Shown: positions 1 to 64,000 of the stretch, piece by piece | Position numbering within the stretch: position 1 is the stretch's first letter | How the letters are laid out: the number at the start of each line of letters is the position of its first letter | Assembly (NCBI GenBank): GCA_937918935.1 | Contig: CAKZSI010000022.1 | Span: 1-64,000, forward strand | Source of the DNA: an uncultured Chloroflexales bacterium | GTDB lineage: Bacteria; Chloroflexota; Chloroflexia; Chloroflexales; Chloroflexaceae | Direction: 5' to 3' | DNA: 64,000 bases | Translations under genes and position numbers: made by a program | Notes under the pieces: generated by a model | Told to the model about the DNA's origin: nothing | What the model saw: the letters and a program-made list of their open reading frames with translations, nothing else | Databases searched by the model: none

Positions 1-147
1 GGGCCGTGCCCTCGGCGCTGCTCCTTGTGGAGGTTCGGAGGGGTTTCATCCCTCCCACTACCTCTTTCCGGCGCGGCACAGCAGTACCGGAACGGGTGGG
101 CAACCAGGTTTTCACACACCACTGCTTGAGGAGAGGGTGGATAGGCG

Positions 148-1398
148 CTACGCCCCCGTCGCACCCTGGATCCACGCCATCGCCTTATCGGCGAGGCGGT
201 CGAGGGCCTGCACCGACAGGGCGATGTGCTCTTCGAGGGTGTCTTCGATCTTGTTGTGGGAAATGCCCCTCAGGCTCTGCACGAAGAGCATGACGGTGGG
301 GATGCCCGCCCGGGCCACCTCGGCTGCGTCGTGCAGCGGGCCGCTCGGCAGGCGATGGGCCGCGCCGGCCACCTCGCGGATTGCCGCTTCGCCCATGGCG
401 ATCAGGTCGGGGTGGAAGGGAATGGGATCAATCCTCCAGATCGGCGCCCAGGCCACCGTGCAGCCCTCCTCGGCGGCGAAGCGCCCCGCCGCCTCTCTGG
501 CCTCCTGGAGCATCGCCGCCAGCGCCGCCGCGTCCATGTGGCGCTGATCCAGCGTGACGATGCACTCTCCCACCACCGCCGTCACAATCCCCGGGCGGGT
601 GATGCAGCTTCCGATGGTGCAGACCCCTCCATGCCGCGCGGCGATTGTGCGAATCTCCAGGCCCAGCTTCGCCGCAGCGGCGAAGGCATCGCGACGCCGG
701 TTCATCGGCGTTGAGCCAGCATGGGCCGCCTGGCCGGTGAAGGTGATCTGGTGGCGCTCCACACCGAAGGTGCCGATCACCACGCCCAGGGGCAGGCCCA
801 GATCTTCGAGTACGGGCCCCTGCTCGATGTGCAGTTCGAGGTAGGCCGCGGCACTGGTCTGTTGTTGCCGGGCGGCCAGCATGCCCTCCAGCTTCACGCC
901 GTGGGCGGCCAGGGCCTCGGGCAAGGGGATGCCGTCACGGTCATGCAGGCCGGCGACGCTCGCCGGGTCGAGGGTGCCCGAGAAGGCGCTGGAGCCGAGC
1001 AGGCTGCGCCCGAAGCGGGCGCCCTCCTCGTCGGCCCAGTCTACCAGGCGCAGTGTAACCGGCGGCGTGCCTTCGGCAGCGACGCGGCGCAGCACTTCGA
1101 GGCCGGCGAGCACGTTCAGGCAGCCGTCGAGCCAGCCGCCGTTCGGTACCGAGTCCAGGTGGCCACCGATGATCAGGGCGCGTTCCGAGGCGCCCGGCAG
1201 CGTGGCCCAGAGGTTGCCGCCCTCGTCCATCTCAACGCGCACCGGGAGGTCGGCCAGTTTCGTGCGGTACCAGTCCCGCGCTGCCGCCCAGGTGTCAGTC
1301 CAGGCCACCCGTTGCGCGCCATCGGCGTTGCCCGTCAAAGCCCGCAGTTCTTTCAGTTCAGCAATGGTGCGGGCCGGATTGAGGATTGAGGTTGTCAT
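148..1398 (-). CDS. M20-family amidohydrolase (N-carbamoyl-L-amino acid hydrolase / allantoate amidohydrolase type)
   Basis: Likely hydrolyses an N-carbamoyl group (carbamoyl-amino acid, ureidoglycolate or allantoate class) in the cytoplasm with two divalent metals. The family pattern is complete: GGHLDSV near residue 80, the bridging Asp in GWLDG near 91, ADEEGARF near 125, ELHIEQGP near 190, and a C-terminal LHDA and SHNKIEDT. Length (416 residues) is normal. The first ATG (1404) has its GAGG only 2 nt upstream, while the next ATG (1398) has GAGG 8 nt upstream, so I chose 1398. It lies downstream of a hydantoinase remnant; hydantoinase plus carbamoylase is the classic pair that opens a cyclic ureide and then removes the carbamoyl group. 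The exact substrate cannot be read from sequence, and the partner enzyme is broken here. Confidence 0.85.
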   Translation of the reverse strand: MTTSILNPARTIAELKELRALTGNADGAQRVAWTDTWAAARDWYRTKLADLPVRVEMDEGGNLWATLPGASERALIIGGHLDSVPNGGWLDGCLNVLAGLEVLRRVAAEGTPPVTLRLVDWADEEGARFGRSLLGSSAFSGTLDPASVAGLHDRDGIPLPEALAAHGVKLEGMLAARQQQTSAAAYLELHIEQGPVLEDLGLPLGVVIGTFGVERHQITFTGQAAHAGSTPMNRRRDAFAAAAKLGLEIRTIAARHGGVCTIGSCITRPGIVTAVVGECIVTLDQRHMDAAALAAMLQEAREAAGRFAAEEGCTVAWAPIWRIDPIPFHPDLIAMGEAAIREVAGAAHRLPSGPLHDAAEVARAGIPTVMLFVQSLRGISHNKIEDTLEEHIALSVQALDRLADKAMAWIQGATGA

Positions 1399-1470
1399 GG
1401 TCATGCCCTCTGGTGGTGCTACGACTTTTGGAGGAGTGCGGGGAGGCGGAGCCTCCCCGCAACTACCAGG

Positions 1471-2530
1471 TTACACGCTGAACGGCGTGCGATGCACAAA
1501 GCGCCCCGCGCCGGCATCACCCGTCCAGGTATTGCCCTCGACGATCACCCGGCCCCGTGAGAGCACCACCCGCGGCGCACCGGTGACCTCCCAGCCCTCG
1601 TAGAGGGTGTAGTCGGTGCGCTGGTGCAGGCTGGCCGCGCTGAGGGTGCGCCGGGCCTCGGGGTCCCACACCACGATGTCGGCGTCGGCGCCGGGGGTGA
1701 GGGTGCCCTTGCGGGGATAGCATCCAAAGAGCCTGGCGGGGTTGGTGCAGCACAGTTCCACCCAGCGATTGAGGGAGATGCGGCCCGCCTGAACGCCGTA
1801 GGTGTAGAGGAGCATCATGCGCTCCTCGATGCCCGGGCAGCCGTTGGGGATGTTGGCGAAGCTCTGGCGGCCCAGTTCCTTGCCGGCGGGGCGCCCCTCG
1901 ACGCCGCCCTGGAACCAGAATGGGCAGTGATCGGTGGAGACCACCTGGAGCGAATTGTCGGCCACCCCCTGCCAGAGGGCCTCCTGGTCGTGGGTGGAGC
2001 GGAAGGGCGGCGAGCAGACCCATCTGGCCCCCTCGAAGCCCTCGCGCGCCAGGTCGTCTTTGGTGAAGAAGAAGTACTGGGTGCAGGTTTCGGCGAAGGT
2101 CTGCCCCGCCCTGCCCCGCGCGCGGGCCAGGCGCACGGCTTCAAGCGGGCCGGCGTTGGTCAGGTGCACCACGTAGAGCGGCGCGCCGGCAACTTCGGCT
2201 AGGCGCACGGCGCGGGCGGTGGCCTCGGCTTCAAGCTCGGGGGGGCGCGTCAGGGCGTGGTACTTTGGGGCGAGCTGGCCGGCGGCCACCGCCTCGGGAA
2301 TCAGCACGTCAATCGCGTCGCCATTCTCGGCGTGGACCATGATCAGCAGGCGGTGTCGGGCCGCCTGCTGCATGGCGCGGAAGAGGGTCATATCGTCAAC
2401 CTGCAACGCGCCCTTGTAGGCCATGAAGAGCTTCATGCTCGTGGCGCCATACTCGACGCAGCGGGGCATTTCATCGAGCACGCTATCGGGCAGATCGGTG
2501 ATGGCCACGTGGAAGCCGTAGTCAATATAC
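1471..2530 (-). pseudogene. Hydantoinase/dihydropyrimidinase, N-terminal part missing
   Basis: Cyclic-amidase (amidohydrolase superfamily) fragment of about 350 residues; intact members have about 460-480. Homology begins at YIDYGFHVAITDL. What remains is good: the Lys that is carboxylated (SMKLFMAYKG), the metal His in MVHAENGD, the His in LYVVHLTN and the Asp in STDHCPF. The N-terminal HxH metal pair and first third of the barrel are absent, so it should be inactive. In-frame sequence upstream of about 2530 is the 5' part of an ABC permease read in another frame, not hydantoinase. This indicates a deletion or an assembly junction at about 2525-2531 that also removed the permease 3' end and perhaps whole genes between them. 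Any protein made would need an improvised start, for example the open frame to 2670. Confidence 0.8.
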
Positions 2531-2750
2531 GTAGCAAGAAGGCCGGACGGGCCAGGAAGGTTTCCAGGATCTGGCTGGGGGCGGGCAGCAGGTAGAGGGG
2601 GATCTGGAAGAACCACACTGCCAGTTCCCACAGCCCGATGACCAGCGCGAAAGTCAGCAGCGGCGGCCACAGGTCGTGCACACTGAGCCCCCCGCGCTCC
2701 ACTCGACCCGCCTGGCGGGCCACGGTGGTTGCCTGTAGCGGCGCACTCAT
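2526..2750 (-). pseudogene. ABC permease (SsuC/ThiX type), 5' fragment only
   Basis: First 74 or so residues of a second inner-membrane permease. The ATG at 2750 overlaps the ATPase stop (ATGA), as in an intact operon. The sequence shows a short cytoplasmic tail, one hydrophobic helix (LLTFALVIGLWELAVWFF) and the PLYLLPAPSQILETF segment typical of taurine/nitrate/thiamine-precursor permeases, then AFLLR. After that the frame runs into out-of-frame hydantoinase sequence and stops near 2433. The EAA-loop that contacts the ATPase, and all later helices, are gone. Confidence 0.75.
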
Positions 2751-3544
2751 ACCCCCACCCGTTCGGTTTCGGTGGCGCGAAGGGCCTCGCGCACCTCGGT
2801 CACGAGGCTGAAGAACGCGGGCGACTCGCGGGTCTCGAAGATCCGCGGGCGTGGCAGATTGATCGGCACGACGCGCTGGACGCGGCCCGGTCGGGGTGAC
2901 ATGACCACCACCCTGTCGGCCAGAAAGACCGCTTCGGGGATGCTGTGGGTGACAAAGATGACCGTGGGGCGGGGAGCGGCGCTCGACCACAGGCTAAGCA
3001 GTTCGGTCTGCATACGCTCGCGGGTGATCTCGTCGAGGGCGCCAAACGGCTCGTCCATAAGGAGAATGGACGGCTCGAAGGAGAGGGCGCGCGCGATTGC
3101 CGCGCGCTGTTGCATGCCTCCGGAGAGCTGATGCGGGTAGGCGTCGCCGAAATCGCCCAGGCCGACCAGGCGCAGCAGGCTCATGGCCCGTTCCCGACGC
3201 TCCGCCGGGGGGCGCCCCATGATCTCCAGCGGCAGTTCCACATTCCGACGCACGGTGCGCCACTCGTAGAGTACGGGCGCCTGGAACACAATGCCATAGT
3301 CGCGGTCGAGACGGGCCTGTTCGGGGGTTTTTCCCTTCACCCGCACCGTGCCCGAGCTGGGTTGTTCGAGGTCGCCGATCAGGCGCATCAGCGTGCTTTT
3401 GCCGCAGCCGCTCGGCCCGATCAGGGCGATGAACTCACCGGCGGCGATACTCAGGCTCACCTCGAGCAGGGCGGTCACCGGCCCGCCGCCGCTTTGATAC
3501 ACCTTGCTGACGCGATCGAATTCGATGATAGGTGAAGTGCTCAT
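2747..3544 (-). CDS. ABC transporter ATP-binding protein (SsuB/TauB/ThiZ family)
   Basis: Cytoplasmic ATPase of a nitrate/taurine/hydroxymethylpyrimidine-type importer. Walker A is GPSGCGKST, followed by a Q-loop in IVFQAPVLYEW, the signature LSGGMQQRAAIARAL, Walker B ILLMDEPFGALD and the switch His in VTHSIPEA. The ATG at 3544 has GAGG 6 nt upstream; a TTG at 3556 is open but lacks a ribosome site. It overlaps the following permease fragment by ATGA and is itself intact (265 residues), yet both permeases beside it are truncated, so it probably has no local membrane partner. Substrate is likely a pyrimidine or hydantoin-like ureide, inferred only from the hydantoinase and amidohydrolase downstream. 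Confidence 0.88.
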   Translation of the reverse strand: MSTSPIIEFDRVSKVYQSGGGPVTALLEVSLSIAAGEFIALIGPSGCGKSTLMRLIGDLEQPSSGTVRVKGKTPEQARLDRDYGIVFQAPVLYEWRTVRRNVELPLEIMGRPPAERRERAMSLLRLVGLGDFGDAYPHQLSGGMQQRAAIARALSFEPSILLMDEPFGALDEITRERMQTELLSLWSSAAPRPTVIFVTHSIPEAVFLADRVVVMSPRPGRVQRVVPINLPRPRIFETRESPAFFSLVTEVREALRATETERVGV

Positions 3545-3552
3545 CAAAAACC

Positions 3553-4212
3553 TCAACCCCTTAGAGGGAAAAGCTTTTGCTCTAACTGAACTGCTGAAGC
3601 GGCGATTTTGAGCGCAGTAAACAGGTAAGGCAGCGAAACTGGCAGGCGCAGCTTCCAGAAATACTGGAACGGTGTGGCGCCGTAAGCGCGCATCAGGTCG
3701 AGGCTCTGGGGCGAAGCCGCGCGCAGCCCGCGCAGCATGCCGATGGTTACGGGAAAGAACGTCAGATAGGCGGCGACCACCATCCTGGCCAGCCAGGGCG
3801 GCGCACCCATACGCCCAAGGCCAACCACCACCATCGGCGCGATAGCGAGGATCGGCACAGTCTGCGAGCCGATGACGTAGGGCATCAGGCCCCGTTCCAG
3901 CATCGGCAGGCGCATAAAGAGCACCGCCAGCGCAAAGCCCAGCAAGCCGCCGATGAAAAAGCCCCCCAGAGCCACGCGAAAGGTGGCCCAGCCGTTGGCC
4001 AGCATCTGCACGATTAACAGTGGCCCTGCCCCCCCGCGGGTAGGGGTAAACATCGTCTCGACAATCGAGCCGAGCGAGGGCAAACGTTGCTCGGAGAGGC
4101 CAAAAACCAGGCGGGCGCCTTCCCAGAGCAGCAGCAATGCGGCGATCACGCCAATGATTGACAGAGCGCGTCGGGCCAGATCTCCGGATGCGCCCTGAGC
4201 AGAGTATGCCAA
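3553..4212 (-). pseudogene. ABC permease (SsuC/ThiX type), C-terminally truncated
   Basis: Inner-membrane permease with several hydrophobic helices and the EAA loop (GATPFQYFWKLRLPVSLPYLFTALKIAA). Homology stops just after that loop, at about 3590; the last residues AVQLEQKLFPLRG do not resemble the family, and about 70-80 residues carrying the final helices are missing. I place the start at the TTG at 4212, because GGAGG lies exactly 6 nt upstream; the open frame reaches TTG 4290 but that stretch contains the structured leader. It is the first gene after the promoter at 4375-4403. With the second permease also cut, the transporter is probably dead. Confidence 0.7.
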
Positions 4213-4273
4213 ATCAGGCCTCCATCTGAGGCGATACGGAAAACTTGTACAACGATGCCGGAAAGAAAGGTCG

Positions 4274-4334
4274 TGGACAACACTGTCCAACGGCCAACAA
4301 GAGCGTGTTGGCGGAGGGCTGCTAACGTAGCAGC
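4274..4334 (-). other. Three consecutive hairpins in the 5' leader of the ABC/hydantoinase operon
   Basis: Between the promoter and the TTG start, the transcript contains three perfect stem-loops in 61 nt: 4334-4318 (7-bp stem, 3-nt loop CGT), 4312-4293 (7-bp stem GCCAACA, 6-nt loop) and 4289-4274 (6-bp stem TGGACA, 4-nt loop). Such tandem structure in the leader of a small-molecule transporter suggests regulation by an RNA or by a bound protein. It fits none of the riboswitch consensus patterns I know; the loop ACGT is close to, but not, the ACGR loops of guanidine-II. Confidence 0.5.
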
Positions 4335-4374
4335 ATTACTCCACGGAGGGGAATCAGGACTCTGGATTGTAAAA

Positions 4375-4403
4375 AGTGTAGCGCGGAGCGAGAAGTTTGT
4401 CAA
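4375..4403 (-). promoter_or_regulatory. Sigma-70-type promoter of the ABC/hydantoinase operon
   Basis: On the minus strand a consensus TTGACA (4403-4398) is separated by exactly 17 nt from TACACT (4380-4375). The predicted start near 4368 gives a leader of about 155 nt before the permease TTG. Confidence 0.7.
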
Positions 4404-4507
4404 TGCGGATGGCGCGGCAGGCGATGGGGCGGGGGCGGCGGACGGGCCGTCTGTCGCTACTGGCACCTGGGCGTGACGTGCGTGTCTGGCGGCCTGCCGG
4501 GCTGTCG

Positions 4508-4894
4508 CTACGCCCCAACACTGCGGGCAAAGATGCGCTCCAGGGTTGCGCGTGGGTCGGTGCAGAGACCAGTGTGGACCGGAGAGGGCTGGATGATGGT
4601 GCTACGCGGGGCGGTGAGCCAGCGGAAGCGCTCGTAGTGGGGCAGAGCGCCGATCGGCCCGGCGGCGGCGCCGCCGGCGCAGATGACCGGAATGTGCGCC
4701 AGTTGCGCCTCCAGCAGTTCCAGGTCGAGCGTGGGATCCAGGGCGCGCAGGCGGCCCGGGTCGAGGCGCAGGCGCGCCTCGAGGAAGCCGTGTTGCCGGC
4801 AGAGGAGCACCACGCCGGCGTTGACGGATTCGCCGCGCTCGATCCGCGGTACCACGCGCATCAGGGCGTATTCAAAGACGCTGGTCGCGGGCAT
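4508..4894 (-). CDS. DUF3037 family protein
   Basis: Small protein of 128 residues beginning MPATSVFEYALMRVVPRIERGE, the typical opening of DUF3037, with NAGVVLLC following. No catalytic motif is visible and the function is unknown. Its start lies 23 nt inside the upstream HipA-like gene, so the two are very likely translationally coupled; a HipA-like kinase next to DUF3037 is a recurrent pairing in bacterial genomes. It ends this minus-strand group. A partner or antitoxin-like role for the kinase is inference only. Confidence 0.75.
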   Translation of the reverse strand: MPATSVFEYALMRVVPRIERGESVNAGVVLLCRQHGFLEARLRLDPGRLRALDPTLDLELLEAQLAHIPVICAGGAAAGPIGALPHYERFRWLTAPRSTIIQPSPVHTGLCTDPRATLERIFARSVGA

Positions 4895-5654
4895 GGATCG
4901 CCTCCTCAACAAACAACCGCGGCGCCGCCGCCCGCGACAGCAGGTATTCGGCGTAGGCCGCGCGGTGCTCTTCGATACTCGCGAACGGGCCGTCTCCTAC
5001 CAGCCAGGACTCGGGCACCGCCGCCACCAGACGTTCCACCAGGGCGGGGGTAATCTGGGGGGCCAGCGCGGCATCGGCGGCGCGCAGATCACCCGCCGCG
5101 GCGAGCAGCACGTGGTTCTTGATCGCCGCAAAGCGACCCTTCGCCCGGGTACGCCAGTCTTCCCAGGTATGGTGAACAATCAACGTCGCGCCGTGGTCAA
5201 TCAGGTAGAGTTGCCGGTGCCAGAGCAGCAGGTTCGTGTTGAGCGCCGTCCGGTCCACATTGGTAACAAAAGCGTCGAACCAGACAATGCGCGCCGCCAG
5301 GTCAGGGGTGATGCTGGCGGTGTTAAGCGCGTCGAAGGCCAGGGCGCCGGGCAGAAAATCCACCGCCAGGTTCAGCCCGCCGCTGGCCCTGACGAGATCC
5401 TGGATCTCGCCATCGGGTTCATTGTGCCCCAGGGTCGGATCCAGGTGCGCCAGGGCGATCTCGGGCACCGGCAGTCCGAGGGCGCGCCCTAACTCACCAG
5501 CAAGCAATTCGGCGATCAGCGCCTTCGGTCCCTGGCCAGCGCCACGAAACTTAAGAACGTACAACCCATCATCGTCCGCCTCGACCAGGGCGGGCAACGA
5601 GCCGCCCTCGCGCAGCGGCGTGACATAACGGGTTGCAATGATGGTGCGGAGCAT
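4872..5654 (-). CDS. HipA-like kinase-fold protein
   Basis: 260-residue protein related to the HipA kinase fold. An N-terminal strand and Lys (GLYVLKFRGAGQGPKALIAELLAGEL) resembles the ATP-binding lobe, and TNVDRTALNTNLLLW followed by LYLIDHGATL resembles the HipA catalytic loop and Mg-binding Asp. It lacks the N-terminal HipA subdomain, so it is a short stand-alone form. A good ribosome site (GAGGTG, 8 nt) precedes the ATG. It starts 15 nt after the uracil-DNA glycosylase stop and overlaps the DUF3037 gene, so all three are probably co-transcribed. Substrate and physiological role are unknown; no HipB-like helix-turn-helix antitoxin is encoded beside it. Confidence 0.75.
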   Translation of the reverse strand: MLRTIIATRYVTPLREGGSLPALVEADDDGLYVLKFRGAGQGPKALIAELLAGELGRALGLPVPEIALAHLDPTLGHNEPDGEIQDLVRASGGLNLAVDFLPGALAFDALNTASITPDLAARIVWFDAFVTNVDRTALNTNLLLWHRQLYLIDHGATLIVHHTWEDWRTRAKGRFAAIKNHVLLAAAGDLRAADAALAPQITPALVERLVAAVPESWLVGDGPFASIEEHRAAYAEYLLSRAAAPRLFVEEAIHARDQRL

Positions 5655-5669
5655 CGGTGTGACACCTCT

Positions 5670-6326
5670 TCATGCGTCGGCCCGCAGCCCGGCGGCGAAC
5701 TGCCGCGCGCCGCCCTGAGCCGGATGCCGCAACCTGCGGTGCGGCACGCCGAGGGTCGTCAGCGCCCCTGCGGCCACGCGGCCCAGGGCCACTACCGGCA
5801 CGCCGCTGAACAGGGCGCAGACACGGGCCAGCAACGGCAACCCCAGGGCGATCTCGCTCGCCCGCGGGGGGCGGTTGCTCCGCTCCACGCCGGGGCGGTG
5901 CGGGTGGAAGGGGTAGGCGTTCCAACCCGCCGCGGTCAGGCCCAGGGCCGCCAGTTCGCGGCAGACGATGGTCGCCGTCGGTTCGGCGCTGATGCGTTCA
6001 TCATCTCGCGCCAGGGCCAGGTTCGGACCGGCTTCGAGGCGGCCCAGCGGCCAGCGACCCTCCAGCAACAGGCGCTCGCTGGTAAACGGCACCCCCGTGC
6101 GGCGGGCGCCGTTGTAGCCCGGCGCTTCGCCGATCAACAACAGGTCTGGCCGGCGCGCGAGCGCCGTCTCCAGCGCCAGGGCCAGATTGCGGCGCCGCGC
6201 GCCGTTTCCCGGCGGCCCGTCGCTGGCGTACATGTTTACCGCGTCAGCCGGGGCCGGCAGGGTGGCCAGATCGGCAATCAGCGCGGCGACCGGAGGGGTG
6301 AGCGTTTTGAGTTGAGCGTCTATCAT
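5670..6326 (-). CDS. Uracil-DNA glycosylase superfamily protein
   Basis: 218 residues with the superfamily motifs: LLIGEAPGYNGARRTGVPFTSE (motif 1, near residue 63) and a C-terminal LRHPAQGGA resembling the HP-loop of motif 2. The central WNAYPFHPH segment matches the usual N-x-x-P-F-H pattern of this group. Four clustered Cys for an Fe-S cluster are not visible, so it is unlike families 4 and 5. Presumably a monofunctional base excision glycosylase or related nucleic-acid enzyme, though some members of this fold have other roles. First gene of a compact trio with the HipA-like and DUF3037 genes. Confidence 0.7.
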   Translation of the reverse strand: MIDAQLKTLTPPVAALIADLATLPAPADAVNMYASDGPPGNGARRRNLALALETALARRPDLLLIGEAPGYNGARRTGVPFTSERLLLEGRWPLGRLEAGPNLALARDDERISAEPTATIVCRELAALGLTAAGWNAYPFHPHRPGVERSNRPPRASEIALGLPLLARVCALFSGVPVVALGRVAAGALTTLGVPHRRLRHPAQGGARQFAAGLRADA

Positions 6327-6457
6327 CAGCGGGGCCGTACCAATCCACCAGGAAGATCGCTGTGGAGGTGAAAGAACCGTTCCACACCTCTACAGACCAG
6401 TCAGGTGGGACGATAGAGCAACGAGCAAGCCAGTCCTCCCGGGTCTCAAACTACCTC

Positions 6458-6973
6458 TTACACATTCCGGCGGCGATACAACTCCTTGCGCTCGACATAA
6501 CGTTCAGCAGGCCCGCGGATCCGCGCCGCCTGGCTGGCGCTCAGGGGGCGGATGATCCCTGGCACACCCAGCACCAGCGACCCGGGCGGCACCTGCATAC
6601 CTTCGGTCACCAGAGCCCGCGCACCCACTATCGAGCCGCGCCCGATACGCGCGCCGTTCAGCACCACCGCGCCGATGCCGATCAGCACCTCGTCCTCGAT
6701 GATTGCACCGTGTACAATCGCGCCGTGGCCCAGGGTCACGTAGTCGCCGATGACAACAGGAAACCCCGGATCGCCATGGATAATACAACCGTCCTGTACA
6801 TTTGAGCAGGCGCCGATCTGGATGGGCACCGTATCGGCGCGCAGCACGCTCATTGGCCAGACGCTGCTCTCCGGGCCGATGGTGATTGTCCCGGCCAGAA
6901 AGGTGTTGGGGAAGACGTATGCGCTCGGGTGGATGCTGATCTGGTCGATCAAAACTGGTGCATTTTCGTTCAT
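6458..6973 (-). CDS. Gamma-carbonic anhydrase family (left-handed beta-helix) protein
   Basis: 172 residues of hexapeptide repeats forming a left-handed beta-helix, with the gamma-CA signature: RADTVPIQIG, NVQDGCIIHGD (zinc His), GHGAIVHGAIIEDEVLIGIGAVVLNGA (two further His). These residues support a metal-binding trimer; many such proteins (YrdA/PaaY-like) have weak or no measured anhydrase activity. The open frame extends upstream to 7039 but that stretch lacks family sequence, and the ATG at 6973 begins the canonical N-terminus. Stands alone between two intergenic stretches. Confidence 0.85.
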   Translation of the reverse strand: MNENAPVLIDQISIHPSAYVFPNTFLAGTITIGPESSVWPMSVLRADTVPIQIGACSNVQDGCIIHGDPGFPVVIGDYVTLGHGAIVHGAIIEDEVLIGIGAVVLNGARIGRGSIVGARALVTEGMQVPPGSLVLGVPGIIRPLSASQAARIRGPAERYVERKELYRRRNV

Positions 6974-7050
6974 AGGATCACTCGTGGTCTGGCTTCGGGG
7001 AGGTTTCAGATCGGTTTGCCTGTTGCTCCACGTTCGCACATAACCGGTCG

Positions 7051-7122
7051 GTGGAGGTGTGGAGTTGAAGACTGGTTTCTGAGGCGCCGTTGCGTTCCAC
7101 CTCTACACCTCCACACCTCCAC
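7051..7122. repeat. Foldback sequence with 14-bp perfect arms
   Basis: GTGGAGGTGTGGAG at 7051-7064 is exactly inverted at 7109-7122, with a 44-nt interior. It lies between divergent gamma-CA and fructokinase genes. Similar purine-rich GAGGTGTGGAG stretches occur at about 44505-44520, opposite a pyrimidine-rich complement near 44695-44740. Confidence 0.6.
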
Positions 7123-7228
7123 AAAACCTGCAGGGATAGACGCGGAGCGGCGCAGCCTTCTCCGTGCCTTTCCCTGCTGCAGTTGCGCTTGAATAATACA
7201 GATCCATTGTACCGTACTGGAGACAAGC

Positions 7229-8200
7229 ATGCGCAATCTACTGGTCTGCCTGGGCGAGATCCTGATCGACTTTTTGCCGCTGGAGACCGATGGGGAACTG
7301 ACGGGCTTCACGTTGCATCCCGGCGGTGCGCCGTTCAACGTGGCGGTAGGGTTGGCGCGACTGGGCGAGCCTGCGGCGTTTGTGGGCAAACTCGGCGCCG
7401 ATATGTTCGGGCGGCGCCTGCGCCGCGCCGTGCGTGCCGAAGGCATTGACGACACCTGGCTCACCGATGTGCCTGCGCCCACCACGCTGGCCTTTGTTGC
7501 CCACGAGGACGGTGAGCCGGTCTTCACCTTCTACGGCGCGAACGCTGCTGATACGCTGCTGACCCCGGTAGACCTGCCCCCGGCGCTGTTTGAGCGAGCC
7601 GCGAGCCTGCATTTCGGGGGCATCAGCCTGTCGCGCGGCGCCACCCCTACGGCGGCGCTGGCGGCTGCCGCGGGCCTGCGTGGCCGGGCACTGGTTTCCC
7701 TCGACATCAACGTGCGCCCGCGCCTGATTGACGATCCGGTGGCCTATCGCGCTACCCTGGCGCGCGCCATTGCCGCGTGTGACCTGTTGAAACTCAGTGC
7801 CGCCGATTGCGCCTGGCTCGCTCCCGCGGAAGACCCCCTGCGCTTCGCTGCGGCTCAGCTCGACGCCGGCCCGGCGCTGGTAGCACTCACCCGTGGAAGC
7901 GCCGGGGCAACCGCCCTGCGGCGGCGGCACGACGGTCAGGTCGAAACCCTGCACGTTCCGGGCTTCTCCGTGCCGGTGGTCGATAGTGTGGGCGCGGGCG
8001 ACAGCTTCAGCGCGGGATTGCTTGCGGCCCTGGCCGAACGCGCAGCCCTCACGCGCGAAGCCATGGCGACAATGCCTGTGGAGGAACTTACGGCCGCCCT
8101 GCGTTTCGCCGCGGCTGTTGCTGCCCTCACCTGCACCCGTCCTGGCGCCGATCCCCCTCGCCGCGCCGAGGTCGCCATGTTCCTTGCCGCGCGGGGGTAG
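7229..8200 (+). CDS. PfkB-family carbohydrate kinase (fructokinase-like)
   Basis: 323-residue cytosolic sugar kinase of the ribokinase/PfkB family. N-terminal GEILIDF and PGGAPFNVAVGLARLG (substrate-binding signature 1), FVGKLGADMFG, and C-terminal DSVGAGDSFSAGLL with catalytic Asp at residue 258. The close match around GGAPFNVA is typical of fructokinases, but sugar specificity is not certain. Starts ATG at 7229 after CTGGAGACAAGC. Monocistronic, divergent from the carbonic anhydrase-like gene. Confidence 0.85.
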   Translation: MRNLLVCLGEILIDFLPLETDGELTGFTLHPGGAPFNVAVGLARLGEPAAFVGKLGADMFGRRLRRAVRAEGIDDTWLTDVPAPTTLAFVAHEDGEPVFTFYGANAADTLLTPVDLPPALFERAASLHFGGISLSRGATPTAALAAAAGLRGRALVSLDINVRPRLIDDPVAYRATLARAIAACDLLKLSAADCAWLAPAEDPLRFAAAQLDAGPALVALTRGSAGATALRRRHDGQVETLHVPGFSVPVVDSVGAGDSFSAGLLAALAERAALTREAMATMPVEELTAALRFAAAVAALTCTRPGADPPRRAEVAMFLAARG

Positions 8201-8364
8201 CAGGCCGTCTGAGCTAGATCAGGCCGAAGCATGCTCCAGCCCTTCGCGTAGGAGGCGTCTGGCGGGGCGAAGCCCGCCACCCCCGCTGAGACGAAGTCTT
8301 ATTGCCATGTTTAGTGCAGTTCGCTGTAACTCATGTCCCCATCATGGTTGAAGAGCAATTGGTC

Positions 8365-8394
8365 CGCCGGGTGCTCGCAGACGAACACCCGGCG
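8365..8394 (+). other. Leader hairpin in the 8201-8523 gap
   Basis: A perfect 9-bp stem (CGCCGGGTG / CACCCGGCG, 12-nt loop) lies 130 nt before the hydrolase start. The same gap holds a smaller GGCGGGGCGAAGCCCGCC palindrome near 8261-8278, probably the end of the kinase transcript. I see no other gene in this 323-nt gap. Confidence 0.4.
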
Positions 8395-8523
8395 CAGAGC
8401 GGCGTTACGCTGGTGAGCGCCTTCGAAACAGAAGCCTTGCGTCCCCGGCAGGAACACATACGTCGCGCGAGAAGTCGGGCCACGTCGCCAATCAGAGCTA
8501 CGGCCCCCTGGAAAGGGTTTGGT

Positions 8524-9396
8524 ATGTCCCTGCCTGCCTCCCGCTTGATTCGTCTTCCCTCTGGCTATCTGGCCTACCGCCGTGCTGGAGAGGGCCCGCC
8601 GGTGGTGCTGATCCACGGCTGGGGCGGCTCATCACGTCACTGGCTCGGGGCCTTTGTGACGTTGAGCGACGAGTACGATGTGATCGCCATCGATCTGCCC
8701 GGTTTTGGCGCCTCTCCGCCGCCAGCCCTGCCGGCACGGCTGGGCACGCTCACCACCGCGACCCTTGAACTGATCGAGGCCCTGGAACTCTCCTATCTCG
8801 CTCTGGGCGGCCATTCGCTTGGCGCGGCAGTGGCGATGCTGGCAGCCGCGGCCCGGCCTGACCTGGTCAATCGGCTGATCCTGACCAGCTTCGGCCTGCC
8901 TCGCAGCCCGGCTGAAGCCGAACTGATGGGTTGCCTGCATGTGCAGTTGATCTTCAGTTCGATGCTGTGGGCGCCCTGGCTGGATCTGTGGAGTATGTGG
9001 CAGACCGCGGTGCGCCCGCTGGCCCAGGCCGTATCGATGCTCCCACCCGTGCCGCAGGTCCTGGCGGGACAGGTCGTCTATGATGTTGCGGGGGTGCCAT
9101 ATCCCGCGCTGGCGGTCGGCGCGGCAGATCTGGTGGCGATGCATGCGCGGGTCGGTCTGGAAGCAGCGACCACTACCGGCGATCCCACCGTGATCGGCGC
9201 ATCGCGCGCGGTCGCCGTACCCACGCTGATCATCGGCGGGCGCGAGGATCGCATCTTCCCGCCCGACTCGGCCCGGGCGCTGGCCAGAGCATTGCAGCGT
9301 TCCGGCCTGGTTCTCTTCGACCGTTGCGGGCACGTGCCCATGGCTGAAGTGCCCGGTCCGTTCTACAGCACACTTGGCGCATTTTTGCGCGCATGA
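8524..9396 (+). CDS. Alpha/beta-fold hydrolase
   Basis: 290-residue serine hydrolase. The oxyanion region is VVLIHGWGGSSRHW, the nucleophile elbow GGHSLGAAV, the acid Asp in IIGGREDRIFPP and the His in DRCGHVPMAEVP, so the triad is complete. A cap region between elbow and Asp contains bulky residues (SMLWAPWLDLWSMW) suggesting a hydrophobic or membrane-near substrate. The open frame extends to 8302 but the canonical fold starts at the ATG at 8524. It is related to esterases, haloperoxidases and the BchO group; sequence alone does not decide between them. About 110 nt upstream of trpG on the same strand. Confidence 0.75.
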   Translation: MSLPASRLIRLPSGYLAYRRAGEGPPVVLIHGWGGSSRHWLGAFVTLSDEYDVIAIDLPGFGASPPPALPARLGTLTTATLELIEALELSYLALGGHSLGAAVAMLAAAARPDLVNRLILTSFGLPRSPAEAELMGCLHVQLIFSSMLWAPWLDLWSMWQTAVRPLAQAVSMLPPVPQVLAGQVVYDVAGVPYPALAVGAADLVAMHARVGLEAATTTGDPTVIGASRAVAVPTLIIGGREDRIFPPDSARALARALQRSGLVLFDRCGHVPMAEVPGPFYSTLGAFLRA

Positions 9397-9511
9397 GCGA
9401 GTATCATGACGGTGGAGCGGGCGCGAGGGGGAGCTGGTTTTCCCTGCCCCATCCACCGTCGAGTGGCGTCTCTGCCCGGGGCTCGGCCGGGCCAGCGCGA
9501 AGGAAGTGCCC

Positions 9512-10081
9512 ATGCGTGTCCTGTTGATTGATAACTACGACTCGTTTACCTACAATCTGTTTCAGTACCTCAGCGAGCTGGGCGCGAGCGTGGAAGTGCG
9601 CCGCAACGATACGATTGGCGTCGCCGAAGCCGCGGCGTTACACCCTGACCGCATCGTAGTCAGCCCCGGGCCATGCACGCCGACTGAAGCCGGTATCAGT
9701 ATCGCCCTCATCCGCGAACTCAGCCCCCGCATTCCCACCCTTGGCGTCTGTCTTGGGCATCAGGCCATTGGCGCGGCCTTCGGGGGCGCCGTGGTTCGGG
9801 CGCCCCGGGTGATGCACGGCAAGCTTTCGGCCATTCACCACAGTGGCGTCGGCGTCTTCGCCGGGTTACCCGATCCCTTCATTGCCACACGCTACCACTC
9901 GCTGATTGTGCGCCGTGACGATCTGCCAGCCGAGCTTGAAGTAACTGCCTGGACCGACGATGGGCTGATTATGGGCCTTCGGCATCGCACCTATCCCATC
10001 CAGGGCGTGCAGTTCCACCCCGAGTCGATCCTTACCGAGAACGGCAAGCAGATGTTGCGCACCTTCCTGGAAACCGCGTAG
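9512..10081 (+). CDS. trpG/pabA: Anthranilate/aminodeoxychorismate synthase component II (glutamine amidotransferase)
   Basis: Class I glutamine amidotransferase that releases ammonia from glutamine for the chorismate-using partner in tryptophan or folate synthesis. Sequence: [11 protein letters not shown] at the N-terminus, SPGPCTP oxyanion region, catalytic Cys80 in [10 protein letters not shown], and His169/Glu171 in VQFHPESI. 189 residues, normal. The ATG at 9512 has AAGGA 8 nt upstream; a GTG at 9506 is less likely. No trpE, pabB or trpD is adjacent, so it may be the amphibolic subunit serving both pathways. A strong terminator follows. Confidence 0.92.
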
Positions 10082-10095
10082 TTGTCATGGGATAA

Positions 10096-10134
10096 GGGGA
10101 GGTGGGAGGGCACAGTCCTCCACCTCCCCTTTTT
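10096..10134. terminator. Intrinsic terminator between convergent trpG and chrA
   Basis: GGGGAGGTGGGAGG pairs with CCTCCACCTCCCC across a short loop, followed by TTTTT on the plus strand. It lies 15 nt after the trpG stop and 5 nt after the chrA stop on the other strand. Confidence 0.85.
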
Positions 10135-10138
10135 CATC

Positions 10139-11350
10139 TCAGGACAGTAAAGCCCCGCCCAGGGCCGTCAGCGCCACCACCAGCCACGCTGGCGCCTTCC
10201 AGACCTGGAGCAATCCGAAGGCTGCCAGGGCCAGGGCAACGTCCTGCGGCTGGTGGATCGCGCTGGTGATCACCGGGTCATAGAGTGCGGCGAGCAACAG
10301 GCCCACCACCGCCGCATTGACCCCCTGCAAGGCCGCCTGTACCGCCGGGTTCCGCCGTAACCTGCCCCACAGGGGCAGGGTCGCCCAGAGGAAGAGGAAC
10401 GAGGGGGCGAAGATCGCCACGAGCGCCAGGGCTGCCCCGCCCCAGCCATTCGGGGGTGTGGTGCTGATGGTGCCGAGAAAGGCCGCGAAGGTAAGCAGTG
10501 GCCCGGGCATAGCCTGGGCGGCTCCATAGCCGGCCACAAACTGCTCGATGCTGACCCAGCCCGGCGTGACCACGAAGCGTTCCAGCATCGGCAGCACCAC
10601 GTGGCCCCCGCCGAAAATGAGCGACCCGGCGCGGAAAAAGGCCGCGAACATCGCCACGGCCTGGCTTCCTGTGATGGTGGCCAGCAGGGGCGCGCCCAGC
10701 AGGCAGAGGAGCAACACCGCTACGCTGCCCCAGGCAAGCGCCCGTGGCGCCGCTATACTAACGCCTGGCGCGCCGGCAACAACCGAACCGCCCAGCAGGC
10801 GCCAGCCCGCCAGGCCGCCCGCCAGGATCACCAGCATCTGCCCCGGGCCGGTTGGCCAGAGCAGCAACAGCGCAGCCGACGCCAGGGCTATTGTTGCCCG
10901 CGGGCGATCGGGCGCCAGACGCAGGGCCATGCCCCAGACCGCCTGGGCAACCACGGCTACTGCGACCACTTTCAACCCGTGGAGCCAGCCGGCGCTTACG
11001 TAAGCGCCAAAGGCGTTCAGCCCCAGGCCGAAGATGGTCATGGCCAGCGCCGAGGGCAAGGTAAAACCCAGCCAGGCCATTACCCCGCCGGCCAGTCCGG
11101 CGCGCGCGGCGCCTAACGCGATGGCCACCTGGCTGCTCGCCGGCCCCGGCAGAAACTGGCACAGCGCCACCAGGTCAGCGTAGGTGGCCTCATCCACCCA
11201 GTCGCGTCGCGCGACAATCTCCTCGTGGAAGTAGCCCAGGTGGGCCACCGGCCCGCCAAACGATGTCAGGCCCAGGCGGAGAAAGACGGCCAGTACCTCG
11301 GCCAGGGCGCCGGAGGGTCTGCTAGCTGGGGCGACGCCAGGTTCGGCCAT
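10139..11350 (-). CDS. chrA: Chromate efflux transporter (CHR family)
   Basis: 403-residue inner-membrane protein with two homologous CHR domains. The N-terminal half has FLRLGLTSFGGPVAHLGYFHEEIV and CQFLPGPASSQVAIALG; the second half repeats this as FFRAGSLIFGGGHVVLPMLERFVV and AMPGPLLTFAAFLG. About ten to twelve hydrophobic segments are visible. Expected to export chromate by ion exchange. Start ATG at 11350 (GAGG 7 nt upstream) rather than the GTG at 11356. It begins 9 nt after the glycosylase stop, so it is probably the last gene of a glgP-glycosylase-chrA transcript, a combination with no obvious common function. Confidence 0.88.
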   Translation of the reverse strand: MAEPGVAPASRPSGALAEVLAVFLRLGLTSFGGPVAHLGYFHEEIVARRDWVDEATYADLVALCQFLPGPASSQVAIALGAARAGLAGGVMAWLGFTLPSALAMTIFGLGLNAFGAYVSAGWLHGLKVVAVAVVAQAVWGMALRLAPDRPRATIALASAALLLLWPTGPGQMLVILAGGLAGWRLLGGSVVAGAPGVSIAAPRALAWGSVAVLLLCLLGAPLLATITGSQAVAMFAAFFRAGSLIFGGGHVVLPMLERFVVTPGWVSIEQFVAGYGAAQAMPGPLLTFAAFLGTISTTPPNGWGGAALALVAIFAPSFLFLWATLPLWGRLRRNPAVQAALQGVNAAVVGLLLAALYDPVITSAIHQPQDVALALAAFGLLQVWKAPAWLVVALTALGGALLS

Positions 11351-11359
11351 AGGCACACC

Positions 11360-12229
11360 TCACTGCGACTGGCGATACCATGCACACACCAGACGTAGCG
11401 GACAGCCGTCCTGGCGACCGAGGTAGCTCTCGCGGCCCTCCTGGCGGCTGTAGACGCGGCGCGCGGGCGGCCCGTCGCAACGGGGGCGCGTCAGGCAGTA
11501 GCGCACGCAAACCTCGTTGATCTGCGCGTGGTACTCGGCGTACAGCCCTGCGGCGTTGTATGCGCTGAACTGCCCATCGTGGCGCAGTTCTGTTTCAATC
11601 GTTCGCTGCAGGCTCTCGTAGGGCCGATGCCAGGGGGGGGCCGCCGGGCCGCCGTCCGTACCGGCATCGAGCGCCGGCACAACCCGTTCAAACAGCCGTC
11701 GCGTATAGGCGTCAACAACAAACACCGGGTGGCCGCCGGCGTACAGCAGGATCACATCGCAGGTTTCCGGGCCAATGCGGGGCAAATGCAGCAGTTCGGC
11801 GCGAACCTGGGCCGTGGGGCGGGCCAGCATGCGCGCGGTATCGCCGCCGTAGCCGGCGACGATGTGCCGGGCGATGCTAATCAAGCCCGTCGCCTTCTGG
11901 CCATAAAACGCCGCGGGACGGATCAACTCCGCCAGGGTCCTGGTCGTGGCGCTGGCGATGGCCCGCGGGCTGAGCAAGCCCGCCGCGAGCAGACGCAGAA
12001 TCGCCTCCTCGACCGTCTCCCAGCGCGTCTGCTGCACCAGCACCGCGCCGACCAGCATCTCGAAGGGGGCGTCGGTTCCAAAAATCGGCCACCAGGGGCG
12101 CGGGGTCCCCGGGCCGGTAAGGGGGCCAAAGTGCGCCCGAAGCCGGACGAAGATCCCCGCGAGCGACGCGGGGCTGTCCGGCGTGGGCGCCTCCTCCTCC
12201 AGACGCCGCGTATTCAGGCGCCGGGCCAT
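11360..12229 (-). CDS. HhH-GPD DNA glycosylase (endonuclease III-related, COG2231 type)
   Basis: 289-residue base excision repair enzyme. The helix-hairpin-helix-GPD core reads LLHLPRIGPETCDVILLYAGGHPVFVVDAYTRR; the catalytic Asp is in VVDAYTRR. The Lys used by endonuclease III as a lyase nucleophile is replaced (GPETC in place of GRKTA), so a monofunctional glycosylase related to the MagIII/COG2231 group is expected. The Cys-rich stretch CVRYCLTRPRC and a later Cys could hold an Fe-S cluster. It starts 3 nt after the glgP stop with no clear Shine-Dalgarno, suggesting coupling. Full length may include a nonconserved C-terminal tail of about 40 residues. Confidence 0.75.
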   Translation of the reverse strand: MARRLNTRRLEEEAPTPDSPASLAGIFVRLRAHFGPLTGPGTPRPWWPIFGTDAPFEMLVGAVLVQQTRWETVEEAILRLLAAGLLSPRAIASATTRTLAELIRPAAFYGQKATGLISIARHIVAGYGGDTARMLARPTAQVRAELLHLPRIGPETCDVILLYAGGHPVFVVDAYTRRLFERVVPALDAGTDGGPAAPPWHRPYESLQRTIETELRHDGQFSAYNAAGLYAEYHAQINEVCVRYCLTRPRCDGPPARRVYSRQEGRESYLGRQDGCPLRLVCAWYRQSQ

Positions 12230-12232
12230 AGA

Positions 12233-14380
12233 TTATTTTACAGGCACGCCGTACCCGGCGGCTGGAAGGTAGAACTGCTCGACGTACTCAGTCAACATGC
12301 GCCGCAGGCTAAAGGTCGGCGCGACCGTGGCGATGGCCTCCTTGCAGATCTGCACCCAGGCCGTCGGCACGCCATTGGCATCGCGCCCCTCGTAGTAGCG
12401 CGGCGCAATCTCGTGCTCGAGCAGATTATAGAGCGACTGGGCGTCGTTCCAATCCTGCTCGTCCTGGCTCATGAACTCGCGTTCCTCGCCCACGGCCCAG
12501 CCATTCTTGCCATTGTAGGCTTCGGGCCACCAGCCATCGAGCACCGAGCAGTTCGGCACGCCGTTGAGGCTGGCCTTCATGCCGCTCGTGCCGCTGGCCT
12601 CGTAGGGGCGGCGCGGGGTATTCAGCCACACGTCGACCCCCTGGGTCAGGGCGCGGCCCACGGCCATATCGTACTCCTCGAGGAAAACGATGCGCCCCGC
12701 CAGCCCCGGCTGCATGGCCAGTTGATACACCTGCTGAATGAAGTGCTTGCCCGGATCGTCCCTGGGATGAGCTTTACCGGCAAAGACGATCTGGATCGGC
12801 TTATCGGGCCGATTGAGGATATACTTGATGCGCTCCAGATCCTTGAACAGCAGCGTGGCGCGCTTGTAGGTTGCGAAGCGCCGCGCAAAGCCCAGGGTCA
12901 GCACTCGTTCTTCGAGCACCGGCCAGATCGGCGCGCTTTGACCGACGAAGCGGTAATGCGCCTGCAGCCGCTGCCGGGCGAAGGCGATCATCTGGCGCTT
13001 CAACGTCTGGCGGACGTTCCATAGCACATCATCGGGGATCTGGTAAACCTTGCGCCAGACCTTCGGGTCATCGAGGTGCTCTTCCCAGTTCTTCCCCAGG
13101 TAGGCGTCGTACAGGGAGCGTAGCTCTGGCGCCAGCCAGGTGGCGGTATGCACCCCATTGGTGATCGCGCTGATCGGCACCTCGTCCTGGCTCTTGCCCG
13201 GGTAGAGCCACTGCCACATCCCTCGCGCCACGTGCCCGTGCAGCTTGCTCACCCCGTTGTGGTACTCCGAGAAGCGCAGGGCCAGCGCCGTCATCGCGAA
13301 GGTCGGCCCCCACTGCTGCTCCTGGAGCGCCAGGGCCATGAACTCGTCGCGGGTCAGGTTCAACTGCGGCCAGTAGCGCCAGAAGAACTTCTCCATCATC
13401 GGCAGCGGGAAGGCATCGTTGCCGGCGGGTACCGGCGTATGGGTAGTGAAAACGCTGTGGGCCTTCACCTGCTGCATGGCCTCTTCAAAGGGCATGCCCT
13501 GGTTGACCAGTTCGCGGCAGAGTTCGAGCACCAGGAAGGCCGAGTGGCCCTCGTTCATGTGCCAGACGGTGGGCTTGTAGCCAAGGCGCCGCAGCGCCCG
13601 CACGCCGCCCACGCCCAGCACCAGTTCCTGCGAGATGCGCATCTCCTGGTCGCCACCGTAGAGCCGCGCTGAGAGCTCCCGATCCTGCGGACTGTTGGGG
13701 TGAATATCGGTGTCCATCAGGTACAGGTTGACGCGGCCCACCTGGAACTTGTACACCTTGGCGTAGATGGTACGTCCAGGCAACTCGACTTCGACCACCA
13801 CCTCGCGCCCGTCGGGGTCGAGCGCAGGGATCGCGGGAACATCGGCGAAGTTCAACTTGTTGTACTCGGCCTGCTGCCAGCCGCTCGGATCCAGCCGCTG
13901 GCGGAAGTAGCCCTGCGGATAGATGAAGCCGACGGCCACAAATGGCAGCCCCATATCCGAGGCTTCCTTCACATGGTCGCCGGAGAGAATGCCCAGACCG
14001 CCAGAGTAGATCGGCAGGGACTCGTGGAGCCCGAACTCAGCCGAGAAGTAGGCGATCTTCACATCGGCGGCATCGCCGTGCCGCTGGGTGTACCAGGTCT
14101 TCTTTGCGCCCATGTAGGCGTCAAGGCTCTTCATCACCGCATCGTAGCGCTGCAGGTAGGTTAGGTTGGCTGCGGCCTCTTCGAGCTTGCGCTGGCGAAC
14201 GTCGCGCAGGAAATCTACCGGATTGTGGTAATCCAGTTCCCACAGATCGGGGTCAATCTGCCGGTAGAGATCCTGGGCCTCGGGATGCCATGTCCACCAG
14301 AGATTGTAGGCCAGTTCGCGGAGGCGGGCGATCCGCTCAGGGATCGGGGTGAAGAGAATGTCCTGTTCCAGCCGGGCCAT
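12233..14380 (-). CDS. glgP: Alpha-glucan phosphorylase (short GT35 type)
   Basis: 715-residue cytosolic phosphorylase releasing glucose 1-phosphate from alpha-glucan. It belongs to the shorter TIGR02094-like branch: N-terminal LAYNLWWTWHPEAQDLYR, central HMNEGHSAFLVLELCRE and TTHTPVPAGND, and C-terminal WLNTPRRPYEASGTSGMKASLNGV, which carries the conserved glycine-rich loop near the pyridoxal phosphate site. AAGGAG precedes the ATG at 14380. First gene of a minus-strand group with the glycosylase and chrA. Indicates glycogen-type storage alongside PHA. Confidence 0.92.
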   Translation of the reverse strand: MARLEQDILFTPIPERIARLRELAYNLWWTWHPEAQDLYRQIDPDLWELDYHNPVDFLRDVRQRKLEEAAANLTYLQRYDAVMKSLDAYMGAKKTWYTQRHGDAADVKIAYFSAEFGLHESLPIYSGGLGILSGDHVKEASDMGLPFVAVGFIYPQGYFRQRLDPSGWQQAEYNKLNFADVPAIPALDPDGREVVVEVELPGRTIYAKVYKFQVGRVNLYLMDTDIHPNSPQDRELSARLYGGDQEMRISQELVLGVGGVRALRRLGYKPTVWHMNEGHSAFLVLELCRELVNQGMPFEEAMQQVKAHSVFTTHTPVPAGNDAFPLPMMEKFFWRYWPQLNLTRDEFMALALQEQQWGPTFAMTALALRFSEYHNGVSKLHGHVARGMWQWLYPGKSQDEVPISAITNGVHTATWLAPELRSLYDAYLGKNWEEHLDDPKVWRKVYQIPDDVLWNVRQTLKRQMIAFARQRLQAHYRFVGQSAPIWPVLEERVLTLGFARRFATYKRATLLFKDLERIKYILNRPDKPIQIVFAGKAHPRDDPGKHFIQQVYQLAMQPGLAGRIVFLEEYDMAVGRALTQGVDVWLNTPRRPYEASGTSGMKASLNGVPNCSVLDGWWPEAYNGKNGWAVGEEREFMSQDEQDWNDAQSLYNLLEHEIAPRYYEGRDANGVPTAWVQICKEAIATVAPTFSLRRMLTEYVEQFYLPAAGYGVPVK

Positions 14381-14554
14381 GTGCGCTCCTTATGTGCTGC
14401 GCGTTACCAATCCGTGGCGCGAGAGGGTCTATGGTGCTTCGTGGTTGCGACAGTTGGCATTGTAGCCGTTTCAGCTAAAACTGTCCAGACTCGTTGGGAG
14501 GGCGTCAGGCCCGGGGAGGTTCGGGGGGCCTGGCTCCTGCAACCCCTGCCGACC

Positions 14555-14573
14555 GGGAGGGTGCAGCCCTCCC
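14555..14573. repeat. B-type GC-rich palindrome
   Basis: GGGAGGGTGCAGCCCTCCC lies just past the stop of the glycosyltransferase (minus strand), in the gap before glgP. It belongs to the GGGAGGGCnnnGCCCTCCC family seen throughout the window. Confidence 0.65.
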
Positions 14574-14583
14574 AGGAGCATCG

Positions 14584-15720
14584 TCACCCGTGCCGCGCGG
14601 CGGCCTCGTAGGCGGCCAGGGTGCGCTCGGCAGTGACGCGCCAGCTAAAGGCCCGCACCTGTCGCAGCCCGCGTTCGCGCAACTCCTGGCGCAGATCAGC
14701 ATCGTCGAGGAGACGACTGATCGCTTCGGCAAGGGCCGCAGGGTCGTATGGCGAAACGGTCAACCCGGCATCACCGACCACTTCGGGCAGGCTTGAGGTG
14801 TTCGAGGCAACCACGGGCGTGCCGCAGGCCATGGCCTCCAGGGGCGGCATGCCGAAGCCCTCGTAGATCGAGGGAAAGACGAACACGGTTGCCGCCGCGT
14901 ACCAGAGGGGCAGTTCCGCTTCGTCGAGATAGCCGACGAAGCGCACTCGTTCCCGTAGTCCCAGCGCCTCCAGACGCTGAAAGACGGCATCGTAGAGCCA
15001 GCCCTTGCCCCCGCCCACCAGCAGCGGCGCCGCCTGCCGTTGCGCGACCTCAGCGTAGGCTTCCAGCAAGGTGGTGAGATTCTTACGGGGCTCAAGGGTG
15101 CCCACGTAGAGCACAAAGTGTTCAGGTAATCCCTTGCGCGCGCGAAAGGTCTCCAGCACCGCGGGGTCAGGTGGACGAAAATGCTCGCGCACGGCGTTCG
15201 GGGTCACTACGACCCGTTCAGGAGCAACGCCAAGCAGCCCGATCACCTCGCGGCGCGTATGCTCGGAGACGACCAGGATGCGCGCGGCGCGCCGCACGCT
15301 CAGGCGCGTGGCCACGTCAAGGTAGATCCGATTGTAGGCCCGAAAGGTCTGCGGAAAGCGAATAAAGGCCAGGTCGTGCACGGTGACCACGCTTGGCACG
15401 GGGCAGGATACGGGTACCACGCTATGCACGCCGTGGAAGAGGTCGGCGCCGCTACGCCGCAGCAGCAGGGGGGCGAGCAACTGCTCCCAGGGGATGCGCA
15501 CCCGCGGGTTAATTGTCGGGAAATGGCTGGGAATGACCCGGAAGTTGTCGGGCAGGCCCAGGGTGCGCTGGTCGAGCCCGCGGGTGGTGTAAACGCTATA
15601 GCGGTTGGAGCGGTCGATCTGCCCGAGCTGGATCAGCACCTGCTCGACGTAGTGCGAAATCCCCGCGCGCCGAAACGAGCGCGTATGCGCCAGGAGATGG
15701 GCGTTGATCGCGATGTGCAT
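14584..15720 (-). CDS. Glycosyltransferase family 4 (GT-B fold)
   Basis: 378-residue retaining glycosyltransferase. The N-terminal half opens MHIAINAHLLAHTRSFRRAGISHYVEQVL; the C-terminal nucleotide-binding half has FVLYVGTLEPRKNLTTLLEAY and the E-x7-E motif EGFGMPPLEAMACGTPVVASN. Likely adds a sugar to a cell-surface or exopolysaccharide precursor; donor and acceptor are unknown. Start ATG at 15720, with GGAG 8 nt upstream. It begins 39 nt after lepB on the same strand and is probably co-transcribed with it. Confidence 0.85.
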   Translation of the reverse strand: MHIAINAHLLAHTRSFRRAGISHYVEQVLIQLGQIDRSNRYSVYTTRGLDQRTLGLPDNFRVIPSHFPTINPRVRIPWEQLLAPLLLRRSGADLFHGVHSVVPVSCPVPSVVTVHDLAFIRFPQTFRAYNRIYLDVATRLSVRRAARILVVSEHTRREVIGLLGVAPERVVVTPNAVREHFRPPDPAVLETFRARKGLPEHFVLYVGTLEPRKNLTTLLEAYAEVAQRQAAPLLVGGGKGWLYDAVFQRLEALGLRERVRFVGYLDEAELPLWYAAATVFVFPSIYEGFGMPPLEAMACGTPVVASNTSSLPEVVGDAGLTVSPYDPAALAEAISRLLDDADLRQELRERGLRQVRAFSWRVTAERTLAAYEAAARHG

Positions 15721-15759
15721 GCAGCGATCTCCAGGTGGTCGCGCTGCGGCCAACCGCCG

Positions 15760-16530
15760 CTAGGGGCTGCCAGCGACCACCGACGCCTCAGCGTAATCAT
15801 GGTGTGGGACCAGGCCCCATTCCGTCAGGGGAAAGTAGATCAGCCAGGCCTTGCCGATCACGCGATCCAGTGGCAATGGCCCCCATTCACGTGAATCACT
15901 GGAATTGGCCCGGTTGTCGCCCATCACGAACACGTGGCCAGGAGGCACTTCGATCGGTCCGTCCTGGCAGGCGTAGCCGGTAACACAGAAGGTTTTGATG
16001 TCACCCAGGTACGGTTGATCAAGCGCGGCGCCGTTCACAAACACCTGCCCGTCGCGGATCTCGATCGTGTCCCCTGGCAAGCCAATGACACGTTTGATAT
16101 AATCCTTCGACACATCGCGCGGATACTCAAACACAACGATGTCACCGCGCCGGGGTTGGTGGAAGGGATAGATGACCCGCTGTTCGAGCGGCTCCTGGCC
16201 GGGCAAAAGCCGCAGGGGTGCATTCAAATCGAAGTGGAAGTAGACCAGTTTGTTGACCAGAATGTATTGCCCCGATTGCAGCGTCGGCTCCATACTGGAG
16301 CCCTCGATTTTGAAATTCTGGACGATGCCGCGAACGATGAAAAAGACCAGTAAAATAAATAGTGCCGTCTCAACCAGTTCACGTACCACACTGCGCACCC
16401 GCACCGGTCCTTCCAGGGTTGTTGTCCGGTCGAGGGTGAGAGGTCCCATTCTATCGTGGACAGGTGTATCGAACACGGGCGGTTGGGCCGGTTCCATACC
16501 TGGCCCGCGCCGCTGGGGGAACTGATCCAT
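15760..16530 (-). CDS. lepB: Signal peptidase I
   Basis: 256-residue membrane serine protease that removes signal peptides. One N-terminal transmembrane helix (ELVETALFILLVFFIVRGIV, residues about 51-70) anchors a periplasmic-side catalytic domain. Catalytic Ser79 lies in GSSMEPTL and Lys146 in KDYIKRVIGLPGD; box E reads FVMGDNRANSSDSREWG. A Cys pair in FCVTGYAC within the inserted loop may form a disulfide. The N-terminal 40 residues are variable and cytoplasmic. Divergent from the radical-SAM-like gene across a 418-nt gap. Confidence 0.93.
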   Translation of the reverse strand: MDQFPQRRGPGMEPAQPPVFDTPVHDRMGPLTLDRTTTLEGPVRVRSVVRELVETALFILLVFFIVRGIVQNFKIEGSSMEPTLQSGQYILVNKLVYFHFDLNAPLRLLPGQEPLEQRVIYPFHQPRRGDIVVFEYPRDVSKDYIKRVIGLPGDTIEIRDGQVFVNGAALDQPYLGDIKTFCVTGYACQDGPIEVPPGHVFVMGDNRANSSDSREWGPLPLDRVIGKAWLIYFPLTEWGLVPHHDYAEASVVAGSP

Positions 16531-16640
16531 GGTGTTCCTGTATCTGTACTGGAACCGCTATGCTACACTATGTACGCCTGCATAGAAGGGTTCGCTACGT
16601 GATCGGTGCAACGTCCTCGCGGCAAGCCCCGGACCACGGT

Positions 16641-16685
16641 TTTTTCGGTGGTGCTGGCCGCTACGCCGCCAGCACCACCGAAAAA
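16641..16685. repeat. 18-bp perfect palindrome in a divergent intergenic region
   Basis: Positions 16641-16658 (starting TTTTTCGGTGGTG) are exactly inverted at 16668-16685, with a 9-nt loop. The arms end in T5 and A5, so either strand would look like a factor-independent terminator. It lies about 110 nt upstream of lepB and about 265 nt upstream of the plus-strand gene, where terminators are not expected. Confidence 0.7.
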
Positions 16686-16779
16686 GCAACCTCTGTGGCG
16701 GCAATACGCATGCTACCGCGGGAGGCGGTCTTTGTATGAGCCCTGAATTTTTGTAAAGGCGCCAGCTTCCCGGACCACC

Positions 16780-16792
16780 GGTGCATTATACT
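16780..16792 (+). promoter_or_regulatory. Candidate -10 region with a 13-mer shared with another gene
   Basis: GGTGCATTATACT contains the -10-like TATACT at 16787-16792. The same 13 bases occur on the minus strand at 26459-26447, upstream of the tail-tube gene. No good -35 is visible at 17 nt spacing in either case. Confidence 0.4.
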
Positions 16793-16847
16793 CGAACGGT
16801 GTTCAGAATGCCAGATAGCGGGCGAGGGTGGGCCTTTTCAGACTTAC

Positions 16848-16894
16848 CGCAGAGCGCGCGGAGCATGGGTGTGTTGAAACGCTCTGCGCCTTTT
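16848..16894 (+). terminator. Attenuator-like hairpin in the leader of the radical-SAM-like gene
   Basis: CGCAGAGCG (16848-16856) pairs with CGCTCTGCG (16880-16888) over a 23-nt loop and is followed by CCTTTT, 55 nt before the start codon. It could act as a weak terminator or attenuator of the downstream gene. Confidence 0.4.
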
Positions 16895-16948
16895 GACGTC
16901 GTCTGTGGTAAGAACGTGTAAACCACTACCGCGAGAGCAGGAGCTTAC

Positions 16949-17947
16949 ATGGCGACCGAGCGGGCTGATCTGATCGTCGCGAGCAACGATGGAAGCATTG
17001 TCTGTCTGGCCTGCCAGTGGCGTTGCGCGCTACGTCCCGGCGATGTGGGGCGCTGTCAGGTGCGCCTGGGCGCCGAAGAGGGCATCAGTCTGCTCAGTTA
17101 CGGTCTGATCAGTTCTGCAACTATTGGGCCGATCGAGGACTACCGGCTCTGGCACTTTCTTCCTGACACGCTGGCGCTGGCGATTGGGGGGTGGGGCTAC
17201 GCCACGGTTAGCGATCAGAGCCGTGGCCCATACGGCGCGTTGCCCGACGACCCGGCCCGGCGGCGCAAACTCGATGCCGAGCGCGCCGCCTCGTTCGCGC
17301 TGGAACGCCTCTGTCGCGGCGTTATCTGGGCCTACGGCGAACCCGCCGTCAATCACGAGTATGTCCGCTCGTTGCTTCAACTCAGCCGCGCCGCCAGTCG
17401 CTACACGGCGCTCGTCACCACCGGCGCGATGACCGTTGAGGCCCTCGATCAACTTGGTCCGTACCTTGATGGCATCAGTCTCGATCTGCGCGGTTTCAGC
17501 GATGGCAGCTATGCGCGCCTGGGCGGCCTGCCTGCCTGGCGCGAGGTGCTGGCCATCGCCGAGCGGGCGTTGCGCCAGTGGCGGGTGCACATTGAGGTCA
17601 CAACGCGCATCCATCACGGCGTCAATGATGATCCGGCCGAGGTGCGCGCCCTGGTGACCTGGATCAAAGAGACGCTGGGCGACCACGCGCCCTGGCACGT
17701 GCTCCCGGGCGACGCCGGCAGTGAAACGGCGGCTTCGACCATGCGCGCCCGCAGGATTGGCCACGAGGTCGGCCTGCACTTCATCTACGGCGCCGAGCCA
17801 AATCAGCCGACCCGCTGCCCGATGTGCCATCAGGTGCTGATAACCCGTGTCAATGGCGTCACCAGCCTGGTCGGTCTCAATGGTTCCATTTGCACAAACT
17901 GTGGCTACAATGCGAAGCTGCACCTGTCGATTTTCAAGCAGCGGTGA
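16949..17947 (+). CDS. Radical-SAM-like protein (AmmeMemoRadiSam type) lacking the Fe-S cluster motif
   Basis: 332 residues aligning by eye with the radical SAM member of the AmmeMemoRadiSam group. The N-terminal Cys motif is kept: CLACQWRC (residues 19-26), then GDVGRCQVR (Cys36), then SYGLISSATIGPIEDYRLWHFLPDTLALAIG. At residues 80-91, exactly where relatives have the CxxxCxxC that binds the 4Fe-4S cluster, this protein reads GGWGYATVSDQS with no Cys. The following barrel appears intact (WAYGEPAVNHEY, DGISLDLRGFSDGSYARLGG, HIEVTTRIHHGVNDD). The C-terminus carries two CxxC pairs (290/293 and 315/318), a zinc-ribbon-like module. AGGAG precedes the ATG by 5 nt. It is therefore probably a non-radical pseudoenzyme or an RNA- or protein-binding scaffold; function unknown. 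Confidence 0.7.
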   Translation: MATERADLIVASNDGSIVCLACQWRCALRPGDVGRCQVRLGAEEGISLLSYGLISSATIGPIEDYRLWHFLPDTLALAIGGWGYATVSDQSRGPYGALPDDPARRRKLDAERAASFALERLCRGVIWAYGEPAVNHEYVRSLLQLSRAASRYTALVTTGAMTVEALDQLGPYLDGISLDLRGFSDGSYARLGGLPAWREVLAIAERALRQWRVHIEVTTRIHHGVNDDPAEVRALVTWIKETLGDHAPWHVLPGDAGSETAASTMRARRIGHEVGLHFIYGAEPNQPTRCPMCHQVLITRVNGVTSLVGLNGSICTNCGYNAKLHLSIFKQR

Positions 17948-17974
17948 GGCGGGCTGGCCACGTCCCTGCTGGTA

Positions 17975-18007
17975 GGGGGACGGGGAAACTCAGTTTCTCC
18001 GTCCCCC
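17975..18007 (+). terminator. A-type palindrome acting as probable terminator
   Basis: GGGGGACGGGGAAAC pairs with GTTTCTCCGTCCCCC (one G-T pair) across 3 nt, 28 nt after the preceding stop. A second, longer A-type inverted pair lies at about 18049-18105. Both belong to the GGGGAAACCnGGTTTCCCC family; there is no strong U-tract. Confidence 0.6.
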
Positions 18008-18133
18008 TCTACGTCAGGGCGCGGGGGCCGTCCCGGGGCCAGGGGCGTAGGGAAACCTGGCGCGGGACGGGGCCGTGCGAGGGACGCGGGAGAACCAGGT
18101 TTCCCCGATCGCCTGCCAGCGGCGCCACGGGCG

Positions 18134-21058
18134 CTATGGGCGCATGGTGAACGGCATGTGGACCCGCCGCACCTCCAGGCGCGAGTCGACGCGGAAGCTC
18201 AGGGTGCGCTCCTCCGAACGATTGCCCGCCCGGTCAACCGCCACGTAGCGCACGCGATGCTGGCCGTTGGGCAGGCTGCCGAGGCTTGCCATCGGGCCGG
18301 CGCGCTCCTCCCAGGCGCCGTCGTTCACCGACACCAGCAGACTCGCGACACCGCTACCGCCCAGGTCATCGGCGGCAAGTGTCAGCCCGTCAAACTGCTG
18401 AAAGGTGCTGCCCAGACGCTCGGTGACCGTGCTGCCCAGACCGGCCAGGCCTTCGACGGGCGGGCCAAACTGCGCCTGGCCCGGCCCGCGCACGGCATAG
18501 CCCGCCGTGCGCCCGCCGCCCCACTCCAGCGAACGGAACGCCAGTACGTGCCGTCCGGCTCGCAGGTTCACCGTTCGCTCCACCGCGGTCTCATCTTGCT
18601 GACCCGTCGCGCTGACCACCAGCTCTCCGTCGATCCACAGCCAGGCGTTATCGTCGCTGCTCAGTTGGAAGGTGTAGTCGCCTTCCACCGGCGCGACGAA
18701 GATGCGCGTCTGTTCCAGGACCAGACGCTCTGCCGCCTCTACGCCGATTCCTGACGCAGCCCCCAGGTCGTCGTTGGGAAGGCCCTGCCAGACGAAGGCG
18801 CCCAGCAAAGCGCCTCGGGCGAGGGCCGAACCGTCATCCGTGCGGGCCAGAAAATTGGCCGGCGTTCCACCCTCACGGTACACGTGCGCCAGCGGGCGCA
18901 GCAGGTGATCGTAGGCCACCGGCGCGGGGGGTTGCCGCTCAGGGGTTACGGTCAGAGGCGTAACGGCCACGTCGCGAGCGAAATAGACGACGTATTCGTT
19001 GATCAGCCCGGCGCGCAACCGGAAGTTCCCCGGGGTGCGCAGGCGCAGGTAGCCCACTACCTCGCGGGTTTCGCCCGGCGCGAGCCGGCCGTTGATGCCC
19101 CAGCGCCAGGGGTAGCCGCCGCTGTCGCCCGCGCACCGCGGTTGCCGCTCCGTCTCGATGGGGCCAAGCGTCAGGCGGATGCGCCCGAACTCTTTCGGAT
19201 AGGTGGGGTAGGCCTGTCCCGGGGTCCCCAGGAAGCACTCGCCCTCATCGTAGACGTAGCCCTCGTTCGGGTTGAAACGGCCATCGGCGGCGCGCTCCGC
19301 TTCGGGGGCCTGGCTCTCAACCGGGGCCGCGCCGCTGTTGCGGATGGTGAAGGTGACCTTCAGCAGTTCACCCGCGGCGAGGCTCACCCGGTCGTAGTGC
19401 ACGTTGAGGAGATCGACCCGCGCGGCGGCGGGATCCTCTTTGATCCAGCGGATGGCGTCGAAATAGACTACCCGCTGGCGGATGAGCGGCTCTCCGGTCA
19501 GATCACTTAGCTCGACATAACCCTGACGGCCCGCGGCGAACTGGTACGTGCCCAGTGAGACCCACTCCTCCGCGGTGTCCTGGTTGATGGTCACTTCGTA
19601 GGTCTGGTCGGCGGCGGCGATGCGATAGGTGGCGCGGGCGGTCGCCTGGAGCAGGCTGCACCCCCGCGGAACGTAGGCCAGCACGTGGTAGCGCCCGGCC
19701 TCGGGGAGGTTCGGGCGCCAGGTCCCCCGGTTGGCGCTCTCGGCTGGAGTGTCAGTGCCAAAGGTGTAGGTCGTATTGCCGTCGTAGCCGCAGGGCCACT
19801 GGTACCAGGTTGCGTTGCTGCGCTCGAAGCCGCTCTCGCGGTCGTCCACCGTCAGGTCGCCGTTGTCCCAGGCGGCGCCGCTCAGTCGGTCGCGCACACG
19901 CTGGCGGATGGCGGGCAACAGCCCGTCCAGCCGGTCGCCGGGACAGGTCGTATGGCCCGGGGTGACGGTGCGGTGGCCGGCGATATGGTTGATCACCGCG
20001 CCGGCGTTGAAGGGACTGCAGTAACGAGAAATGGCGCACCCGTAGTAGTAGGAGCGACCGAGGGGATCAACGCCCTTCTGTTCGGCCTTCCAGGCCAGCA
20101 GGTTCACCAGGCTCTCCAGGGTGGCGTTGGAGGGGGCCACGGTGCTGTAGGTGCCAATCAGCGCCACGCCCATCGAGCCATAGTTGCCGGTGTCGTGAAA
20201 GCCCACCGCGTCGTCGCCGCCAGCTCGCCCTTCGTAGATTACGCCATTGGGATCAATCAGGTAGTTGTAGCCGATGTCGCCCCAGCCGCGGGTGAAAGTA
20301 TGGAACGACCAGATCGCCCGCACCCGGTCGGCCCAGTTCTGCTGGCTGCCGGAGAGACTGTTGGCGTCGGCGGTGTGATGCACGATCATGTGGCGCACGG
20401 GGTAGTAGGCCGGTGGCACCCGGCTGCTCTGCCCATCCGGGTTGCCCCAACCGGTGCGGCTCACCACTGGCGGGCGGCTCGCCTGGGCGGTGGTGGCCTC
20501 ACCCGGCGCTTCCGGCGATGGCTTGGAGGGTCCGAAGCGGGCGTCAACGGTGTTGACCTCGATCCGTCGCAGGTCGGGCAGGGCGCCGTCGGGCGCGGGG
20601 CCGAAGCGCGCGCGAACCTGCCAGAAGCGCGCCTCGAACCCAGCGGCGATGATCTGGCTCCAGTGTACCTGCTCACCATCCTCGGGTTGCCAGAGATCTT
20701 CGTCTTCACCCGTGGCACCCCAGGGCGACCACTGTTGCCCGTCGGCGGAAACGCGCGTTTCCAGTTCCAGGCCGGCCTCGGGTGGTACGGCGCCCTCCCA
20801 GCGCAGCAGCAGGTGGGTGAAGGGTCGCGCCGTGGCGGTTGGGGGTGAAACGTACCCGTAGCCTGCGTCTTCCCCCGCAAGCGGCCCGACAGAGGGCGTA
20901 TCGGAGGGACCGGGCAGGAGCAACACGGCCCGCTCAGGGCGTCCGGCTTCGGTGTTAGAAAGGGGATTGGCGGCCACATGCCCAGAGACCAGCGCCAGCA
21001 AGCTGAGCAGCAGGAGCGCAAAAGTGAGCGTGGCGGAGCGGGAAGAACGGGGCGGCAT
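18134..21058 (-). CDS. Secreted multidomain N-acetylmuramoyl-L-alanine amidase (PGRP/Amidase_2)
   Basis: 974-residue exported cell-wall enzyme. A signal peptide is visible (residues about 8-31, AFALLLL-type core ending GHVAANP). After a carbohydrate- or adhesion-like region (about 60-190), the peptidoglycan-recognition/amidase domain spans about 200-390: RTGWGNP, HMIVHHTADAN (zinc His), GWGDIGYNYLIDPNGVIYEGR, NYGSMGVALIGTYS, and HIAGHRTVTPGHTTCPGD with the second His and Cys ligand, so it should be catalytic. Then follow a golvesin-like beta domain (about 400-545), an Ig-like region (about 550-720), a PA14-like domain (about 745-890: DDNAWLWIDGELVV, GRHVLAFRSLEWGGG) and a C-terminal Ig-like repeat (AVDRAGNRSEERTLSFRVD). 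GGAGG lies 6 nt before the ATG. Monocistronic. Confidence 0.85.
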   Translation of the reverse strand: MPPRSSRSATLTFALLLLSLLALVSGHVAANPLSNTEAGRPERAVLLLPGPSDTPSVGPLAGEDAGYGYVSPPTATARPFTHLLLRWEGAVPPEAGLELETRVSADGQQWSPWGATGEDEDLWQPEDGEQVHWSQIIAAGFEARFWQVRARFGPAPDGALPDLRRIEVNTVDARFGPSKPSPEAPGEATTAQASRPPVVSRTGWGNPDGQSSRVPPAYYPVRHMIVHHTADANSLSGSQQNWADRVRAIWSFHTFTRGWGDIGYNYLIDPNGVIYEGRAGGDDAVGFHDTGNYGSMGVALIGTYSTVAPSNATLESLVNLLAWKAEQKGVDPLGRSYYYGCAISRYCSPFNAGAVINHIAGHRTVTPGHTTCPGDRLDGLLPAIRQRVRDRLSGAAWDNGDLTVDDRESGFERSNATWYQWPCGYDGNTTYTFGTDTPAESANRGTWRPNLPEAGRYHVLAYVPRGCSLLQATARATYRIAAADQTYEVTINQDTAEEWVSLGTYQFAAGRQGYVELSDLTGEPLIRQRVVYFDAIRWIKEDPAAARVDLLNVHYDRVSLAAGELLKVTFTIRNSGAAPVESQAPEAERAADGRFNPNEGYVYDEGECFLGTPGQAYPTYPKEFGRIRLTLGPIETERQPRCAGDSGGYPWRWGINGRLAPGETREVVGYLRLRTPGNFRLRAGLINEYVVYFARDVAVTPLTVTPERQPPAPVAYDHLLRPLAHVYREGGTPANFLARTDDGSALARGALLGAFVWQGLPNDDLGAASGIGVEAAERLVLEQTRIFVAPVEGDYTFQLSSDDNAWLWIDGELVVSATGQQDETAVERTVNLRAGRHVLAFRSLEWGGGRTAGYAVRGPGQAQFGPPVEGLAGLGSTVTERLGSTFQQFDGLTLAADDLGGSGVASLLVSVNDGAWEERAGPMASLGSLPNGQHRVRYVAVDRAGNRSEERTLSFRVDSRLEVRRVHMPFTMRP

Positions 21059-21551
21059 AATGAACCTCCACGCAGGCAGGAGTTGAGTTCACACTCATAC
21101 TACCGAAGCCGGGTAAAGGTTCGCGAGAGCGCAACATGACGGTTGGATGACACGTCAGACATCCCGCGGCTGCGCCGCCCACGGGAAACGAGCAGGGGCG
21201 GCAGGGAAACCAGGTGTCCCCCGCCCCTGCCTGAGGGGAGTGTCTGGGAGGGGGTGGAGGTCCCAGAACGTCATCGGATAGCCGGTTATCCGGAAAGGCT
21301 CTCAGAGGTGGTATGTAATTCTTTCGGGATGGTATTAGACGCAATACCTTGCAGATAAGACCAGGCTTACGGCACGGCCCCCCTCCCACCCTCCCCCCGC
21401 CGGGGCAGGAGCGGGGCAGCGTGCGGCGGGTCACGCGCCGGTGCGCCGTCGGTATACTTTCTGATTGCTCCAACGGGCAGCGGAGCCGGAAGCCCGCCTA
21501 CGGCGGGAAATGGTTGGGAGGGGGCACCGCGCGTATGTGAAAATAGTGGTA
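21059..21551. repeat. 493-nt gene-free stretch with a degenerate foldback element
   Basis: No gene is supported here. It holds an A-type inverted pair (GGGGCGG...CCGCCCC, about 21194-21230) and, at about 21374-21517, a degraded copy of the long foldback element of 43155 and 44549: a CCCCCCTCCCACCC arm, a CCCCGCCGGGGCAGG centre, and the opposite arm GGAAATGGTTGGGAGGGGGC. Confidence 0.5.
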
Positions 21552-22400
21552 TTAGACCGTTACGTGGTGCTCAAAGTACCGGTTAATCAGTGCGATCACC
21601 TGATCGGCGGTCTCCTCAATTGGCTTGTTGGTAACATTAAGCACTGAAAAGCCCCCCTGGCGAAAGATGCGCCGGGCATAGGCCAGTTCTTCCTGGAGTT
21701 CGAAGGGGTCGGTATAACTGTGATTCGCGTTGCCCTGAAAGGCCCGCTGTCGCCAGTGACGGTGGTGGCTCAGCACGTCCACGTCAATAGTCAGACCGAC
21801 CACGCGGTGCCGGTCGATCTCGAAGAGCTGGCGTGGCGGCGGCACGTTTTGCACCAGCGGCACATTGGCCACTTTCCAGCCCAGCACACCCAGGTAGATG
21901 CTCAAGGGTGTCTTGCCGACCCGCGATACGCCGGTGAGCACCACATCGGCCTCGTGAAGATCACCCGGATTGCGGCCGTCATCGTGATCCACGGTGTACT
22001 CGATGGCCTTAATGCGGTCAAGGTAGACTTCGTGCCAGCGCTGATACAGGCCCGGCTGTCCCACTGGCGTGCGTCCGAACAACTGCGCCATCAGGGCGAG
22101 GGGCTCGCCAATGGTGTCGATGGTGGGGATGCCGCGTTCCGCCGCCAGCCGTACCACTGCCTCACGCATGGTCGGATTGACCATGGTGTGGATGATCATC
22201 CCTCCCCGTTCGGCCACCTGCTGCATGATGGCCGGCAGTTGATCCTCCTGGCTCACCTGGGGAATCACGATCACCGCCGGGTTAATACCCGGGAACTGGG
22301 AAAGGGCGATCCGCGCCACGTGTTTGCCAAGCGCCCCTGCCCCGCCGGAGACGATGAAGATGGCCGGTAGGTGGTCATCGGTTCGCGCTAGCGTAAGCAT
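21552..22400 (-). CDS. ppsR: Pyruvate,phosphate dikinase / PEP synthase regulatory protein (DUF299 kinase-pyrophosphorylase)
   Basis: 282-residue bifunctional regulator that phosphorylates (ADP-dependent) and dephosphorylates (Pi-dependent) a Thr in pyruvate dikinases. Key features are the nucleotide loop GVSRVGKTPLSIYLGVLGWKVANVPLV near residue 155 and the N-terminal FIVSGGAGALGKHVARIAL. The C-terminus has FSVLNVTNKPIEETADQVI, typical of the family. AGGAG lies 6 nt upstream of the ATG. No ppdK or ppsA lies nearby in the window. Controls carbon flow between pyruvate and PEP, useful for a photoheterotroph shifting between modes. Confidence 0.9.
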   Translation of the reverse strand: MLTLARTDDHLPAIFIVSGGAGALGKHVARIALSQFPGINPAVIVIPQVSQEDQLPAIMQQVAERGGMIIHTMVNPTMREAVVRLAAERGIPTIDTIGEPLALMAQLFGRTPVGQPGLYQRWHEVYLDRIKAIEYTVDHDDGRNPGDLHEADVVLTGVSRVGKTPLSIYLGVLGWKVANVPLVQNVPPPRQLFEIDRHRVVGLTIDVDVLSHHRHWRQRAFQGNANHSYTDPFELQEELAYARRIFRQGGFSVLNVTNKPIEETADQVIALINRYFEHHVTV

Positions 22401-22610
22401 CGCTTTCTCCTAACTGTTTGGAGCGAGGGGGAAAACAGGTTCGTCCCCAGTTTGTCCGGGGGACAATTCGCAACACTGGTTCCGCGCGCAATGGTTACTG
22501 CGCGTAGCATACGAAATCCGTGCCGGCTGGTGCGTAAAAACCCGGTTACGCGGCGTGAATTTGTGACCAGTGATGGATGTTCAGATTCCTCGCCCTTCCG
22601 GCGGAGGTAT

Positions 22611-22707
22611 GGGGCAACCGGGTTGCCCCACCTCCCTCCAGGCGGCAGCGGGGCCGCGGCGTCCCGCCTGTTGGGCAGGGAGGTGGAGCAACCGGGTTTC
22701 TCCACCT
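22611..22707. repeat. Two A-type palindromes downstream of the carotenoid oxygenase
   Basis: GGGGCAACCGGGTTGCCCC (22611-22629) and a second dyad at 22681-22707 (AGGTGGAG...CTCCACCT around ACCGGGTTT) sit in the 311-nt gap between the oxygenase stop and ppsR. The second lies 5 nt past the oxygenase stop and may end its transcript. No gene is visible in the gap. Confidence 0.6.
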
Positions 22708-22711
22708 CCCC

Positions 22712-24247
22712 TTACGGGAAGTAGACCCGTGAGGTGAACGCCCCGTGCAAGCCGTGCGGGATGTGGTGACCAGGATGGAGCCGCGCGAGGGGGCCTCGGG
22801 AGGGGCGCCGGGCGTCAAGGATCACCAGGTCGGACTCGTGGCGCGCAGCATCATAGACCAGGGCCAGCAGCCAGCCATCGTCTTCGGTGGGGCTGCCATT
22901 GCGCGCCGGGTCGCCGGTGTCGGGTGAGACGGCGCTGGCAACCGCGGCGCTCCGGGGTCGGGGTACGAAGATCGGCTCGCTGACGAAGCCGCGCGGCGCG
23001 GCGCTCCACAGTTCCTGCGCTCCGCTCTCCATGTCCAGCTTCCAGATCGCCTGCAAGGGGCCGTTCCCCTCAGGTGCATCGGCGGCGGCCAGGTAGAGGT
23101 AGCGGTACGGGCGTCCCACCAGTGCGGGATGCAGCACCGGAAACTCGCAGGCGCGCTGGTCAACGGTCCGGCGCTGCACTGCGCCCGAACGGAGGTCGAG
23201 CGTCGTTCGGGTGAGTTTGCCAGGCGGCAGGGCCGCGAAGTCGATCCGGCGGAAATTGGTTCGCGGGTCAATCCCGACGTAGGAGTCGTACCAGACCGAA
23301 TCGATCACCAGTTCATCACCGTCTTCAAAGGCGTTAGCGTGGTGCCAGACAAAACCACCGGGGGCGCGAAAGGCCCGCGGCGCACCCGCGCCTGGGTGGC
23401 GGGGCAGGACGATGATGGTCGAGGGCCGGCCGGGCTGTGAGGCCAGGCCCTGGGCCGCGCTTTGCAGGCCGAGGGCGTATGGCAACGCGTCGTAGCGCAC
23501 CGGGTTCTGGATGAAAATGGCGAAACGCGGCGTGATCGCCACATCGTGCAGAAAAGCGAAGCGGTCAAGCTCGAAGGAGTTGCGCCGGATGAGGCGAAAG
23601 GCCGGGTCGAACTCGTAGAGGTTGAGAGTGGTTGATGGCCCTGGCTTGAGGCCAAAGTTTACCAGGACCGGTGCGCCGTCGTCCCAGGGAGAGGCGGGAT
23701 CGATATGGTAGTGGGCGGCGAAGGCGTCGCCGGGGCGCAGCAGGCCTTCGAGGCGGTCGAGGCCGAGGGTGTCGAGGGTCAGCGGGTCGAGGCGATACGG
23801 TTCGGCGGCCTCCCAGAGGGCCAGGAGCCGCCCGGCCCAGGGCAGCACCCCCGTGTTGGCGACATTCTTGAGCCGCAGGTCGAAGGCGTTGGCCAGCCAC
23901 CCGCCGGGGCGCTGGGTGCCGAACACGCCGCGGTAGAGCGGTCTACCGGCTCGTTGCTCGGCCAGGAAGCCTTCGGTGCGCACGAAACGATTGCGGTAGT
24001 AGGCTTGTCCGTCGCGGAAGCTGACCGCCACGACCATGCCGTCGCCATCGAAGGGATGGTGCACCGGATAGCCGGCGACATCGAGCAACCCGGGGCCGTT
24101 GCGGTAGAGGGTGCCGTGCAACTCGACGGGAATGTGACCTTCGATATGCTCGATCCAGAAGCTATGTTCCCCGGGCTGCGACTCGTAGCCGCGGGCCCAG
24201 TCGGTCAGCAGGGTGGCGCCTGCCTCGGGCAGGGTCATCGTCGTCAC
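22712..24247 (-). CDS. Carotenoid oxygenase (RPE65/carotenoid cleavage dioxygenase family)
   Basis: About 512-residue non-heme iron enzyme expected to split a polyene or related C=C bond. The four His ligands are present: AAHYHIDP, RFAFLHDVAI, FVWHHANAFED and HGLHGAF at the C-terminus. N-terminal GHIPVELHGTLYRNGPG and HPFDGDGMVV are family hallmarks. GTG at 24247 has AGGA 8 nt upstream; ATG at 24238 is an alternative. It stands alone between LysM and ppsR genes with no carotenoid biosynthesis genes beside it. In a phototroph the substrate may be a carotenoid or apocarotenoid, but lignin-derived stilbenes are also used by bacterial members. Confidence 0.88.
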   Translation of the reverse strand: MTTMTLPEAGATLLTDWARGYESQPGEHSFWIEHIEGHIPVELHGTLYRNGPGLLDVAGYPVHHPFDGDGMVVAVSFRDGQAYYRNRFVRTEGFLAEQRAGRPLYRGVFGTQRPGGWLANAFDLRLKNVANTGVLPWAGRLLALWEAAEPYRLDPLTLDTLGLDRLEGLLRPGDAFAAHYHIDPASPWDDGAPVLVNFGLKPGPSTTLNLYEFDPAFRLIRRNSFELDRFAFLHDVAITPRFAIFIQNPVRYDALPYALGLQSAAQGLASQPGRPSTIIVLPRHPGAGAPRAFRAPGGFVWHHANAFEDGDELVIDSVWYDSYVGIDPRTNFRRIDFAALPPGKLTRTTLDLRSGAVQRRTVDQRACEFPVLHPALVGRPYRYLYLAAADAPEGNGPLQAIWKLDMESGAQELWSAAPRGFVSEPIFVPRPRSAAVASAVSPDTGDPARNGSPTEDDGWLLALVYDAARHESDLVILDARRPSRGPLARLHPGHHIPHGLHGAFTSRVYFP

Positions 24248-24484
24248 GCAGGGAGTCCTTTCCACGGTTCAGGCGAGGCCAGGAGGGGCTTTGCCCCTCC
24301 GAAAGCGCCGGAAGATCGCGCGGGAGCCCGTGAGCCCCGCTACTCGACCAGGCGAAGGGTCGTTACATTAATCATTGTACCTGAATACCTGGAAAGGGGT
24401 CCTCAACGGGGCGGATGGAGAGCCGCCCCGACGGGGCGGCACATACGCTCCGGCGGGGCGGCTCTACGGGGGGTGCGCGATCCC

Positions 24485-25657
24485 CTACGGGATGTAAACC
24501 CGCACGCCGGGGTAAATCAGATCGGGGTCAGGGCCGAGCACGTTGCGGTTGGCGTGGAAGATCTCGGGCCAGAGAAGTTCGTTGCCGTAGGCCCGCAGGG
24601 CGATCCAGCGCAGGTAATCGTGAGGCTGGATGGTGTAGGAACTGTGCCGCGCGATGGGGCCGCGGGCGGGTAGCGCCACGGGCGCCGCCGGGCGCACGGC
24701 AGCGACTCGTGGCAGCACCAGGCGCTGCCCGGGGCGGAGCAGGTTCGGGTTGCTGCCGATGACGTGGAAATTGGCGTCCCAGATCGCCGGGGCGAAGCGC
24801 GTGGTACCGTAGACCCGCAGCGAGATGCCGCTCAGCGTATCTCCGGCGCGTACCACATAGACCGCGGCAGTGGCCCGCGCCGGGCGGGTGACAACACCAC
24901 CGGCGGGGCGGCCCGGCCCGGCGGGGGGCACGGCGCCGATCTGGCCCCCGAAGGGCGCCCCGTCCTGGTAGCCAGGGGGCTGCACATAGCCGGGCGGTGG
25001 CGGGGGCTGTGGCGCCGGGGCCGCCGGTGGCTCCGGCGGCGGCGGAGGCGGAATGATCTGGTCGGCCAGGGTGATGGCGGGCAGGGCCACGCTCGCCGGC
25101 GTGTAGGCGAACGCCGCGTCGGGCAGGCGGTTCACCGTGGTGAAGCTAACCGGTTCAGGGCGGGCGGCGGCGACGGGCGCTGCTTCCTCGGCCAGTTCAA
25201 AGGCCGGAAACGCGACCGGTGCGGCGGCAGGGCCGGCGACGATGCTCGCGAGCATCGCCGCATCTTCGGCGGTAGGCGCGGCGAGCAGGCTGGCAAGGAG
25301 CGCCTGATCGGCGGCCCGTTCGGCGAGGGTATGGACAGCGGGAACCAGCGCGGCGGCCAGGGTTGGCGTCACGCGCTCGCGGGCGGCCCACACGGGGGTG
25401 ACCCCCACACTGGCCACGGCGATCCCGCCTGCCAGCAGGACCACCGCGGCGCCCTCGAGCAGGCGCGAGGTCGTTCGCGCCCCGGGCCGGGCCGGCGACC
25501 GGCGAACCGGCGTCGGAGGGCGTTGCGGCGCCAGTTGCGCCGCAACCGACCAGGGCGTCGCGCTCGCCGTGGTCGTGAGCAGACCCTCGAGGAGCGCACC
25601 CTCGGCGCCGGCTGGCGCGGGAGCGCCTCGACGACCCGCAGTGGCTTTGGCATCCAT
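24485..25657 (-). CDS. Membrane-anchored protein with two LysM domains
   Basis: 390 residues. A basic, Pro/Arg-rich N-terminal cytoplasmic tail is followed by one transmembrane helix (GAAVVLLAGGIAVASVGVTPVW, about 68-89), an Ala-rich region, a Pro-rich linker (PPPPPPEPPAAPAPQPPPPPG near 205-225), and two LysM domains: YVVRAGDTLSGISLRVYG about 270-320 and YTIQPHDYLRWIALRAYG about 340-390. LysM binds GlcNAc-containing glycans such as peptidoglycan. The start is ATG 25657, in MDAKATAG; AAGGAG is 11 nt upstream. It follows the gp19-like gene on the same strand at 218 nt. LysM proteins are regular members of contractile-injection/tail clusters, which suggests but does not prove a link. Confidence 0.75.
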   Translation of the reverse strand: MDAKATAGRRGAPAPAGAEGALLEGLLTTTASATPWSVAAQLAPQRPPTPVRRSPARPGARTTSRLLEGAAVVLLAGGIAVASVGVTPVWAARERVTPTLAAALVPAVHTLAERAADQALLASLLAAPTAEDAAMLASIVAGPAAAPVAFPAFELAEEAAPVAAARPEPVSFTTVNRLPDAAFAYTPASVALPAITLADQIIPPPPPPEPPAAPAPQPPPPPGYVQPPGYQDGAPFGGQIGAVPPAGPGRPAGGVVTRPARATAAVYVVRAGDTLSGISLRVYGTTRFAPAIWDANFHVIGSNPNLLRPGQRLVLPRVAAVRPAAPVALPARGPIARHSSYTIQPHDYLRWIALRAYGNELLWPEIFHANRNVLGPDPDLIYPGVRVYIP

Positions 25658-25744
25658 GGTATGGTATACTCCTTCTCTCACGGGGCCCTGCGCCCCTGAG
25701 CGTGTTCAGAGCATAGCACATTCACGCCGATGGTCAGGCGGCAT

Positions 25745-25851
25745 GAGAAACCCGCGAAGGAACCAGGGTTCTCCGCGGGTGCGCGAATACCGTATCCGGA
25801 TACTTCTCAAGACCGGTAAAAAAACTTCCTGGGAGAGCCGGGCCTTTCCAG
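25745..25851. repeat. A-type and B-type palindromes between the tail-tube and LysM genes
   Basis: 25745-25779 holds nested dyads (GAGAAACCC / GGGTTCTC and CCCGCG / CGCGGG). 25829-25851 is CTGGGAGAGCC-ggg-CCTTTCCAG. Together they form the B-plus-A module described in the findings. Confidence 0.55.
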
Positions 25852-25875
25852 ACCCTCCCCTCCGGCGGGAGGCGG

Positions 25876-26304
25876 TCAGGCTTGCCGGATGGCCTCGTAG
25901 ACGATCTCCAGCGTAGCGATCTGATTGCTATCGCCGTCGGCGCGAGCCACTTCCCACATCGACGGCCAGGCGCCGCTGAAGCGCCAGCGGCCCTTCACGT
26001 TCCCGAAGCGATCGAGTTCAACAATCGAACCATCGTGGCGCACCGGATGGCCGCTCGAGGTCATCTCTTCCCACTCAATCAACGACTGATCGAGGGTGAC
26101 GCCATTGGACAGGCGGATCACCATATCGTGGCCCGGCTCTGCCAGGTCGAGCAGACTGATCTCGTCATCGCCGATGTAGAACTCGATCGGGTCCTCGTAG
26201 CCATGCAGACCTACGCACTCACGAAAGGCCGCGCAGGGCACCCCGTCGACTTCAACGATAAAGCGATACTCGCGCAGGTTGCTCGGTAACAGGATGTTCC
26301 GCAT
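25876..26304 (-). CDS. Phage tail tube protein, gp19/T4-like family (orphan)
   Basis: 142-residue protein of the T4-gp19-like tail tube family found in contractile phages and extracellular injection systems. Typical features are the N-terminal LREYRFIVEVDGVPCAAFRECVGL, EFYIGDDEISLLDLAEPGH and the C-terminal GRWRFSGAWPSMWEVARADGDSNQIATLEIVYEAI. GAGGAGG lies 7 nt before the ATG at 26304; an ATG two codons earlier is too close to it. No sheath, baseplate, spike or AAA+ gene is in the neighbourhood. Together with the downstream LysM gene it is an orphan pair; it may assemble with components encoded elsewhere or be a domesticated relic. Confidence 0.8.
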   Translation of the reverse strand: MRNILLPSNLREYRFIVEVDGVPCAAFRECVGLHGYEDPIEFYIGDDEISLLDLAEPGHDMVIRLSNGVTLDQSLIEWEEMTSSGHPVRHDGSIVELDRFGNVKGRWRFSGAWPSMWEVARADGDSNQIATLEIVYEAIRQA

Positions 26305-26446
26305 CACCATACCTCCTCGTTGGTGAGAAGGGCGGCGGGAGTTCAGGCGCCCCCGCTCCCCGCCCCAACCCTGTCTCGCGCGGCGCAACAACACGTAGAA
26401 CCGTTACGGACAACGGCAAAGCGTTCCTACGAACCTTCATTAATTC

Positions 26447-26459
26447 AGTATAATGCACC
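26447..26459 (-). promoter_or_regulatory. Candidate -10 region upstream of the tail-tube gene
   Basis: Minus-strand GGTGCATTATACT, identical to the 13-mer at 16780-16792. It gives TATACT about 145 nt before the gp19-like start. The rest of the 380-nt gap (26305-26684) holds an A-type palindrome near 26555-26577 and the bchE terminator. Confidence 0.4.
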
Positions 26460-26640
26460 GTGGCATGTGAGACGGAAAAGAAAGCTACCGTTGAGGTTAT
26501 GAGACCTTTACCGTTGCGCCAGGGCGGATTCGGACCTGCGTTACCGTTGGAGGGGACGCGGGAAACCCGGTTTCCTCACTTCACGCTCACCGCTCATTAG
26601 CGGTGCAGGTGGCGCCTCCGCATGCCTCAAGGCAAAGAAA

Positions 26641-26679
26641 GAGGGTTCCTGGAAGGACACAGCCCTCCCAGGAACCCTC
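26641..26679 (-). terminator. Terminator of bchJ-bchE
   Basis: GAGGGTTCCTGG (26641-26652) and CCAGGAACCCTC (26668-26679) form a perfect 12-bp stem 6 nt past the bchE stop. On the minus strand it is followed by a T-rich run (CTTTCTTT). Confidence 0.8.
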
Positions 26680-26684
26680 ACCAC

Positions 26685-28319
26685 TCAGCAGCCGACCTGC
26701 TTGTTGGGATCGCGGAGCGGCAGGTTGAGCGGATTTTCGGCCTGATCGCGGATCAATTCAGGATCGATGCCCTTCGGGATAGCGCCGCCGAAAGTCGTAT
26801 CGGCCACCAGTTCGGGGCGCTCTTCCTTGAGGCGGGCGATCTCCTCGCGGGTGAACACGCGGCTCTCATCGAAGCCCAGGTCGACCTGCATCGAGGCGCC
26901 CTTCATGTGGATGCGGCCGATGTCGTAGAAGCGCTTCTCGAAGGTGGTCTTGGCAAAGGCGCGCAGACAGCCAAGCATATACTTGCGCTTGGTCTTGTCC
27001 TTAATGAAGGGATACTCCAGGAACGCCTTGCGCATGTAGAAGCGGGCGTAGTTGCGCAGCACGCCTTTGAGGACCTGTTCGCGCTCCATCAATTCGGGCT
27101 TCATAATCGGGGTGACGAAGTTGTACTTGGAGTAGTCGCGCACCTCGACCCGGTCACCCAGTTCCTCGAACAGTTCGGCGAAGGGCCAGGGGGTGTACAT
27201 GTTCCAGTTGGCCATGTCCACCTTCCAATCGAGGGCCATGCGGTAGGTCTCCTCGATCGTCTCGGGGGTTTCATTCTCCATGCCCATGATGAACTGGGCC
27301 TCGGCGACCATGCCCGCTTCCTGGATGAGACGGATGGCGGTCTTGTTCTGCTCGATGGTCGTCTGTTTGCGGAAGAGTTCCAGGTTCATCTGGGCTGCCG
27401 CTTCGGTGCCCAGCGAGATGTGCATCAGCCCGGCCCGCCGCCAGAGGGGCAGCAGGTCCTTGTCGCGCATAATATCGGTGACGCGGGTGTTGATGCCCCA
27501 GAGCACCGGCAGCTTACGGCGGGCCAGTTCTTCGCACAGGGCGGTGAACTTCTTGCGGTTGAGCGTTGGCTCCTCGTCGGCCAGGATGAAGAACCCGACC
27601 TTGTAGTCGCGCACCAGCGACTCAATCTCATCAACGAACTTGATCGGGTTGCGCGAGCGGTAGCGCCGCCAGAACTTCCACTGCGAGCAGAAGCGGCAGG
27701 TGAAGGGGCAGCCGCGGGCGAAGTTCGGCACTGCCACGCGCACGTTCATCGGCACATAGATGTACTTGTCCCAGTCGAGCAGGCTCCAATCGGGGGACAG
27801 GGTGTCGAGGTCGGCGATGGGGTCGCTGGCCGGAGTGGCGACGACCTTGCCCTCTTCCATGTAGGCGATGCCGCGGATGTTGGGGCGGTCCTTCAGATCC
27901 GATCCAGCCTCGATGCTGCGCATCAGATTAACGATGATCTCTTCACCTTCGCCACGCACGATATAGTCGATCCAGGGCGCCTCACTGAAGACCTGAGTGT
28001 ACATGAACGTAGGATGGATGCCGCCGAGGATCAGTCTGGCGTTGGGCCGTTCTTCGCGGGCGATCTTCAGCGTATCCTGGGCCTTGAGAATCATGGGCGT
28101 GATCGCCGTGGCCATGATCACGTCGGGCTGGTTGATGCGGATGATCTGGCGCAACTGGTCGTCGGGGATGTGGAAGGTCATCGCGTCAACAAAGCGGATG
28201 TTGTCGTAGCCTGCCTGCTTCAGGGCGCCGCCGATGTAGGGCACCCAACTCGGGGGCCAGTTTCCGGCGATCTCGGCCCCGCCCGCGTGATAGTTCGGCT
28301 GGATCATCATGATCCGCAT
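26685..28319 (-). CDS. bchE: Anaerobic magnesium-protoporphyrin IX monomethyl ester cyclase
   Basis: 545-residue B12-dependent radical SAM enzyme that forms ring E of bacteriochlorophyll without oxygen. The N-terminus QPNYHAGGAEIAGNWPPSW is characteristic of BchE. A cobalamin-binding Rossmann region (about 1-135, with LILGGIHPTF) precedes the radical SAM motif CPFTCRFC (Cys204, 208, 211) in a barrel ending near 410, then a long C-terminal domain with many basic residues. GGGAG lies 6 nt upstream of the ATG; a longer open frame to 28394 lacks conservation. It follows bchJ by about 100 nt, and a terminator lies right after it. This gene marks the organism as a bacteriochlorophyll-based phototroph able to make pigment anaerobically. 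Confidence 0.93.
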   Translation of the reverse strand: MRIMMIQPNYHAGGAEIAGNWPPSWVPYIGGALKQAGYDNIRFVDAMTFHIPDDQLRQIIRINQPDVIMATAITPMILKAQDTLKIAREERPNARLILGGIHPTFMYTQVFSEAPWIDYIVRGEGEEIIVNLMRSIEAGSDLKDRPNIRGIAYMEEGKVVATPASDPIADLDTLSPDWSLLDWDKYIYVPMNVRVAVPNFARGCPFTCRFCSQWKFWRRYRSRNPIKFVDEIESLVRDYKVGFFILADEEPTLNRKKFTALCEELARRKLPVLWGINTRVTDIMRDKDLLPLWRRAGLMHISLGTEAAAQMNLELFRKQTTIEQNKTAIRLIQEAGMVAEAQFIMGMENETPETIEETYRMALDWKVDMANWNMYTPWPFAELFEELGDRVEVRDYSKYNFVTPIMKPELMEREQVLKGVLRNYARFYMRKAFLEYPFIKDKTKRKYMLGCLRAFAKTTFEKRFYDIGRIHMKGASMQVDLGFDESRVFTREEIARLKEERPELVADTTFGGAIPKGIDPELIRDQAENPLNLPLRDPNKQVGC

Positions 28320-28421
28320 ACTGGTCTCCCTTTTGGCTTGTGGGGCGGCGCCCCGCCTCCCTGCGACAGAGTCTGAACTACAAGGACCAAACAATGCCGG
28401 AAAGGCGGTTCCTTGCCGGCG

Positions 28422-29033
28422 TCAGCGCCAGGTGACGGTGAAGGTGCAGGTCTCAGCCCCGCATGCGACGCAGGCCGTCTCGCGCACGCGCACCCGCCGG
28501 TCGATCAGGGTTTGCAACAGGGTCTGGAAGCACTGTTCGTAGTAGTGGCAGATCGGCTCGGCAGCGGCAACGCCGCGACACTCCGGGCAATCGGCCAGAC
28601 GCAGGATGGCTTCGCCGCGTCCCACGGCGTAGCTGAAGCGCCCCGTGCCGGCGAAGGTCCAGGCATGGGCGGCGATGGCCCTCAGCAACACGCGCAGGCC
28701 CGCGGGCGGCGGCAGCAGCGGCAGGACGACGTGGGCCGGCCTGGGAATGCGGTGCGCCAGCAGGTAGCCTGCGGTGCGCTCACCCGAGCGCGCCAGGATG
28801 CGCCCCGCCTCCGCGGCGCCCGCCTCGGCCCGCAGCGCGTCGATCAGCGCGACGAACTCCTGCTCCTCCACCATTGTCGTCGGCAGGCGCTCCACCAGGT
28901 CGCTCCGGCCCATGCGCCGCAGAAAGCCCTGCGTCTCCTCCCGGCCCCACGCCTCTTCGAGCGCGCCGACCGTCTGGATGATCGCGTTGGGGCCGATCCG
29001 CGCCGCGCCCGTGGCCGCGTGCGTCGCCTGCAT
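28422..29033 (-). CDS. bchJ: V4R-domain bacteriochlorophyll protein BchJ
   Basis: 204 residues with a C-terminal V4R (4-vinyl reductase) domain: FAGTGRFSYAVGRGEAILRL, then the Cys cluster CPECRG, C in EPICHYYEQCF and CVACGAETCTFTV. BchJ was once taken for the 8-vinyl reductase; later work on green bacteria assigned that role mainly to BciA/BciB and gave BchJ a substrate-channelling or auxiliary role. AAAGGAG lies 5 nt before the ATG at 29033. It is directly upstream of bchE and divergent from hoxE across 213 nt, so control could be shared. Confidence 0.88.
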   Translation of the reverse strand: MQATHAATGAARIGPNAIIQTVGALEEAWGREETQGFLRRMGRSDLVERLPTTMVEEQEFVALIDALRAEAGAAEAGRILARSGERTAGYLLAHRIPRPAHVVLPLLPPPAGLRVLLRAIAAHAWTFAGTGRFSYAVGRGEAILRLADCPECRGVAAAEPICHYYEQCFQTLLQTLIDRRVRVRETACVACGAETCTFTVTWR

Positions 29034-29246
29034 AGGAGCTCCTTTCATGGCATGGCAGCGTTGTTACATTTTATACATGATTCGAGCGCAGTCTACCATG
29101 GCCGTTTGCGCCGCACAGTGGTAATCGCTCAACGGTCTGTGAGTATTTCTTCTCAGACGGGGCCGCGCCCTGGTGCTAGGATGAACCACAAGGATGTGGT
29201 TATGCTATGTCCCCCGCCGAGACGAAGGCTTGTTGAGGAGAAATCC

Positions 29247-29762
29247 ATGTCGAACCGGGCGCCAGCCAACCCGGCGCCAGCCGCCGATAACCGGCAGAAG
29301 TTGCTCGAGGCGACCATGCGGCGCTATCAGTATCGCCCCGATGCGTTGATCGAGGTGCTGCACAAAGCCCAGGAGTTATACGGCCATCTCTCGCCCCAGT
29401 TGCTCGCCTCCATCGCCCGCAATCTCCACCTGCCACCCAGTCGCGTCTACGGCGTGGCAACCTTCTACCACTTCTTCTCCCTCAAGCCCCAGGGCGAACA
29501 TACCTGCACCGTCTGCCTCGGCACCGCCTGCTATGTCAAGGGTGCGATGGAGATCCTGACCACCCTGGAAACGGAGGCCGGTCTCAAGGCTGGTCATACC
29601 AGCCCTGATGGGCGCCTCTCGCTGCTGACGGCCCGTTGCCTGGGCGCCTGTGGCATCGCGCCCGTCGTGGTGCTCGATGGGGTGGTCATTGGCCATGCCG
29701 ATGCCGAGACGCTGCGCGCCCGGCTGCATGCCCTGCTCGAAGAGACGCCTGTCGCATCGTGA
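29247..29762 (+). CDS. hoxE: NAD-linked bidirectional hydrogenase diaphorase subunit HoxE
   Basis: 171-residue NuoE-like electron transfer subunit. The thioredoxin-like [2Fe-2S] ligands are CTVCLGTAC (first pair) and CLGACGIAP (second pair). Upstream helical part (LLEATMRRYQYRPDALIEVLHKAQELYGHLS) is typical. GAGGAG lies 6 nt before the ATG at 29247; the larger open frame is noise. First gene of hoxEFUYH, 12 nt before hoxF. Confidence 0.92.
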   Translation: MSNRAPANPAPAADNRQKLLEATMRRYQYRPDALIEVLHKAQELYGHLSPQLLASIARNLHLPPSRVYGVATFYHFFSLKPQGEHTCTVCLGTACYVKGAMEILTTLETEAGLKAGHTSPDGRLSLLTARCLGACGIAPVVVLDGVVIGHADAETLRARLHALLEETPVAS

Positions 29763-29774
29763 GAGAAGGCTTCG

Positions 29775-31394
29775 ATGGATCTGGCTGAATTGCACGCCAC
29801 TGCCGAGCGCGAACGCGCGCGACGCAAGGCGATCCGCGTGCTGTGCTGCACCTCCTCGGGTTGTCAGGCGTCCCGCTCGCTCGAGTTGTTCCACCAGTTG
29901 GAGGCCGCCGTGACCGCCACGGGCCAGGACGAGGCGGTTGAGGTCGCCAGTGTCGGTTGTATGGGCTTCTGCGGCCAGGGGCCGATGGTCCGGGTTGAAC
30001 CGGCCGATCTGCTCTTTGAGCGGGTGCGTCCTGAACAGGCCGCGGAGATCATCGCTGCTCTCGCCGGTGAGCCCTGTAGTGTCGAACGGGGCGATCCCAA
30101 CCATCCCTTCTTCGCCCGCCAGGTGCATGTGGTGCGTCGTAACGGCGGCTTCATCGACCCCGAACGGATCGAGGAGTATATCGCCGCTGGCGGCTACGAG
30201 GCCCTGTACCGCGTGCTCCACGATTTTACGCCCGCCGAGGTCATCCAGGAGATTACCCGCAGCGGCCTGCGTGGGCGCGGCGGCGCTGGCTACCCCACCG
30301 GGCTCAAATGGGCCACCGTCGCCAAAAGCCCCGGCGAGCGCAAGTTCGTGGTGTGCAACGGCGATGAGGGCGATCCCGGCGCGTTCATGGACCGCAGCAT
30401 TCTCGAGAGCGACCCGCACCTGGTGCTCGAGGGCATGGCCATCGCCGCCTATGCCGTCGGCGCTCACGAGGGCTACATCTTCGTGCGCGGGGAGTATCCG
30501 CTCGCCATCCAGCGCCTGACCCGCGCGATCAACCAGGCCAGGAAGCTCGGCCTGCTGGGTAGCCAGATCTTTGAAACCGCCTTCGATTTCAAGGTCGAGA
30601 TCCGCGTCGGCGCCGGGGCCTTCGTGTGCGGCGAAGAGACCGCGCTGATCGCCAGCATTGAGGGCCGTCGCAGCCAGCCCCGCCCCCGCCCGCCCTACCC
30701 CGCCGAGAAGGGATTGTGGGGCTTCCCCACGCTGATCAACAATGTCGAGACCTTTGCCAACATCGCGCCGATCATCGAACATGGCGCCGATTGGTACGCC
30801 TCGATCGGCACCGAGAAGAGCACGGGCACCAAGGTCTTCGCCCTGACCGGCAAGGTGCGCAATACCGGCTTGATCGAAGTGCCCATGGGCATGACCCTGC
30901 GCGAGATCGTCGAGGACCTCGGCGGCGGCAGTCCTGATGGCACACCCGTCAAGGCTGTGCAGACCGGCGGGCCCTCCGGCGGCTGCATCCCCGCCCGGCT
31001 CTTCGATACGCCGGTGGACTATGAGTCGCTTGCCGCTGCCGGCTCGATTATGGGCTCCGGCGGCATGGTGGTGATGGACGCCCATACCAGCATGGTTCAG
31101 ATCGCTCAGTTCTACATGGCTTTTTGCATGGACGAGTCGTGCGGCAAGTGCGTCCCCTGCCGGGTGGGTACGGTGCAGATGTACCGCCTGCTCAGCAAGG
31201 TCGTCGCAGGCGCGGCAACGCCTGCCGATCTCGAACAGCTCGAACAGCTCTGCCGCCTCGTGCGGGAGACCAGTCTGTGCGGCCTTGGCCAGTCAGCGCC
31301 CAATCCAGTGTTGAGTACGCTGCGCTACTTCCGCGAGGAGTACGAGGCGCTGCTGCGTGAAGAGGCCGCCGCTGGCGCGAATGGAACACCTTGA
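29775..31394 (+). CDS. hoxF: Bidirectional hydrogenase diaphorase subunit HoxF (NAD- and FMN-binding)
   Basis: 539-residue NuoF-like flavoprotein that exchanges electrons with NAD(H). An N-terminal thioredoxin-like [2Fe-2S] domain ([10 protein letters not shown] near residue 18-27, [10 protein letters not shown] near 60) is fused to the FMN/NADH domain with [13 protein letters not shown] (about 167-179) and [16 protein letters not shown] 4Fe-4S site is formed by [10 protein letters not shown] plus the Cys in [13 protein letters not shown] near the C-terminus. All residues needed are present. The ATG has AAGGC nearby. 25 nt separate it from hoxU. Confidence 0.94.
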
Positions 31395-31419
31395 GGAGCG
31401 GCCCGCGTGGAGTTGACAT

Positions 31420-32127
31420 ATGGCAGCCCGAACCCTGACCATTGATGGCCGGCTCGTTAGCGCCCGCGCCGGCGAGAGTATTCTCGAAGCGGCGCGCGAT
31501 GCGGGCATCCATATCCCCACCCTCTGTTACCTCGAGGGACTCTCCGAGATGGGCGCCTGCCGTCTCTGCCTGGTCGAGGTGACCGGCTCGAACCGCCTCC
31601 TGCCCGCCTGCCTGACGCCGGTCAGTGAGGGGATGGAGGTGCATACCGCCACCGAACGGCTGCGCGAACACCGCCGGGCGATCGTCGAGTTGCTCTTCGC
31701 CGAACGCAACCACGTCTGTGCCGTCTGTGTGGCTTCGGGCAACTGCGAGTTGCAGAACCTGGCCATCCGGGTGGGGATGACCCACGTGCGCTACGATTAC
31801 CTCAACCCTGTCTGCGCCGTGGACATCAGCCATCCGCAGTTTGGCATCGACCACAATCGCTGTGTGCTATGCGCCCGCTGTGTGCGCGCCTGCGATGAGG
31901 TCGAAGGGGTGCATACCTGGGACATCGCGGGTCGTGGCGTCAACGCCCGGGTGATCACCGATCTGGGCGTGCCCTGGGGCGAGGCCGAGAGTTGCACCTC
32001 CTGCGGCAAGTGCCTGCTGGCCTGTCCCACCGGGGCGATCTTCCGGCGCGGCACCAGCGTCGCCGAACTCGAGCGCGACCCGAAACGCATCGCGCTGATC
32101 GTCGCCTCGCGTCAGGAACGCTGGTAA
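31420..32127 (+). CDS. hoxU: Bidirectional hydrogenase diaphorase subunit HoxU
   Basis: 235-residue NuoG-N-like Fe-S relay. An N-terminal plant-type [2Fe-2S] domain (CYLEGLSEMGACRLC ... LPAC), a His/Cys 4Fe-4S motif (HVCAVCVASGNCELQ) and two ferredoxin-type 4Fe-4S clusters (CVLCARCVRAC and CTSCGKCLLACP) are complete. It passes electrons between HoxF and the hydrogenase module. The next gene, hoxY, is separated by 162 nt filled with palindromic repeats. Confidence 0.94.
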   Translation: MAARTLTIDGRLVSARAGESILEAARDAGIHIPTLCYLEGLSEMGACRLCLVEVTGSNRLLPACLTPVSEGMEVHTATERLREHRRAIVELLFAERNHVCAVCVASGNCELQNLAIRVGMTHVRYDYLNPVCAVDISHPQFGIDHNRCVLCARCVRACDEVEGVHTWDIAGRGVNARVITDLGVPWGEAESCTSCGKCLLACPTGAIFRRGTSVAELERDPKRIALIVASRQERW

Positions 32128-32144
32128 GTGGTGAGGGCATGGTT

Positions 32145-32245
32145 GGGAGGGCATGGCCCTCCCGGTTGGCAGGGACAGGGGAAATCGGGTTTCCCCAGGC
32201 CCCTCTGCTGGTGGAAGGGTGTTCTCGGAAGGGCGCGGCCCTCCC
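32145..32245. repeat. B-A-B palindrome cluster inside the hox operon (hoxU/hoxY)
   Basis: GGGAGGGCATGGCCCTCCC (32145-32163), GGGGAAATCGGGTTTCCCC (32178-32196) and a further GGAAGGGCGCGGCCCTCCC (about 32227-32245) occupy the only large gap between hoxU and hoxY. They may stabilise, process or partly terminate the transcript. Confidence 0.7.
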
Positions 32246-32289
32246 GACCCCTCCCGTGTGGCGCCGGTTTCCACCCTGAAGAGAGATCT

Positions 32290-32823
32290 ATGTCCAGGAT
32301 TACATTCGCTACCGTCTGGTTCGGAGGTTGTTCGGGCTGCCATATGTCGCTGCTCGACCTCGACACCTGGCTGCTCGACCTGGCAAGCATGGTCGAGTTG
32401 GTGTACGGCCCGCTCGCCGATCGAAAGACTTTTCCCGACGGTGTGGATCTGACCCTGGTGGAGGGCGCGATTGCCAACCTGGAGCACCTGGAACTGGCGC
32501 GCGAGATCCGGCGGAAAACCCGTGTTCTCGTGGCTCTGGGCGACTGCGCGGTGACCGGCAATGTCACCGCCCTGCGCAACCTGGCGGGTGATCCATCGGG
32601 TCTGCTCCAGCAGATCTATCTCGAGCGCGGCGACCCGCCGCTCGCCGTTCCGGAGGCGCCGGGCATCGTGCCGCGCCTGATCGAACGGGTGACGCCGCTG
32701 CATGCGGTAGTGCCGGTGGACCATTTTCTCCCTGGTTGTCCGCCCTCTGCGCCGCGCATCCGGGCCACGCTCGAAGCCTTGCTCGCCGGCGCCGAACCAC
32801 CCGAGATCGGGCGCTTTGGATAG
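32290..32823 (+). CDS. hoxY: [NiFe]-hydrogenase small subunit HoxY
   Basis: 177-residue small subunit holding the proximal 4Fe-4S cluster: WFGGCSGCHMSLLD, LVALGDCAVTGN and LPGCPPSAPRI supply the four Cys. It lacks a Tat signal and the medial/distal cluster domain of uptake hydrogenases, as expected for the cytoplasmic bidirectional type. The ATG at 32290 opens the conserved N-terminus MSRITFATVWFGG, which the extended frame upstream does not share. 112 nt of repeat-bearing sequence separates it from hoxH. Confidence 0.93.
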   Translation: MSRITFATVWFGGCSGCHMSLLDLDTWLLDLASMVELVYGPLADRKTFPDGVDLTLVEGAIANLEHLELAREIRRKTRVLVALGDCAVTGNVTALRNLAGDPSGLLQQIYLERGDPPLAVPEAPGIVPRLIERVTPLHAVVPVDHFLPGCPPSAPRIRATLEALLAGAEPPEIGRFG

Positions 32824-32827
32824 CCGC

Positions 32828-32893
32828 CTGGGAGGGCATGGCCCTTCCAGGGCCGGCAGCCGGTTGGAGGCGGGTGGGGAACCCGGGCTTTCC
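32828..32893. repeat. B-plus-A palindrome module between hoxY and hoxH
   Basis: CTGGGAGGGCATGGCCCTTCCAG (32828-32850), then 26 nt on a degenerate A-type dyad (GGGGAACCCGGGCTTTCC, 32876-32893), starting 5 nt past the hoxY stop. Confidence 0.65.
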
Positions 32894-32935
32894 TGCGCCC
32901 CTGCCAGATGGCAGCGCATCTAGAATGTCAGGCCA

Positions 32936-34360
32936 ATGAGCAAGACCATCGTTATCGATCCGGTCACCCGGATCGAAGGACACGCCAAAATAAGCATTTA
33001 CCTCGACGAGGCTGGCGAGGTCGCCGGTGCACGTTTTCACGTCACCGAGTTTCGCGGCTTCGAGCGCTTCTGCCTCGGACGACCCTTCTGGGAAATGCCC
33101 GCGATTACCGCGCGCATCTGCGGGATCTGCCCGGTCAGCCACATCCTTGCTTCCGCTAAGGCCGGCGATGCCATTCTCTCCGTCCGGGTGCCGCCCGCCG
33201 CCGAGAAACTGCGCCGGCTGATGAACCTGGCCCAGATCATCCAGTCGCACGCGCTGAGCGTCTTTCACCTCAGCGGTCCCGATCTGTTCCTGGGCTTTGA
33301 GAGTGATCCCGCGCAACGCAACCTCTTTGGCCTGATCGCCGCCGAGCCGGAGCTGGCCCGCAAGGGCATCGAGCTGCGCCAGTTTGGCCAGGAGTTGATC
33401 GAACGCCTGGGCGGGCGCAAGATCCACCCCGCCTGGGCCGTCCCGGGCGGCGTGCGCCACGGCCTCGAGGATGCCGATCGCGCTGCCATCGCCGCCGGCC
33501 TGCCCGCCGCGCGCGCTACCGTTCTCGAGACCCTGGCGCGCTTTAAGGGCATGCTCGACCGCTTTGCCGACGAAGTCGCCTCTTACGGGCGCTTCGCCAG
33601 CCTGTTCCTCGCCCTCACCAACGAACGCGGCACCTGGGAGCACTACGACGGCCAGTTGCGTGTCATGGATTCGCAGGGCCACATTCTGAGCGACCGTGTG
33701 CCGCCGGAGGAGTATGCCGAGGTGATCGGCGAAGCCGCGCAGGACTGGAGCTACCTGAAGTTCCCCTACTACCGGCCCTACGGGTTCCCCGAAGGCATGT
33801 ACCGCGTCGGCCCGCTTGCCCGCCTGAACATCTGCCGCAGCTTCGGCACACCCCTCGCCGATGCCGAGCTGGTGGAGATGCGTCGTCGCGCCGGCGGCGG
33901 CCCGGTGACGGCCAGCTTCTACTACCACTACGCCCGCTTGATCGAGATCCTGGGCAGCCTGGAGTTAATCGAACGCCTGCTCGACGATCCCGACCTGCGC
34001 GCCCGTCGCCTCCGCGCCGAGGCCGATGTCAATCAGCTCGACGCCGTGGGGTGCAGCGAGGCTCCCCGTGGCGCCCTCTTCCACCACTACCGCGTTGATG
34101 CATACGGCCTGCTCACCTACGTCAACCTCATTATCGCCACCGGGCAGAACAACCTGGCCATGAACCGCACGGTGACCCAGATCGCCGAGCGTTACCTGCG
34201 CGGCGGGCGTCTCGACGAGGGCCTGCTCAACCGCATCGAGGGCGGCATTCGCGCCTTCGACCCCTGCCTCAGTTGTTCGACCCATGCCGTCGGCATGACT
34301 GCCCTGACCGTGCGCCTTCACGGCCCCGATGGGCGCATTCTCGATGAAGTGATGCGCTGA
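32936..34360 (+). CDS. hoxH: [NiFe]-hydrogenase large subunit HoxH
   Basis: 474-residue catalytic subunit. The Ni-Fe ligands are in [10 protein letters not shown] (Cys62, Cys65) and DPCLSCSTH (Cys444, Cys447). After His450 comes a 24-residue tail (AVGMTALTV...), the segment normally removed by the HoxW protease after nickel insertion, so the gene encodes the unprocessed precursor. N-terminal [11 protein letters not shown] is canonical. No hoxW or hyp maturation gene is in the window. Interconverts H2 with protons, electrons passing through HoxY and HoxEFU to NAD(P). Confidence 0.95.
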
Positions 34361-34368
34361 GTGGGCGT

Positions 34369-34457
34369 TCCTCACCCTTGCCCAGACCCCTCCCTCTTTA
34401 TTACAGGTAGCGAGGGAGAGGGCGCCGAGCGCAGCGAGGCGGGGGGGAGGGTGAGGA
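34369..34457. repeat. Foldback element after hoxH
   Basis: TCCTCACCCT (34369-34378) is exactly inverted at 34448-34457; internal pairs include CTCCCTC / GAGGGAG. It starts 9 nt beyond the hoxH stop. A -10-like TTACAAT follows at about 34490-34496, which could serve the ABC genes. Confidence 0.6.
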
Positions 34458-34609
34458 GTAGCCCCCCAACACCCCTTCCCCGAGGTATGTTACAATACCA
34501 ACGTTCTCACACCAGTTCCCGTTGAACGCCGTCCGTGCCCTGGCCGACAGGGATGCCAGATACGGCAATCCAACATGATCTCTCGCCCCCCAGCCAGACG
34601 AGGTTGACC

Positions 34610-36193
34610 GTGACCCAGCAAGGCCGCGATCGCCCGGTGGTGCTTGAAGCCCGCGCGATCACCAGGCGTTTCCCCGGCGTCGTCGCCAACGATAACGTGT
34701 CGCTCCAGCTTCACCAGGGGGAGATCCTGGCCCTCCTGGGCGAAAACGGCGCCGGCAAGTCAACCTTGATGAACATCCTCTACGGCCTCTACCACCAGGA
34801 CGAGGGCGAGATCTTCGTCAGGGGCCAGCCGCTGCGGGTTTCCAGCCCGCACGAGTCCATCCAGCGCGGCATCGGCATGGTCCACCAGCATTTCCAGCTC
34901 GTGCCGGTGATGACCGTTGCCGAGAACGTGATCCTGGGCAATGAAGTTACCCGTGGTCCCGGCTGGCTCGACCGCCGGCGCGCTGGCGAGCAGATCCGCG
35001 CCATCTCGCGCCAGTATGGCCTTGAGGTTGACCCCGACGCGCTTATCGCCGATCTCGACGTGGGCGCCCAGCAACGGGTGGAGATCATCAAGGCCCTCTA
35101 CCGCAACGCGGACATCCTCATCCTCGATGAACCGACCGCCGTGCTTACCCCCCAGGAAGCTGATGACCTGATGCAGATGATGCGCAAACTGGCCCGCCAG
35201 GGCAAGTCGATCATCTTCATCACCCACAAACTCCGCGAGGTGCTGGCCGTCGCCGACCGGATCATGGTCCTGCGCGCGGGGCGCGTGGTTGGCGAAACCA
35301 CCCCTGCCGAGGCGACCGAGGCCAGCCTGGCGGCGATGATGGTGGGCCGCAGCGTCATGCTCCAGGTTGAACGGGGCGAGATGCGTCCGGGCGCGGTGGT
35401 GCTGGAGGTGACCAACCTCCACGTTCGCGATGATCGCCAGCTCCTGGCGGTACGTGGAGTGAACCTGCAGGTGCGGGCCGGAGAGATCCTCGGCATCGCG
35501 GGCGTACAGGGCAACGGACAGACGGAACTGGTCCAGGCCCTCACCGGTCTGCGCCTGCCCGAGAGCGGGAGCGTGCGCATCGCCGGACACGATGTTACCG
35601 GTGCGACTCCCCGCCGGATCAGCGAATTGGGGGTTGCCCACATCCCGGAGGACCGCCAGCGCGACGGGTTGGTGTCGAGCTACCCGCTGACTGACAATGC
35701 GGTGCTTGAACTGTACTACCTCGCGCCCTTTGCCCGCGGCCTGGTTCGTGACGACGCGGCCGTGCGTGACCACGCCGAGCGCCTGGTGCAAGAATTCGAC
35801 GTGCGCACGCCAACGGTGACGGCGCCAGCCAGTTCGCTCTCGGGCGGCAACCAGCAGAAACTCATCGTCGCCCGCGAGTTTACGCGCGAGTTGCGGCTGC
35901 TGATCGCCGCGCAGCCCACCCGCGGCATCGATGTCGGCTCGATCGAGTTCATCCACAACCAGATTGTGAAGAAACGTGACGAGGGTGTCGCCGTCCTGCT
36001 GGTCTCCGCCGAACTGGACGAGATCCTTTCCCTCTCCGATCGGATTGCGGTGATATACCATGGTGAGATCGTGGCGACGGTGAACAATGGCGAGCTCAGC
36101 CGGGAGCAACTGGGTTTGTTGATGGCCGGCGCGAGCCTGAGCGAAACGGCGGCGATGAGCCCCTCGCTGGCCCATTCGGAAGGATTGTCTTAG
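34610..36193 (+). CDS. ABC ATPase of a BMP-family (nucleoside-type) importer, two fused ATPase domains
   Basis: About 527-residue cytoplasmic ATPase with two nucleotide-binding domains. The first has Walker A GENGAGKST and Walker B DILILDEPTAVL, but a signature region DLDVGAQQRVEIIKAL; the second has a degenerate Walker A GVQGNGQTE and a good signature LSGGNQQKLIVAREF, the usual asymmetry of RbsA/YufO/NupO-type proteins. The MVHQHFQLVPVMTVAENV stretch points to the BMP/nucleoside branch. I chose the GTG at 34610, with GAGG 6 nt upstream; ATG at 34553 is an alternative. It is followed by one permease gene. Confidence 0.85.
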   Translation: MTQQGRDRPVVLEARAITRRFPGVVANDNVSLQLHQGEILALLGENGAGKSTLMNILYGLYHQDEGEIFVRGQPLRVSSPHESIQRGIGMVHQHFQLVPVMTVAENVILGNEVTRGPGWLDRRRAGEQIRAISRQYGLEVDPDALIADLDVGAQQRVEIIKALYRNADILILDEPTAVLTPQEADDLMQMMRKLARQGKSIIFITHKLREVLAVADRIMVLRAGRVVGETTPAEATEASLAAMMVGRSVMLQVERGEMRPGAVVLEVTNLHVRDDRQLLAVRGVNLQVRAGEILGIAGVQGNGQTELVQALTGLRLPESGSVRIAGHDVTGATPRRISELGVAHIPEDRQRDGLVSSYPLTDNAVLELYYLAPFARGLVRDDAAVRDHAERLVQEFDVRTPTVTAPASSLSGGNQQKLIVAREFTRELRLLIAAQPTRGIDVGSIEFIHNQIVKKRDEGVAVLLVSAELDEILSLSDRIAVIYHGEIVATVNNGELSREQLGLLMAGASLSETAAMSPSLAHSEGLS

Positions 36194-36310
36194 TGCACTG
36201 CCCGGAATGCTTGATTGATCCACGGGGGGCCTTTCGAGCATGTGCCGGATGCCCCACGGAGCGTCAAGCGTTTCAGCTTGACCATGGCTTCACGCCCCTT
36301 CGGAGACAGC

Positions 36311-37459
36311 ATGGCTGAGGCAGTTGAAGGACGCGCCCCCTCCCCTGGTCCGGCAGGTTTTCGCGAGTATTACGCCCGCTATGCGCCGTACCTGGTGCCC
36401 GTCTTCGCCGTATTTACTGCGCTGGTCGTGGGCGCGCTCATGATTGGCCTGACCGGCGGCGACTGGCTGGCGGCCTATATCGGCCTCTGGGAGGGATCGT
36501 TCGGCACCCCGATCGCAATTGCTAGCACCGTGGTACGGGCGACGCCCTTTATCATCGCCGGTCTGGCGGTGGCGGTGGCCTTCAAGGCGGGGCTGTTCAA
36601 CATCGGGGCCGAGGGACAGCTCTACGCCGGATCGGTCTGTGTGGTGCTGGTGGGCACGCTGCTCCAACTCCCCCCGGTGCTCCACATCCCGGTGGGGATC
36701 TTCGCCGGGGCGATTGGCGGTGCAGCCTGGGCCTCGATTGCCGGGTTTCTCAAGGCGCGCACAGGGGCCCACGAGGTGATCAATACGATCATGCTCAACT
36801 ATATCGCCATTCGCCTGACGGACTGGCTGATCAGGAGCAAGAACCCCTATCTCCTCGGTGACCCCGCCGATCCCAGCTCCGCCCGCACCATGTATATCGC
36901 GGAGACGATGCGCTTGCCCGGTTTTCGTCTATCCGATACGATCGTCTTGCATCTGGGGATCCTGATCGCGATCGTTCTGGTCTTCCTGGTGGCCTGGTTC
37001 CTCAACCGCACCACCATTGGTTTCGAACTCCGCACCGTGGGCAGCAACCCCGGCGCCGCGCGCTACGCCGGCATGAGCGTGCCAAAGACAATCATTCTGG
37101 CAATGGCCTTCGCCGGGGCGCTGGCCGGCATCGGCGGCGCTGGCGAGGTTATGGGCGTGCGCTACGCCCTGAGCACCGATTTCTTCTCCGGGCTAGGGTT
37201 CGATGCCATCGCAGTGGCGCTTCTCGCCCGCGCCAACCCGATCGGGATCGTCTTCTCCGGGTTGCTCTGGGGCGGCCTGCTCACCGGCGCACGCCTGATG
37301 CAGGTGCGCGCCGGATTGTCCATTGACGTGATCAAGATCGTCCAGGCCCTGATCATCATGTTCGTCGCTGCCGACCAGATCGTGCGTTTCATCTACCGCA
37401 TCCCCCGGCCCCCACCCGGCGAGGAGACGATGATCTCGAAAGGCTGGGGCGGGGGGTAG
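36311..37459 (+). CDS. ABC permease of a BMP-family (nucleoside-type) importer, YufP/NupP-like
   Basis: 382-residue inner-membrane permease of the branched-chain amino acid/ribose-type superfamily with about eight to ten helices. Typical motifs are ATPFIIAGLAVAVAFKAGLFNIGAEGQ and TGAHEVINTIMLNYIA and the later RTVGSNPGAARYAGMS. GGAG lies 5 nt before the ATG at 36311. Systems of this type normally have two permeases and a lipoprotein BmpA; neither the second permease nor BmpA is found next to it, and repeat-rich sequence follows directly. Confidence 0.85.
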   Translation: MAEAVEGRAPSPGPAGFREYYARYAPYLVPVFAVFTALVVGALMIGLTGGDWLAAYIGLWEGSFGTPIAIASTVVRATPFIIAGLAVAVAFKAGLFNIGAEGQLYAGSVCVVLVGTLLQLPPVLHIPVGIFAGAIGGAAWASIAGFLKARTGAHEVINTIMLNYIAIRLTDWLIRSKNPYLLGDPADPSSARTMYIAETMRLPGFRLSDTIVLHLGILIAIVLVFLVAWFLNRTTIGFELRTVGSNPGAARYAGMSVPKTIILAMAFAGALAGIGGAGEVMGVRYALSTDFFSGLGFDAIAVALLARANPIGIVFSGLLWGGLLTGARLMQVRAGLSIDVIKIVQALIIMFVAADQIVRFIYRIPRPPPGEETMISKGWGGG

Positions 37460-37483
37460 TCTGCGCCTCCTGTTGGCAGGGTC

Positions 37484-37642
37484 GTGGGGAAACCCTGTTT
37501 CTCCGTCCGCCTTCACCCGGCCAGAGAGTGCCGGCGTCTGTCTATGGGCAGAGGCGTGGGGAAACCCGGTTTCCCCATTCGCCTCCAACCGGTATTGGAG
37601 CTGCCAGAACCCACGGGCCTGGGTACGGGGAAACCGGGTTCC
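37484..37642. repeat. Three A-type palindromes in tandem
   Basis: GGGGAAACCCTGTTTCTCC (near 37486), GGGGAAACCCGGTTTCCCC (37559-37577) and GGGGAAACCGGGTTCC (near 37627) are spaced about 70 nt apart, between the permease and thioesterase genes. Confidence 0.7.
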
Positions 37643-37673
37643 TCTATTTTCAATTGAAGATCTAAAGAACGCC

Positions 37674-38216
37674 ATGAACAACCACCAGGAACAGAGTGAT
37701 TACCGTCCGCGAAAAATTGCCGCCGAGGAACGCATGGCCGACATCATCCTGCCCGGCCAGACCAATGGTTATGGTACGATGTTCGGCGGCGATGTTATGG
37801 CGATGATGGACAAAGCGGCGGGTATCGCGGCGATGCGCTTCTGCCGCCAGCCCGTTGTCACTGCCTCGAGCGAGCGGATCGATTTTCGCACCCCCATCGG
37901 CCAGGGTGAGATTATCGAGGCCTATTCCCGGGTGATTTATGTGGGCCGAACCTCGCTGGTCGTGCGGGTGCATGTGTTCGCCGAGCATCCGCTCAAGGGC
38001 GAACGGCGCATCTGCACCACCGGCTACTTCAGCATGGTCGCCATCAGCGTCGATGGCGCCCCGGTCCAGCCGGTACCTGAACTTATTTTGCCCGACGACG
38101 TGGCCCGCGCCGAACATGCCCTCGGCGCGGAGATCCACGCCAGCATTGTCGCCAGAAAGAATAATCGCGGGACGGACCTGCTGACCGTCGCGCCTGGATC
38201 GGGCCATCTTGAATGA
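37674..38216 (+). CDS. Acyl-CoA thioesterase (YciA/BACH-type hotdog)
   Basis: 180-residue hotdog-fold thioesterase. MADIILPGQTNGYGTMFGGDVMAMMDKAAGIAAMRF carries the conserved N-x-x-G-x-x-FGG-x-x-M-x-x-MD signature including the catalytic Asp, and VTASSERIDFRTPI follows as usual. Hydrolyses acyl-CoA to free CoA and acid in the cytoplasm; chain length not predictable. The ATG at 37674 starts the conserved region; the longer frame upstream runs through repeats. Overlaps the next gene by ATGA, so both are co-translated. Confidence 0.88.
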   Translation: MNNHQEQSDYRPRKIAAEERMADIILPGQTNGYGTMFGGDVMAMMDKAAGIAAMRFCRQPVVTASSERIDFRTPIGQGEIIEAYSRVIYVGRTSLVVRVHVFAEHPLKGERRICTTGYFSMVAISVDGAPVQPVPELILPDDVARAEHALGAEIHASIVARKNNRGTDLLTVAPGSGHLE

Positions 38217-38680
38217 TTGACGAGTCGCTCTTTCGTCAGGTGATGAGCCGCTTCGCCTCGGGCGTTACTGTGGTCACCACCGCCCACGAAGCGCGCCTGG
38301 CTGGTCTGACGGTCAGTTCGTTCGCTTCGTTGTCGCTGCAACCCACCCTGGTGTTGATCTGCATCGACCGGCGCGCCGACAGCCACGATGTGATCGCCGC
38401 GGCCGGCCAGTTCGCCGTAAACATTCTCAGCGAGGGCCAGGAGTACCTCTCGCGGCGTTTCGCCAGCGACGAGGCGACCAAGTTCACCGAGGGCACGTTC
38501 TTTCTCTCGGAGCGTGGCCTGCCCCTGCTGCACGGCGCGCTGGCGCATATCGAGTGCGCCCTTCACGGCGCCTTCCCCGGTGGCGACCACACGATCTACG
38601 TTGGCGAAGTGATGGCGGCGCGCTGCTTCGATGCGCGCCCCCTGCTCTACTATCGCTCGGGTTACCATACCTTAACGTGA
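38213..38680 (+). CDS. Flavin reductase-like FMN-binding protein
   Basis: 155-residue split-barrel flavoprotein of the flavin reductase/HpaC group. FASGVTVVTTAHEARLAGLTVSSFASLSLQPTLVLICIDR is the flavin-binding signature, and the HTIYVGEVMAARCFDARPLLYYRSGY end is typical. It presumably reduces free FMN/FAD with NAD(P)H for a partner oxygenase, but no oxygenase is adjacent. Starts by ATGA overlap with the thioesterase, suggesting linked function in acyl or aromatic metabolism. Confidence 0.85.
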   Translation: MIDESLFRQVMSRFASGVTVVTTAHEARLAGLTVSSFASLSLQPTLVLICIDRRADSHDVIAAAGQFAVNILSEGQEYLSRRFASDEATKFTEGTFFLSERGLPLLHGALAHIECALHGAFPGGDHTIYVGEVMAARCFDARPLLYYRSGYHTLT

Positions 38681-38772
38681 ACGGCCAGGATCCCGGAAGG
38701 GCTCCGTCCTCCGACGATCACGGGTACGGGGAAACCTGGTTCCCCCATACCCCCTCGCAGGGGCAGGCGGTA

Positions 38773-38792
38773 GCGCAACCTCCGGGTTGCGC
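38773..38792. repeat. C-type palindrome
   Basis: GCGCAACC-tccg-GGTTGCGC preceded by GGTA. Related dyads lie at 40098-40135 and 45800-45828 (GGTAG...CTACC ends). Part of the 349-nt gap before the lipoprotein gene; the same gap holds a B/A pair at about 38696-38752. Confidence 0.6.
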
Positions 38793-38900
38793 ACAGGTAT
38801 AAGGGGCCATATGTGGCGCATCTGTCAGGTTCGAACCCCGCCTCCTGACCCATGCCCGGTGGAAAAGGCGCGCTGTCGGGGCGCCCGCTCCGTGCCCCTT

Positions 38901-39071
38901 CTCAGGTGCAGGGTTTTCCGGCACATCCTCGTGCCGCATTCGCCATCCGGGGCATTGGGACGTCCAATGCCCCCCTCTCCCGCGAGCGGGAGAGGGGGGC
39001 AGGGCGGTGAGGATCGTAAGCGCATTGGAATGCCGAAGACCCCTTTTCGCTCGAAAAACCCTGCACCTGAG
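38901..39071. repeat. 171-bp foldback element with 17-bp perfect terminal inverted repeats
   Basis: CTCAGGTGCAGGGTTTT (38901-38917) is exactly inverted at 39055-39071. Nested inside are CATTGG-acgt-CCAATG and a strong CCCCCCTCTCCC-gcga-GCGGGAGAGGGGGG hairpin. It has no coding capacity of its own and resembles a MITE or other non-autonomous foldback element. It overlaps the start of the following gene. Confidence 0.8.
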
Positions 39072-39935
39072 AGGTCCCTACCCCCCACTTTCCTCGGCGC
39101 CATTCTCTGGTTCCTGGCCGCGTTCATCGCCGCATGCGGCGCGACCGGCGGGGTAGCGTCAGGTGGTTCCACCAGCGCGCCTATCCCCACCCTGATGGCG
39201 ACTGCCACCGGCATACCTCCGCCCAGCCTGACTGCCACGGCGCCACCCGCCGATACCGGCTGGCTGCTCGCGGCGCCCGGCGTCGAGACGCGCCGCCTGC
39301 GCGCCGCTGTTGCCGGGCGTGAGACGGTCATTAGCGTTGTCCGGCTCGACCCGCGGCAGGTGCGCTTCCTCGTGGGATACGCTCCGGAGGCGCCCCTGCC
39401 CCTGGCGAGTTGGGCCGAACGCACTGGCGCACGGGTCGCCATCAACGGCGGCTTCTTCGACCCCGATGGGCGCAGCGTGGCCCTGCTGGTCCACGATGGT
39501 CAGATCGAAGGGAGCAGTTACGTCGGGCAAGGAGGCATGTTTGCCGTGTCACCGGAGGGCGCGGTCTGGTTGCAGAGCCTCGCCGATCAGCCCTTCGACC
39601 CCAACGTGCCGCTGGCTCAGGCGCTCCAGGGATGGCCGATGCTGGTCAAACCGGGCATCGGCGCGAGTTATCACGTCGAGGATTATGACCGCGCCCGCCG
39701 CAGCGCCCTCGGCCTGGACCACGGTGGACGGGTGGTGCTCGTTGTTGCCTCTGCGCCAGTGTTCACCCTGGGCGAGTTCTCAGCCTGGCTGGCAGCCTCC
39801 GAGCTGGAACTCGAGTCGGCGGTCAATCTCGACGGCGGCGCCTCCAGCGGTCTGATTGTGCAGAGCGAGAGCGCCCCCGAACGCATCGAGCCGTTCGTGC
39901 CCTTGCCGATTGTGCTCCTCGCGCTGCCGGCGTAG
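39030..39935 (+). CDS. Lipoprotein with phosphodiester glycosidase (NAGPA-like) domain
   Basis: 301-residue exported protein. A hydrophobic signal segment ends in a lipobox (FLAAFIAAC, Cys near residue 35), then a low-complexity Pro/Thr linker to about 80, then the NAGPA-like domain with RVAINGGFFDPDGRS and ESAVNLDGGASSGLIV. Proteins of this family act on phosphodiester-linked sugars in surface polysaccharides; the exact reaction here is unknown. The only usable upstream ATG (39030) lies inside a foldback element and has no Shine-Dalgarno, so the first 14 codons are repeat-derived and the original start may have been displaced. Confidence 0.75.
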   Translation: MPKTPFRSKNPAPERSLPPTFLGAILWFLAAFIAACGATGGVASGGSTSAPIPTLMATATGIPPPSLTATAPPADTGWLLAAPGVETRRLRAAVAGRETVISVVRLDPRQVRFLVGYAPEAPLPLASWAERTGARVAINGGFFDPDGRSVALLVHDGQIEGSSYVGQGGMFAVSPEGAVWLQSLADQPFDPNVPLAQALQGWPMLVKPGIGASYHVEDYDRARRSALGLDHGGRVVLVVASAPVFTLGEFSAWLAASELELESAVNLDGGASSGLIVQSESAPERIEPFVPLPIVLLALPA

Positions 39936-40023
39936 GGTCGAAGCGGCGGTGCAGCCAATCCTTCGGCCCACGCCGGACGAGGGCCGATATGCGCTCAGAG
40001 GGGGGCCGTGGTACGATAATCTG

Positions 40024-40075
40024 GTTGTGATATTTGCGGGAAGGGCTTCGCCCTCCCGCCGCATCAATCACAATC
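40024..40075. repeat. Nested palindrome (B-type core with outer dyad)
   Basis: GCGGGAAGGGC-ttc-GCCCTCCCGC at 40036-40059, flanked by GGTTGTGAT (40023-40031) and ATCACAATC (40067-40075). Lies in the 331-nt gap before the YbjN-like gene; no gene is visible in that gap. Confidence 0.65.
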
Positions 40076-40266
40076 ATCGTGACAGCCCACGCTCGCGGCG
40101 GCGCAGGTTGCGCCGCACTGTAACCTGCGCTACCATACCACATTAACACGAAGTCCCTATCATACCAATTTTGCTTGAATGGACGGCATACCCATTTATC
40201 GACTGGTCTCACTACAGATACAGAAATCGAAAATCTAAAATCCGAGATCGCACGAGGTGCTCGACG

Positions 40267-40779
40267 ATGAGCAGCGACCCTTACCGCGAATCGCCCGCCC
40301 AGAACGCCGGAGGACTGCGCCGCCTGCGTGGCGAGCGCGCCCTGGCAACCCTGTCGCGCCTGCTGGCCGACGATGGCTGGCGTCCGCGTTCTGGCGGTGC
40401 TGGCCGCTTTGTGATGACCTATCGCTCCAACGGGGCGGTCTTCGAGCTGTGGGCAGAGATCATTGTTCACTCCGAGCAACTGGTGGTGAACGCGGTGCCC
40501 CCGTTGACCGTGCCTCCCGATCGGCGGGCCGCCGCCGCCGAATATGTGCTGCGTGCCACCTGGGGCCTGTACGTTGGCAGCCTGGATCTGGATCTCGACA
40601 CGGGCCAGGTACGCGCCCGCTGCGGCCTCGACTTCGAGGGCGAGCCGCTCACCCCCCGCCTCATCCGCAACGCGCTGACCATCGCCGTGCGGATCATGGA
40701 GACGTACCTGTCCGGGCTGGAGCGGGTGATTGACGGCGTCGCGCCGCTAGAGGCCATCCGCGCCGTGGAAGGGAACTGA
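40267..40779 (+). CDS. YbjN-domain-like protein
   Basis: 170-residue cytosolic protein. The region ALATLSRLLADDGWRPRSGGAGRFVMTYRSNGAVFELWAEI followed by QLVVNAVPPLTVPPDRRAAAAEYVLRATWGLYVGSLDLDLDTGQVRARCGLDFEG follows the pattern of the YbjN (bacterial sensory-transduction-regulator-like) fold, related to type III secretion chaperones. No catalytic site is visible. GAGGTG is 9 nt upstream of the ATG at 40267. Function unknown; monocistronic. Confidence 0.6.
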   Translation: MSSDPYRESPAQNAGGLRRLRGERALATLSRLLADDGWRPRSGGAGRFVMTYRSNGAVFELWAEIIVHSEQLVVNAVPPLTVPPDRRAAAAEYVLRATWGLYVGSLDLDLDTGQVRARCGLDFEGEPLTPRLIRNALTIAVRIMETYLSGLERVIDGVAPLEAIRAVEGN

Positions 40780-40860
40780 GGCGCAAATGGGCCAGAGATG
40801 GGCGGTCCGGGAGGCCGGGGTTCTCCCGGGAAACCCTTACGCCCGACCGCGGTAGGGACC

Positions 40861-40879
40861 GGGAGGGCGCAGCCCTCCC
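40861..40879. repeat. B-type palindrome
   Basis: GGGAGGGCGCAGCCCTCCC, a model copy of the B type. A degenerate A-type (CGGGAG...CTCCCG) precedes it at about 40808-40830. Confidence 0.75.
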
Positions 40880-40959
40880 AGAAAGACTTCTTTTCATCCC
40901 TTGTTGTACGGCGCGGCCGTATAGGCGCCTGATACCCAACGACCATCACAGGAGGAGTC

Positions 40960-42570
40960 ATGACCATTCCCGTGATCGACCTCTCCGTGCCGTCCGATTT
41001 CAACTGGGCCTACGACGTCGTGGATCGCTGGGCCGAGGATCCAGACAAACTGGCAATGCGGTGGATCGGGCCGGCGGGTGAGGAACGGGCGATCACTTTC
41101 GCTGAGTTGCGCGAGCGCACCAACCGGCTCGCCGGGGGGTTGGAGGGCCTGGGGTTAGTACGGGGCGACCGGGTGTTGCTCGTGCTGCCGCGGGTGGTGG
41201 AATGGTGGGAGAGCGTGCTGGGCCTTATGAAGATGGGCGCCGTCGCCATGCCTGGCACGAGCCTGCTGACGGCCAAAGATATTGCCTATCGCATCAACGC
41301 CGCCGAGGCCCGCGCGCTTATCACCGACGCCGATGGCGCGGCCAAAGTTGACGCCATTCGTGCCGAGTGCCCCGGCCTGGAATTGCTGGTTATCGTCGGC
41401 GAGCCGCGCCCGGGCTGGCACAGCTTCGCCGAGGCGCTTGCCGGCGGCGCGGCGGAGCGTTCACGTCTGCCCACCCCCAGCGATGAACCGTGCATGATCT
41501 ACTTTACCTCGGGAACCGCAGGCAACCCCAGGATGGTGCTGCATACCCATGCCAGTTATCCCATCGGCCATCGCATCACCGGGGCCTACTGGCTGGCCCT
41601 TACCCCCGATGATCTGCACTGGAACCTCTCGGATACGGGCTGGGCCAAGGCGGCCTGGTCGAGCCTGTTCGGGCCGTGGAACATGGGCGCGGCCCTGTTC
41701 GTCCACGATGGCCGGGGCAAGTACAACCCCCGCGAAACGCTGGAACTGCTCCAGCGTTACCCGGTGACCACCTTCTGCGCGGCGCCTACCATCTACCGCC
41801 TGCTGGTGCAGGAGGATCTGCGAGCCTATCGCTTTCCGCACCTGCGCTCATGCACCAGCGCTGGCGAGCCGCTCAATCCCGAGGTGATCGCCGTCTGGCG
41901 CGAGGCGACGGGGATCACCGTGCGCGATGGCTACGGGCAGACCGAGTCGGTGCTGCTCTGCGGCAACCCGCCTGGCCAGGAACTGCGGCCTGGTTCGATG
42001 GGCAAGCCGCTGCCCGGTCTTATCCTGGCGGTGATTGACCACGAGGGCAACCCGCTGCCGCCGCGTCGCGAGGGCGATCTGGCCGTGAAGGTGAAGCCCG
42101 AGCGCCCGGTGGGTCTGTTCAAGGAGTACTGGCGCACGCCGGGCGCTACCGCGGCCTGTCATCGGGGCGACTGGTATATCACCGGCGACCGGGCCTATGT
42201 GGACGAGGAGGGCTACTTCTGGTTCGTGGGCCGTGCAGACGATGTGATTATCAGCGCGGGCTACCGTATCGGTCCCTTCGAGGTCGAGAGCGCCCTGATC
42301 GAACATCCCGCCGTGGCCGAAGCGGCCGTGGTGTCCAAGCCCGACCCGGCGCGGGGGGCGATTGTCAAGGCTTACGTGGTGCTCAGTTCCACGGCCAACC
42401 CTTCTGAGGCCCTGGCCCATGAACTCCAGGAGTTCGTGAAGCGGAACACCGCGCCCTACAAGTATCCCCGCGAGATTGAGTTCGTGAGCGAATTACCCAA
42501 GACCGTCAGCGGCAAGATCCGCCGGGCTGAGTTGCGGGCCCGCGCGAAACAGGAGGCGACCAGCCAATGA
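40960..42570 (+). CDS. Acyl-CoA synthetase (AMP-forming, medium-chain ACSM-like)
   Basis: 536-residue ANL-superfamily ligase that activates a carboxylic acid to its CoA thioester via an acyl-adenylate. The AMP P-loop is YFTSGTAGNPRMV, followed by RDGYGQTESVLLCGN, the hinge in WYITGDRAYVDEEGYFWFVGRADDVIISAGYRIGPFEVE and the catalytic Lys in SGKIRRAELR. The pattern HWNLSDTGWAKAAWSSLFGPWNMGA is typical of medium-chain enzymes. AGGAGGAG precedes the ATG. ATGA overlap with the next MaoC-like gene indicates one operon that activates and hydrates an acyl chain. Confidence 0.9.
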   Translation: MTIPVIDLSVPSDFNWAYDVVDRWAEDPDKLAMRWIGPAGEERAITFAELRERTNRLAGGLEGLGLVRGDRVLLVLPRVVEWWESVLGLMKMGAVAMPGTSLLTAKDIAYRINAAEARALITDADGAAKVDAIRAECPGLELLVIVGEPRPGWHSFAEALAGGAAERSRLPTPSDEPCMIYFTSGTAGNPRMVLHTHASYPIGHRITGAYWLALTPDDLHWNLSDTGWAKAAWSSLFGPWNMGAALFVHDGRGKYNPRETLELLQRYPVTTFCAAPTIYRLLVQEDLRAYRFPHLRSCTSAGEPLNPEVIAVWREATGITVRDGYGQTESVLLCGNPPGQELRPGSMGKPLPGLILAVIDHEGNPLPPRREGDLAVKVKPERPVGLFKEYWRTPGATAACHRGDWYITGDRAYVDEEGYFWFVGRADDVIISAGYRIGPFEVESALIEHPAVAEAAVVSKPDPARGAIVKAYVVLSSTANPSEALAHELQEFVKRNTAPYKYPREIEFVSELPKTVSGKIRRAELRARAKQEATSQ

Positions 42571-43019
42571 TTGACCCGGCCCACCTTGGCCGCTCCTTTG
42601 GCCCCTACACGGTGACGGTGGAACGTGCGCAGATCCGCCGCTTTGCCGAAACCCTCGCTCTCCCCGAACGGGTTTACTACGACGAGGCGGCCGCGCGGGC
42701 CGCGGGTCTGCCCGATCTGCCCGCGCCACCTACGCTGGCAACCTGTTACGGCTTGTGGGCCAACTCGGCCCTGCTCGCCGAACTGGAGGCCCTGGGTGCG
42801 CCGCTCCTGCGCCTGTTGCACGGTGAGCAGAACTACGTGTACCATGCCCCCGTGATCGCCGGCGATACCCTGACCGGCGCGCCGGCCATCGCCGCACTTG
42901 TGCGCAAAGAGGGCCGGCGCGGCCCCTTCCAGGTGCTTACCCTGGAGACGCGCTGGCGCAATCAACGGGGCGAGCTGGCCATTACCGATACGCTGGTGGT
43001 GGTCGTGTTGGACACCTGA
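42567..43019 (+). CDS. MaoC-like dehydratase, N-terminal-type (FAS1-like) hotdog subunit
   Basis: 150-residue hotdog protein matching the MaoC_dehydrat_N group: RSFGPYTVTVERAQIRRFAETLALPERVYYDEAAARAAGLPDLPAPPTL, then LHGEQNYVYHAPVIAGDTLTG. These usually pair with a second hotdog carrying the catalytic Asp/His. The catalytic residues are therefore expected on the partner at 43298. Starts by ATGA overlap with the acyl-CoA synthetase. Likely a subunit of an enoyl-CoA or hydroxyacyl hydratase. Confidence 0.82.
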   Translation: MIDPAHLGRSFGPYTVTVERAQIRRFAETLALPERVYYDEAAARAAGLPDLPAPPTLATCYGLWANSALLAELEALGAPLLRLLHGEQNYVYHAPVIAGDTLTGAPAIAALVRKEGRRGPFQVLTLETRWRNQRGELAITDTLVVVVLDT

Positions 43020-43154
43020 TCAACCAGTGGCCCTGGTGCACTTCGGCGGGCGGCCGCAGGCCCCCCTGTCGGGCGCAGCGAGGCCGTGCAGGACAGAGCT
43101 TGCGGAGGGGCGCAGTCCTCCGCAGGACGAGGGTTCATTATCTGTGAGCTGAGT

Positions 43155-43272
43155 TTTTCGCTACACTTCCGCCCCCTCCCCAACCCTCCTCCGCCGGGGG
43201 AGGGCGTCCGGCTACTCCCCCGGCGGGGGGAGGCTGAGAGGGGGGCGGAAATGCAAGGAAACGTAGTGTACA
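43155..43272. repeat. Long GC-rich foldback element, copy 1
   Basis: Opens TTTTTCGCTACAC, followed by an arm CTTCCGCCCCCTCCCC, a centre near CCGCCGGGGGAGGGCGTCCGG, and closes GAGGGGGGCGGAAATGCAAG with GTAGTGTAC. The same segments recur, in the same order, in copy 2 at 44549-44685. It separates the two MaoC-like genes by 278 nt. Confidence 0.75.
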
Positions 43273-43297
43273 GCCTCCTCGTTGTAAGATTAGAACT

Positions 43298-43714
43298 ATG
43301 CCAACTTTCAATACCTACCGCGTTGGCGATGAACTGCCCGGCTTCGAGACCGAACCGCTGACCCTGGAGTGGTTCAGCCGCTACGCTATCGCCTCGGGCG
43401 ATCACAACCCGCTCCACACCGACCCCGCGGTTGGGCAGGCCGCCGGTCACGGCGGGGTCATCGCCCATGGTATGCTGGTCATGGGCCTGCTTGGCCGCGT
43501 CGCGGCGTACCTGGGCGGCCCGGGGGCGTTGCGCGAGTTTCGGACCCGCTTTCAGGCGCCCACCCGTCCGGGTGACCGGCTGCGCTGTGGCGGGCGCATT
43601 ACGGCAGTCTACGAGCGTGAGGGGCGCCGCTTCGTCGAAGCCGAACTCTGGGCCATCGGTCAGGATGGGGTTGCCCGCGCCAGCGGCGTGGTCGTCGCGT
43701 CGCTGCTGCCTTGA
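43298..43714 (+). CDS. MaoC-family (R)-specific enoyl-CoA hydratase-like protein
   Basis: 138-residue hotdog hydratase. The active-site segment ISGD-like motif is YAIASGDHNPLHTDPAVGQAAGHGGVIAHGML, with Asp and His, and the C-terminal RFQAPTRPGDRLRCGGRI is typical. Together with the protein at 42567 it should form a two-part hydratase; (R)-specific versions supply PHA monomers. It is separated from its partner by a foldback element, which may uncouple translation. The ATG at 43298 lacks a strong ribosome site. Confidence 0.82.
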   Translation: MPTFNTYRVGDELPGFETEPLTLEWFSRYAIASGDHNPLHTDPAVGQAAGHGGVIAHGMLVMGLLGRVAAYLGGPGALREFRTRFQAPTRPGDRLRCGGRITAVYEREGRRFVEAELWAIGQDGVARASGVVVASLLP

Positions 43715-43769
43715 GGAGGGGAACCGGGAGGATTATACCTTGCTACACCCCTGCCCGCGGGGATGGTCG

Positions 43770-43788
43770 GGGAGGGCTGCGCCCTCCC
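43770..43788. repeat. B-type palindrome
   Basis: GGGAGGGCTGCGCCCTCCC, 20 nt before the long palindrome at 43809. Confidence 0.7.
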
Positions 43789-43808
43789 AGAAACCTGTGT
43801 TCCCTGTC

Positions 43809-43854
43809 GTCAGCAGGGGTGTGGGGAAACCTGGTTTCCTCACACCCCTGCTGA
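43809..43854. repeat. 46-bp near-perfect palindrome with A-type core
   Basis: GTCAGCAGGGGTGTG, then the A-type core GGGAAACC-t-GGTTTCC, then CACACCCCTGCTGAC. Arms of about 22 bp have one mismatch. It would extrude a long hairpin in RNA or a cruciform in DNA. Confidence 0.75.
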
Positions 43855-43999
43855 CGGGGAGGACGCGACAGAGGAAATTCAGTTTCCCCGCTGCCCGTGC
43901 CGGAGGGGCGCGGAGGGAAGCAAAGGAACTTTAACAGGCTTACCCTCTGTGTTTCTCCGCGTGCTCTGCGGTAACTCTGCACACGTACCGGTTGACACT

Positions 44000-44494
44000 A
44001 TGACTATCGTACATCTTACCGGAGGGGAGCGCAGGCTGATGGTGCGCTACCTGCCCGTGCTTACCTGGAGCTTCACCATTCTGGCCTTGTTCGGAGTCGG
44101 CGACATCGCTGCGCGGATGCTCGACGGTCGCCTTCCCGTCGCCGTAGGGCCATTCACGGCCATCGCCATCCTTCTGGCCATGATCGGGTTCGTCCTCTAC
44201 ACCGGCGGGCACCTGGTGGTGGCCACCTTCGACCGGGAGCATGATGCGGTGCGGATTGCTCGCTACGGCCTCCAGGGGCGCGCGGTGGACGATCGGCGTC
44301 TGAGTGACGTGGTGGGGCTTGATGTGCGCCTGCTGCGACGCGCGCAGCATCGCCTGGAGTTGCGCATGCGCTCAGGGGAGCGCGTGCCACTCACGCCCTA
44401 CTACGTGGTCAGCTTCGGTATGGCCGGGGTGCCGCGCCTGAGTGGGTTTCTGGGCTTTGAGCCGACGCTGGTGCAGCAGGGTCGCCGATGGTGA
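44000..44494 (+). CDS. Small membrane protein of unknown function
   Basis: 164 residues. Two hydrophobic segments (LPVLTWSFTILALFGVGDIAA about 20-40 and GPFTAIAILLAMIGFVLYTGGHLVVATF about 50-77) are followed by a cytoplasmic domain with a PH-like beta pattern (DAVRIARYGLQGRAVDDRRLSDVVGLDVRLLRRAQHRLELRMRSGERVPL). I do not recognise a family. ATG at 44000 chosen because sequence upstream of it consists of palindromic repeats; ribosome site is weak. Confidence 0.6.
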   Translation: MTIVHLTGGERRLMVRYLPVLTWSFTILALFGVGDIAARMLDGRLPVAVGPFTAIAILLAMIGFVLYTGGHLVVATFDREHDAVRIARYGLQGRAVDDRRLSDVVGLDVRLLRRAQHRLELRMRSGERVPLTPYYVVSFGMAGVPRLSGFLGFEPTLVQQGRRW

Positions 44495-44548
44495 GGGGGA
44501 GGTGTGGAGGTGGGGAGGTGAGGGCGCGTGCAACAAATAGACTTACTG

Positions 44549-44685
44549 GTCTGTAAACAAAGTCTTTCGCTACACCCCTGCCCTCTCCCAACCCTCCCCC
44601 GCCGGGGAAGGGCGTCCGGCTCCTCCCCCCAGACAGGGGGAGATTGGGAGGGGGGCGGAAATGCCACGAAACTTACTTTACAGAC
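44549..44685. repeat. Long GC-rich foldback element, copy 2
   Basis: Ends in a perfect 9-bp inverted repeat (GTCTGTAAA at 44549-44557, TTTACAGAC at 44677-44685), with TTTCGCTACAC inside the left end and GGAAATGCCACGAAAC inside the right. The central arms (CCTCTCCCAACCCTCCCCC / GGGGGAGATTGGGAGG) fold on each other. About 130 bp resemble copy 1. Confidence 0.78.
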
Positions 44686-44728
44686 TACTTGCAGCTCCAC
44701 ATCTCCACCGCTCTGCATCTCCCCACCT

Positions 44729-45760
44729 CTACCGCCTTACCTCCGCCAGCAGCCGTTCAGGCCGGCCACGGTACTCGTCCCAGGGGATCTCACCGCGAAC
44801 GATGCCGTCGAGGATGCGCCAGAGGGTGGCGTTGACCGGCGCAGGAACGCCGCGCGCCGCCGCCTCTGCCGCGACGGCGCCGTAGAGGAACTCGCCCTCG
44901 GAACGTTTGCGACCCGCCCGCAGGTCCCGTAGCAACGAAGGGTCCTTGCCGCCGCGTCCCTGGCCCACCAGGCGGCGCATCAGCGGGCGCAGGGCTGCGC
45001 CGGGCAGCAGCCGCGCCAGCCAGACAATCGTTGCCGCCGGGTAGCCCGGCAGATTGACCGGGCGCGCGCCCATGCTGCTCATCACCGCCAGCGCCTCGCG
45101 CACGGCCCGCAGGTCCACGTCAATCAGGCGGTCGTTGGCATAGATCTGCTCCACCGGCATATCGAGAATGGCAGCCAGGGCGTTGCCGAGCATGTTCAGC
45201 AACGCCTTGGACCACTTGAGGGCGTGTGGGTCGGCGTAGGTGCGGGTGGGGAAATCGGCGGCGCGGAAGGCGGCCAGCCAGTGCGCCAGGTCGGTGGCCG
45301 GATCCATCGGGGCCAGGCCCACACCACCAAGTTTGGTGATCACGATCTCCGTAGGGCCAGGGATCTCCACCGAGGTGGTAATGGCGCCGGCAATCACGCG
45401 GGTCAACCCGAAGACTTCGACCAGGCGTTCCTCGTTGCCGATGCCGTTTTGCAGCGACAGAACGCGCTGCGGCGTCAGATCGCGCAGCGTCTGGATTGCC
45501 CCGGGCGTGTCGTAACCCTTCACGCAGAGGATGGCGAGAGCGGGGCGCTGGCATGCCGCGGGCAACTCGCCAGGGGTGGCAGCGGCAGCCAGGCGTACTT
45601 CTCTTACCCCATCGGGAAAACCGATCCGCAGCGGTGCGCCGCTCAGCGCCTGCACGCTTGCCGGCCGCGCCAGCAGCGCCGTCGGCTCCGTCCCCGCCAG
45701 GGTCAGTCGTCCGGCCACTTGCAACCCGATGGCCCCGCCCCCCACGACGACAATTGCCAC
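44729..45760 (-). CDS. 2-dehydropantoate 2-reductase family protein (ApbA/PanE-like)
   Basis: About 343-residue NADPH-dependent reductase. GxGxxG nucleotide fold IVVVGGGAIGLQVAGRL at the N-terminus, ILCVKGYDTPGAIQTL and LQNGIGNEERL (conserved Asn and Gly), and the catalytic Lys in ALKWSKALLNMLGNALAA are all present. Converts ketopantoate to pantoate in CoA synthesis, or another 2-keto acid; several paralogues with other roles exist. A GTG at 45760 fits (AGGGGG just upstream) better than the TTG at 45775. No other pan gene is near. Confidence 0.8.
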   Translation of the reverse strand: MAIVVVGGGAIGLQVAGRLTLAGTEPTALLARPASVQALSGAPLRIGFPDGVREVRLAAAATPGELPAACQRPALAILCVKGYDTPGAIQTLRDLTPQRVLSLQNGIGNEERLVEVFGLTRVIAGAITTSVEIPGPTEIVITKLGGVGLAPMDPATDLAHWLAAFRAADFPTRTYADPHALKWSKALLNMLGNALAAILDMPVEQIYANDRLIDVDLRAVREALAVMSSMGARPVNLPGYPAATIVWLARLLPGAALRPLMRRLVGQGRGGKDPSLLRDLRAGRKRSEGEFLYGAVAAEAAARGVPAPVNATLWRILDGIVRGEIPWDEYRGRPERLLAEVRR

Positions 45761-45799
45761 GACACCCCCTTGCAACTACCCTGTGTGTCGCAAGCTAGA

Positions 45800-45828
45800 C
45801 GGTAGTGCAAGCCTCCAGCTTGCGCTAC
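45800..45828. repeat. C-type palindrome
   Basis: GGTAGTGCAAGC-ctcca-GCTTGCGCTACC, 12-bp arms with one mismatch. The same 292-nt gap also contains a CCCCTCTCCC / GGGAGAGGGG hairpin (about 45951-45975) and an A-type core at 46032-46046. No gene is visible. Confidence 0.65.
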
Positions 45829-46052
45829 CATCTTCTCCCACGGGCAGGGCTACGTCAAAGTCACTCACCGTGCCTGAACCATGCGCCTCAGCCTCCTCTA
45901 CCGCTTGACGGAGAGGGGGAAACAGGTATCAGGACGCTACGCTGGCCGTCCCCTCTCCCGCGCAGGGAGAGGGGGTGAGGGCCTTCAGCCACGAGATTGG
46001 CATAGCCCTACCCCACGGCCAGGAGAGCGCAGGAAACCCGGTTTCCCCATCG

Positions 46053-47390
46053 TTACCGCAGCACATCCTCGCCCTGGATGGCCAGGGTCGGCTGACCGTT
46101 ACGCCCCACCCCCCAGTAGACGAAGCCCCGTGCGGCCATCTCCGCCGGCTCGTAGATGTTACGCCCGTCGAGGACCACCGGCTGGTTCATGAAGCGCTTG
46201 ATTTTCTCCCAGTCGAGTTGCTTGAACTCGTTCCACTCGGTGATAATCAGCAGCGCGTCGGCCTCCTTGGCCACATCGTAGGCCGTGCGGCAGAAGGTGA
46301 TTTCGGGGATCATCTCGGCGGCCCGTTCCATCGCCACCGGGTCATAGGCCTTGATCCGCGCGCCATTGCGCAACAGGGCGCGAATAATATCCACACTGGG
46401 CGCCTCGCGCATATCGTCGGTGTTCGGCTTGAACGACAACCCCAGCACGCCCACACACTTCCCGTTGAGATCGCCAAGCAAGGTTGCGACCTTCTCCACG
46501 AAGCGATCGCGGGCGCTCTGGTTAATATCCATCACCGCCTGCAGCAACTGCGGATGGCAGCCCGCCGAGGCCGCCATGTGGTGCAGCGCCAGCACGTCCT
46601 TCGGAAAGCACGAACCCCCGTAGCCCACCCCGGCATCCAGGAAGTGCGGCCCGATGCGCCGGTCGGCCCCCATCCCCCGCGCCACCTCCTTCACGTCCGC
46701 CCCCAGCTTCTCGCAGATCTGAGCGATCTCGTTGATGAACGAGATCCGTGTCGCCAGAAAGGCGTTCGAGGCGTACTTGATCATCTCCGCGGTGCGCAAA
46801 TCGGTGATGATCACCGGTGCGCCCAGGGGGGCGTGGAGTTCCGCCACCGCCTCCGCCGCCGCCCGGTCGGTCGAGCCGAGCACGATGCGGTCGGGCTTGA
46901 AGAAGTCGCTGAGGGCGCTGCCCTCGCGCAAAAACTCGGGGTTGGAGACCACGCTGAAGCGCACGTCGGGCCGGGTGTGGGCGCGAATGATCTCGAAGAC
47001 CATATCACCGGTGCCGACGGGGACGGTGCTCTTATCAATAATGATCGCGTTGCGGGTGAGGTGGCGGCCAATGCTGGCGGCGGCGGCCTCGACCTGACTG
47101 AGGTCGGCGGCGCCATCGGGGCCCATAGGGGTGCCGACGGTGATGAACACCAGTTCGGCGCTTTCGAGCGCCACGGCGTAGTCATCGGTGAAGCGCAGGC
47201 GCCCGGCGCGCATGTTCCGTTCCAGCAACTCCTCCAGTCCCGGCTCGTAGATCGGCGCCTTGCCGCTGCGGAGGAGTTCGAGCTTCTCCTGGTTAATCTC
47301 AACACATGTGACCGTATTCCCCAGATCGGCAAAGCACACACCGGTGGTAAGCCCCACGTACCCGGTGCCAACGACGCAAATGCTTCTCAA
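46053..47390 (-). CDS. ugd: UDP-glucose 6-dehydrogenase
   Basis: 445-residue NAD-dependent enzyme oxidising UDP-glucose to UDP-glucuronate for surface polysaccharide. N-terminal Rossmann [21 protein letters not shown], central [30 protein letters not shown], the catalytic Cys in [16 protein letters not shown], and C-terminal [19 protein letters not shown] chose the TTG at 47390: AAGGAG is 7 nt upstream and family homology begins right there; the open frame extends to 47543 but is not conserved. The next gene upstream is 329 nt away. Confidence 0.9.
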
Positions 47391-47719
47391 TGTCGTGCTC
47401 CTTCGTGGTGTTGGACACGGTTCACATCCACATTGGAAGGGGCGGAGAGCTGTCGCCCCGCAACCCCGGTTCCGCCTGCGGCGGGCGGAACAAGCAGGAA
47501 CGCGGAGGGCGCGGCCTCCGCGCCTCACCAGATAGGTACGCAAACGGCCGTGCAGCGAAACCGTGTCTCAGGCGCCCCGGGGACGCCGGTTGTCCAATGA
47601 TCTTCCACTTGAATAAACGCGATGCGGCAAGCGCAAGATACCAGGGTGGCCTGGATGACAATGGCCGAAGCTGTTCCCCCGGCCCGCTCCACGCTTCAGC
47701 CGTTTGCCGAGGGCAGACC
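47391..47719. other. Gene-free stretch between ugd and the OCD-family gene
   Basis: 329 nt without a supportable gene. It contains GC-rich dyads such as CGCGGAGGGCGCGGCCTCCGCG (about 47501-47522) and CCGCCTGCGGCGGGCGG (near 47472). It should carry the ugd promoter, but I see no clear -35/-10 pair. Confidence 0.4.
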
Positions 47720-48706
47720 TTACAATTCTACCTCAACCCCCATACCAGATTCGCTGGCGCGAGCGAGGGCCAGGGCCGCCACGGCCACATCCTGCGCGGC
47801 GTTGCCTACCGATTTGAAGAAGGTGATCGCTTCGGGAGCGGGACGCCCCGCCGCCTTGCCGGCGGCCACCTCTCCCAGTTCGCCGATCACGTGCTCCTCA
47901 GTGATCCAGCCCGCGTCACGGGCCTGGATGAGGTCACCGGCCTCGGACCAGGCGGCGCGCCGTTGATCCACCACCACGTGGGCGCGGGCCACCGTTGCGG
48001 GTGGGATCTCGGCCATTGAAGGCTTGTAGGAGCCGACGCCATTGATGTGTGTGCCGGGACGCACATCGCTATCGGCGAAAAGCGGTGTTTGCGCGGCCGT
48101 GGCGGTGCAGATCACATCGGCCTCGGCCAGCGCCCGGGCAGCATCAGGCGCGATGCGCACGTCTTGAACCAGGCCGGCGGCCCGTAACCGTTCGACCAGT
48201 TGTTGCGCCCGGTCGGGGGTGCGATTCACGATCCAGATGCGCTCAATTGAGCGCACGGCGCACACGGCGAGCGCCTGTGGCAGCGCCTGAGCGCCGGCCC
48301 CGAACAGCGCCAGCACTCGCGCCTCAGCGCGGGCCATATGGCGCGTTGCCACCCCCGAGGCCGCACCGGTACGCAGGGCGGTGAGATAGGTGCCATCGAG
48401 CGTGGCCAGCGGTCGTCCCGTCTCCGGGTCAAACAGATTGACAAGCGCGTAGATGCTCGGCTCGCCCCGAGCGCGATTCTCCGGAAATACTGAGACTACC
48501 TTAACGCCGAGGGCGGGCATCGGCGCTCCCTCGAGGCGTGCGGGCATCACGAAGCTTACCGCCTGGCGCGTGGGGGTTTCGACGTGGATACGCAGGGGAA
48601 CATCGGCCTGGCCGGCCGAGAGGCGCACAAAGGCGCTTTCGACGGCATCAATCGCAGCCGGCATCGGCACGGCCCGGCGCACATCATCAGCCGAAAGAAT
48701 GCGCAT
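47720..48706 (-). CDS. Ornithine cyclodeaminase / mu-crystallin family protein
   Basis: 328-residue NAD(P)-binding protein. The nucleotide fold reads LALFGAGAQALPQALAVCAVRSIERIWIVNRTPDRAQQL; the catalytic Asp region is GSYKPSMAEIPPATVARAHVVVDQR. N-terminal GAPMPALGVKVVSVFPENRARGEPS binds the substrate in relatives. Family members include ornithine cyclodeaminase, alanine dehydrogenase and ketimine reductases, and the substrate cannot be assigned. GGAG lies 9 nt upstream of the ATG. Monocistronic. Confidence 0.85.
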   Translation of the reverse strand: MRILSADDVRRAVPMPAAIDAVESAFVRLSAGQADVPLRIHVETPTRQAVSFVMPARLEGAPMPALGVKVVSVFPENRARGEPSIYALVNLFDPETGRPLATLDGTYLTALRTGAASGVATRHMARAEARVLALFGAGAQALPQALAVCAVRSIERIWIVNRTPDRAQQLVERLRAAGLVQDVRIAPDAARALAEADVICTATAAQTPLFADSDVRPGTHINGVGSYKPSMAEIPPATVARAHVVVDQRRAAWSEAGDLIQARDAGWITEEHVIGELGEVAAGKAAGRPAPEAITFFKSVGNAAQDVAVAALALARASESGMGVEVEL

Positions 48707-48749
48707 CGCTTCTATCTCCGGGTGCAGACAGCCAGGTTGGGGGGAGGGC

Positions 48750-48813
48750 GGGGAAACCAGGTTTCCCCACGTCCCTGCCAGAGGGGAGGGTCTGGGAGGG
48801 GCTGGCCCTTCCG
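48750..48813. repeat. A-plus-B palindrome module upstream of the OCD-family gene
   Basis: GGGGAAACCAGGTTTCCCC (48750-48768) and CTGGGAGGGGCTGGCCCTTCC (about 48792-48812), with the same spacer pattern as the copy at 59956 but in opposite orientation. Confidence 0.75.
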
Positions 48814-48932
48814 GGAACCGGTCTCAAAACCAGGTGAGGTGTGAGCCATACGTCGGCTCACACCTCACACGTCAATGACCTGACGCCAGGCGATCCTTCG
48901 AGGATGTCATGGCGCGCTGCGGCTGACGGGCG

Positions 48933-50144
48933 TTATCCGGCGCTCTCGGCGGGCGCTTCGGCGACCGTCTCGGCGTCGGGGGCCGGGGTGGGGGGGGTGG
49001 CCTCACCCTCGGCGGGCCGGCTCTCGCCCTCATTCACCCGTCGGAGCGAGAGGCCCATACGCTGCCGCTGGCGATCGAGGCTGATCACCTTGGCCGTCAC
49101 CCTCTGTCCGGGTTGCAGAACATCGCGCGGCTGAACCTGCGGGTCCACGTCCAGTTCGCTGGCGTGGATCAGGCCCTCGACGGCCTCTTCCACCTGCACG
49201 AATGCGCCGAAGGGGGTAACGTTCGTCACCGGGCCGGACACGAGCTGGCCCAGGGTATAGCGCTGGTCAATGGTCTCCCATGGATTGGCCTGCAACTGGC
49301 GGATGGAGAGGCCGATGCGCTCGCGTTCGCGGTCGATTTCGACCACCACCACCTTGACTTCCTGGCCGGGCTGCAATACCTCGCGCGGATGGTTGACCCG
49401 CTGCCAGCTCAGTTCGGAGATATGGGCCAGGCCATCGGCGCCGCCAAGGTCAATGAATGCCCCGAAGTTAGTGAGTTGATTGACGCGGCCGGTAAGCACG
49501 TCACCGGGCTGCAACTCGGTGAGCAGCCGGTGCTTCTGCGCCTTGCGCCACTCCTGGGTCGCGCTGCGCTCGGAGAGCACCAGGCGGTTGCGCTCGCGAT
49601 CCACCTCGATGACCTTGAGGGGGATCTCCTGGTTGACCATCTTCTGTAGTGCCTGTTGCCGCTCCTCAGCCGCCGTGCGCCCGTGGAGCTGGGCCACCTG
49701 GGAGGCGGGTACAAAGCCGCGGATGCGGTTGAACTGGACGAGCAGACCGCCCTTGTTAAAACCGATCACCTTGCAGCGTGTGATACCGCCATCCTTAAAC
49801 AACTGCTCGGCGTACTCCCAGTCCTTCGCCACCTGAACCATCGTCAGCGAAAGAATGAGATCGCCGTCGCGGTTTTCGGGCTCCTGGACGTAGACCTGGA
49901 TCGTATCGCCAACGTTCAGACCGTTGAGGAACTCCTCACCCATTTGCCGGAGATCCTGGGCGGGGATCACGCCTTCGCGTTTCGTTCCAATTGAGACCAG
50001 GATGCCATTATCCTCGATTTGCATAACCAGCCCCTCGCGCAACTCACCGCGCTGCGGGCGAGCGTAATCATACTCATCGAGCAGCCTGGTCCAGTCGAGT
50101 TCCTCGTTGCTTTCCAGGGTCTCTTGATCCGGTTGCACCGACAT
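48933..50144 (-). CDS. rpsA: 30S ribosomal protein S1 (four S1 domains)
   Basis: 403-residue RNA-binding protein with four S1 repeats: about 35-105 (MQIEDNGILVSIGTKREGVIP), 120-185 (VIGFNKGGLLVQFNRIRGFVPASQ), 205-275 (GRVNQLTNFGAFIDLGGADGLAHISELS) and 290-365 (GPVTNVTPFGAFVQVEEAVEGLIHASEL). It ends in an acidic, Pro/Ala-rich tail. Domain number fits S1 of this phylum; it brings mRNA to the 30S subunit. AGGAGG lies upstream. Divergent from the phosphatase across 378 nt. Confidence 0.92.
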   Translation of the reverse strand: MSVQPDQETLESNEELDWTRLLDEYDYARPQRGELREGLVMQIEDNGILVSIGTKREGVIPAQDLRQMGEEFLNGLNVGDTIQVYVQEPENRDGDLILSLTMVQVAKDWEYAEQLFKDGGITRCKVIGFNKGGLLVQFNRIRGFVPASQVAQLHGRTAAEERQQALQKMVNQEIPLKVIEVDRERNRLVLSERSATQEWRKAQKHRLLTELQPGDVLTGRVNQLTNFGAFIDLGGADGLAHISELSWQRVNHPREVLQPGQEVKVVVVEIDRERERIGLSIRQLQANPWETIDQRYTLGQLVSGPVTNVTPFGAFVQVEEAVEGLIHASELDVDPQVQPRDVLQPGQRVTAKVISLDRQRQRMGLSLRRVNEGESRPAEGEATPPTPAPDAETVAEAPAESAG

Positions 50145-50449
50145 GCTTCAAAGCCTCCTGCCAGAAAGGTAATGGTGTCGCAACATCGCGACGCGGACCA
50201 TAAAAAAGCGCCACCTGCGCTGCAAGCTGGCGCGTAATAGCTATGCGCTTTATCTCTACGGATGCTCTTCGCGCTTTTGGACGCGAAAACACCTATCGGC
50301 GCCTGCTGCAGGCTCCGCGAAATGGCTGGCTCTCCGATGCCATGAAACAGGTTACTGGCTGGAGGGTCGAACCGCAGCGGATGTCACGACTATGTTTTAC
50401 AATGTGCGGTATTATAGTGGAGGCGCGAATAAAAGTCAAATCTTCAGGG

Positions 50450-50476
50450 GTATGGGGAAACTTGATTTTCCCATAC
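50450..50476. repeat. A-type palindrome in the rpsA/phosphatase gap
   Basis: GTATGGGGAAA-cttga-TTTTCCCATAC, 11-bp arms with one mismatch. The 378-nt gap (50145-50522) otherwise holds only a small CCAGCTTGC dyad near the rpsA start. Confidence 0.6.
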
Positions 50477-50522
50477 ACCTCCGAGCGGCTAGCGTTAGAA
50501 GACCTGAAAGGAATCGCCAACA

Positions 50523-51008
50523 ATGGAGCGGCAGGAGCCAATCGGCGTTCTGTTTGTGTGTATGGGCAACATCTGCCGTTCGCCAATGGCCGAGGCGGTC
50601 TTTCGGCGCCTTGTGGCGGCCGCCGGCCTCGATGAGCGCTTTTTCATCGACTCGGCGGGGACAGGGAACTGGCACGTGGGTGAACCGCCTCATCATGGCA
50701 CCCTTGCCGTCCTGGCCCGGCACGGCATCGACCCGGGCAACCAGCGTGCGCGGCAGATCACCCGCAGCGATTTCGACCGCTTTGACTATATTGTCGCGAT
50801 GGACCACGAGAACCTCGCCGCACTCCAACGGCTCCGTCGCGATACGCGCGCTCAGGTCAGTCTGCTCCTCTCACACGCCCCGGGCCTGAGCGTTCGCGAG
50901 GTCCCTGATCCGTACTACTCCGGCGGTTTTGACCAGGTCTTCGACCTGGTCGATGCCGGTTGCCGGGGCTTGCTCGCCTATATCCGCGAACGGGAAGGCC
51001 TGCTATGA
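50523..51008 (+). CDS. Low-molecular-weight protein tyrosine phosphatase family
   Basis: 161-residue Cys phosphatase. The P-loop FVCMGNICRS gives nucleophile Cys13 and Arg19; the general acid is Asp in VPDPYYSGG. All catalytic residues are present. AAGGA lies about 10 nt before the ATG. Its stop overlaps the start of a fructosamine-kinase gene (ATGA); in other bacteria such pairs are linked to repair of glycated proteins, with the phosphatase removing the 5-phosphate of a sugar-amine adduct. It may act on that rather than on phosphotyrosine. Confidence 0.9.
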   Translation: MERQEPIGVLFVCMGNICRSPMAEAVFRRLVAAAGLDERFFIDSAGTGNWHVGEPPHHGTLAVLARHGIDPGNQRARQITRSDFDRFDYIVAMDHENLAALQRLRRDTRAQVSLLLSHAPGLSVREVPDPYYSGGFDQVFDLVDAGCRGLLAYIREREGLL

Positions 51009-51886
51009 CCACGCTCCCTCCTGCGCTGGTGGAGGCGATCACAGCGGCTGCCGGCGGCCCGCTGACGCGCGTCGAACCCCTTGGGGGCAGTTTCGGCGCG
51101 CAGTTGCTGCGAGTAACGGCAGGCGGGCAACGCCTGGCCCTTAAATGGGCCGGTGGCGGAGCGCCAGCGGCCATGGTGCTCGCCGAGGCTCATGGGCTGC
51201 GCGCACTGGCCGCTGCTGGCGCCGTGCGCGTGCCCGGGGTCGTTCTGGCCCTGGAGGCTACGGAGACGCAGCCCGCCGCAGTGCTCAGCGAGTGGCTCGA
51301 CGGCGGCGATATGCGCCCCGATCAGGCCGCGCTGGGTGAGGCCCTTGCCGCCCTGCACCGCCAATCGGCCCCTGCCTACGGCCTGGAACGGGATAATTTT
51401 ATCGGCGGGACGCCCCAGTTCAACGGCTGGATGGAGGACTGGGTGGCCTTCTTTCGCGAACGGCGCCTGCGCCCGCAGGTCGAACGCGCAGCGCGCGCCG
51501 GCTTGCTGCCGACAGAGCACCGCCGTGCCCTCGAGCGGCTGATGGGCCGTCTCGACGACCTGCTCGGCGGAGTGCGCCGGGTCCCCGCCTTGATCCACGG
51601 TGATCTCTGGGGGGGCAACGTGGTGGTGGCGCCCGGCGGTGTGGCTGCGCTGATCGACCCGGCGGTTTCCTACAGCGACCGTGAAGCCGAACTGGCCTTC
51701 ACCGAGTTGTTCGGCGGCTTCTCCGCCCGTTTCTACGCCGCCTACAGCGCCGCCTGGCCCCTTGAGCCGGGTTATGCCGACCGCCGCGATCTTTACAACC
51801 TGTACCACCTCCTGAACCACCTGAACCTCTTCGGCGCCGGCTATGGCGCTCAGGTGGCCGCCATCGCCCGGCGCTACGGCGGGTGA
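51005..51886 (+). CDS. Fructosamine/ribulosamine 3-kinase family protein
   Basis: 293-residue kinase of the aminoglycoside-phosphotransferase fold. ATP-lobe Lys in LALKWAGGGAPAAMVLAEAHGL, substrate segment DNFIGGTPQFNGWMEDWVAFFRERRL (the FN3K signature), catalytic loop LIHGDLWGGNV and Mg-binding DPAVSYSDREAEL. Phosphorylates protein-bound ketosamines so they detach. Start ATG overlaps the phosphatase stop, so the two are translated together. Likely a deglycation pair. AMG-like loops exclude choline or macrolide kinases. Confidence 0.88.
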   Translation: MTTLPPALVEAITAAAGGPLTRVEPLGGSFGAQLLRVTAGGQRLALKWAGGGAPAAMVLAEAHGLRALAAAGAVRVPGVVLALEATETQPAAVLSEWLDGGDMRPDQAALGEALAALHRQSAPAYGLERDNFIGGTPQFNGWMEDWVAFFRERRLRPQVERAARAGLLPTEHRRALERLMGRLDDLLGGVRRVPALIHGDLWGGNVVVAPGGVAALIDPAVSYSDREAELAFTELFGGFSARFYAAYSAAWPLEPGYADRRDLYNLYHLLNHLNLFGAGYGAQVAAIARRYGG

Positions 51887-51952
51887 GCGGAAGGCATGGC
51901 TCTCCTATGTTGGGGCGAACAACCTGTTGCCTTGGTATTCAGATCCGACTCT

Positions 51953-53446
51953 ATGACCAACCGGCTGGAACCGATTCTGCAAGATCTTGCCGACCTGTGC
52001 GCGGCGCGGGGAGCGCGGGCCTGGCTCACGGGCGGCGCGGCCCGCGACCTGGCGTTGGGACGCGCGCCCTCCGATCTGGATGTCGCGGTCTCTGGTAACG
52101 GTTTCGAACTGGCCCGCGCCTTCGCCGACGCCCACGATGGGGCCTTCGTGGCCCTCGACGCCGAACGCGCTACCGGCCGGGCGGTGTTCGCCGGGTCACC
52201 GCCACTGACGGTAGACATCGCCGGACTGCGCGGCCCTGACATCGAAGCCGATCTGCGGCTGCGCGACTTCACCATCAACGCCCTGGCCCTGCCCCTCGAT
52301 GCCGCCCTGCGTCTGCCGCCTCCGCCCGCGGCGCTGATTGACCCGACCGGCGGCCTGGCCGATCTCCGGGCAGGGATTTTGCGCCCCTGCGGCCCCACCA
52401 GCCTGCTTGACGACCCGTTGCGCGTGTTGCGGGCCGCGCGGCTCTGTGCCACCCTCGATCTGCGCCCCGCCCCGGAACTGGTCGATCTGGCCCGCGTCGC
52501 CGCCCCGGGCCTTGAACAGGTGGCCGGTGAGCGCGCCCGCGATGAACTGCTCAAACTGCTCGACGCTCCCGCCGCCGCGCCGTGGCTGCGCTTCCTCGAC
52601 GCCTGCGGCGCCCTGACCCGTCTGATCCCTGAGCTGGAGCCTGGCCGCGACTGCGAACAGCCCTATGTCCATTTCCTGCCGGTGCTGGCGCATATGCTGG
52701 AGACCGTGGCCGCCCTGGATTGGCTGCTCGGCGGTCCCGTCAGGGCCGACGCCCTGCCCGTGGCAGTACGGACTCACCCGGAGCTGAGCCGAAGCCTGCC
52801 CTTCGCCGCGCCTGTGCAGGAACTCATGGCCGAACGCCGCGCCGGCGGGCACCGCCGGCAGGCCCTGCTGAAACTGGCGGCCCTGATCCACGACAACGCC
52901 AAGCCCCAGACAAAGGCCATCCATCCTGATGGCAAAGTCAGCTTCTACGGCCATCAGGAGCTTGGCGCAGACGCGGCGGTGCAGATCGGGCGGCGGCTGC
53001 GCCTCAGCCGCAACGACCTTCGTTACGTGGAACTGGTAGTGCGCGAGCACATGCGCCCGGGGCAACTGCGCGCCGTGGAGGTGCTCACGCCGCGCGCCCT
53101 GTACCGCTTCTTCCGCGACCTTGGCGATGCCGGCCCCGATGTGCTGCTGCACGAACTGGCCGACCATCTGGCCACCAGGGGGCCGCACGTGGATCCGGAG
53201 GGTTGGGTGGCGCACCTGGCGTGGACCGGGGCGCTGCTGGCTCATTACTACGAGCCGGCGCCCACTCGGCGGGCGCCGTTGATTGACGGCAACGGGTTGA
53301 TGGCGGCCCTGGGGATCGGGCCGGGGCCCCGGGTTGGCGCGTTACTGCGCGAAATCGCCGAGGCTCAGGCGGCGGGTGAGATTACGACGCGCGAGGAGGC
53401 AATTGAACTGGCCAGGCAACGAATGGCGGCCAGTGACGCCCGGTAA
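51953..53446 (+). CDS. tRNA nucleotidyltransferase / poly(A) polymerase family with HD domain
   Basis: 497-residue class II nucleotidyltransferase. The head has TGGAARDLALGRAPSDLDVAV with the catalytic Asp-x-Asp, and LRDFTINALALPL and RPCGPTSLLDDPLRVLRAARLCA as further family motifs. The C-terminal HD-like domain is visible as LAALIHDNAKPQTK...GHQELGADAA near residue 320. Likely adds CCA to tRNA 3' ends or part of it; adenylating-only relatives exist. The ATG at 51953 opens the conserved domain; upstream ribosome site is weak. Follows the fructosamine kinase by 66 nt on the same strand. Confidence 0.88.
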   Translation: MTNRLEPILQDLADLCAARGARAWLTGGAARDLALGRAPSDLDVAVSGNGFELARAFADAHDGAFVALDAERATGRAVFAGSPPLTVDIAGLRGPDIEADLRLRDFTINALALPLDAALRLPPPPAALIDPTGGLADLRAGILRPCGPTSLLDDPLRVLRAARLCATLDLRPAPELVDLARVAAPGLEQVAGERARDELLKLLDAPAAAPWLRFLDACGALTRLIPELEPGRDCEQPYVHFLPVLAHMLETVAALDWLLGGPVRADALPVAVRTHPELSRSLPFAAPVQELMAERRAGGHRRQALLKLAALIHDNAKPQTKAIHPDGKVSFYGHQELGADAAVQIGRRLRLSRNDLRYVELVVREHMRPGQLRAVEVLTPRALYRFFRDLGDAGPDVLLHELADHLATRGPHVDPEGWVAHLAWTGALLAHYYEPAPTRRAPLIDGNGLMAALGIGPGPRVGALLREIAEAQAAGEITTREEAIELARQRMAASDAR

Positions 53447-53479
53447 GGCCGAGGCGCCGGGTAAGCCAGCGCTTCGGCC

Positions 53480-53647
53480 CTACTCACGTTTCCCTTCAAC
53501 CTTGATGCTCAGGCGCAACTCCTCGGTATGCTGGCGGTCGTCACGGGCGGAGGGACGCTCTTCGTTGAGCAATGGCAGGAGCACCAGGGTCAGCACCATC
53601 ATCACGGCCAGCAGAACGGTAGGAAAGTGATTGATCCACTCAACCAT
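53480..53647 (-). CDS. Small single-pass membrane protein (55 residues), undescribed
   Basis: Short ORF with an ideal ribosome site (AAGGAG, 6 nt before the ATG at 53647). The protein begins MVEWINHFPTVLLAVMMVL; one hydrophobic helix (about residues 9-26) is followed by a charged tail rich in Glu, Arg and Lys (EERPSARDDRQHTEELRLS), likely cytoplasmic or interfacial. I do not recognise a family. It ends 33 nt from the tRNA nucleotidyltransferase stop (convergent). It is immediately preceded by an 18-codon ORF whose stop sits in its Shine-Dalgarno region, and a promoter is visible upstream. Confidence 0.65.
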   Translation of the reverse strand: MVEWINHFPTVLLAVMMVLTLVLLPLLNEERPSARDDRQHTEELRLSIKVEGKRE

Positions 53648-53650
53648 CGG

Positions 53651-53707
53651 CTACTCCTTAGCTGCGGGCGAGGCAGCCACCGCGGCACATTGCCCTGACT
53701 CGGTCAT
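53651..53707 (-). CDS. 18-codon ORF directly upstream of the small membrane protein
   Basis: ATG at 53707 with a strong GGAGGAG 2-3 nt upstream; encodes MTESGQCAAVAASPAAKE and stops at 53651. The last codons contain the AAGGAG of the following gene, so ribosomes ending here would reinitiate at 53647. It could be a leader peptide that couples or controls expression. An in-frame ATG further up (53833) would make 60 residues but lacks a ribosome site. Confidence 0.5.
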   Translation of the reverse strand: MTESGQCAAVAASPAAKE

Positions 53708-53831
53708 TTCTCCTCCACGGCGAGGTTCGGAGGGGCAAAGCCTTTGAAGAAGGATAACGCGCTTCCTCTGGCGGCCCGTGGCCCCCGGACCCGCGCTCAC
53801 GGCGGACCGACAACGGAACATTACCCCGTGC

Positions 53832-53860
53832 ATCTTACGAAAGAAGGCTCAACCGGGCAA
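53832..53860 (-). promoter_or_regulatory. Candidate promoter for the small-ORF pair
   Basis: Minus-strand TTGCCC (53860-53855) and TAAGAT (53837-53832) with a 17-nt spacer, giving a leader of about 115 nt before the 18-codon ORF. Confidence 0.45.
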
Positions 53861-53982
53861 TGAGAGCCATCTGAGTTGTGACTGAACGTGTCAGACGGTT
53901 CGGAGCGCCGTGGACCTCACGGCTCAAGTCGCAGGCTCACCTGCGGCTGGCGCGGAGCGGGCGCGCTGCTGAAGTGGTGGAG

Positions 53983-54366
53983 CTACTTCAGCACATCGCG
54001 CACAATGTGCTCGAGCCGGTCAAGTGGAAAAGGTTTGGGGAGGTAATAATCCACGCGCTGTTCGCGGGCGCGCTTCTCGAGTTCCGGAGAGGCATAGGCG
54101 GTGATCATCACCACGCGGGTATCGGGCGACGTCTCCTTGATCGCCGCGGCGAGTTGCAGGCCATTCATACCTGGCATGTTGTAATCGGTAATCACCAGGG
54201 GAACCGGACGCAGGGCAATCTGGGCCAGGGCCTCCGCTCCTCCATTGACCGTGACGATATCATAACCGCCCGTCAGATCGCGCATCAAGCGATGGAGAAT
54301 GATCAGAATGTCTGGCTCGTCTTCAACGAGAACGATGGCCGGATTGCGACCTGAAACATCGGGCAT
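53983..54366 (-). CDS. Single-domain response regulator
   Basis: 127-residue CheY-like receiver: acidic pair in VLVEDEPDI, phosphoacceptor Asp61 in VITDYNMPGMNG, Thr in VVMITAYAS and Lys in YLPKPFPLDRL. There is no output domain and no histidine kinase beside it, so it likely works by protein contact or in a phosphorelay. ATG at 54366 has GAGGGGTGG upstream. Monocistronic. Confidence 0.88.
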   Translation of the reverse strand: MPDVSGRNPAIVLVEDEPDILIILHRLMRDLTGGYDIVTVNGGAEALAQIALRPVPLVITDYNMPGMNGLQLAAAIKETSPDTRVVMITAYASPELEKRAREQRVDYYLPKPFPLDRLEHIVRDVLK

Positions 54367-54440
54367 GGGCGCCACCCCTCAATTCGCTTGAGATGTCCAT
54401 GCGGCTTTGCCACACACAACGGAGATGAAAACACGTTTTC

Positions 54441-54558
54441 CTGGGAGAGCACACCCTCCCATACCCTCCCATCGGGCCGGAGCAGGGTGTTCGTGGAAGA
54501 GTTGCGTCCTCCCAGACCCTGCCTTTGGGCCGAGGGGTGAGGAAACCTGGTTTCCCCA
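54441..54558. repeat. B-B-A palindrome module
   Basis: CTGGGAGAGcacaCCCTCCCA at 54441-54461, a second B-like half (GGAAGAGTTGCGTCCTCCC, 54495-54513) and GGAAACCTGGTTTCC (54541-54555). They lie in the 361-nt gap between the response regulator and the AEC transporter; no gene is visible there. Confidence 0.6.
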
Positions 54559-54727
54559 TTTCCGTATCAGGTGGACAGAAACCGACGAACGAGCATCACG
54601 GCGCTAAGTGGCGAGTATTGTAACATACCGGCTGTACCAGGGCAAGCGAGGCTGTACGCGAACCAGGCAAATAGTGGTACAGTAAACCACCGCCCCGCGC
54701 GGGGGCGAGCGCCTGGTAGGAGCCTCT

Positions 54728-55633
54728 ATGACGCAGCTTGTCGGCATCTTTCTCAACGTTCTCGTGCCGGTGTTTTCCCTGGTTCTGCTTGGCTACCTGA
54801 CCGCTCCACGTTTGCAACTGGAGACCCGCACCCTCTCGCGCTACGCCTACTTTGTGCTTACCCCGGCGCTGGTGTTCATGACTCTGAGCCAGACGCGCAT
54901 CGAAGTAGCCCTGGCCGGGCGGATGATCGGCTTCATCACCCTTGTCTATGCCGGAACGATCATCATTGCCTTCGTCACGGCGCGCCTGCTGCGGCGGCCG
55001 GCGGCGATGACCGCGGCTTATGTGATGATTGCCGCCTTCGGCAATGTGGGCAACTTCGGGCTGCCGATTGTCCAGTTCGCCGAGGGGCCGGAGGCGCTCG
55101 GTCTGGCCACACTCTACTTTCTGGCCAACCTGGTGCTGGCCTTTATCGTCTGCGTCACGGCGGCCAACTTCAGCCGGGGCATCAATCTGGGAATGGTGGG
55201 GCGGGTCTTTCGCACCCCCGCGCTGATCGCCCTGGCCCCGGCTCTGGCGGTCAACGGGCTCAACATCAGTCTGCCGGCGGTGGTCACCCGGCCCCTCGAG
55301 TTGCTCTCGGCGGCGCTCATCCCGACCATGCTGATCGTGCTGGGCGCCCAGTTGTCCGAGGCGGGAATCCCCCGGCTCAACCGGGATATGCTGATCTCCA
55401 GCGCCATCAGGCTGATCGGCGGGCCGCTGATCGCCTTCAGCACCGTTGGCTGGTTCGCCCTGCCGCCCCTGGAGCGCAACGTCGGTATTCTCCAGGCCAG
55501 TATGCCCACGGCTGTCCTGGTATCCATCATCGCCATGGAGAACCGCCTGCTGCCGGAGTTTGTAACCGCGACCGTGCTCTTCTCGAACGTGATCAGCATT
55601 ACCACCCTGGCGGTGGTGTTGCTGTTGTTGTAG
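54728..55633 (+). CDS. AEC (auxin efflux carrier) family transporter
   Basis: 301-residue inner-membrane protein with about ten hydrophobic helices in two halves: NVLVPVFSLVLLGYL at the N-terminus, AAFGNVGNFGLPIVQFAEG at the first crossover, and ASMPTAVLVSIIAMENRLLP near the end. Members export auxins in plants and malate, other carboxylates or unknown solutes in bacteria. AGGAG lies 5 nt before the ATG. Substrate unknown; monocistronic. Confidence 0.85.
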   Translation: MTQLVGIFLNVLVPVFSLVLLGYLTAPRLQLETRTLSRYAYFVLTPALVFMTLSQTRIEVALAGRMIGFITLVYAGTIIIAFVTARLLRRPAAMTAAYVMIAAFGNVGNFGLPIVQFAEGPEALGLATLYFLANLVLAFIVCVTAANFSRGINLGMVGRVFRTPALIALAPALAVNGLNISLPAVVTRPLELLSAALIPTMLIVLGAQLSEAGIPRLNRDMLISSAIRLIGGPLIAFSTVGWFALPPLERNVGILQASMPTAVLVSIIAMENRLLPEFVTATVLFSNVISITTLAVVLLLL

Positions 55634-55725
55634 GAGGTTGAGCTTGTGGGGGAAGGTCGTGGTAGGCATTGCCCTCGCCGCGCGCTTCCAGATATTCGAT
55701 TGCACAGCCCTTGCACCGGAATTGG

Positions 55726-55755
55726 TTGCTTGAAATCCCAAACTAATGGTATAAT
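55726..55755 (+). promoter_or_regulatory. Promoter of the TRAP binding-protein gene
   Basis: TTGCTT (55726-55731), 18-nt spacer, consensus TATAAT (55750-55755); start codon 48 nt further on. Confidence 0.65.
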
Positions 55756-55802
55756 AGCCGCCGCGGTTTTCCCCTTTCAAGTACAGATGCTCAGGAGCAA
55801 CT

Positions 55803-56972
55803 ATGAAACGACGTGAGTTTCTCCGTGGCGCCGCAGCCGGTGTCCTAGGCGGTCTCGGGATGACCCTGGCGGCGTGCGCTGGCGCGCCCGCGGCGCCCCC
55901 GGCGGGTGGCGGCGCAGCGGCTGAACCGACCGCGCCGCAGGCCCAGGCCCCGGCGCAGGGGTCGTCCCTCCCGGCAGTGGAGTGGCGCATGGGTACGAGC
56001 TGGCCGGTTTCGCTCGACACGATCTACGGCGGCGCGACGGTGCTGGCGGAGCGGGTGGGCGAGTTGTCGGGGGGGATGTTCAAGATCACGACCTTCCCTG
56101 CCGGGGAACTGTTCCCCGGCCTCGAGGTGGTGCAGAACGTACAGCAGGGCACGGTCGAGTCGGGCCACACGGCGCTGTACTACTACGTTGGCCTCAACCC
56201 GGCCTGGGCTTTTGCCACCTCGCTGCCCTTTGGCCTGACGGCCCAGCAGCAGAATGCCTGGTTGTACCACGGCGGCGGCAACGAGGCCCTGAACAAACTG
56301 GCCAACAACTTCAATGTCACGGTCTTCCCCGCCGGCAACACTGGCTCGCAGATGGGCGGCTGGTGGCGCAAGGAGGTCAACAGCATCGCTGATGTCCAGG
56401 GCATCAAGCTGCGCATCCCCGGCCTTGGCGCCGAGGTCTGGAAACGTCTCGGCGTGGTGACCCAGACTCTTCCCGGCGGTGAGATTTTTCAGGCTCTCTC
56501 TACCGGCGCGGTGGACGCTGCCGAGTGGGTTGGCCCCTATGACGATCTGAAGCTCGGTCTGCCCGACGCCACCAACTTCTATTACACCCCCGGCTGGTGG
56601 GAGCCAGGCCCCTCCCTGCACGCGGTGGTGAACAACGATGCCTGGGGCAAACTGCCAGTGGAGTACCAGCGCTACTTCGCCGTGGCAGCCTGGGAGTCGA
56701 ACTTGAACATGCTCGCCAAGTACGACGCGCTGAACCAGGATGCGCTGAGTCAGATTCTCTCGGGGGGGAAGATCCAGCTCAAGGTCTTCTCCAACGAGAT
56801 CCTCGCGGCGGCGCAGAAGGCGGCCTTTGAACTCTTCGATGAGAACGCTGGCAAATCGCCGGAGTTCAAGGAGATCTACGGACCCTGGAAGGAGTTCCGT
56901 ACCAAGATTTACAAGTGGCACCAGACCAACGAGTTCCCCTTCGCGAATTTCGCCTACAGTAACGCGGTCTAA
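55803..56972 (+). CDS. TRAP transporter substrate-binding protein (DctP family), Tat lipoprotein
   Basis: 389-residue solute-binding protein. N-terminal Tat motif RREFLRG (residues 3-9) and lipobox LAAC (Cys25) indicate export folded and lipid anchored. After an Ala/Pro linker (about 27-55), the DctP fold runs from WRMGTSWP, through VESGHTALYYYVGLNPAWAF and the carboxylate-binding Arg in GIKLRIPGLGAEVW (about 205), to GGEIFQALSTGAVDAAEWVGPYDDLKLGL. This subgroup resembles binding proteins for keto acids or mannitol/chloroaromatics. No DctQ or DctM permease is nearby. AGGAG precedes the ATG; the promoter is at 55726. Confidence 0.9.
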   Translation: MKRREFLRGAAAGVLGGLGMTLAACAGAPAAPPAGGGAAAEPTAPQAQAPAQGSSLPAVEWRMGTSWPVSLDTIYGGATVLAERVGELSGGMFKITTFPAGELFPGLEVVQNVQQGTVESGHTALYYYVGLNPAWAFATSLPFGLTAQQQNAWLYHGGGNEALNKLANNFNVTVFPAGNTGSQMGGWWRKEVNSIADVQGIKLRIPGLGAEVWKRLGVVTQTLPGGEIFQALSTGAVDAAEWVGPYDDLKLGLPDATNFYYTPGWWEPGPSLHAVVNNDAWGKLPVEYQRYFAVAAWESNLNMLAKYDALNQDALSQILSGGKIQLKVFSNEILAAAQKAAFELFDENAGKSPEFKEIYGPWKEFRTKIYKWHQTNEFPFANFAYSNAV

Positions 56973-57136
56973 CTCTCGTAGGTCTATGCACGGTAATGCC
57001 GCTACAAGCAGGGGGTTGGGGGGCCGCGGGCCTGTGTCGTCGAAAAAGAAAACTGTTTCTTTCGGAGGAGGCTCAAAAGGGCGAACCTCCTTCGGTACAG
57101 GGCGCAGCCTTCCACACCTCCTGTGAAAAGTAATGG

Positions 57137-57167
57137 ACAAGGGGCAGGTCGCAAACCTGCCCCTTGT
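57137..57167. terminator. 13-bp hairpin downstream of the TRAP gene
   Basis: ACAAGGGGCAGGT (57137-57149) pairs perfectly with ACCTGCCCCTTGT (57155-57167). No U-tract, so factor-independent termination is uncertain. The 314-nt gap (56973-57286) also has a GAAAAAGAAA / TTTCTTTC dyad near 57040-57062 and no gene. Confidence 0.6.
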
Positions 57168-57286
57168 GCGTGTACAACAAAGATGTTCGCCAGCAGGTGG
57201 AGGCGAAAAACATTCACCTATGCGGGAAAAGACCTACCTGCACCCCGGCTGGCGGCTATGTTGAACCACGAGGGTAAGAGACAGCA

Positions 57287-58441
57287 ATGGTCCTCGAAGC
57301 CGAAACGCTACCGGGCTATTTGATGCCCCGTCTGCCGGCGTATGTTGCGGAGTTGGAGCAGGTGTGCGCGATTGACAGCCCCACCGGACATCGGGCCGGC
57401 ATTGAGGCGCTGGGCGAATGGGTGGAGGGTTGGGCGGCGGCGCGGGGCTGGCAGGTGCGTCGCTTTCCCGACGCGCAGGCCGGTGATGGGCTGGCGCTTA
57501 CCACGCATGGCACGGGTCAGATCCGAGTCTTGCTGGCCACGCACCTCGACACGGTATACCCGGTGGGCACGGCGGCGGCGCGGCCCCTGCGGCGGGTGGG
57601 CGCGCGCCTGGTCGGGCCGGGGAGCGCCGACAACAAGGGCGGGCTGCTCTCGGCGCTCTACGCGGTCGAGGTTCTGGCGGCCCTGGCCCCGCAGAGTTTC
57701 GCCACGCTGAGCGTGGTCTGCGGCAGCGACGAGGAGCGTGATAACCGGGCCTCGCGGGCCATGCTCGAGGCCCTGGCCCCCGGGTATGATCTGGCCCTGG
57801 TGATGGAGCCGGCCCGCGCCAACGGTGACATCGTCAGCGCGCGTAAGGGCAGTGGCGTGTTCGTGCTGGAGGTGAGCGGGCGCGCGGCCCACGCGGGGGT
57901 CGAGCCCGAGCGCGGGGTGAACGCGATTCTCGCGCTGGCCCATCAGGTCATTGCCCTGCAGGCGCTCAACGGGATGCGTCCCGGCGTCACGGTGAACGTG
58001 GGCGTGATCGAAGGCGGCGATGCGCCGAATGTGGTGCCAGCGCGGGCGCGGGCGCTGGTGGATGCGCGGGCGCTGGCGGCGGAGGATATGGCGCTGGTGA
58101 CCGCGGCAGTGGAGGCCATTGCCGCCAGGGAGACGCTTCCGGGGGCGGTGACCCGCGTTAGCGGCGGGTGGACCTTCACGCCCATGGCGCGAACGCCGGC
58201 GGTCGAGCGGCTGGTGGCCCTGGCGCGGGCATGCGCCGATGAGCTGGGCTTCACCCTGGGCGACACGGCCACCGGTGGGGCAAGTTACGCCAATCTGCTG
58301 GCGGGCATGGGGCTGCCTGTGCTGGACGGCCTGGGACCGGTGGGGGGCAACTACCATGGTCCCGAGGAATACATCGAGGAGGCCAGTATCGTGCCGCGCA
58401 TCGCGCTGGTGGCGCTGCTGATCGCCCGCTGGAACGCATAG
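57287..58441 (+). CDS. M20-family peptidase (carboxypeptidase G2-like)
   Basis: 384-residue two-metal hydrolase. LLATHLDTVYPVG (His and Asp ligands), GPGSADNKGGLLSALYAVEVL (bridging Asp), VVCGSDEERDNRASR (catalytic and metal Glu), VMEPARANGDIVSARKG and a lid domain with GRAAHAGVEPERGVNAI; the last ligand His is in GGNYHGPEEYIEE. Closest in pattern to glutamate carboxypeptidase/CPG2-type enzymes, which remove C-terminal Glu or process amino acid conjugates. The TRAP binding protein lies upstream but a hairpin separates them. Confidence 0.87.
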   Translation: MVLEAETLPGYLMPRLPAYVAELEQVCAIDSPTGHRAGIEALGEWVEGWAAARGWQVRRFPDAQAGDGLALTTHGTGQIRVLLATHLDTVYPVGTAAARPLRRVGARLVGPGSADNKGGLLSALYAVEVLAALAPQSFATLSVVCGSDEERDNRASRAMLEALAPGYDLALVMEPARANGDIVSARKGSGVFVLEVSGRAAHAGVEPERGVNAILALAHQVIALQALNGMRPGVTVNVGVIEGGDAPNVVPARARALVDARALAAEDMALVTAAVEAIAARETLPGAVTRVSGGWTFTPMARTPAVERLVALARACADELGFTLGDTATGGASYANLLAGMGLPVLDGLGPVGGNYHGPEEYIEEASIVPRIALVALLIARWNA

Positions 58442-58484
58442 CCCCGCTATCGGAAAAGCATATTCAGCAATCCGAAATGGCATG

Positions 58485-59945
58485 TTACCTGGTACGCCAG
58501 TAAAGTACGATGAGCACGACGGCGCTCTCAAGGGCGGCGGCGAGCACAAAGGCCACGGGCAGGGCGATGGGGCCAAGGGGCCCGATAAGGATGGCGCTGA
58601 GCGCGATGCGGGCGGCGAGTTGCAGCATATTGGCAACCAGAGGCGTGCGCGTATCGTAGCGCGCCACCAGGCCGCGGGTGGCGATCTCAGTGGCTACATA
58701 TGCAGGCAGACCGGGGGCATAGATCGCCAGGAGGCGGTAGGTGAGATCGCCGGCGGCTGCATCGAACGCGCCGCGCTCGAAGAGCAGAGCGATCATTGGC
58801 CGTCCCAGAGCGATCAGCGCAAGGGCGGCCAGGAGCGAGGCGCCGGTGGCGATGAGCAAGGTGCGGCGCAGAAGGGCGCGGAAGGCCGCCAGGTCGTTGG
58901 CGACGCCGCAGGCAGCGAGGGCAGGCAGGGCGGCCTGACCGATGGCCAGCCCGAGCAGGCGCACCGGCAGACCGATGAGCAACATGGCATTGACCAGTGC
59001 GCCCACCGCGGCGGTGACGCCGCTGAGGCTGGCGAAGGCAACATCAACGATGTTGCCGGCATAATTGCTCAACCCGGAGAGCGCGTTGGGCCAGAGCAAG
59101 CGCAGCGTCAGGCGCAGATCACGATCGGCCGGGTCCCACAGCAGGCGTGGCCGGAAGTGGTGGCCGTGCAGGGCGGGGACGAGGATCACGATCTGGAGCA
59201 GGGCGTCGAAGAGTGAGCCAATGGTCGGGCCAAGGATGCCCACCTCGGGAACCACGACCGCCGCGACCGTTCCGCCGATCAACGTGAGGTTGCGCAGGGC
59301 GATGGCCAGGGCGGGGAGCAGGATCTGGTTGCGGCTGACCAGCAGGGACACCAGGGCGGCCTCGCTGATCACCAGCAGCACTTCGAGGAAGAGGAGGCGC
59401 GTCAGGGTGACGGTGAGGGCCTGAGTAGCGGGATCAAAGCCGGGTGCCAGCACCGTCTGCACGAAGAGCGGCGCGGCAAGGGCGGCGAGGAGGCACAGGG
59501 GCGCGAACACGCTCAGCAGGGCCGTCAGGGTTAGATTGACCAGGCGATTGGCTGCGGGCGAGCCGCCGCGGGCGAAGGCCCGCACCAGCACCGGAACCAG
59601 GGCGTTGGTCAGGGCGCCGCCGGAGATCAACAGGCTGACGGTTTCGGGGAGGCGAAAGGCGGCATAAAATGCCGCGGCCTCCTCGCCGAGGCCGAAGCGG
59701 GCATTCAGCAAGATCTGGCGGATGACGCCGAGGATTGCCGAGACCAGGAAGCCGGCCACGTAGAGAGCCGACGCCTCGGCAACGGTGACCTCCAGGGTAG
59801 GCCAGTCGCGGAAGGGCGTCTGCCGGAGACGGGCGAGCAGGTTCAGGGCAGAGTGACGCAACGACGTGCCAACCGGCCTTGCCAGGGCGCATATGCGTGA
59901 CGTTGTTGGCAGAGCAAAACCCGCCCCCACCCTACCGGCGGGCAA
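58485..59945 (-). CDS. murJ: Lipid II flippase family (MurJ/MviN)
   Basis: Up to 486 residues, polytopic, with about 13-14 hydrophobic helices. Motifs of the MurJ family are GVIRQILLNARFGLGEEAAAFYAAFRLPETVSLLISGGALTNALVPVL and the later ILGPTIGSLFDALLQIVIL. It moves lipid-linked cell-wall precursors, or in some lineages other lipid-linked sugars. Only TTG/GTG starts are available near the N-terminus; the homologous part starts near TLEVTVAEASALYVAGFLVS (residue about 50), so the true start may lie up to 50 codons inside 59945. Same strand as phaB, 84 nt after it. Confidence 0.82.
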   Translation of the reverse strand: MPAGRVGAGFALPTTSRICALARPVGTSLRHSALNLLARLRQTPFRDWPTLEVTVAEASALYVAGFLVSAILGVIRQILLNARFGLGEEAAAFYAAFRLPETVSLLISGGALTNALVPVLVRAFARGGSPAANRLVNLTLTALLSVFAPLCLLAALAAPLFVQTVLAPGFDPATQALTVTLTRLLFLEVLLVISEAALVSLLVSRNQILLPALAIALRNLTLIGGTVAAVVVPEVGILGPTIGSLFDALLQIVILVPALHGHHFRPRLLWDPADRDLRLTLRLLWPNALSGLSNYAGNIVDVAFASLSGVTAAVGALVNAMLLIGLPVRLLGLAIGQAALPALAACGVANDLAAFRALLRRTLLIATGASLLAALALIALGRPMIALLFERGAFDAAAGDLTYRLLAIYAPGLPAYVATEIATRGLVARYDTRTPLVANMLQLAARIALSAILIGPLGPIALPVAFVLAAALESAVVLIVLYWRTR

Positions 59946-59955
59946 TGAGAAAACC

Positions 59956-60021
59956 CTGGGAGGGCCGTGCCCTCCCAGACCTTCCCGATGGACAGGGGCG
60001 CGGGGAACCGCGGGTTCCCCG
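59956..60021. repeat. B-plus-A palindrome module, best-formed copy
   Basis: CTGGGAGGGC-cgt-GCCCTCCCAG (59956-59978), 22 nt spacer, then CGGGGAACC-gcg-GGTTCCCCG (60001-60021). Lies between phaB and murJ. Confidence 0.8.
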
Positions 60022-60029
60022 GTTTCACC

Positions 60030-60770
60030 TCAGAACAGCAAGCCGCCATCAACCGACAGCGTGACGCCGGTGATAAAGCTTGCCTCATCCGAGGCGAGGA
60101 AGAGGTAGGCGTTGGCAATATCCTCAGGGGTGCCGAGGCGGCGCAGGGGGGTGCGTTCGCGCACACTCTCAAGCACCTTTTCGGGCACCGTCGCGATCAT
60201 TTCGGTAACGGTAAAGCCAGGGGCAATGGCATTGACGCGAATATGGTTGGGGCCAAGCTCGCGCGCCCAGGTCTTGGTCATCCCAATCACGCCGGCCTTG
60301 GCGGCGACATAGTTCGTCTGGCCGAAGTTGCCGTGGAGGCCGACGATTGACGCGGCATTGATGATCGCGCCGCCGCCATTGGCGATCATAATTGGCACGA
60401 CAGCCCTGGCGCACAGCCAGACACCCTTGAGGTTGACATTAATCACCGCATCGAACTGATCCTCGGTCATCTTCTGCATGCGGGCGTCGCGGGTGATGCC
60501 GGCGTTGTTCACGAGGATATCGATCCGCCCGAACGCCTCAACGGTCGTTCGCACGGCGACCTCAACCGACTCAGCGCGACTGACGTCAAGGAAGACCGCC
60601 TTGGCCTGGCCATCATTGCGGACAATCTCCTCGGCGACGGCCTGGGCGTTGGCCATATTGATGTCGGCGACCGCGACCCGCGCGCCCTCGCGGGCAAAAG
60701 TAAGCGCCGTAACCTTGCCGATACCCTGGCCACTACCGGTGATGAGGGCAACCTTATCTTTCAGTCGCAT
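60030..60770 (-). CDS. phaB: 3-oxoacyl-ACP / acetoacetyl-CoA reductase (SDR)
   Basis: 246-residue short-chain dehydrogenase. GSGQGIGKVTALTFA (cofactor loop), VNNAGIT, the catalytic Ser in INAASIVG, and YVAAKAG (Tyr and Lys) are present; the C-terminal TGVTLSVDGGLLF is standard. Sequence alone cannot separate FabG from PhaB, but its place after phaC on the same strand favours (R)-3-hydroxyacyl-CoA supply for PHA. AAGGAG upstream. Last gene of phaE-phaC-phaB. Confidence 0.87.
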   Translation of the reverse strand: MRLKDKVALITGSGQGIGKVTALTFAREGARVAVADINMANAQAVAEEIVRNDGQAKAVFLDVSRAESVEVAVRTTVEAFGRIDILVNNAGITRDARMQKMTEDQFDAVINVNLKGVWLCARAVVPIMIANGGGAIINAASIVGLHGNFGQTNYVAAKAGVIGMTKTWARELGPNHIRVNAIAPGFTVTEMIATVPEKVLESVRERTPLRRLGTPEDIANAYLFLASDEASFITGVTLSVDGGLLF

Positions 60771-60843
60771 ACCAGCTCCTTAATCCAGGGGCGCCCCTGA
60801 GCAACAAAGGCGCAGCCTCATCGCCGCGCCACGGGTAAAGATG

Positions 60844-61950
60844 TTACTGGCTGCGCTTGGCAAGCCACGCCTCGATCTGCGGCCAGGTGCGCTTGCTCGC
60901 GCCGCTGCCCACCATCAGACCGATATGGCCGCCCTTCATCTCCAGCAACAGTTTGTCGCGCGAACCGAACTTGTCCATCGCCGTAACAGACTGGCAGGTA
61001 GGGACGATATGATCGCGGTCGGCGATCACATTGAGAATGCTGGCCTTCACGTTACGCAGATCGACCGTACGACCCTCCATTTGCAGCGTCCCCTCCATGA
61101 GGCGGTTCTCGCGGAAGAACTCGACGACCCACTGCCGGAAGGCGGCGCCGGGGAAATTCACGCCATCGGTGACCCAGTTGTTCATCGCCAGCCAGGACTC
61201 AACGACGGCCGGATTATCGAGGTTATCCCAGAGTTTCAGGTAGTTGAGCACCCAGTTCTCGACCGGCTTGAGCATCTTGTTGCCGTAGTCAATAACCTCG
61301 CCGGGCACGTTGCCAAACTGGCGCACCAGCTCATCAACGTTGTAGTACGGTGTATTGAGCCACTTGTTGAAGGGGCCTGCCTCTTTATTCCCGAAGTCGA
61401 GGGGCGCAGTGAGGAGCACCAGGTTGCGCAGTCCGTCATCGGGGCGCATAGCGGCGTAGATCACCGTAATGGTTGCGCCGATGCACCAGCCGCACATGCT
61501 GAACTCGCGCTTGCCGCTATGCCGCTGCAAGGCGCGCACCGCCCGCGGGAGGAACTTGAGCGAGAAGTCCTCGAAGTCATACCCGGCATCTTCGGGGCCG
61601 GGGCGACCCCAGTCGAGCATATAGACCTCGTAGCCCTGGCGGACCATGTACTCGACGAAGCTATTGCCCGGGCGCAGGTCGAAAATATCAGGCCGGTTGA
61701 TCAACGCAAAGACCAGAAAAAGCGGTACCGGTTTCCGCTGCTCGGGAGGCGTCTGCGGATAGAAATGGTACAGCTTCATCTTATTGAGCGTCCAGATCAC
61801 TTCTTTGGGCGTCAGCCCGATCTGGACGTTCAACCGATTGGTGGCCAGTCTGGTTAGCGTATCGGTGCTCTTGCCGAGCCGCTCCATCTCGGCATAGAGG
61901 TTCTGGGTCAACTGTTCAACATCCAGGGTCGCGGGGCTTTGAGTGGTCAT
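60844..61950 (-). CDS. phaC: Class III-type polyhydroxyalkanoate synthase catalytic subunit
   Basis: 368-residue alpha/beta-fold polymerase that builds PHA from hydroxyacyl-CoA. The lipase-like box is GWCIGA, placing nucleophile Cys156; the acid is in VIADRDHIVP and the His in GGHIGLMVG. Short length (about 360) and the FDLRPGNSFVEYMVRQGYEVYMLDWGRPG stretch are typical of classes III and IV. AGGGAG lies 6 nt before the ATG. Downstream of phaE by 90 nt and upstream of phaB by 73 nt. Confidence 0.93.
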   Translation of the reverse strand: MTTQSPATLDVEQLTQNLYAEMERLGKSTDTLTRLATNRLNVQIGLTPKEVIWTLNKMKLYHFYPQTPPEQRKPVPLFLVFALINRPDIFDLRPGNSFVEYMVRQGYEVYMLDWGRPGPEDAGYDFEDFSLKFLPRAVRALQRHSGKREFSMCGWCIGATITVIYAAMRPDDGLRNLVLLTAPLDFGNKEAGPFNKWLNTPYYNVDELVRQFGNVPGEVIDYGNKMLKPVENWVLNYLKLWDNLDNPAVVESWLAMNNWVTDGVNFPGAAFRQWVVEFFRENRLMEGTLQMEGRTVDLRNVKASILNVIADRDHIVPTCQSVTAMDKFGSRDKLLLEMKGGHIGLMVGSGASKRTWPQIEAWLAKRSQ

Positions 61951-62040
61951 CGGCAGCTCCCTTTCTCAACGTCGATCTGCATCACCCGTAGCGGCCTGAC
62001 CAGCGCGCCGGGGGCCACAGGCGAAGCTCGGGATCGAGGC

Positions 62041-62493
62041 TTAGCTTTCCGTGGCGGGCTTACGGGTCCGGCGCGGCTTCCCGGCGCCTTCAGCTTCATC
62101 TGCGGCAGCCTCTTCGGGCGATGCGGCGCCATTGGCCGAGGCGACGACGGCCAGGCCGTGCACCGCTTGCAGCAACTCGTCAAGCTGAACCTGCATGTCG
62201 TCCAGGCGCATCTCAATATTGGTCAGGCGCGACGCCAGGTTAATCACCTCGGCGCGCGAGGGCATATTGATCTGCGACAGGTAGGTCTCCATGTACTGGT
62301 TGACTGCCTGGCGAATCGGGGCGGAGGCTGCGAGGAGCGTGTCGAGCTGTAAACCGATGGCGTTGGCGAAGACCTCGGTGTTGACCAGCGCGGCCATTCC
62401 TTTGGCCCACGCATCAAGATTGGCGTCGCGAATCGTGCGCCAGGTGCCGATCGGATCGTTCGGATTAAACCCGTCATTCGGGCTCTGGCTCAT
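62041..62493 (-). CDS. phaE: PHA synthase partner subunit (PhaE/PhaR-like, short)
   Basis: 150-residue mostly helical protein. The box MPSRAEVINLASRLTNIEMRLDDMQVQLDELL resembles the conserved PhaE region that ends with a coiled coil; the start DPIGTWRTIRDANLDAWAKGMA matches its Trp-rich N-terminus. At 150 residues it is about half of typical PhaE (about 350) and closer to Bacillus PhaR or a phasin-like protein. C-terminal tail is Ala/Glu rich and then basic. AAAGGAG precedes the ATG; first gene of the PHA operon. Expected to activate PhaC. Confidence 0.7.
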   Translation of the reverse strand: MSQSPNDGFNPNDPIGTWRTIRDANLDAWAKGMAALVNTEVFANAIGLQLDTLLAASAPIRQAVNQYMETYLSQINMPSRAEVINLASRLTNIEMRLDDMQVQLDELLQAVHGLAVVASANGAASPEEAAADEAEGAGKPRRTRKPATES

Positions 62494-62744
62494 ATCTGGT
62501 CTCCTTTGACGGTATTACGCAGCACAGGCGTGTCCGGGGCTTGGCAATTTACTTGTAGGGTATTCCAGATAGTTACTGCGCGGTTACATGGGGCAGGGTG
62601 GCAGGTTCGGGCGCTCCTGCCTGACGGCTGCTCCACCGCATTTCCCCTTGACGGAACCAGCCCGGAGAGGTGTGGCGGTGTGCAGGTGAGCGAACATCGC
62701 CCTCCTTCCACAGGGCGATGTCGAGCCGAGGACCACGGATGCCG

Positions 62745-64000
62745 TCATTTCCGCACCGCGATCTCGTACACCTGGCGCACGGGGTGCTCGACGCCGCTGA
62801 GGGCCAGTTCCAGCGCATAGCGCCCGGCGCGGGCGGGGGTGAGTCGCAACCGGTCAGCCTCGATCGGCAGGCAATCGGCGGCCAGTTCGACGCGCCGGCG
62901 CACGTCGGCGAGGGTCTGGCCGGTAGGGTCGCACAGGCGCGCTTCCAGAATGGCGTCCTGGAAAGAGCGACGCGCATCGTTGACCACGAACAACGGCAGT
63001 TGGAGCGCCTCGCCGATAGTGTAGGTGCGCGGCGGGTACAGACAGAAGGCGTACTGGGGGCTGAAGGCCGCCTGGAGCGCGTAGTAGGAACGCTTGGGTA
63101 CGCGCCAGTAGTCAACCACGCTCCAGAGAATGGCCGGGTAGGGATCAACGAAGAGAAAGGGCACGATGCCGCCGGTGGGGCGGTACTTGTGCGCACGCAG
63201 GCGGTCAATGTAATATCGGTTGATAAAGATCTGGTAGTCCTGTGACATGTCGATCATCTCGGCCAGGGATTTGGCCTCGCGCCAGGCGATCCAGTTTGAC
63301 ATAATATCGGCCTGGAAACTGTGGCGCTCCTTCAGGTGCTCCACGTCCGCCGCGCTGAGGCAGGGCGGCATGAACTTCAGCGCGCTCTCCAGGTTGGGGA
63401 AGCTCTGCGCGCCAAACTCGGTAACGAAGGCCATGTTGGCGGGAAAGCGCTTGTGCATCACTTCGGCGTCGTCGAGGGTACCGTAGTTGCGGTACCAGCC
63501 GAAGTACACGTGCGCGTCGGTGCCCTTGCGCACATACGGAATATCCACTTCGCCCGATGAGCGCACGGCCGGGCGCGTTGGATCCTCCTGTTCGACCACC
63601 TCTTTCAGTTGCGTATCGAGCACGTCGCGGTTCCAACTGAACCCGAAGGCCGTCCAGTACGTGCGCAGCCGGCTGAGGAGCGACTCGTCGGCGGTGTCTT
63701 CGATGACCACCGGTTCGTTGTGCATGCACCAGACGCCAATGCAGGGATGGCTTCCCAGCAGCCGCACCATGTGCCGCGCCTGCCGCCGCGCCTCGGGCAG
63801 GATGTGACGGGCGTACAGCCATTGAAGCGGAAAGTCTTGCCAGAGTAGTATGCCGGCCACATTTGCGGCCTCATAAAATGCCGGGTGATCCACGTGGGCG
63901 TGAACACGCAGCAGGTTCATGTGGCAGGCGCGGGCCAGTTCGAGATCCCGGGCGCTACGTTCGGGGGTCATGGTGGCGATGCGCATGTCGCCGGGCGGGT
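62745..64000 (-). CDS. Glycoside hydrolase family 2 (beta-mannosidase-like), N-terminus beyond the window
   Basis: At least 417 residues of the TIM barrel and C-terminal domains; the frame continues past 64000, so N-terminal sugar-binding and Ig-like domains are off-window. CHMNLLRVHAHVDHPAFYEAANVAGILLWQDFPLQW is the start of the barrel; the acid/base Glu is in WCMHNEP and the nucleophile in FVTEFGAQSFP. A C-terminal beta domain follows (TYTIGEALQLPLFVVND). Likely acts on beta-linked mannosyl or galactosyl residues. Upstream and downstream neighbours give no substrate clue. Cut by the window edge, not by mutation. Confidence 0.8.
   Translation of the reverse strand, partial: PPGDMRIATMTPERSARDLELARACHMNLLRVHAHVDHPAFYEAANVAGILLWQDFPLQWLYARHILPEARRQARHMVRLLGSHPCIGVWCMHNEPVVIEDTADESLLSRLRTYWTAFGFSWNRDVLDTQLKEVVEQEDPTRPAVRSSGEVDIPYVRKGTDAHVYFGWYRNYGTLDDAEVMHKRFPANMAFVTEFGAQSFPNLESALKFMPPCLSAADVEHLKERHSFQADIMSNWIAWREAKSLAEMIDMSQDYQIFINRYYIDRLRAHKYRPTGGIVPFLFVDPYPAILWSVVDYWRVPKRSYYALQAAFSPQYAFCLYPPRTYTIGEALQLPLFVVNDARRSFQDAILEARLCDPTGQTLADVRRRVELAADCLPIEADRLRLTPARAGRYALELALSGVEHPVRQVYEIAVRK

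Follow-up and report, generated by a model that had tools for sequence, protein, structure and literature searches.

We report a protein from an uncultured Chloroflexales bacterium that descends from the radical-SAM protein of the AmmeMemoRadiSam system (TIGR04337) and that is very probably a pseudo-radical-SAM protein, found throughout a bacterial class. Its gene lies in the window, by which we mean the whole 64,000-nucleotide stretch of DNA analyzed (contig CAKZSI010000022.1, positions 1 to 64,000). The alignments show that the cluster- and SAM-binding side of the protein was stripped while the remaining barrel and the zinc-type ends stayed. The product would most likely be a zinc-stabilized binding or scaffold protein built from a radical-SAM barrel, and we regard a binding or scaffold role as such as evenly poised. 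The features of the locus are collected in Table 1.

The window protein scores 127.2 bits against TIGR04337 (AmmeMemoRadiSam radical SAM enzyme), below the curated cut-off of 220, and 33.5 bits against PF04055 (Radical_SAM), above the cut-off of 29.5. The second result calls for caution in annotation, since the Pfam model here clears its threshold although the protein is very probably not a radical-SAM enzyme. Common descent with the TIGR04337 enzyme extends over residues 12-321 and takes in both Cys quartets and the barrel. The first-pass annotation had proposed that the CxxxCxxC cluster motif is lost and its position occupied by GWGYATVSDQS, and alignment with canonical paralogues agrees: residues 80-91 read GGWGYATVSDQS, with GWGYATVSDQS at 81-91, where canonical paralogues have GTxGCNLGCRFCQNW and relatives CNxxCxxCQNW. 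CxxxCxxC occurs 0 times over the full length of the window protein, so the motif has not moved elsewhere in the chain. The reading frame is intact, as claimed (332 codons, 0 frameshifts, 0 stops), and the N-terminal CxxCxxxC...C signature and the C-terminal pair of CxxC motifs are both present. The description of four other Cys sites was right as to their retention and wrong as to their number, eight conserved Cys being arranged in two quartets. A further stretch thought to be retained, GPIEDYRLWHFLP, proved to be altered: relatives carry DPIEKKPLxHFxPG, and KKP is gone.

Table 1. Features of the cluster-less gene and its surroundings in the window
Feature	Position	Strand	Basis
Cluster-less radical-SAM-like protein, 332 aa	16949..17947	+	TIGR04337 127 bits, PF04055 33.5 bits
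Shine-Dalgarno-like AGGAG, 5 nt 5' of ATG	16939..16943	+	Direct reading
N-terminal Cys quartet C19-x2-C22-x3-C26-x9-C36, likely zinc site	17003..17056	+	Invariant in 33 orthologues and all canonical relatives
Ex-cluster loop, residues 80-94, GGWGYATVSDQSRGP replacing GxxGCNxxCxxCQNW	17186..17230	+	Alignments
RGVIWAYGEP, residues 123-132, aligning with WTYNEP (GGE-type); R123 newly invariant	17315..17344	+	Alignment
R181 replacing the invariant Lys of DxK	17489..17491	+	Alignment with canonical relatives
H214-x-E216, invariant, retained	17588..17596	+	Alignments
PGDA, residues 253-256, replacing canonical RFxP	17705..17716	+	Alignment
C-terminal Cys quartet C290/C293/C315/C318, zinc-ribbon-like	17816..17902	+	Invariant in 33 orthologues
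Signal peptidase I, divergent neighbor, class-wide synteny marker	15760..16530	-	Peptidase_S26, 171 bits

Compared with its closest cluster-bearing relatives, the cluster-less clade has lost the three cluster Cys, QNW, the D and KKP of DPIEKKP, the Lys of DxK and RFxP; CxxxCxxC, DPIEKKP, the DxK Lys and RFxP are likewise what separates the window protein from the TIGR04337 enzyme. The clade retains the eight terminal Cys, H69, P72, both Gly of the ex-cluster loop, H214, E216, N226, D227 and W238, and gains R123 as a new invariant residue. Position 181 is Lys in all canonical relatives and R, N, Y or other residues in the cluster-less clade. We take this residue to be the SAM-carboxylate Lys of pyruvate formate-lyase activating enzyme (PFL-AE). 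With the cluster ligands absent from the sequence, no 5'-deoxyadenosyl radical would be formed. That the protein is still a radical-SAM enzyme, with a cluster coordinated by different Cys or delivered by a partner, is highly improbable: the barrel is retained and the PF04055 cut-off passed, but no barrel-internal Cys is invariant among the clade orthologues (C122 is common, not invariant), the eight invariant terminal Cys are ancestral, and the SAM-carboxylate Lys and RFxP have gone as well. Relocation of the cluster Cys within the barrel was rejected on the same ground, the only invariant Cys being the eight terminal ones.

The two Cys quartets could plausibly bind metal, putatively zinc, as the spacing of the Cys suggests; zinc-ribbon models give weak, sub-threshold matches to the window protein. 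Since the same eight Cys occur in the cluster-bearing relatives, metal binding would be ancestral and cannot by itself constitute a new function. The barrel, which the first-pass annotation had described as well formed, is predicted with confidence: the AlphaFold2 model computed from 43 orthologues is a radical-SAM barrel with a pLDDT of 93.5 and a pTM of 0.91. The top three Foldseek matches are PFL-AE entries (3c8f, E 1.6e-9), and VIA-align also places 3c8f best (Z 19.8, 216 residues, 2.7 A), followed by NifB, RlmN, QueE and viperin; a PDB sequence search with the window protein returned 0 matches. The likeness to PFL-AE (PDB 3c8f, 3cb8) lies in the barrel fold, whereas in that enzyme the cluster and the residues for SAM binding are present and the two terminal Cys quartets are not, and a common fold is no proof of function.

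A survey of Chloroflexota, suggested in the first-pass annotation, found cluster-less orthologues class-wide and in one clade. The window protein has matches in 36 of 41 related genomes, mostly draft MAGs, and in 35 of the 41 the match is a cluster-less orthologue (about 37-93% identity, no CxxxCxxC, N-terminal CxxCxxxC(9)C, two C-terminal CxxC), a few copies being split or truncated where a contig ends; just 11 of the 41 genomes hold an intact cluster-bearing paralogue. The gene is present in Chloroflexus islandicus, Candidatus Chloroploca, Candidatus Viridilinea, Candidatus Oscillochloris fontis, Roseiflexus MAGs and Herpetosiphon aurantiacus DSM 785. Across the whole class, 70 of 158 genomes have a match to the window protein, and three families beyond the order (f5, f6 and f8) carry cluster-less orthologues that are also motif-free. 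A 400-genome sample of the phylum places the cluster-less clade at 420-525 bits, the next best group at about 300-360, with the motif kept in every case read, and other canonical proteins at no more than about 257. Once the motif columns had been taken out of the profiles, sorting yielded 64 cluster-less ORFs, none with CxxxCxxC, and 48 canonical ORFs, all 48 with the motif; orthologues keeping the motif, which the first-pass annotation had weighed as a sign of local error, were not found. In a maximum-likelihood tree of 78 proteins, likewise computed without the motif columns and with no root inferred by the program, the 31 cluster-less rows all fall beyond one branch (support 100/100, recovered in every bootstrap tree). 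Because the cluster-less proteins form one clade and all relatives across that branch keep the cluster, the simplest reading is that the three cluster Cys were lost once, probably early in the ancestry of the Chloroflexia. One genome of family f6 (G087) has four homologues (L177, L184, L185, L186), of which one is cluster-less and the other three are canonical and belong to different subgroups.

Selection on the gene, estimated by the Nei-Gojobori method, is purifying. The dN/dS of the window protein is 0.065 and 0.085 against two congeners and 0.17 against a more distant one, and pairs from Herpetosiphon, Chloroflexus-like and Roseiflexus-like genomes give 0.017-0.063, so that the overall range (0.017-0.17) lies well below 1, with dS close to saturation in some pairs. 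The ex-cluster region is constrained too (0-0.21). A pseudogene or a local sequence error might be suspected in a draft assembly of 85 contigs, but the same state recurs in 64 ORFs from many genera, among them the named Chloroflexus islandicus and Herpetosiphon aurantiacus DSM 785, and the frame is open; the orthologues and dN/dS rule this explanation out, and we assign it a negligible probability. Selection for a non-radical role, as the first-pass annotation had it, is strongly supported by class-wide retention, the single clade, low dN/dS and the disappearance of several SAM-side residues along with the Cys; the roles it offered as examples, namely metal binding, scaffold or RNA binding, are candidates.

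A true radical-SAM paralogue was sought elsewhere in the genome of the window, and only one canonical copy, which is broken, was found (C30:117879-118475, corresponding to L001 1492-2109). Relative to a congener (G003), it has 444 bp missing, including the cluster motif, and a 1-base insertion near its start; it looks like a decaying gene, and misassembly is possible. Since this is the only canonical copy in that genome, the window protein cannot assist an intact one there. Three congeners (G002, G003, G004) have an intact canonical gene, and their genomes contain neither Memo nor AMMECR1.

The genomic context indicates what became of the ancestral partners. Among the closest cluster-bearing relatives, which by inference are mostly Dehalococcoidia-like, Memo and AMMECR1, either fused in a single ORF or as two, come next downstream in 21 of 24 loci. 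These relatives (for example L200 and L193) are the top-scoring canonical proteins and share a CQWxC start and WxGIL and HxEV stretches with the window protein, but in them the cluster motif and the complete Memo-AMMECR1 operon are preserved. In L200, a 439-aa ORF (3993-5309) directly after the canonical radical-SAM gene is a Memo-AMMECR1 fusion, confirmed by Pfam and NCBIfam. Within the cluster-less clade, all nine Herpetosiphonaceae (f3) genomes, and no other family, have AMMECR1 immediately downstream, and Memo holds this position only in G087; in families f1, f2, f4, f5 and f8 neither adjoins the gene. Unlike in the TIGR04337 system, no Memo or AMMECR1 adjoins the gene in the genome of the window, and both are absent from it genome-wide. 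The AmmeMemoRadiSam operon has thus eroded piecemeal while the cluster-less protein stayed.

This pattern bears on the proposal that the protein regulates AMMECR1/Memo chemistry or serves as its adaptor, recruiting the old target where AMMECR1 or Memo remain. The tight tandem with AMMECR1 in Herpetosiphonaceae (3 nt separate the stop of the cluster-less gene from the AMMECR1 ATG in G032) and that with Memo in G087 speak for it. The gene nevertheless persists in Chloroflexaceae, Roseiflexaceae-like and other families with no AMMECR1 and mostly no Memo, which means that such a role cannot be general, and we consider the proposal unlikely. Class-wide, the cluster-less gene shares a single neighbor, a divergent signal peptidase I gene, which adjoins it at 29 of 34 order-level loci and at three from families beyond the order; the arrangement supports orthology by position and may be mere synteny, carrying no functional meaning.

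Our main reading, which we hold to be very probable, is that of a pseudo-radical-SAM protein. In a single event in an early Chloroflexia ancestor, the radical-SAM subunit of an AmmeMemoRadiSam operon was deprived of its [4Fe-4S]/SAM half, after which purifying selection kept the non-radical protein while Memo and AMMECR1 were lost piecemeal. A lineage in which this subunit gave up first its chemistry and then its partners, and in which selection on it is still strong, shows that some part of it is of use with no radical chemistry. The retained half-barrel (H214/E216, N226/D227) and the zinc-ribbon ends might then recognize the ancestral target, a protein or RNA, and the protein would act on it as a scaffold or regulator instead of modifying it. 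A bolder reading, which we put forward tentatively as a possibility on the doubtful side, is that the subunit acquired a new function of its own, as a conserved non-radical regulator or an RNA- or protein-binding adaptor independent of the Memo/AMMECR1 system from which it came.

The pocket is partly kept (YGEP, HxE, ND), so the protein might conceivably still bind SAM or a different nucleotide, or catalyze a reaction that involves no radical. A new non-radical enzyme, in which the former SAM pocket binds another ligand and HxE/ND together with R123 form a new active site, would account for the invariance of H214, E216, N226 and D227 despite the losses on the SAM side, for the newly invariant R123 and for the constraint on the ex-cluster loop itself. 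We judge it somewhat unlikely, as the replacements vary by family (Y/T/L in the loop; R/N/Y at K181), which does not suggest one conserved site there, and the retained residues are common to radical enzymes as well.

Pseudo-radical-SAM proteins are already known as a kind, for instance pseudo_rSAM_GG (NCBIfam TIGR04150), a radical-SAM relative that resembles the present case by name and whose setting is GG-Bacteroidales; the TIGR04150 model has 0 matches in the whole genome of the window. A literature search of partial coverage found no description of a class-wide cluster-less case and no use of the term 'pseudo-rSAM', nor did it find a paper stating a function for the bacterial Memo-AMMECR1-radical-SAM system; the name AmmeMemoRadiSam appeared once in each of five papers. 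Memo and AMMECR1 are both widespread. PMC7159879 cites the Memo-AMMECR1 analysis of Burroughs et al. (2019), and in humans MEMO1 binds metal and has been tied to iron homeostasis (review PMC11918410). As the oxygen-sensitive cluster is absent, the window protein should be easier to purify and usable as bait for its target. Should that target turn out to be the old substrate, the protein would give access, through binding alone, to what the Memo-AMMECR1-radical-SAM system acts on.

Other neighbors of the cluster-less gene are confined to particular lineages. Gene order in Herpetosiphonaceae continues past AMMECR1 as lplA-gcvT-gcvH-gcvPA-gcvPB, and glycine riboswitch aptamers precede the lipoate-ligase-like gene (L083 9535-9714, in tandem; L191 8317-8408). 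A link to glycine cleavage in this family was set aside: a glycine riboswitch before lplA makes gcv a separate transcription unit, and the adjacency may be synteny only. Past the cluster-less gene of an f5 locus (L180 7840-13316), one strand encodes a Ser/Thr kinase with a PQQ-type beta-propeller, a PP2C phosphatase, and vWA and FHA proteins, and kinase- and phosphatase-like ORFs also follow the gene in f6 and f8; as a general link this operon was rejected, being absent from Chloroflexales. In the window, the cluster-less gene converges with a 974-aa ORF (18134-21058, minus strand) that is conserved in 8 of 34 loci and contains a stretch resembling, by eye, an N-acetylmuramoyl-L-alanine amidase/peptidoglycan-recognition domain.
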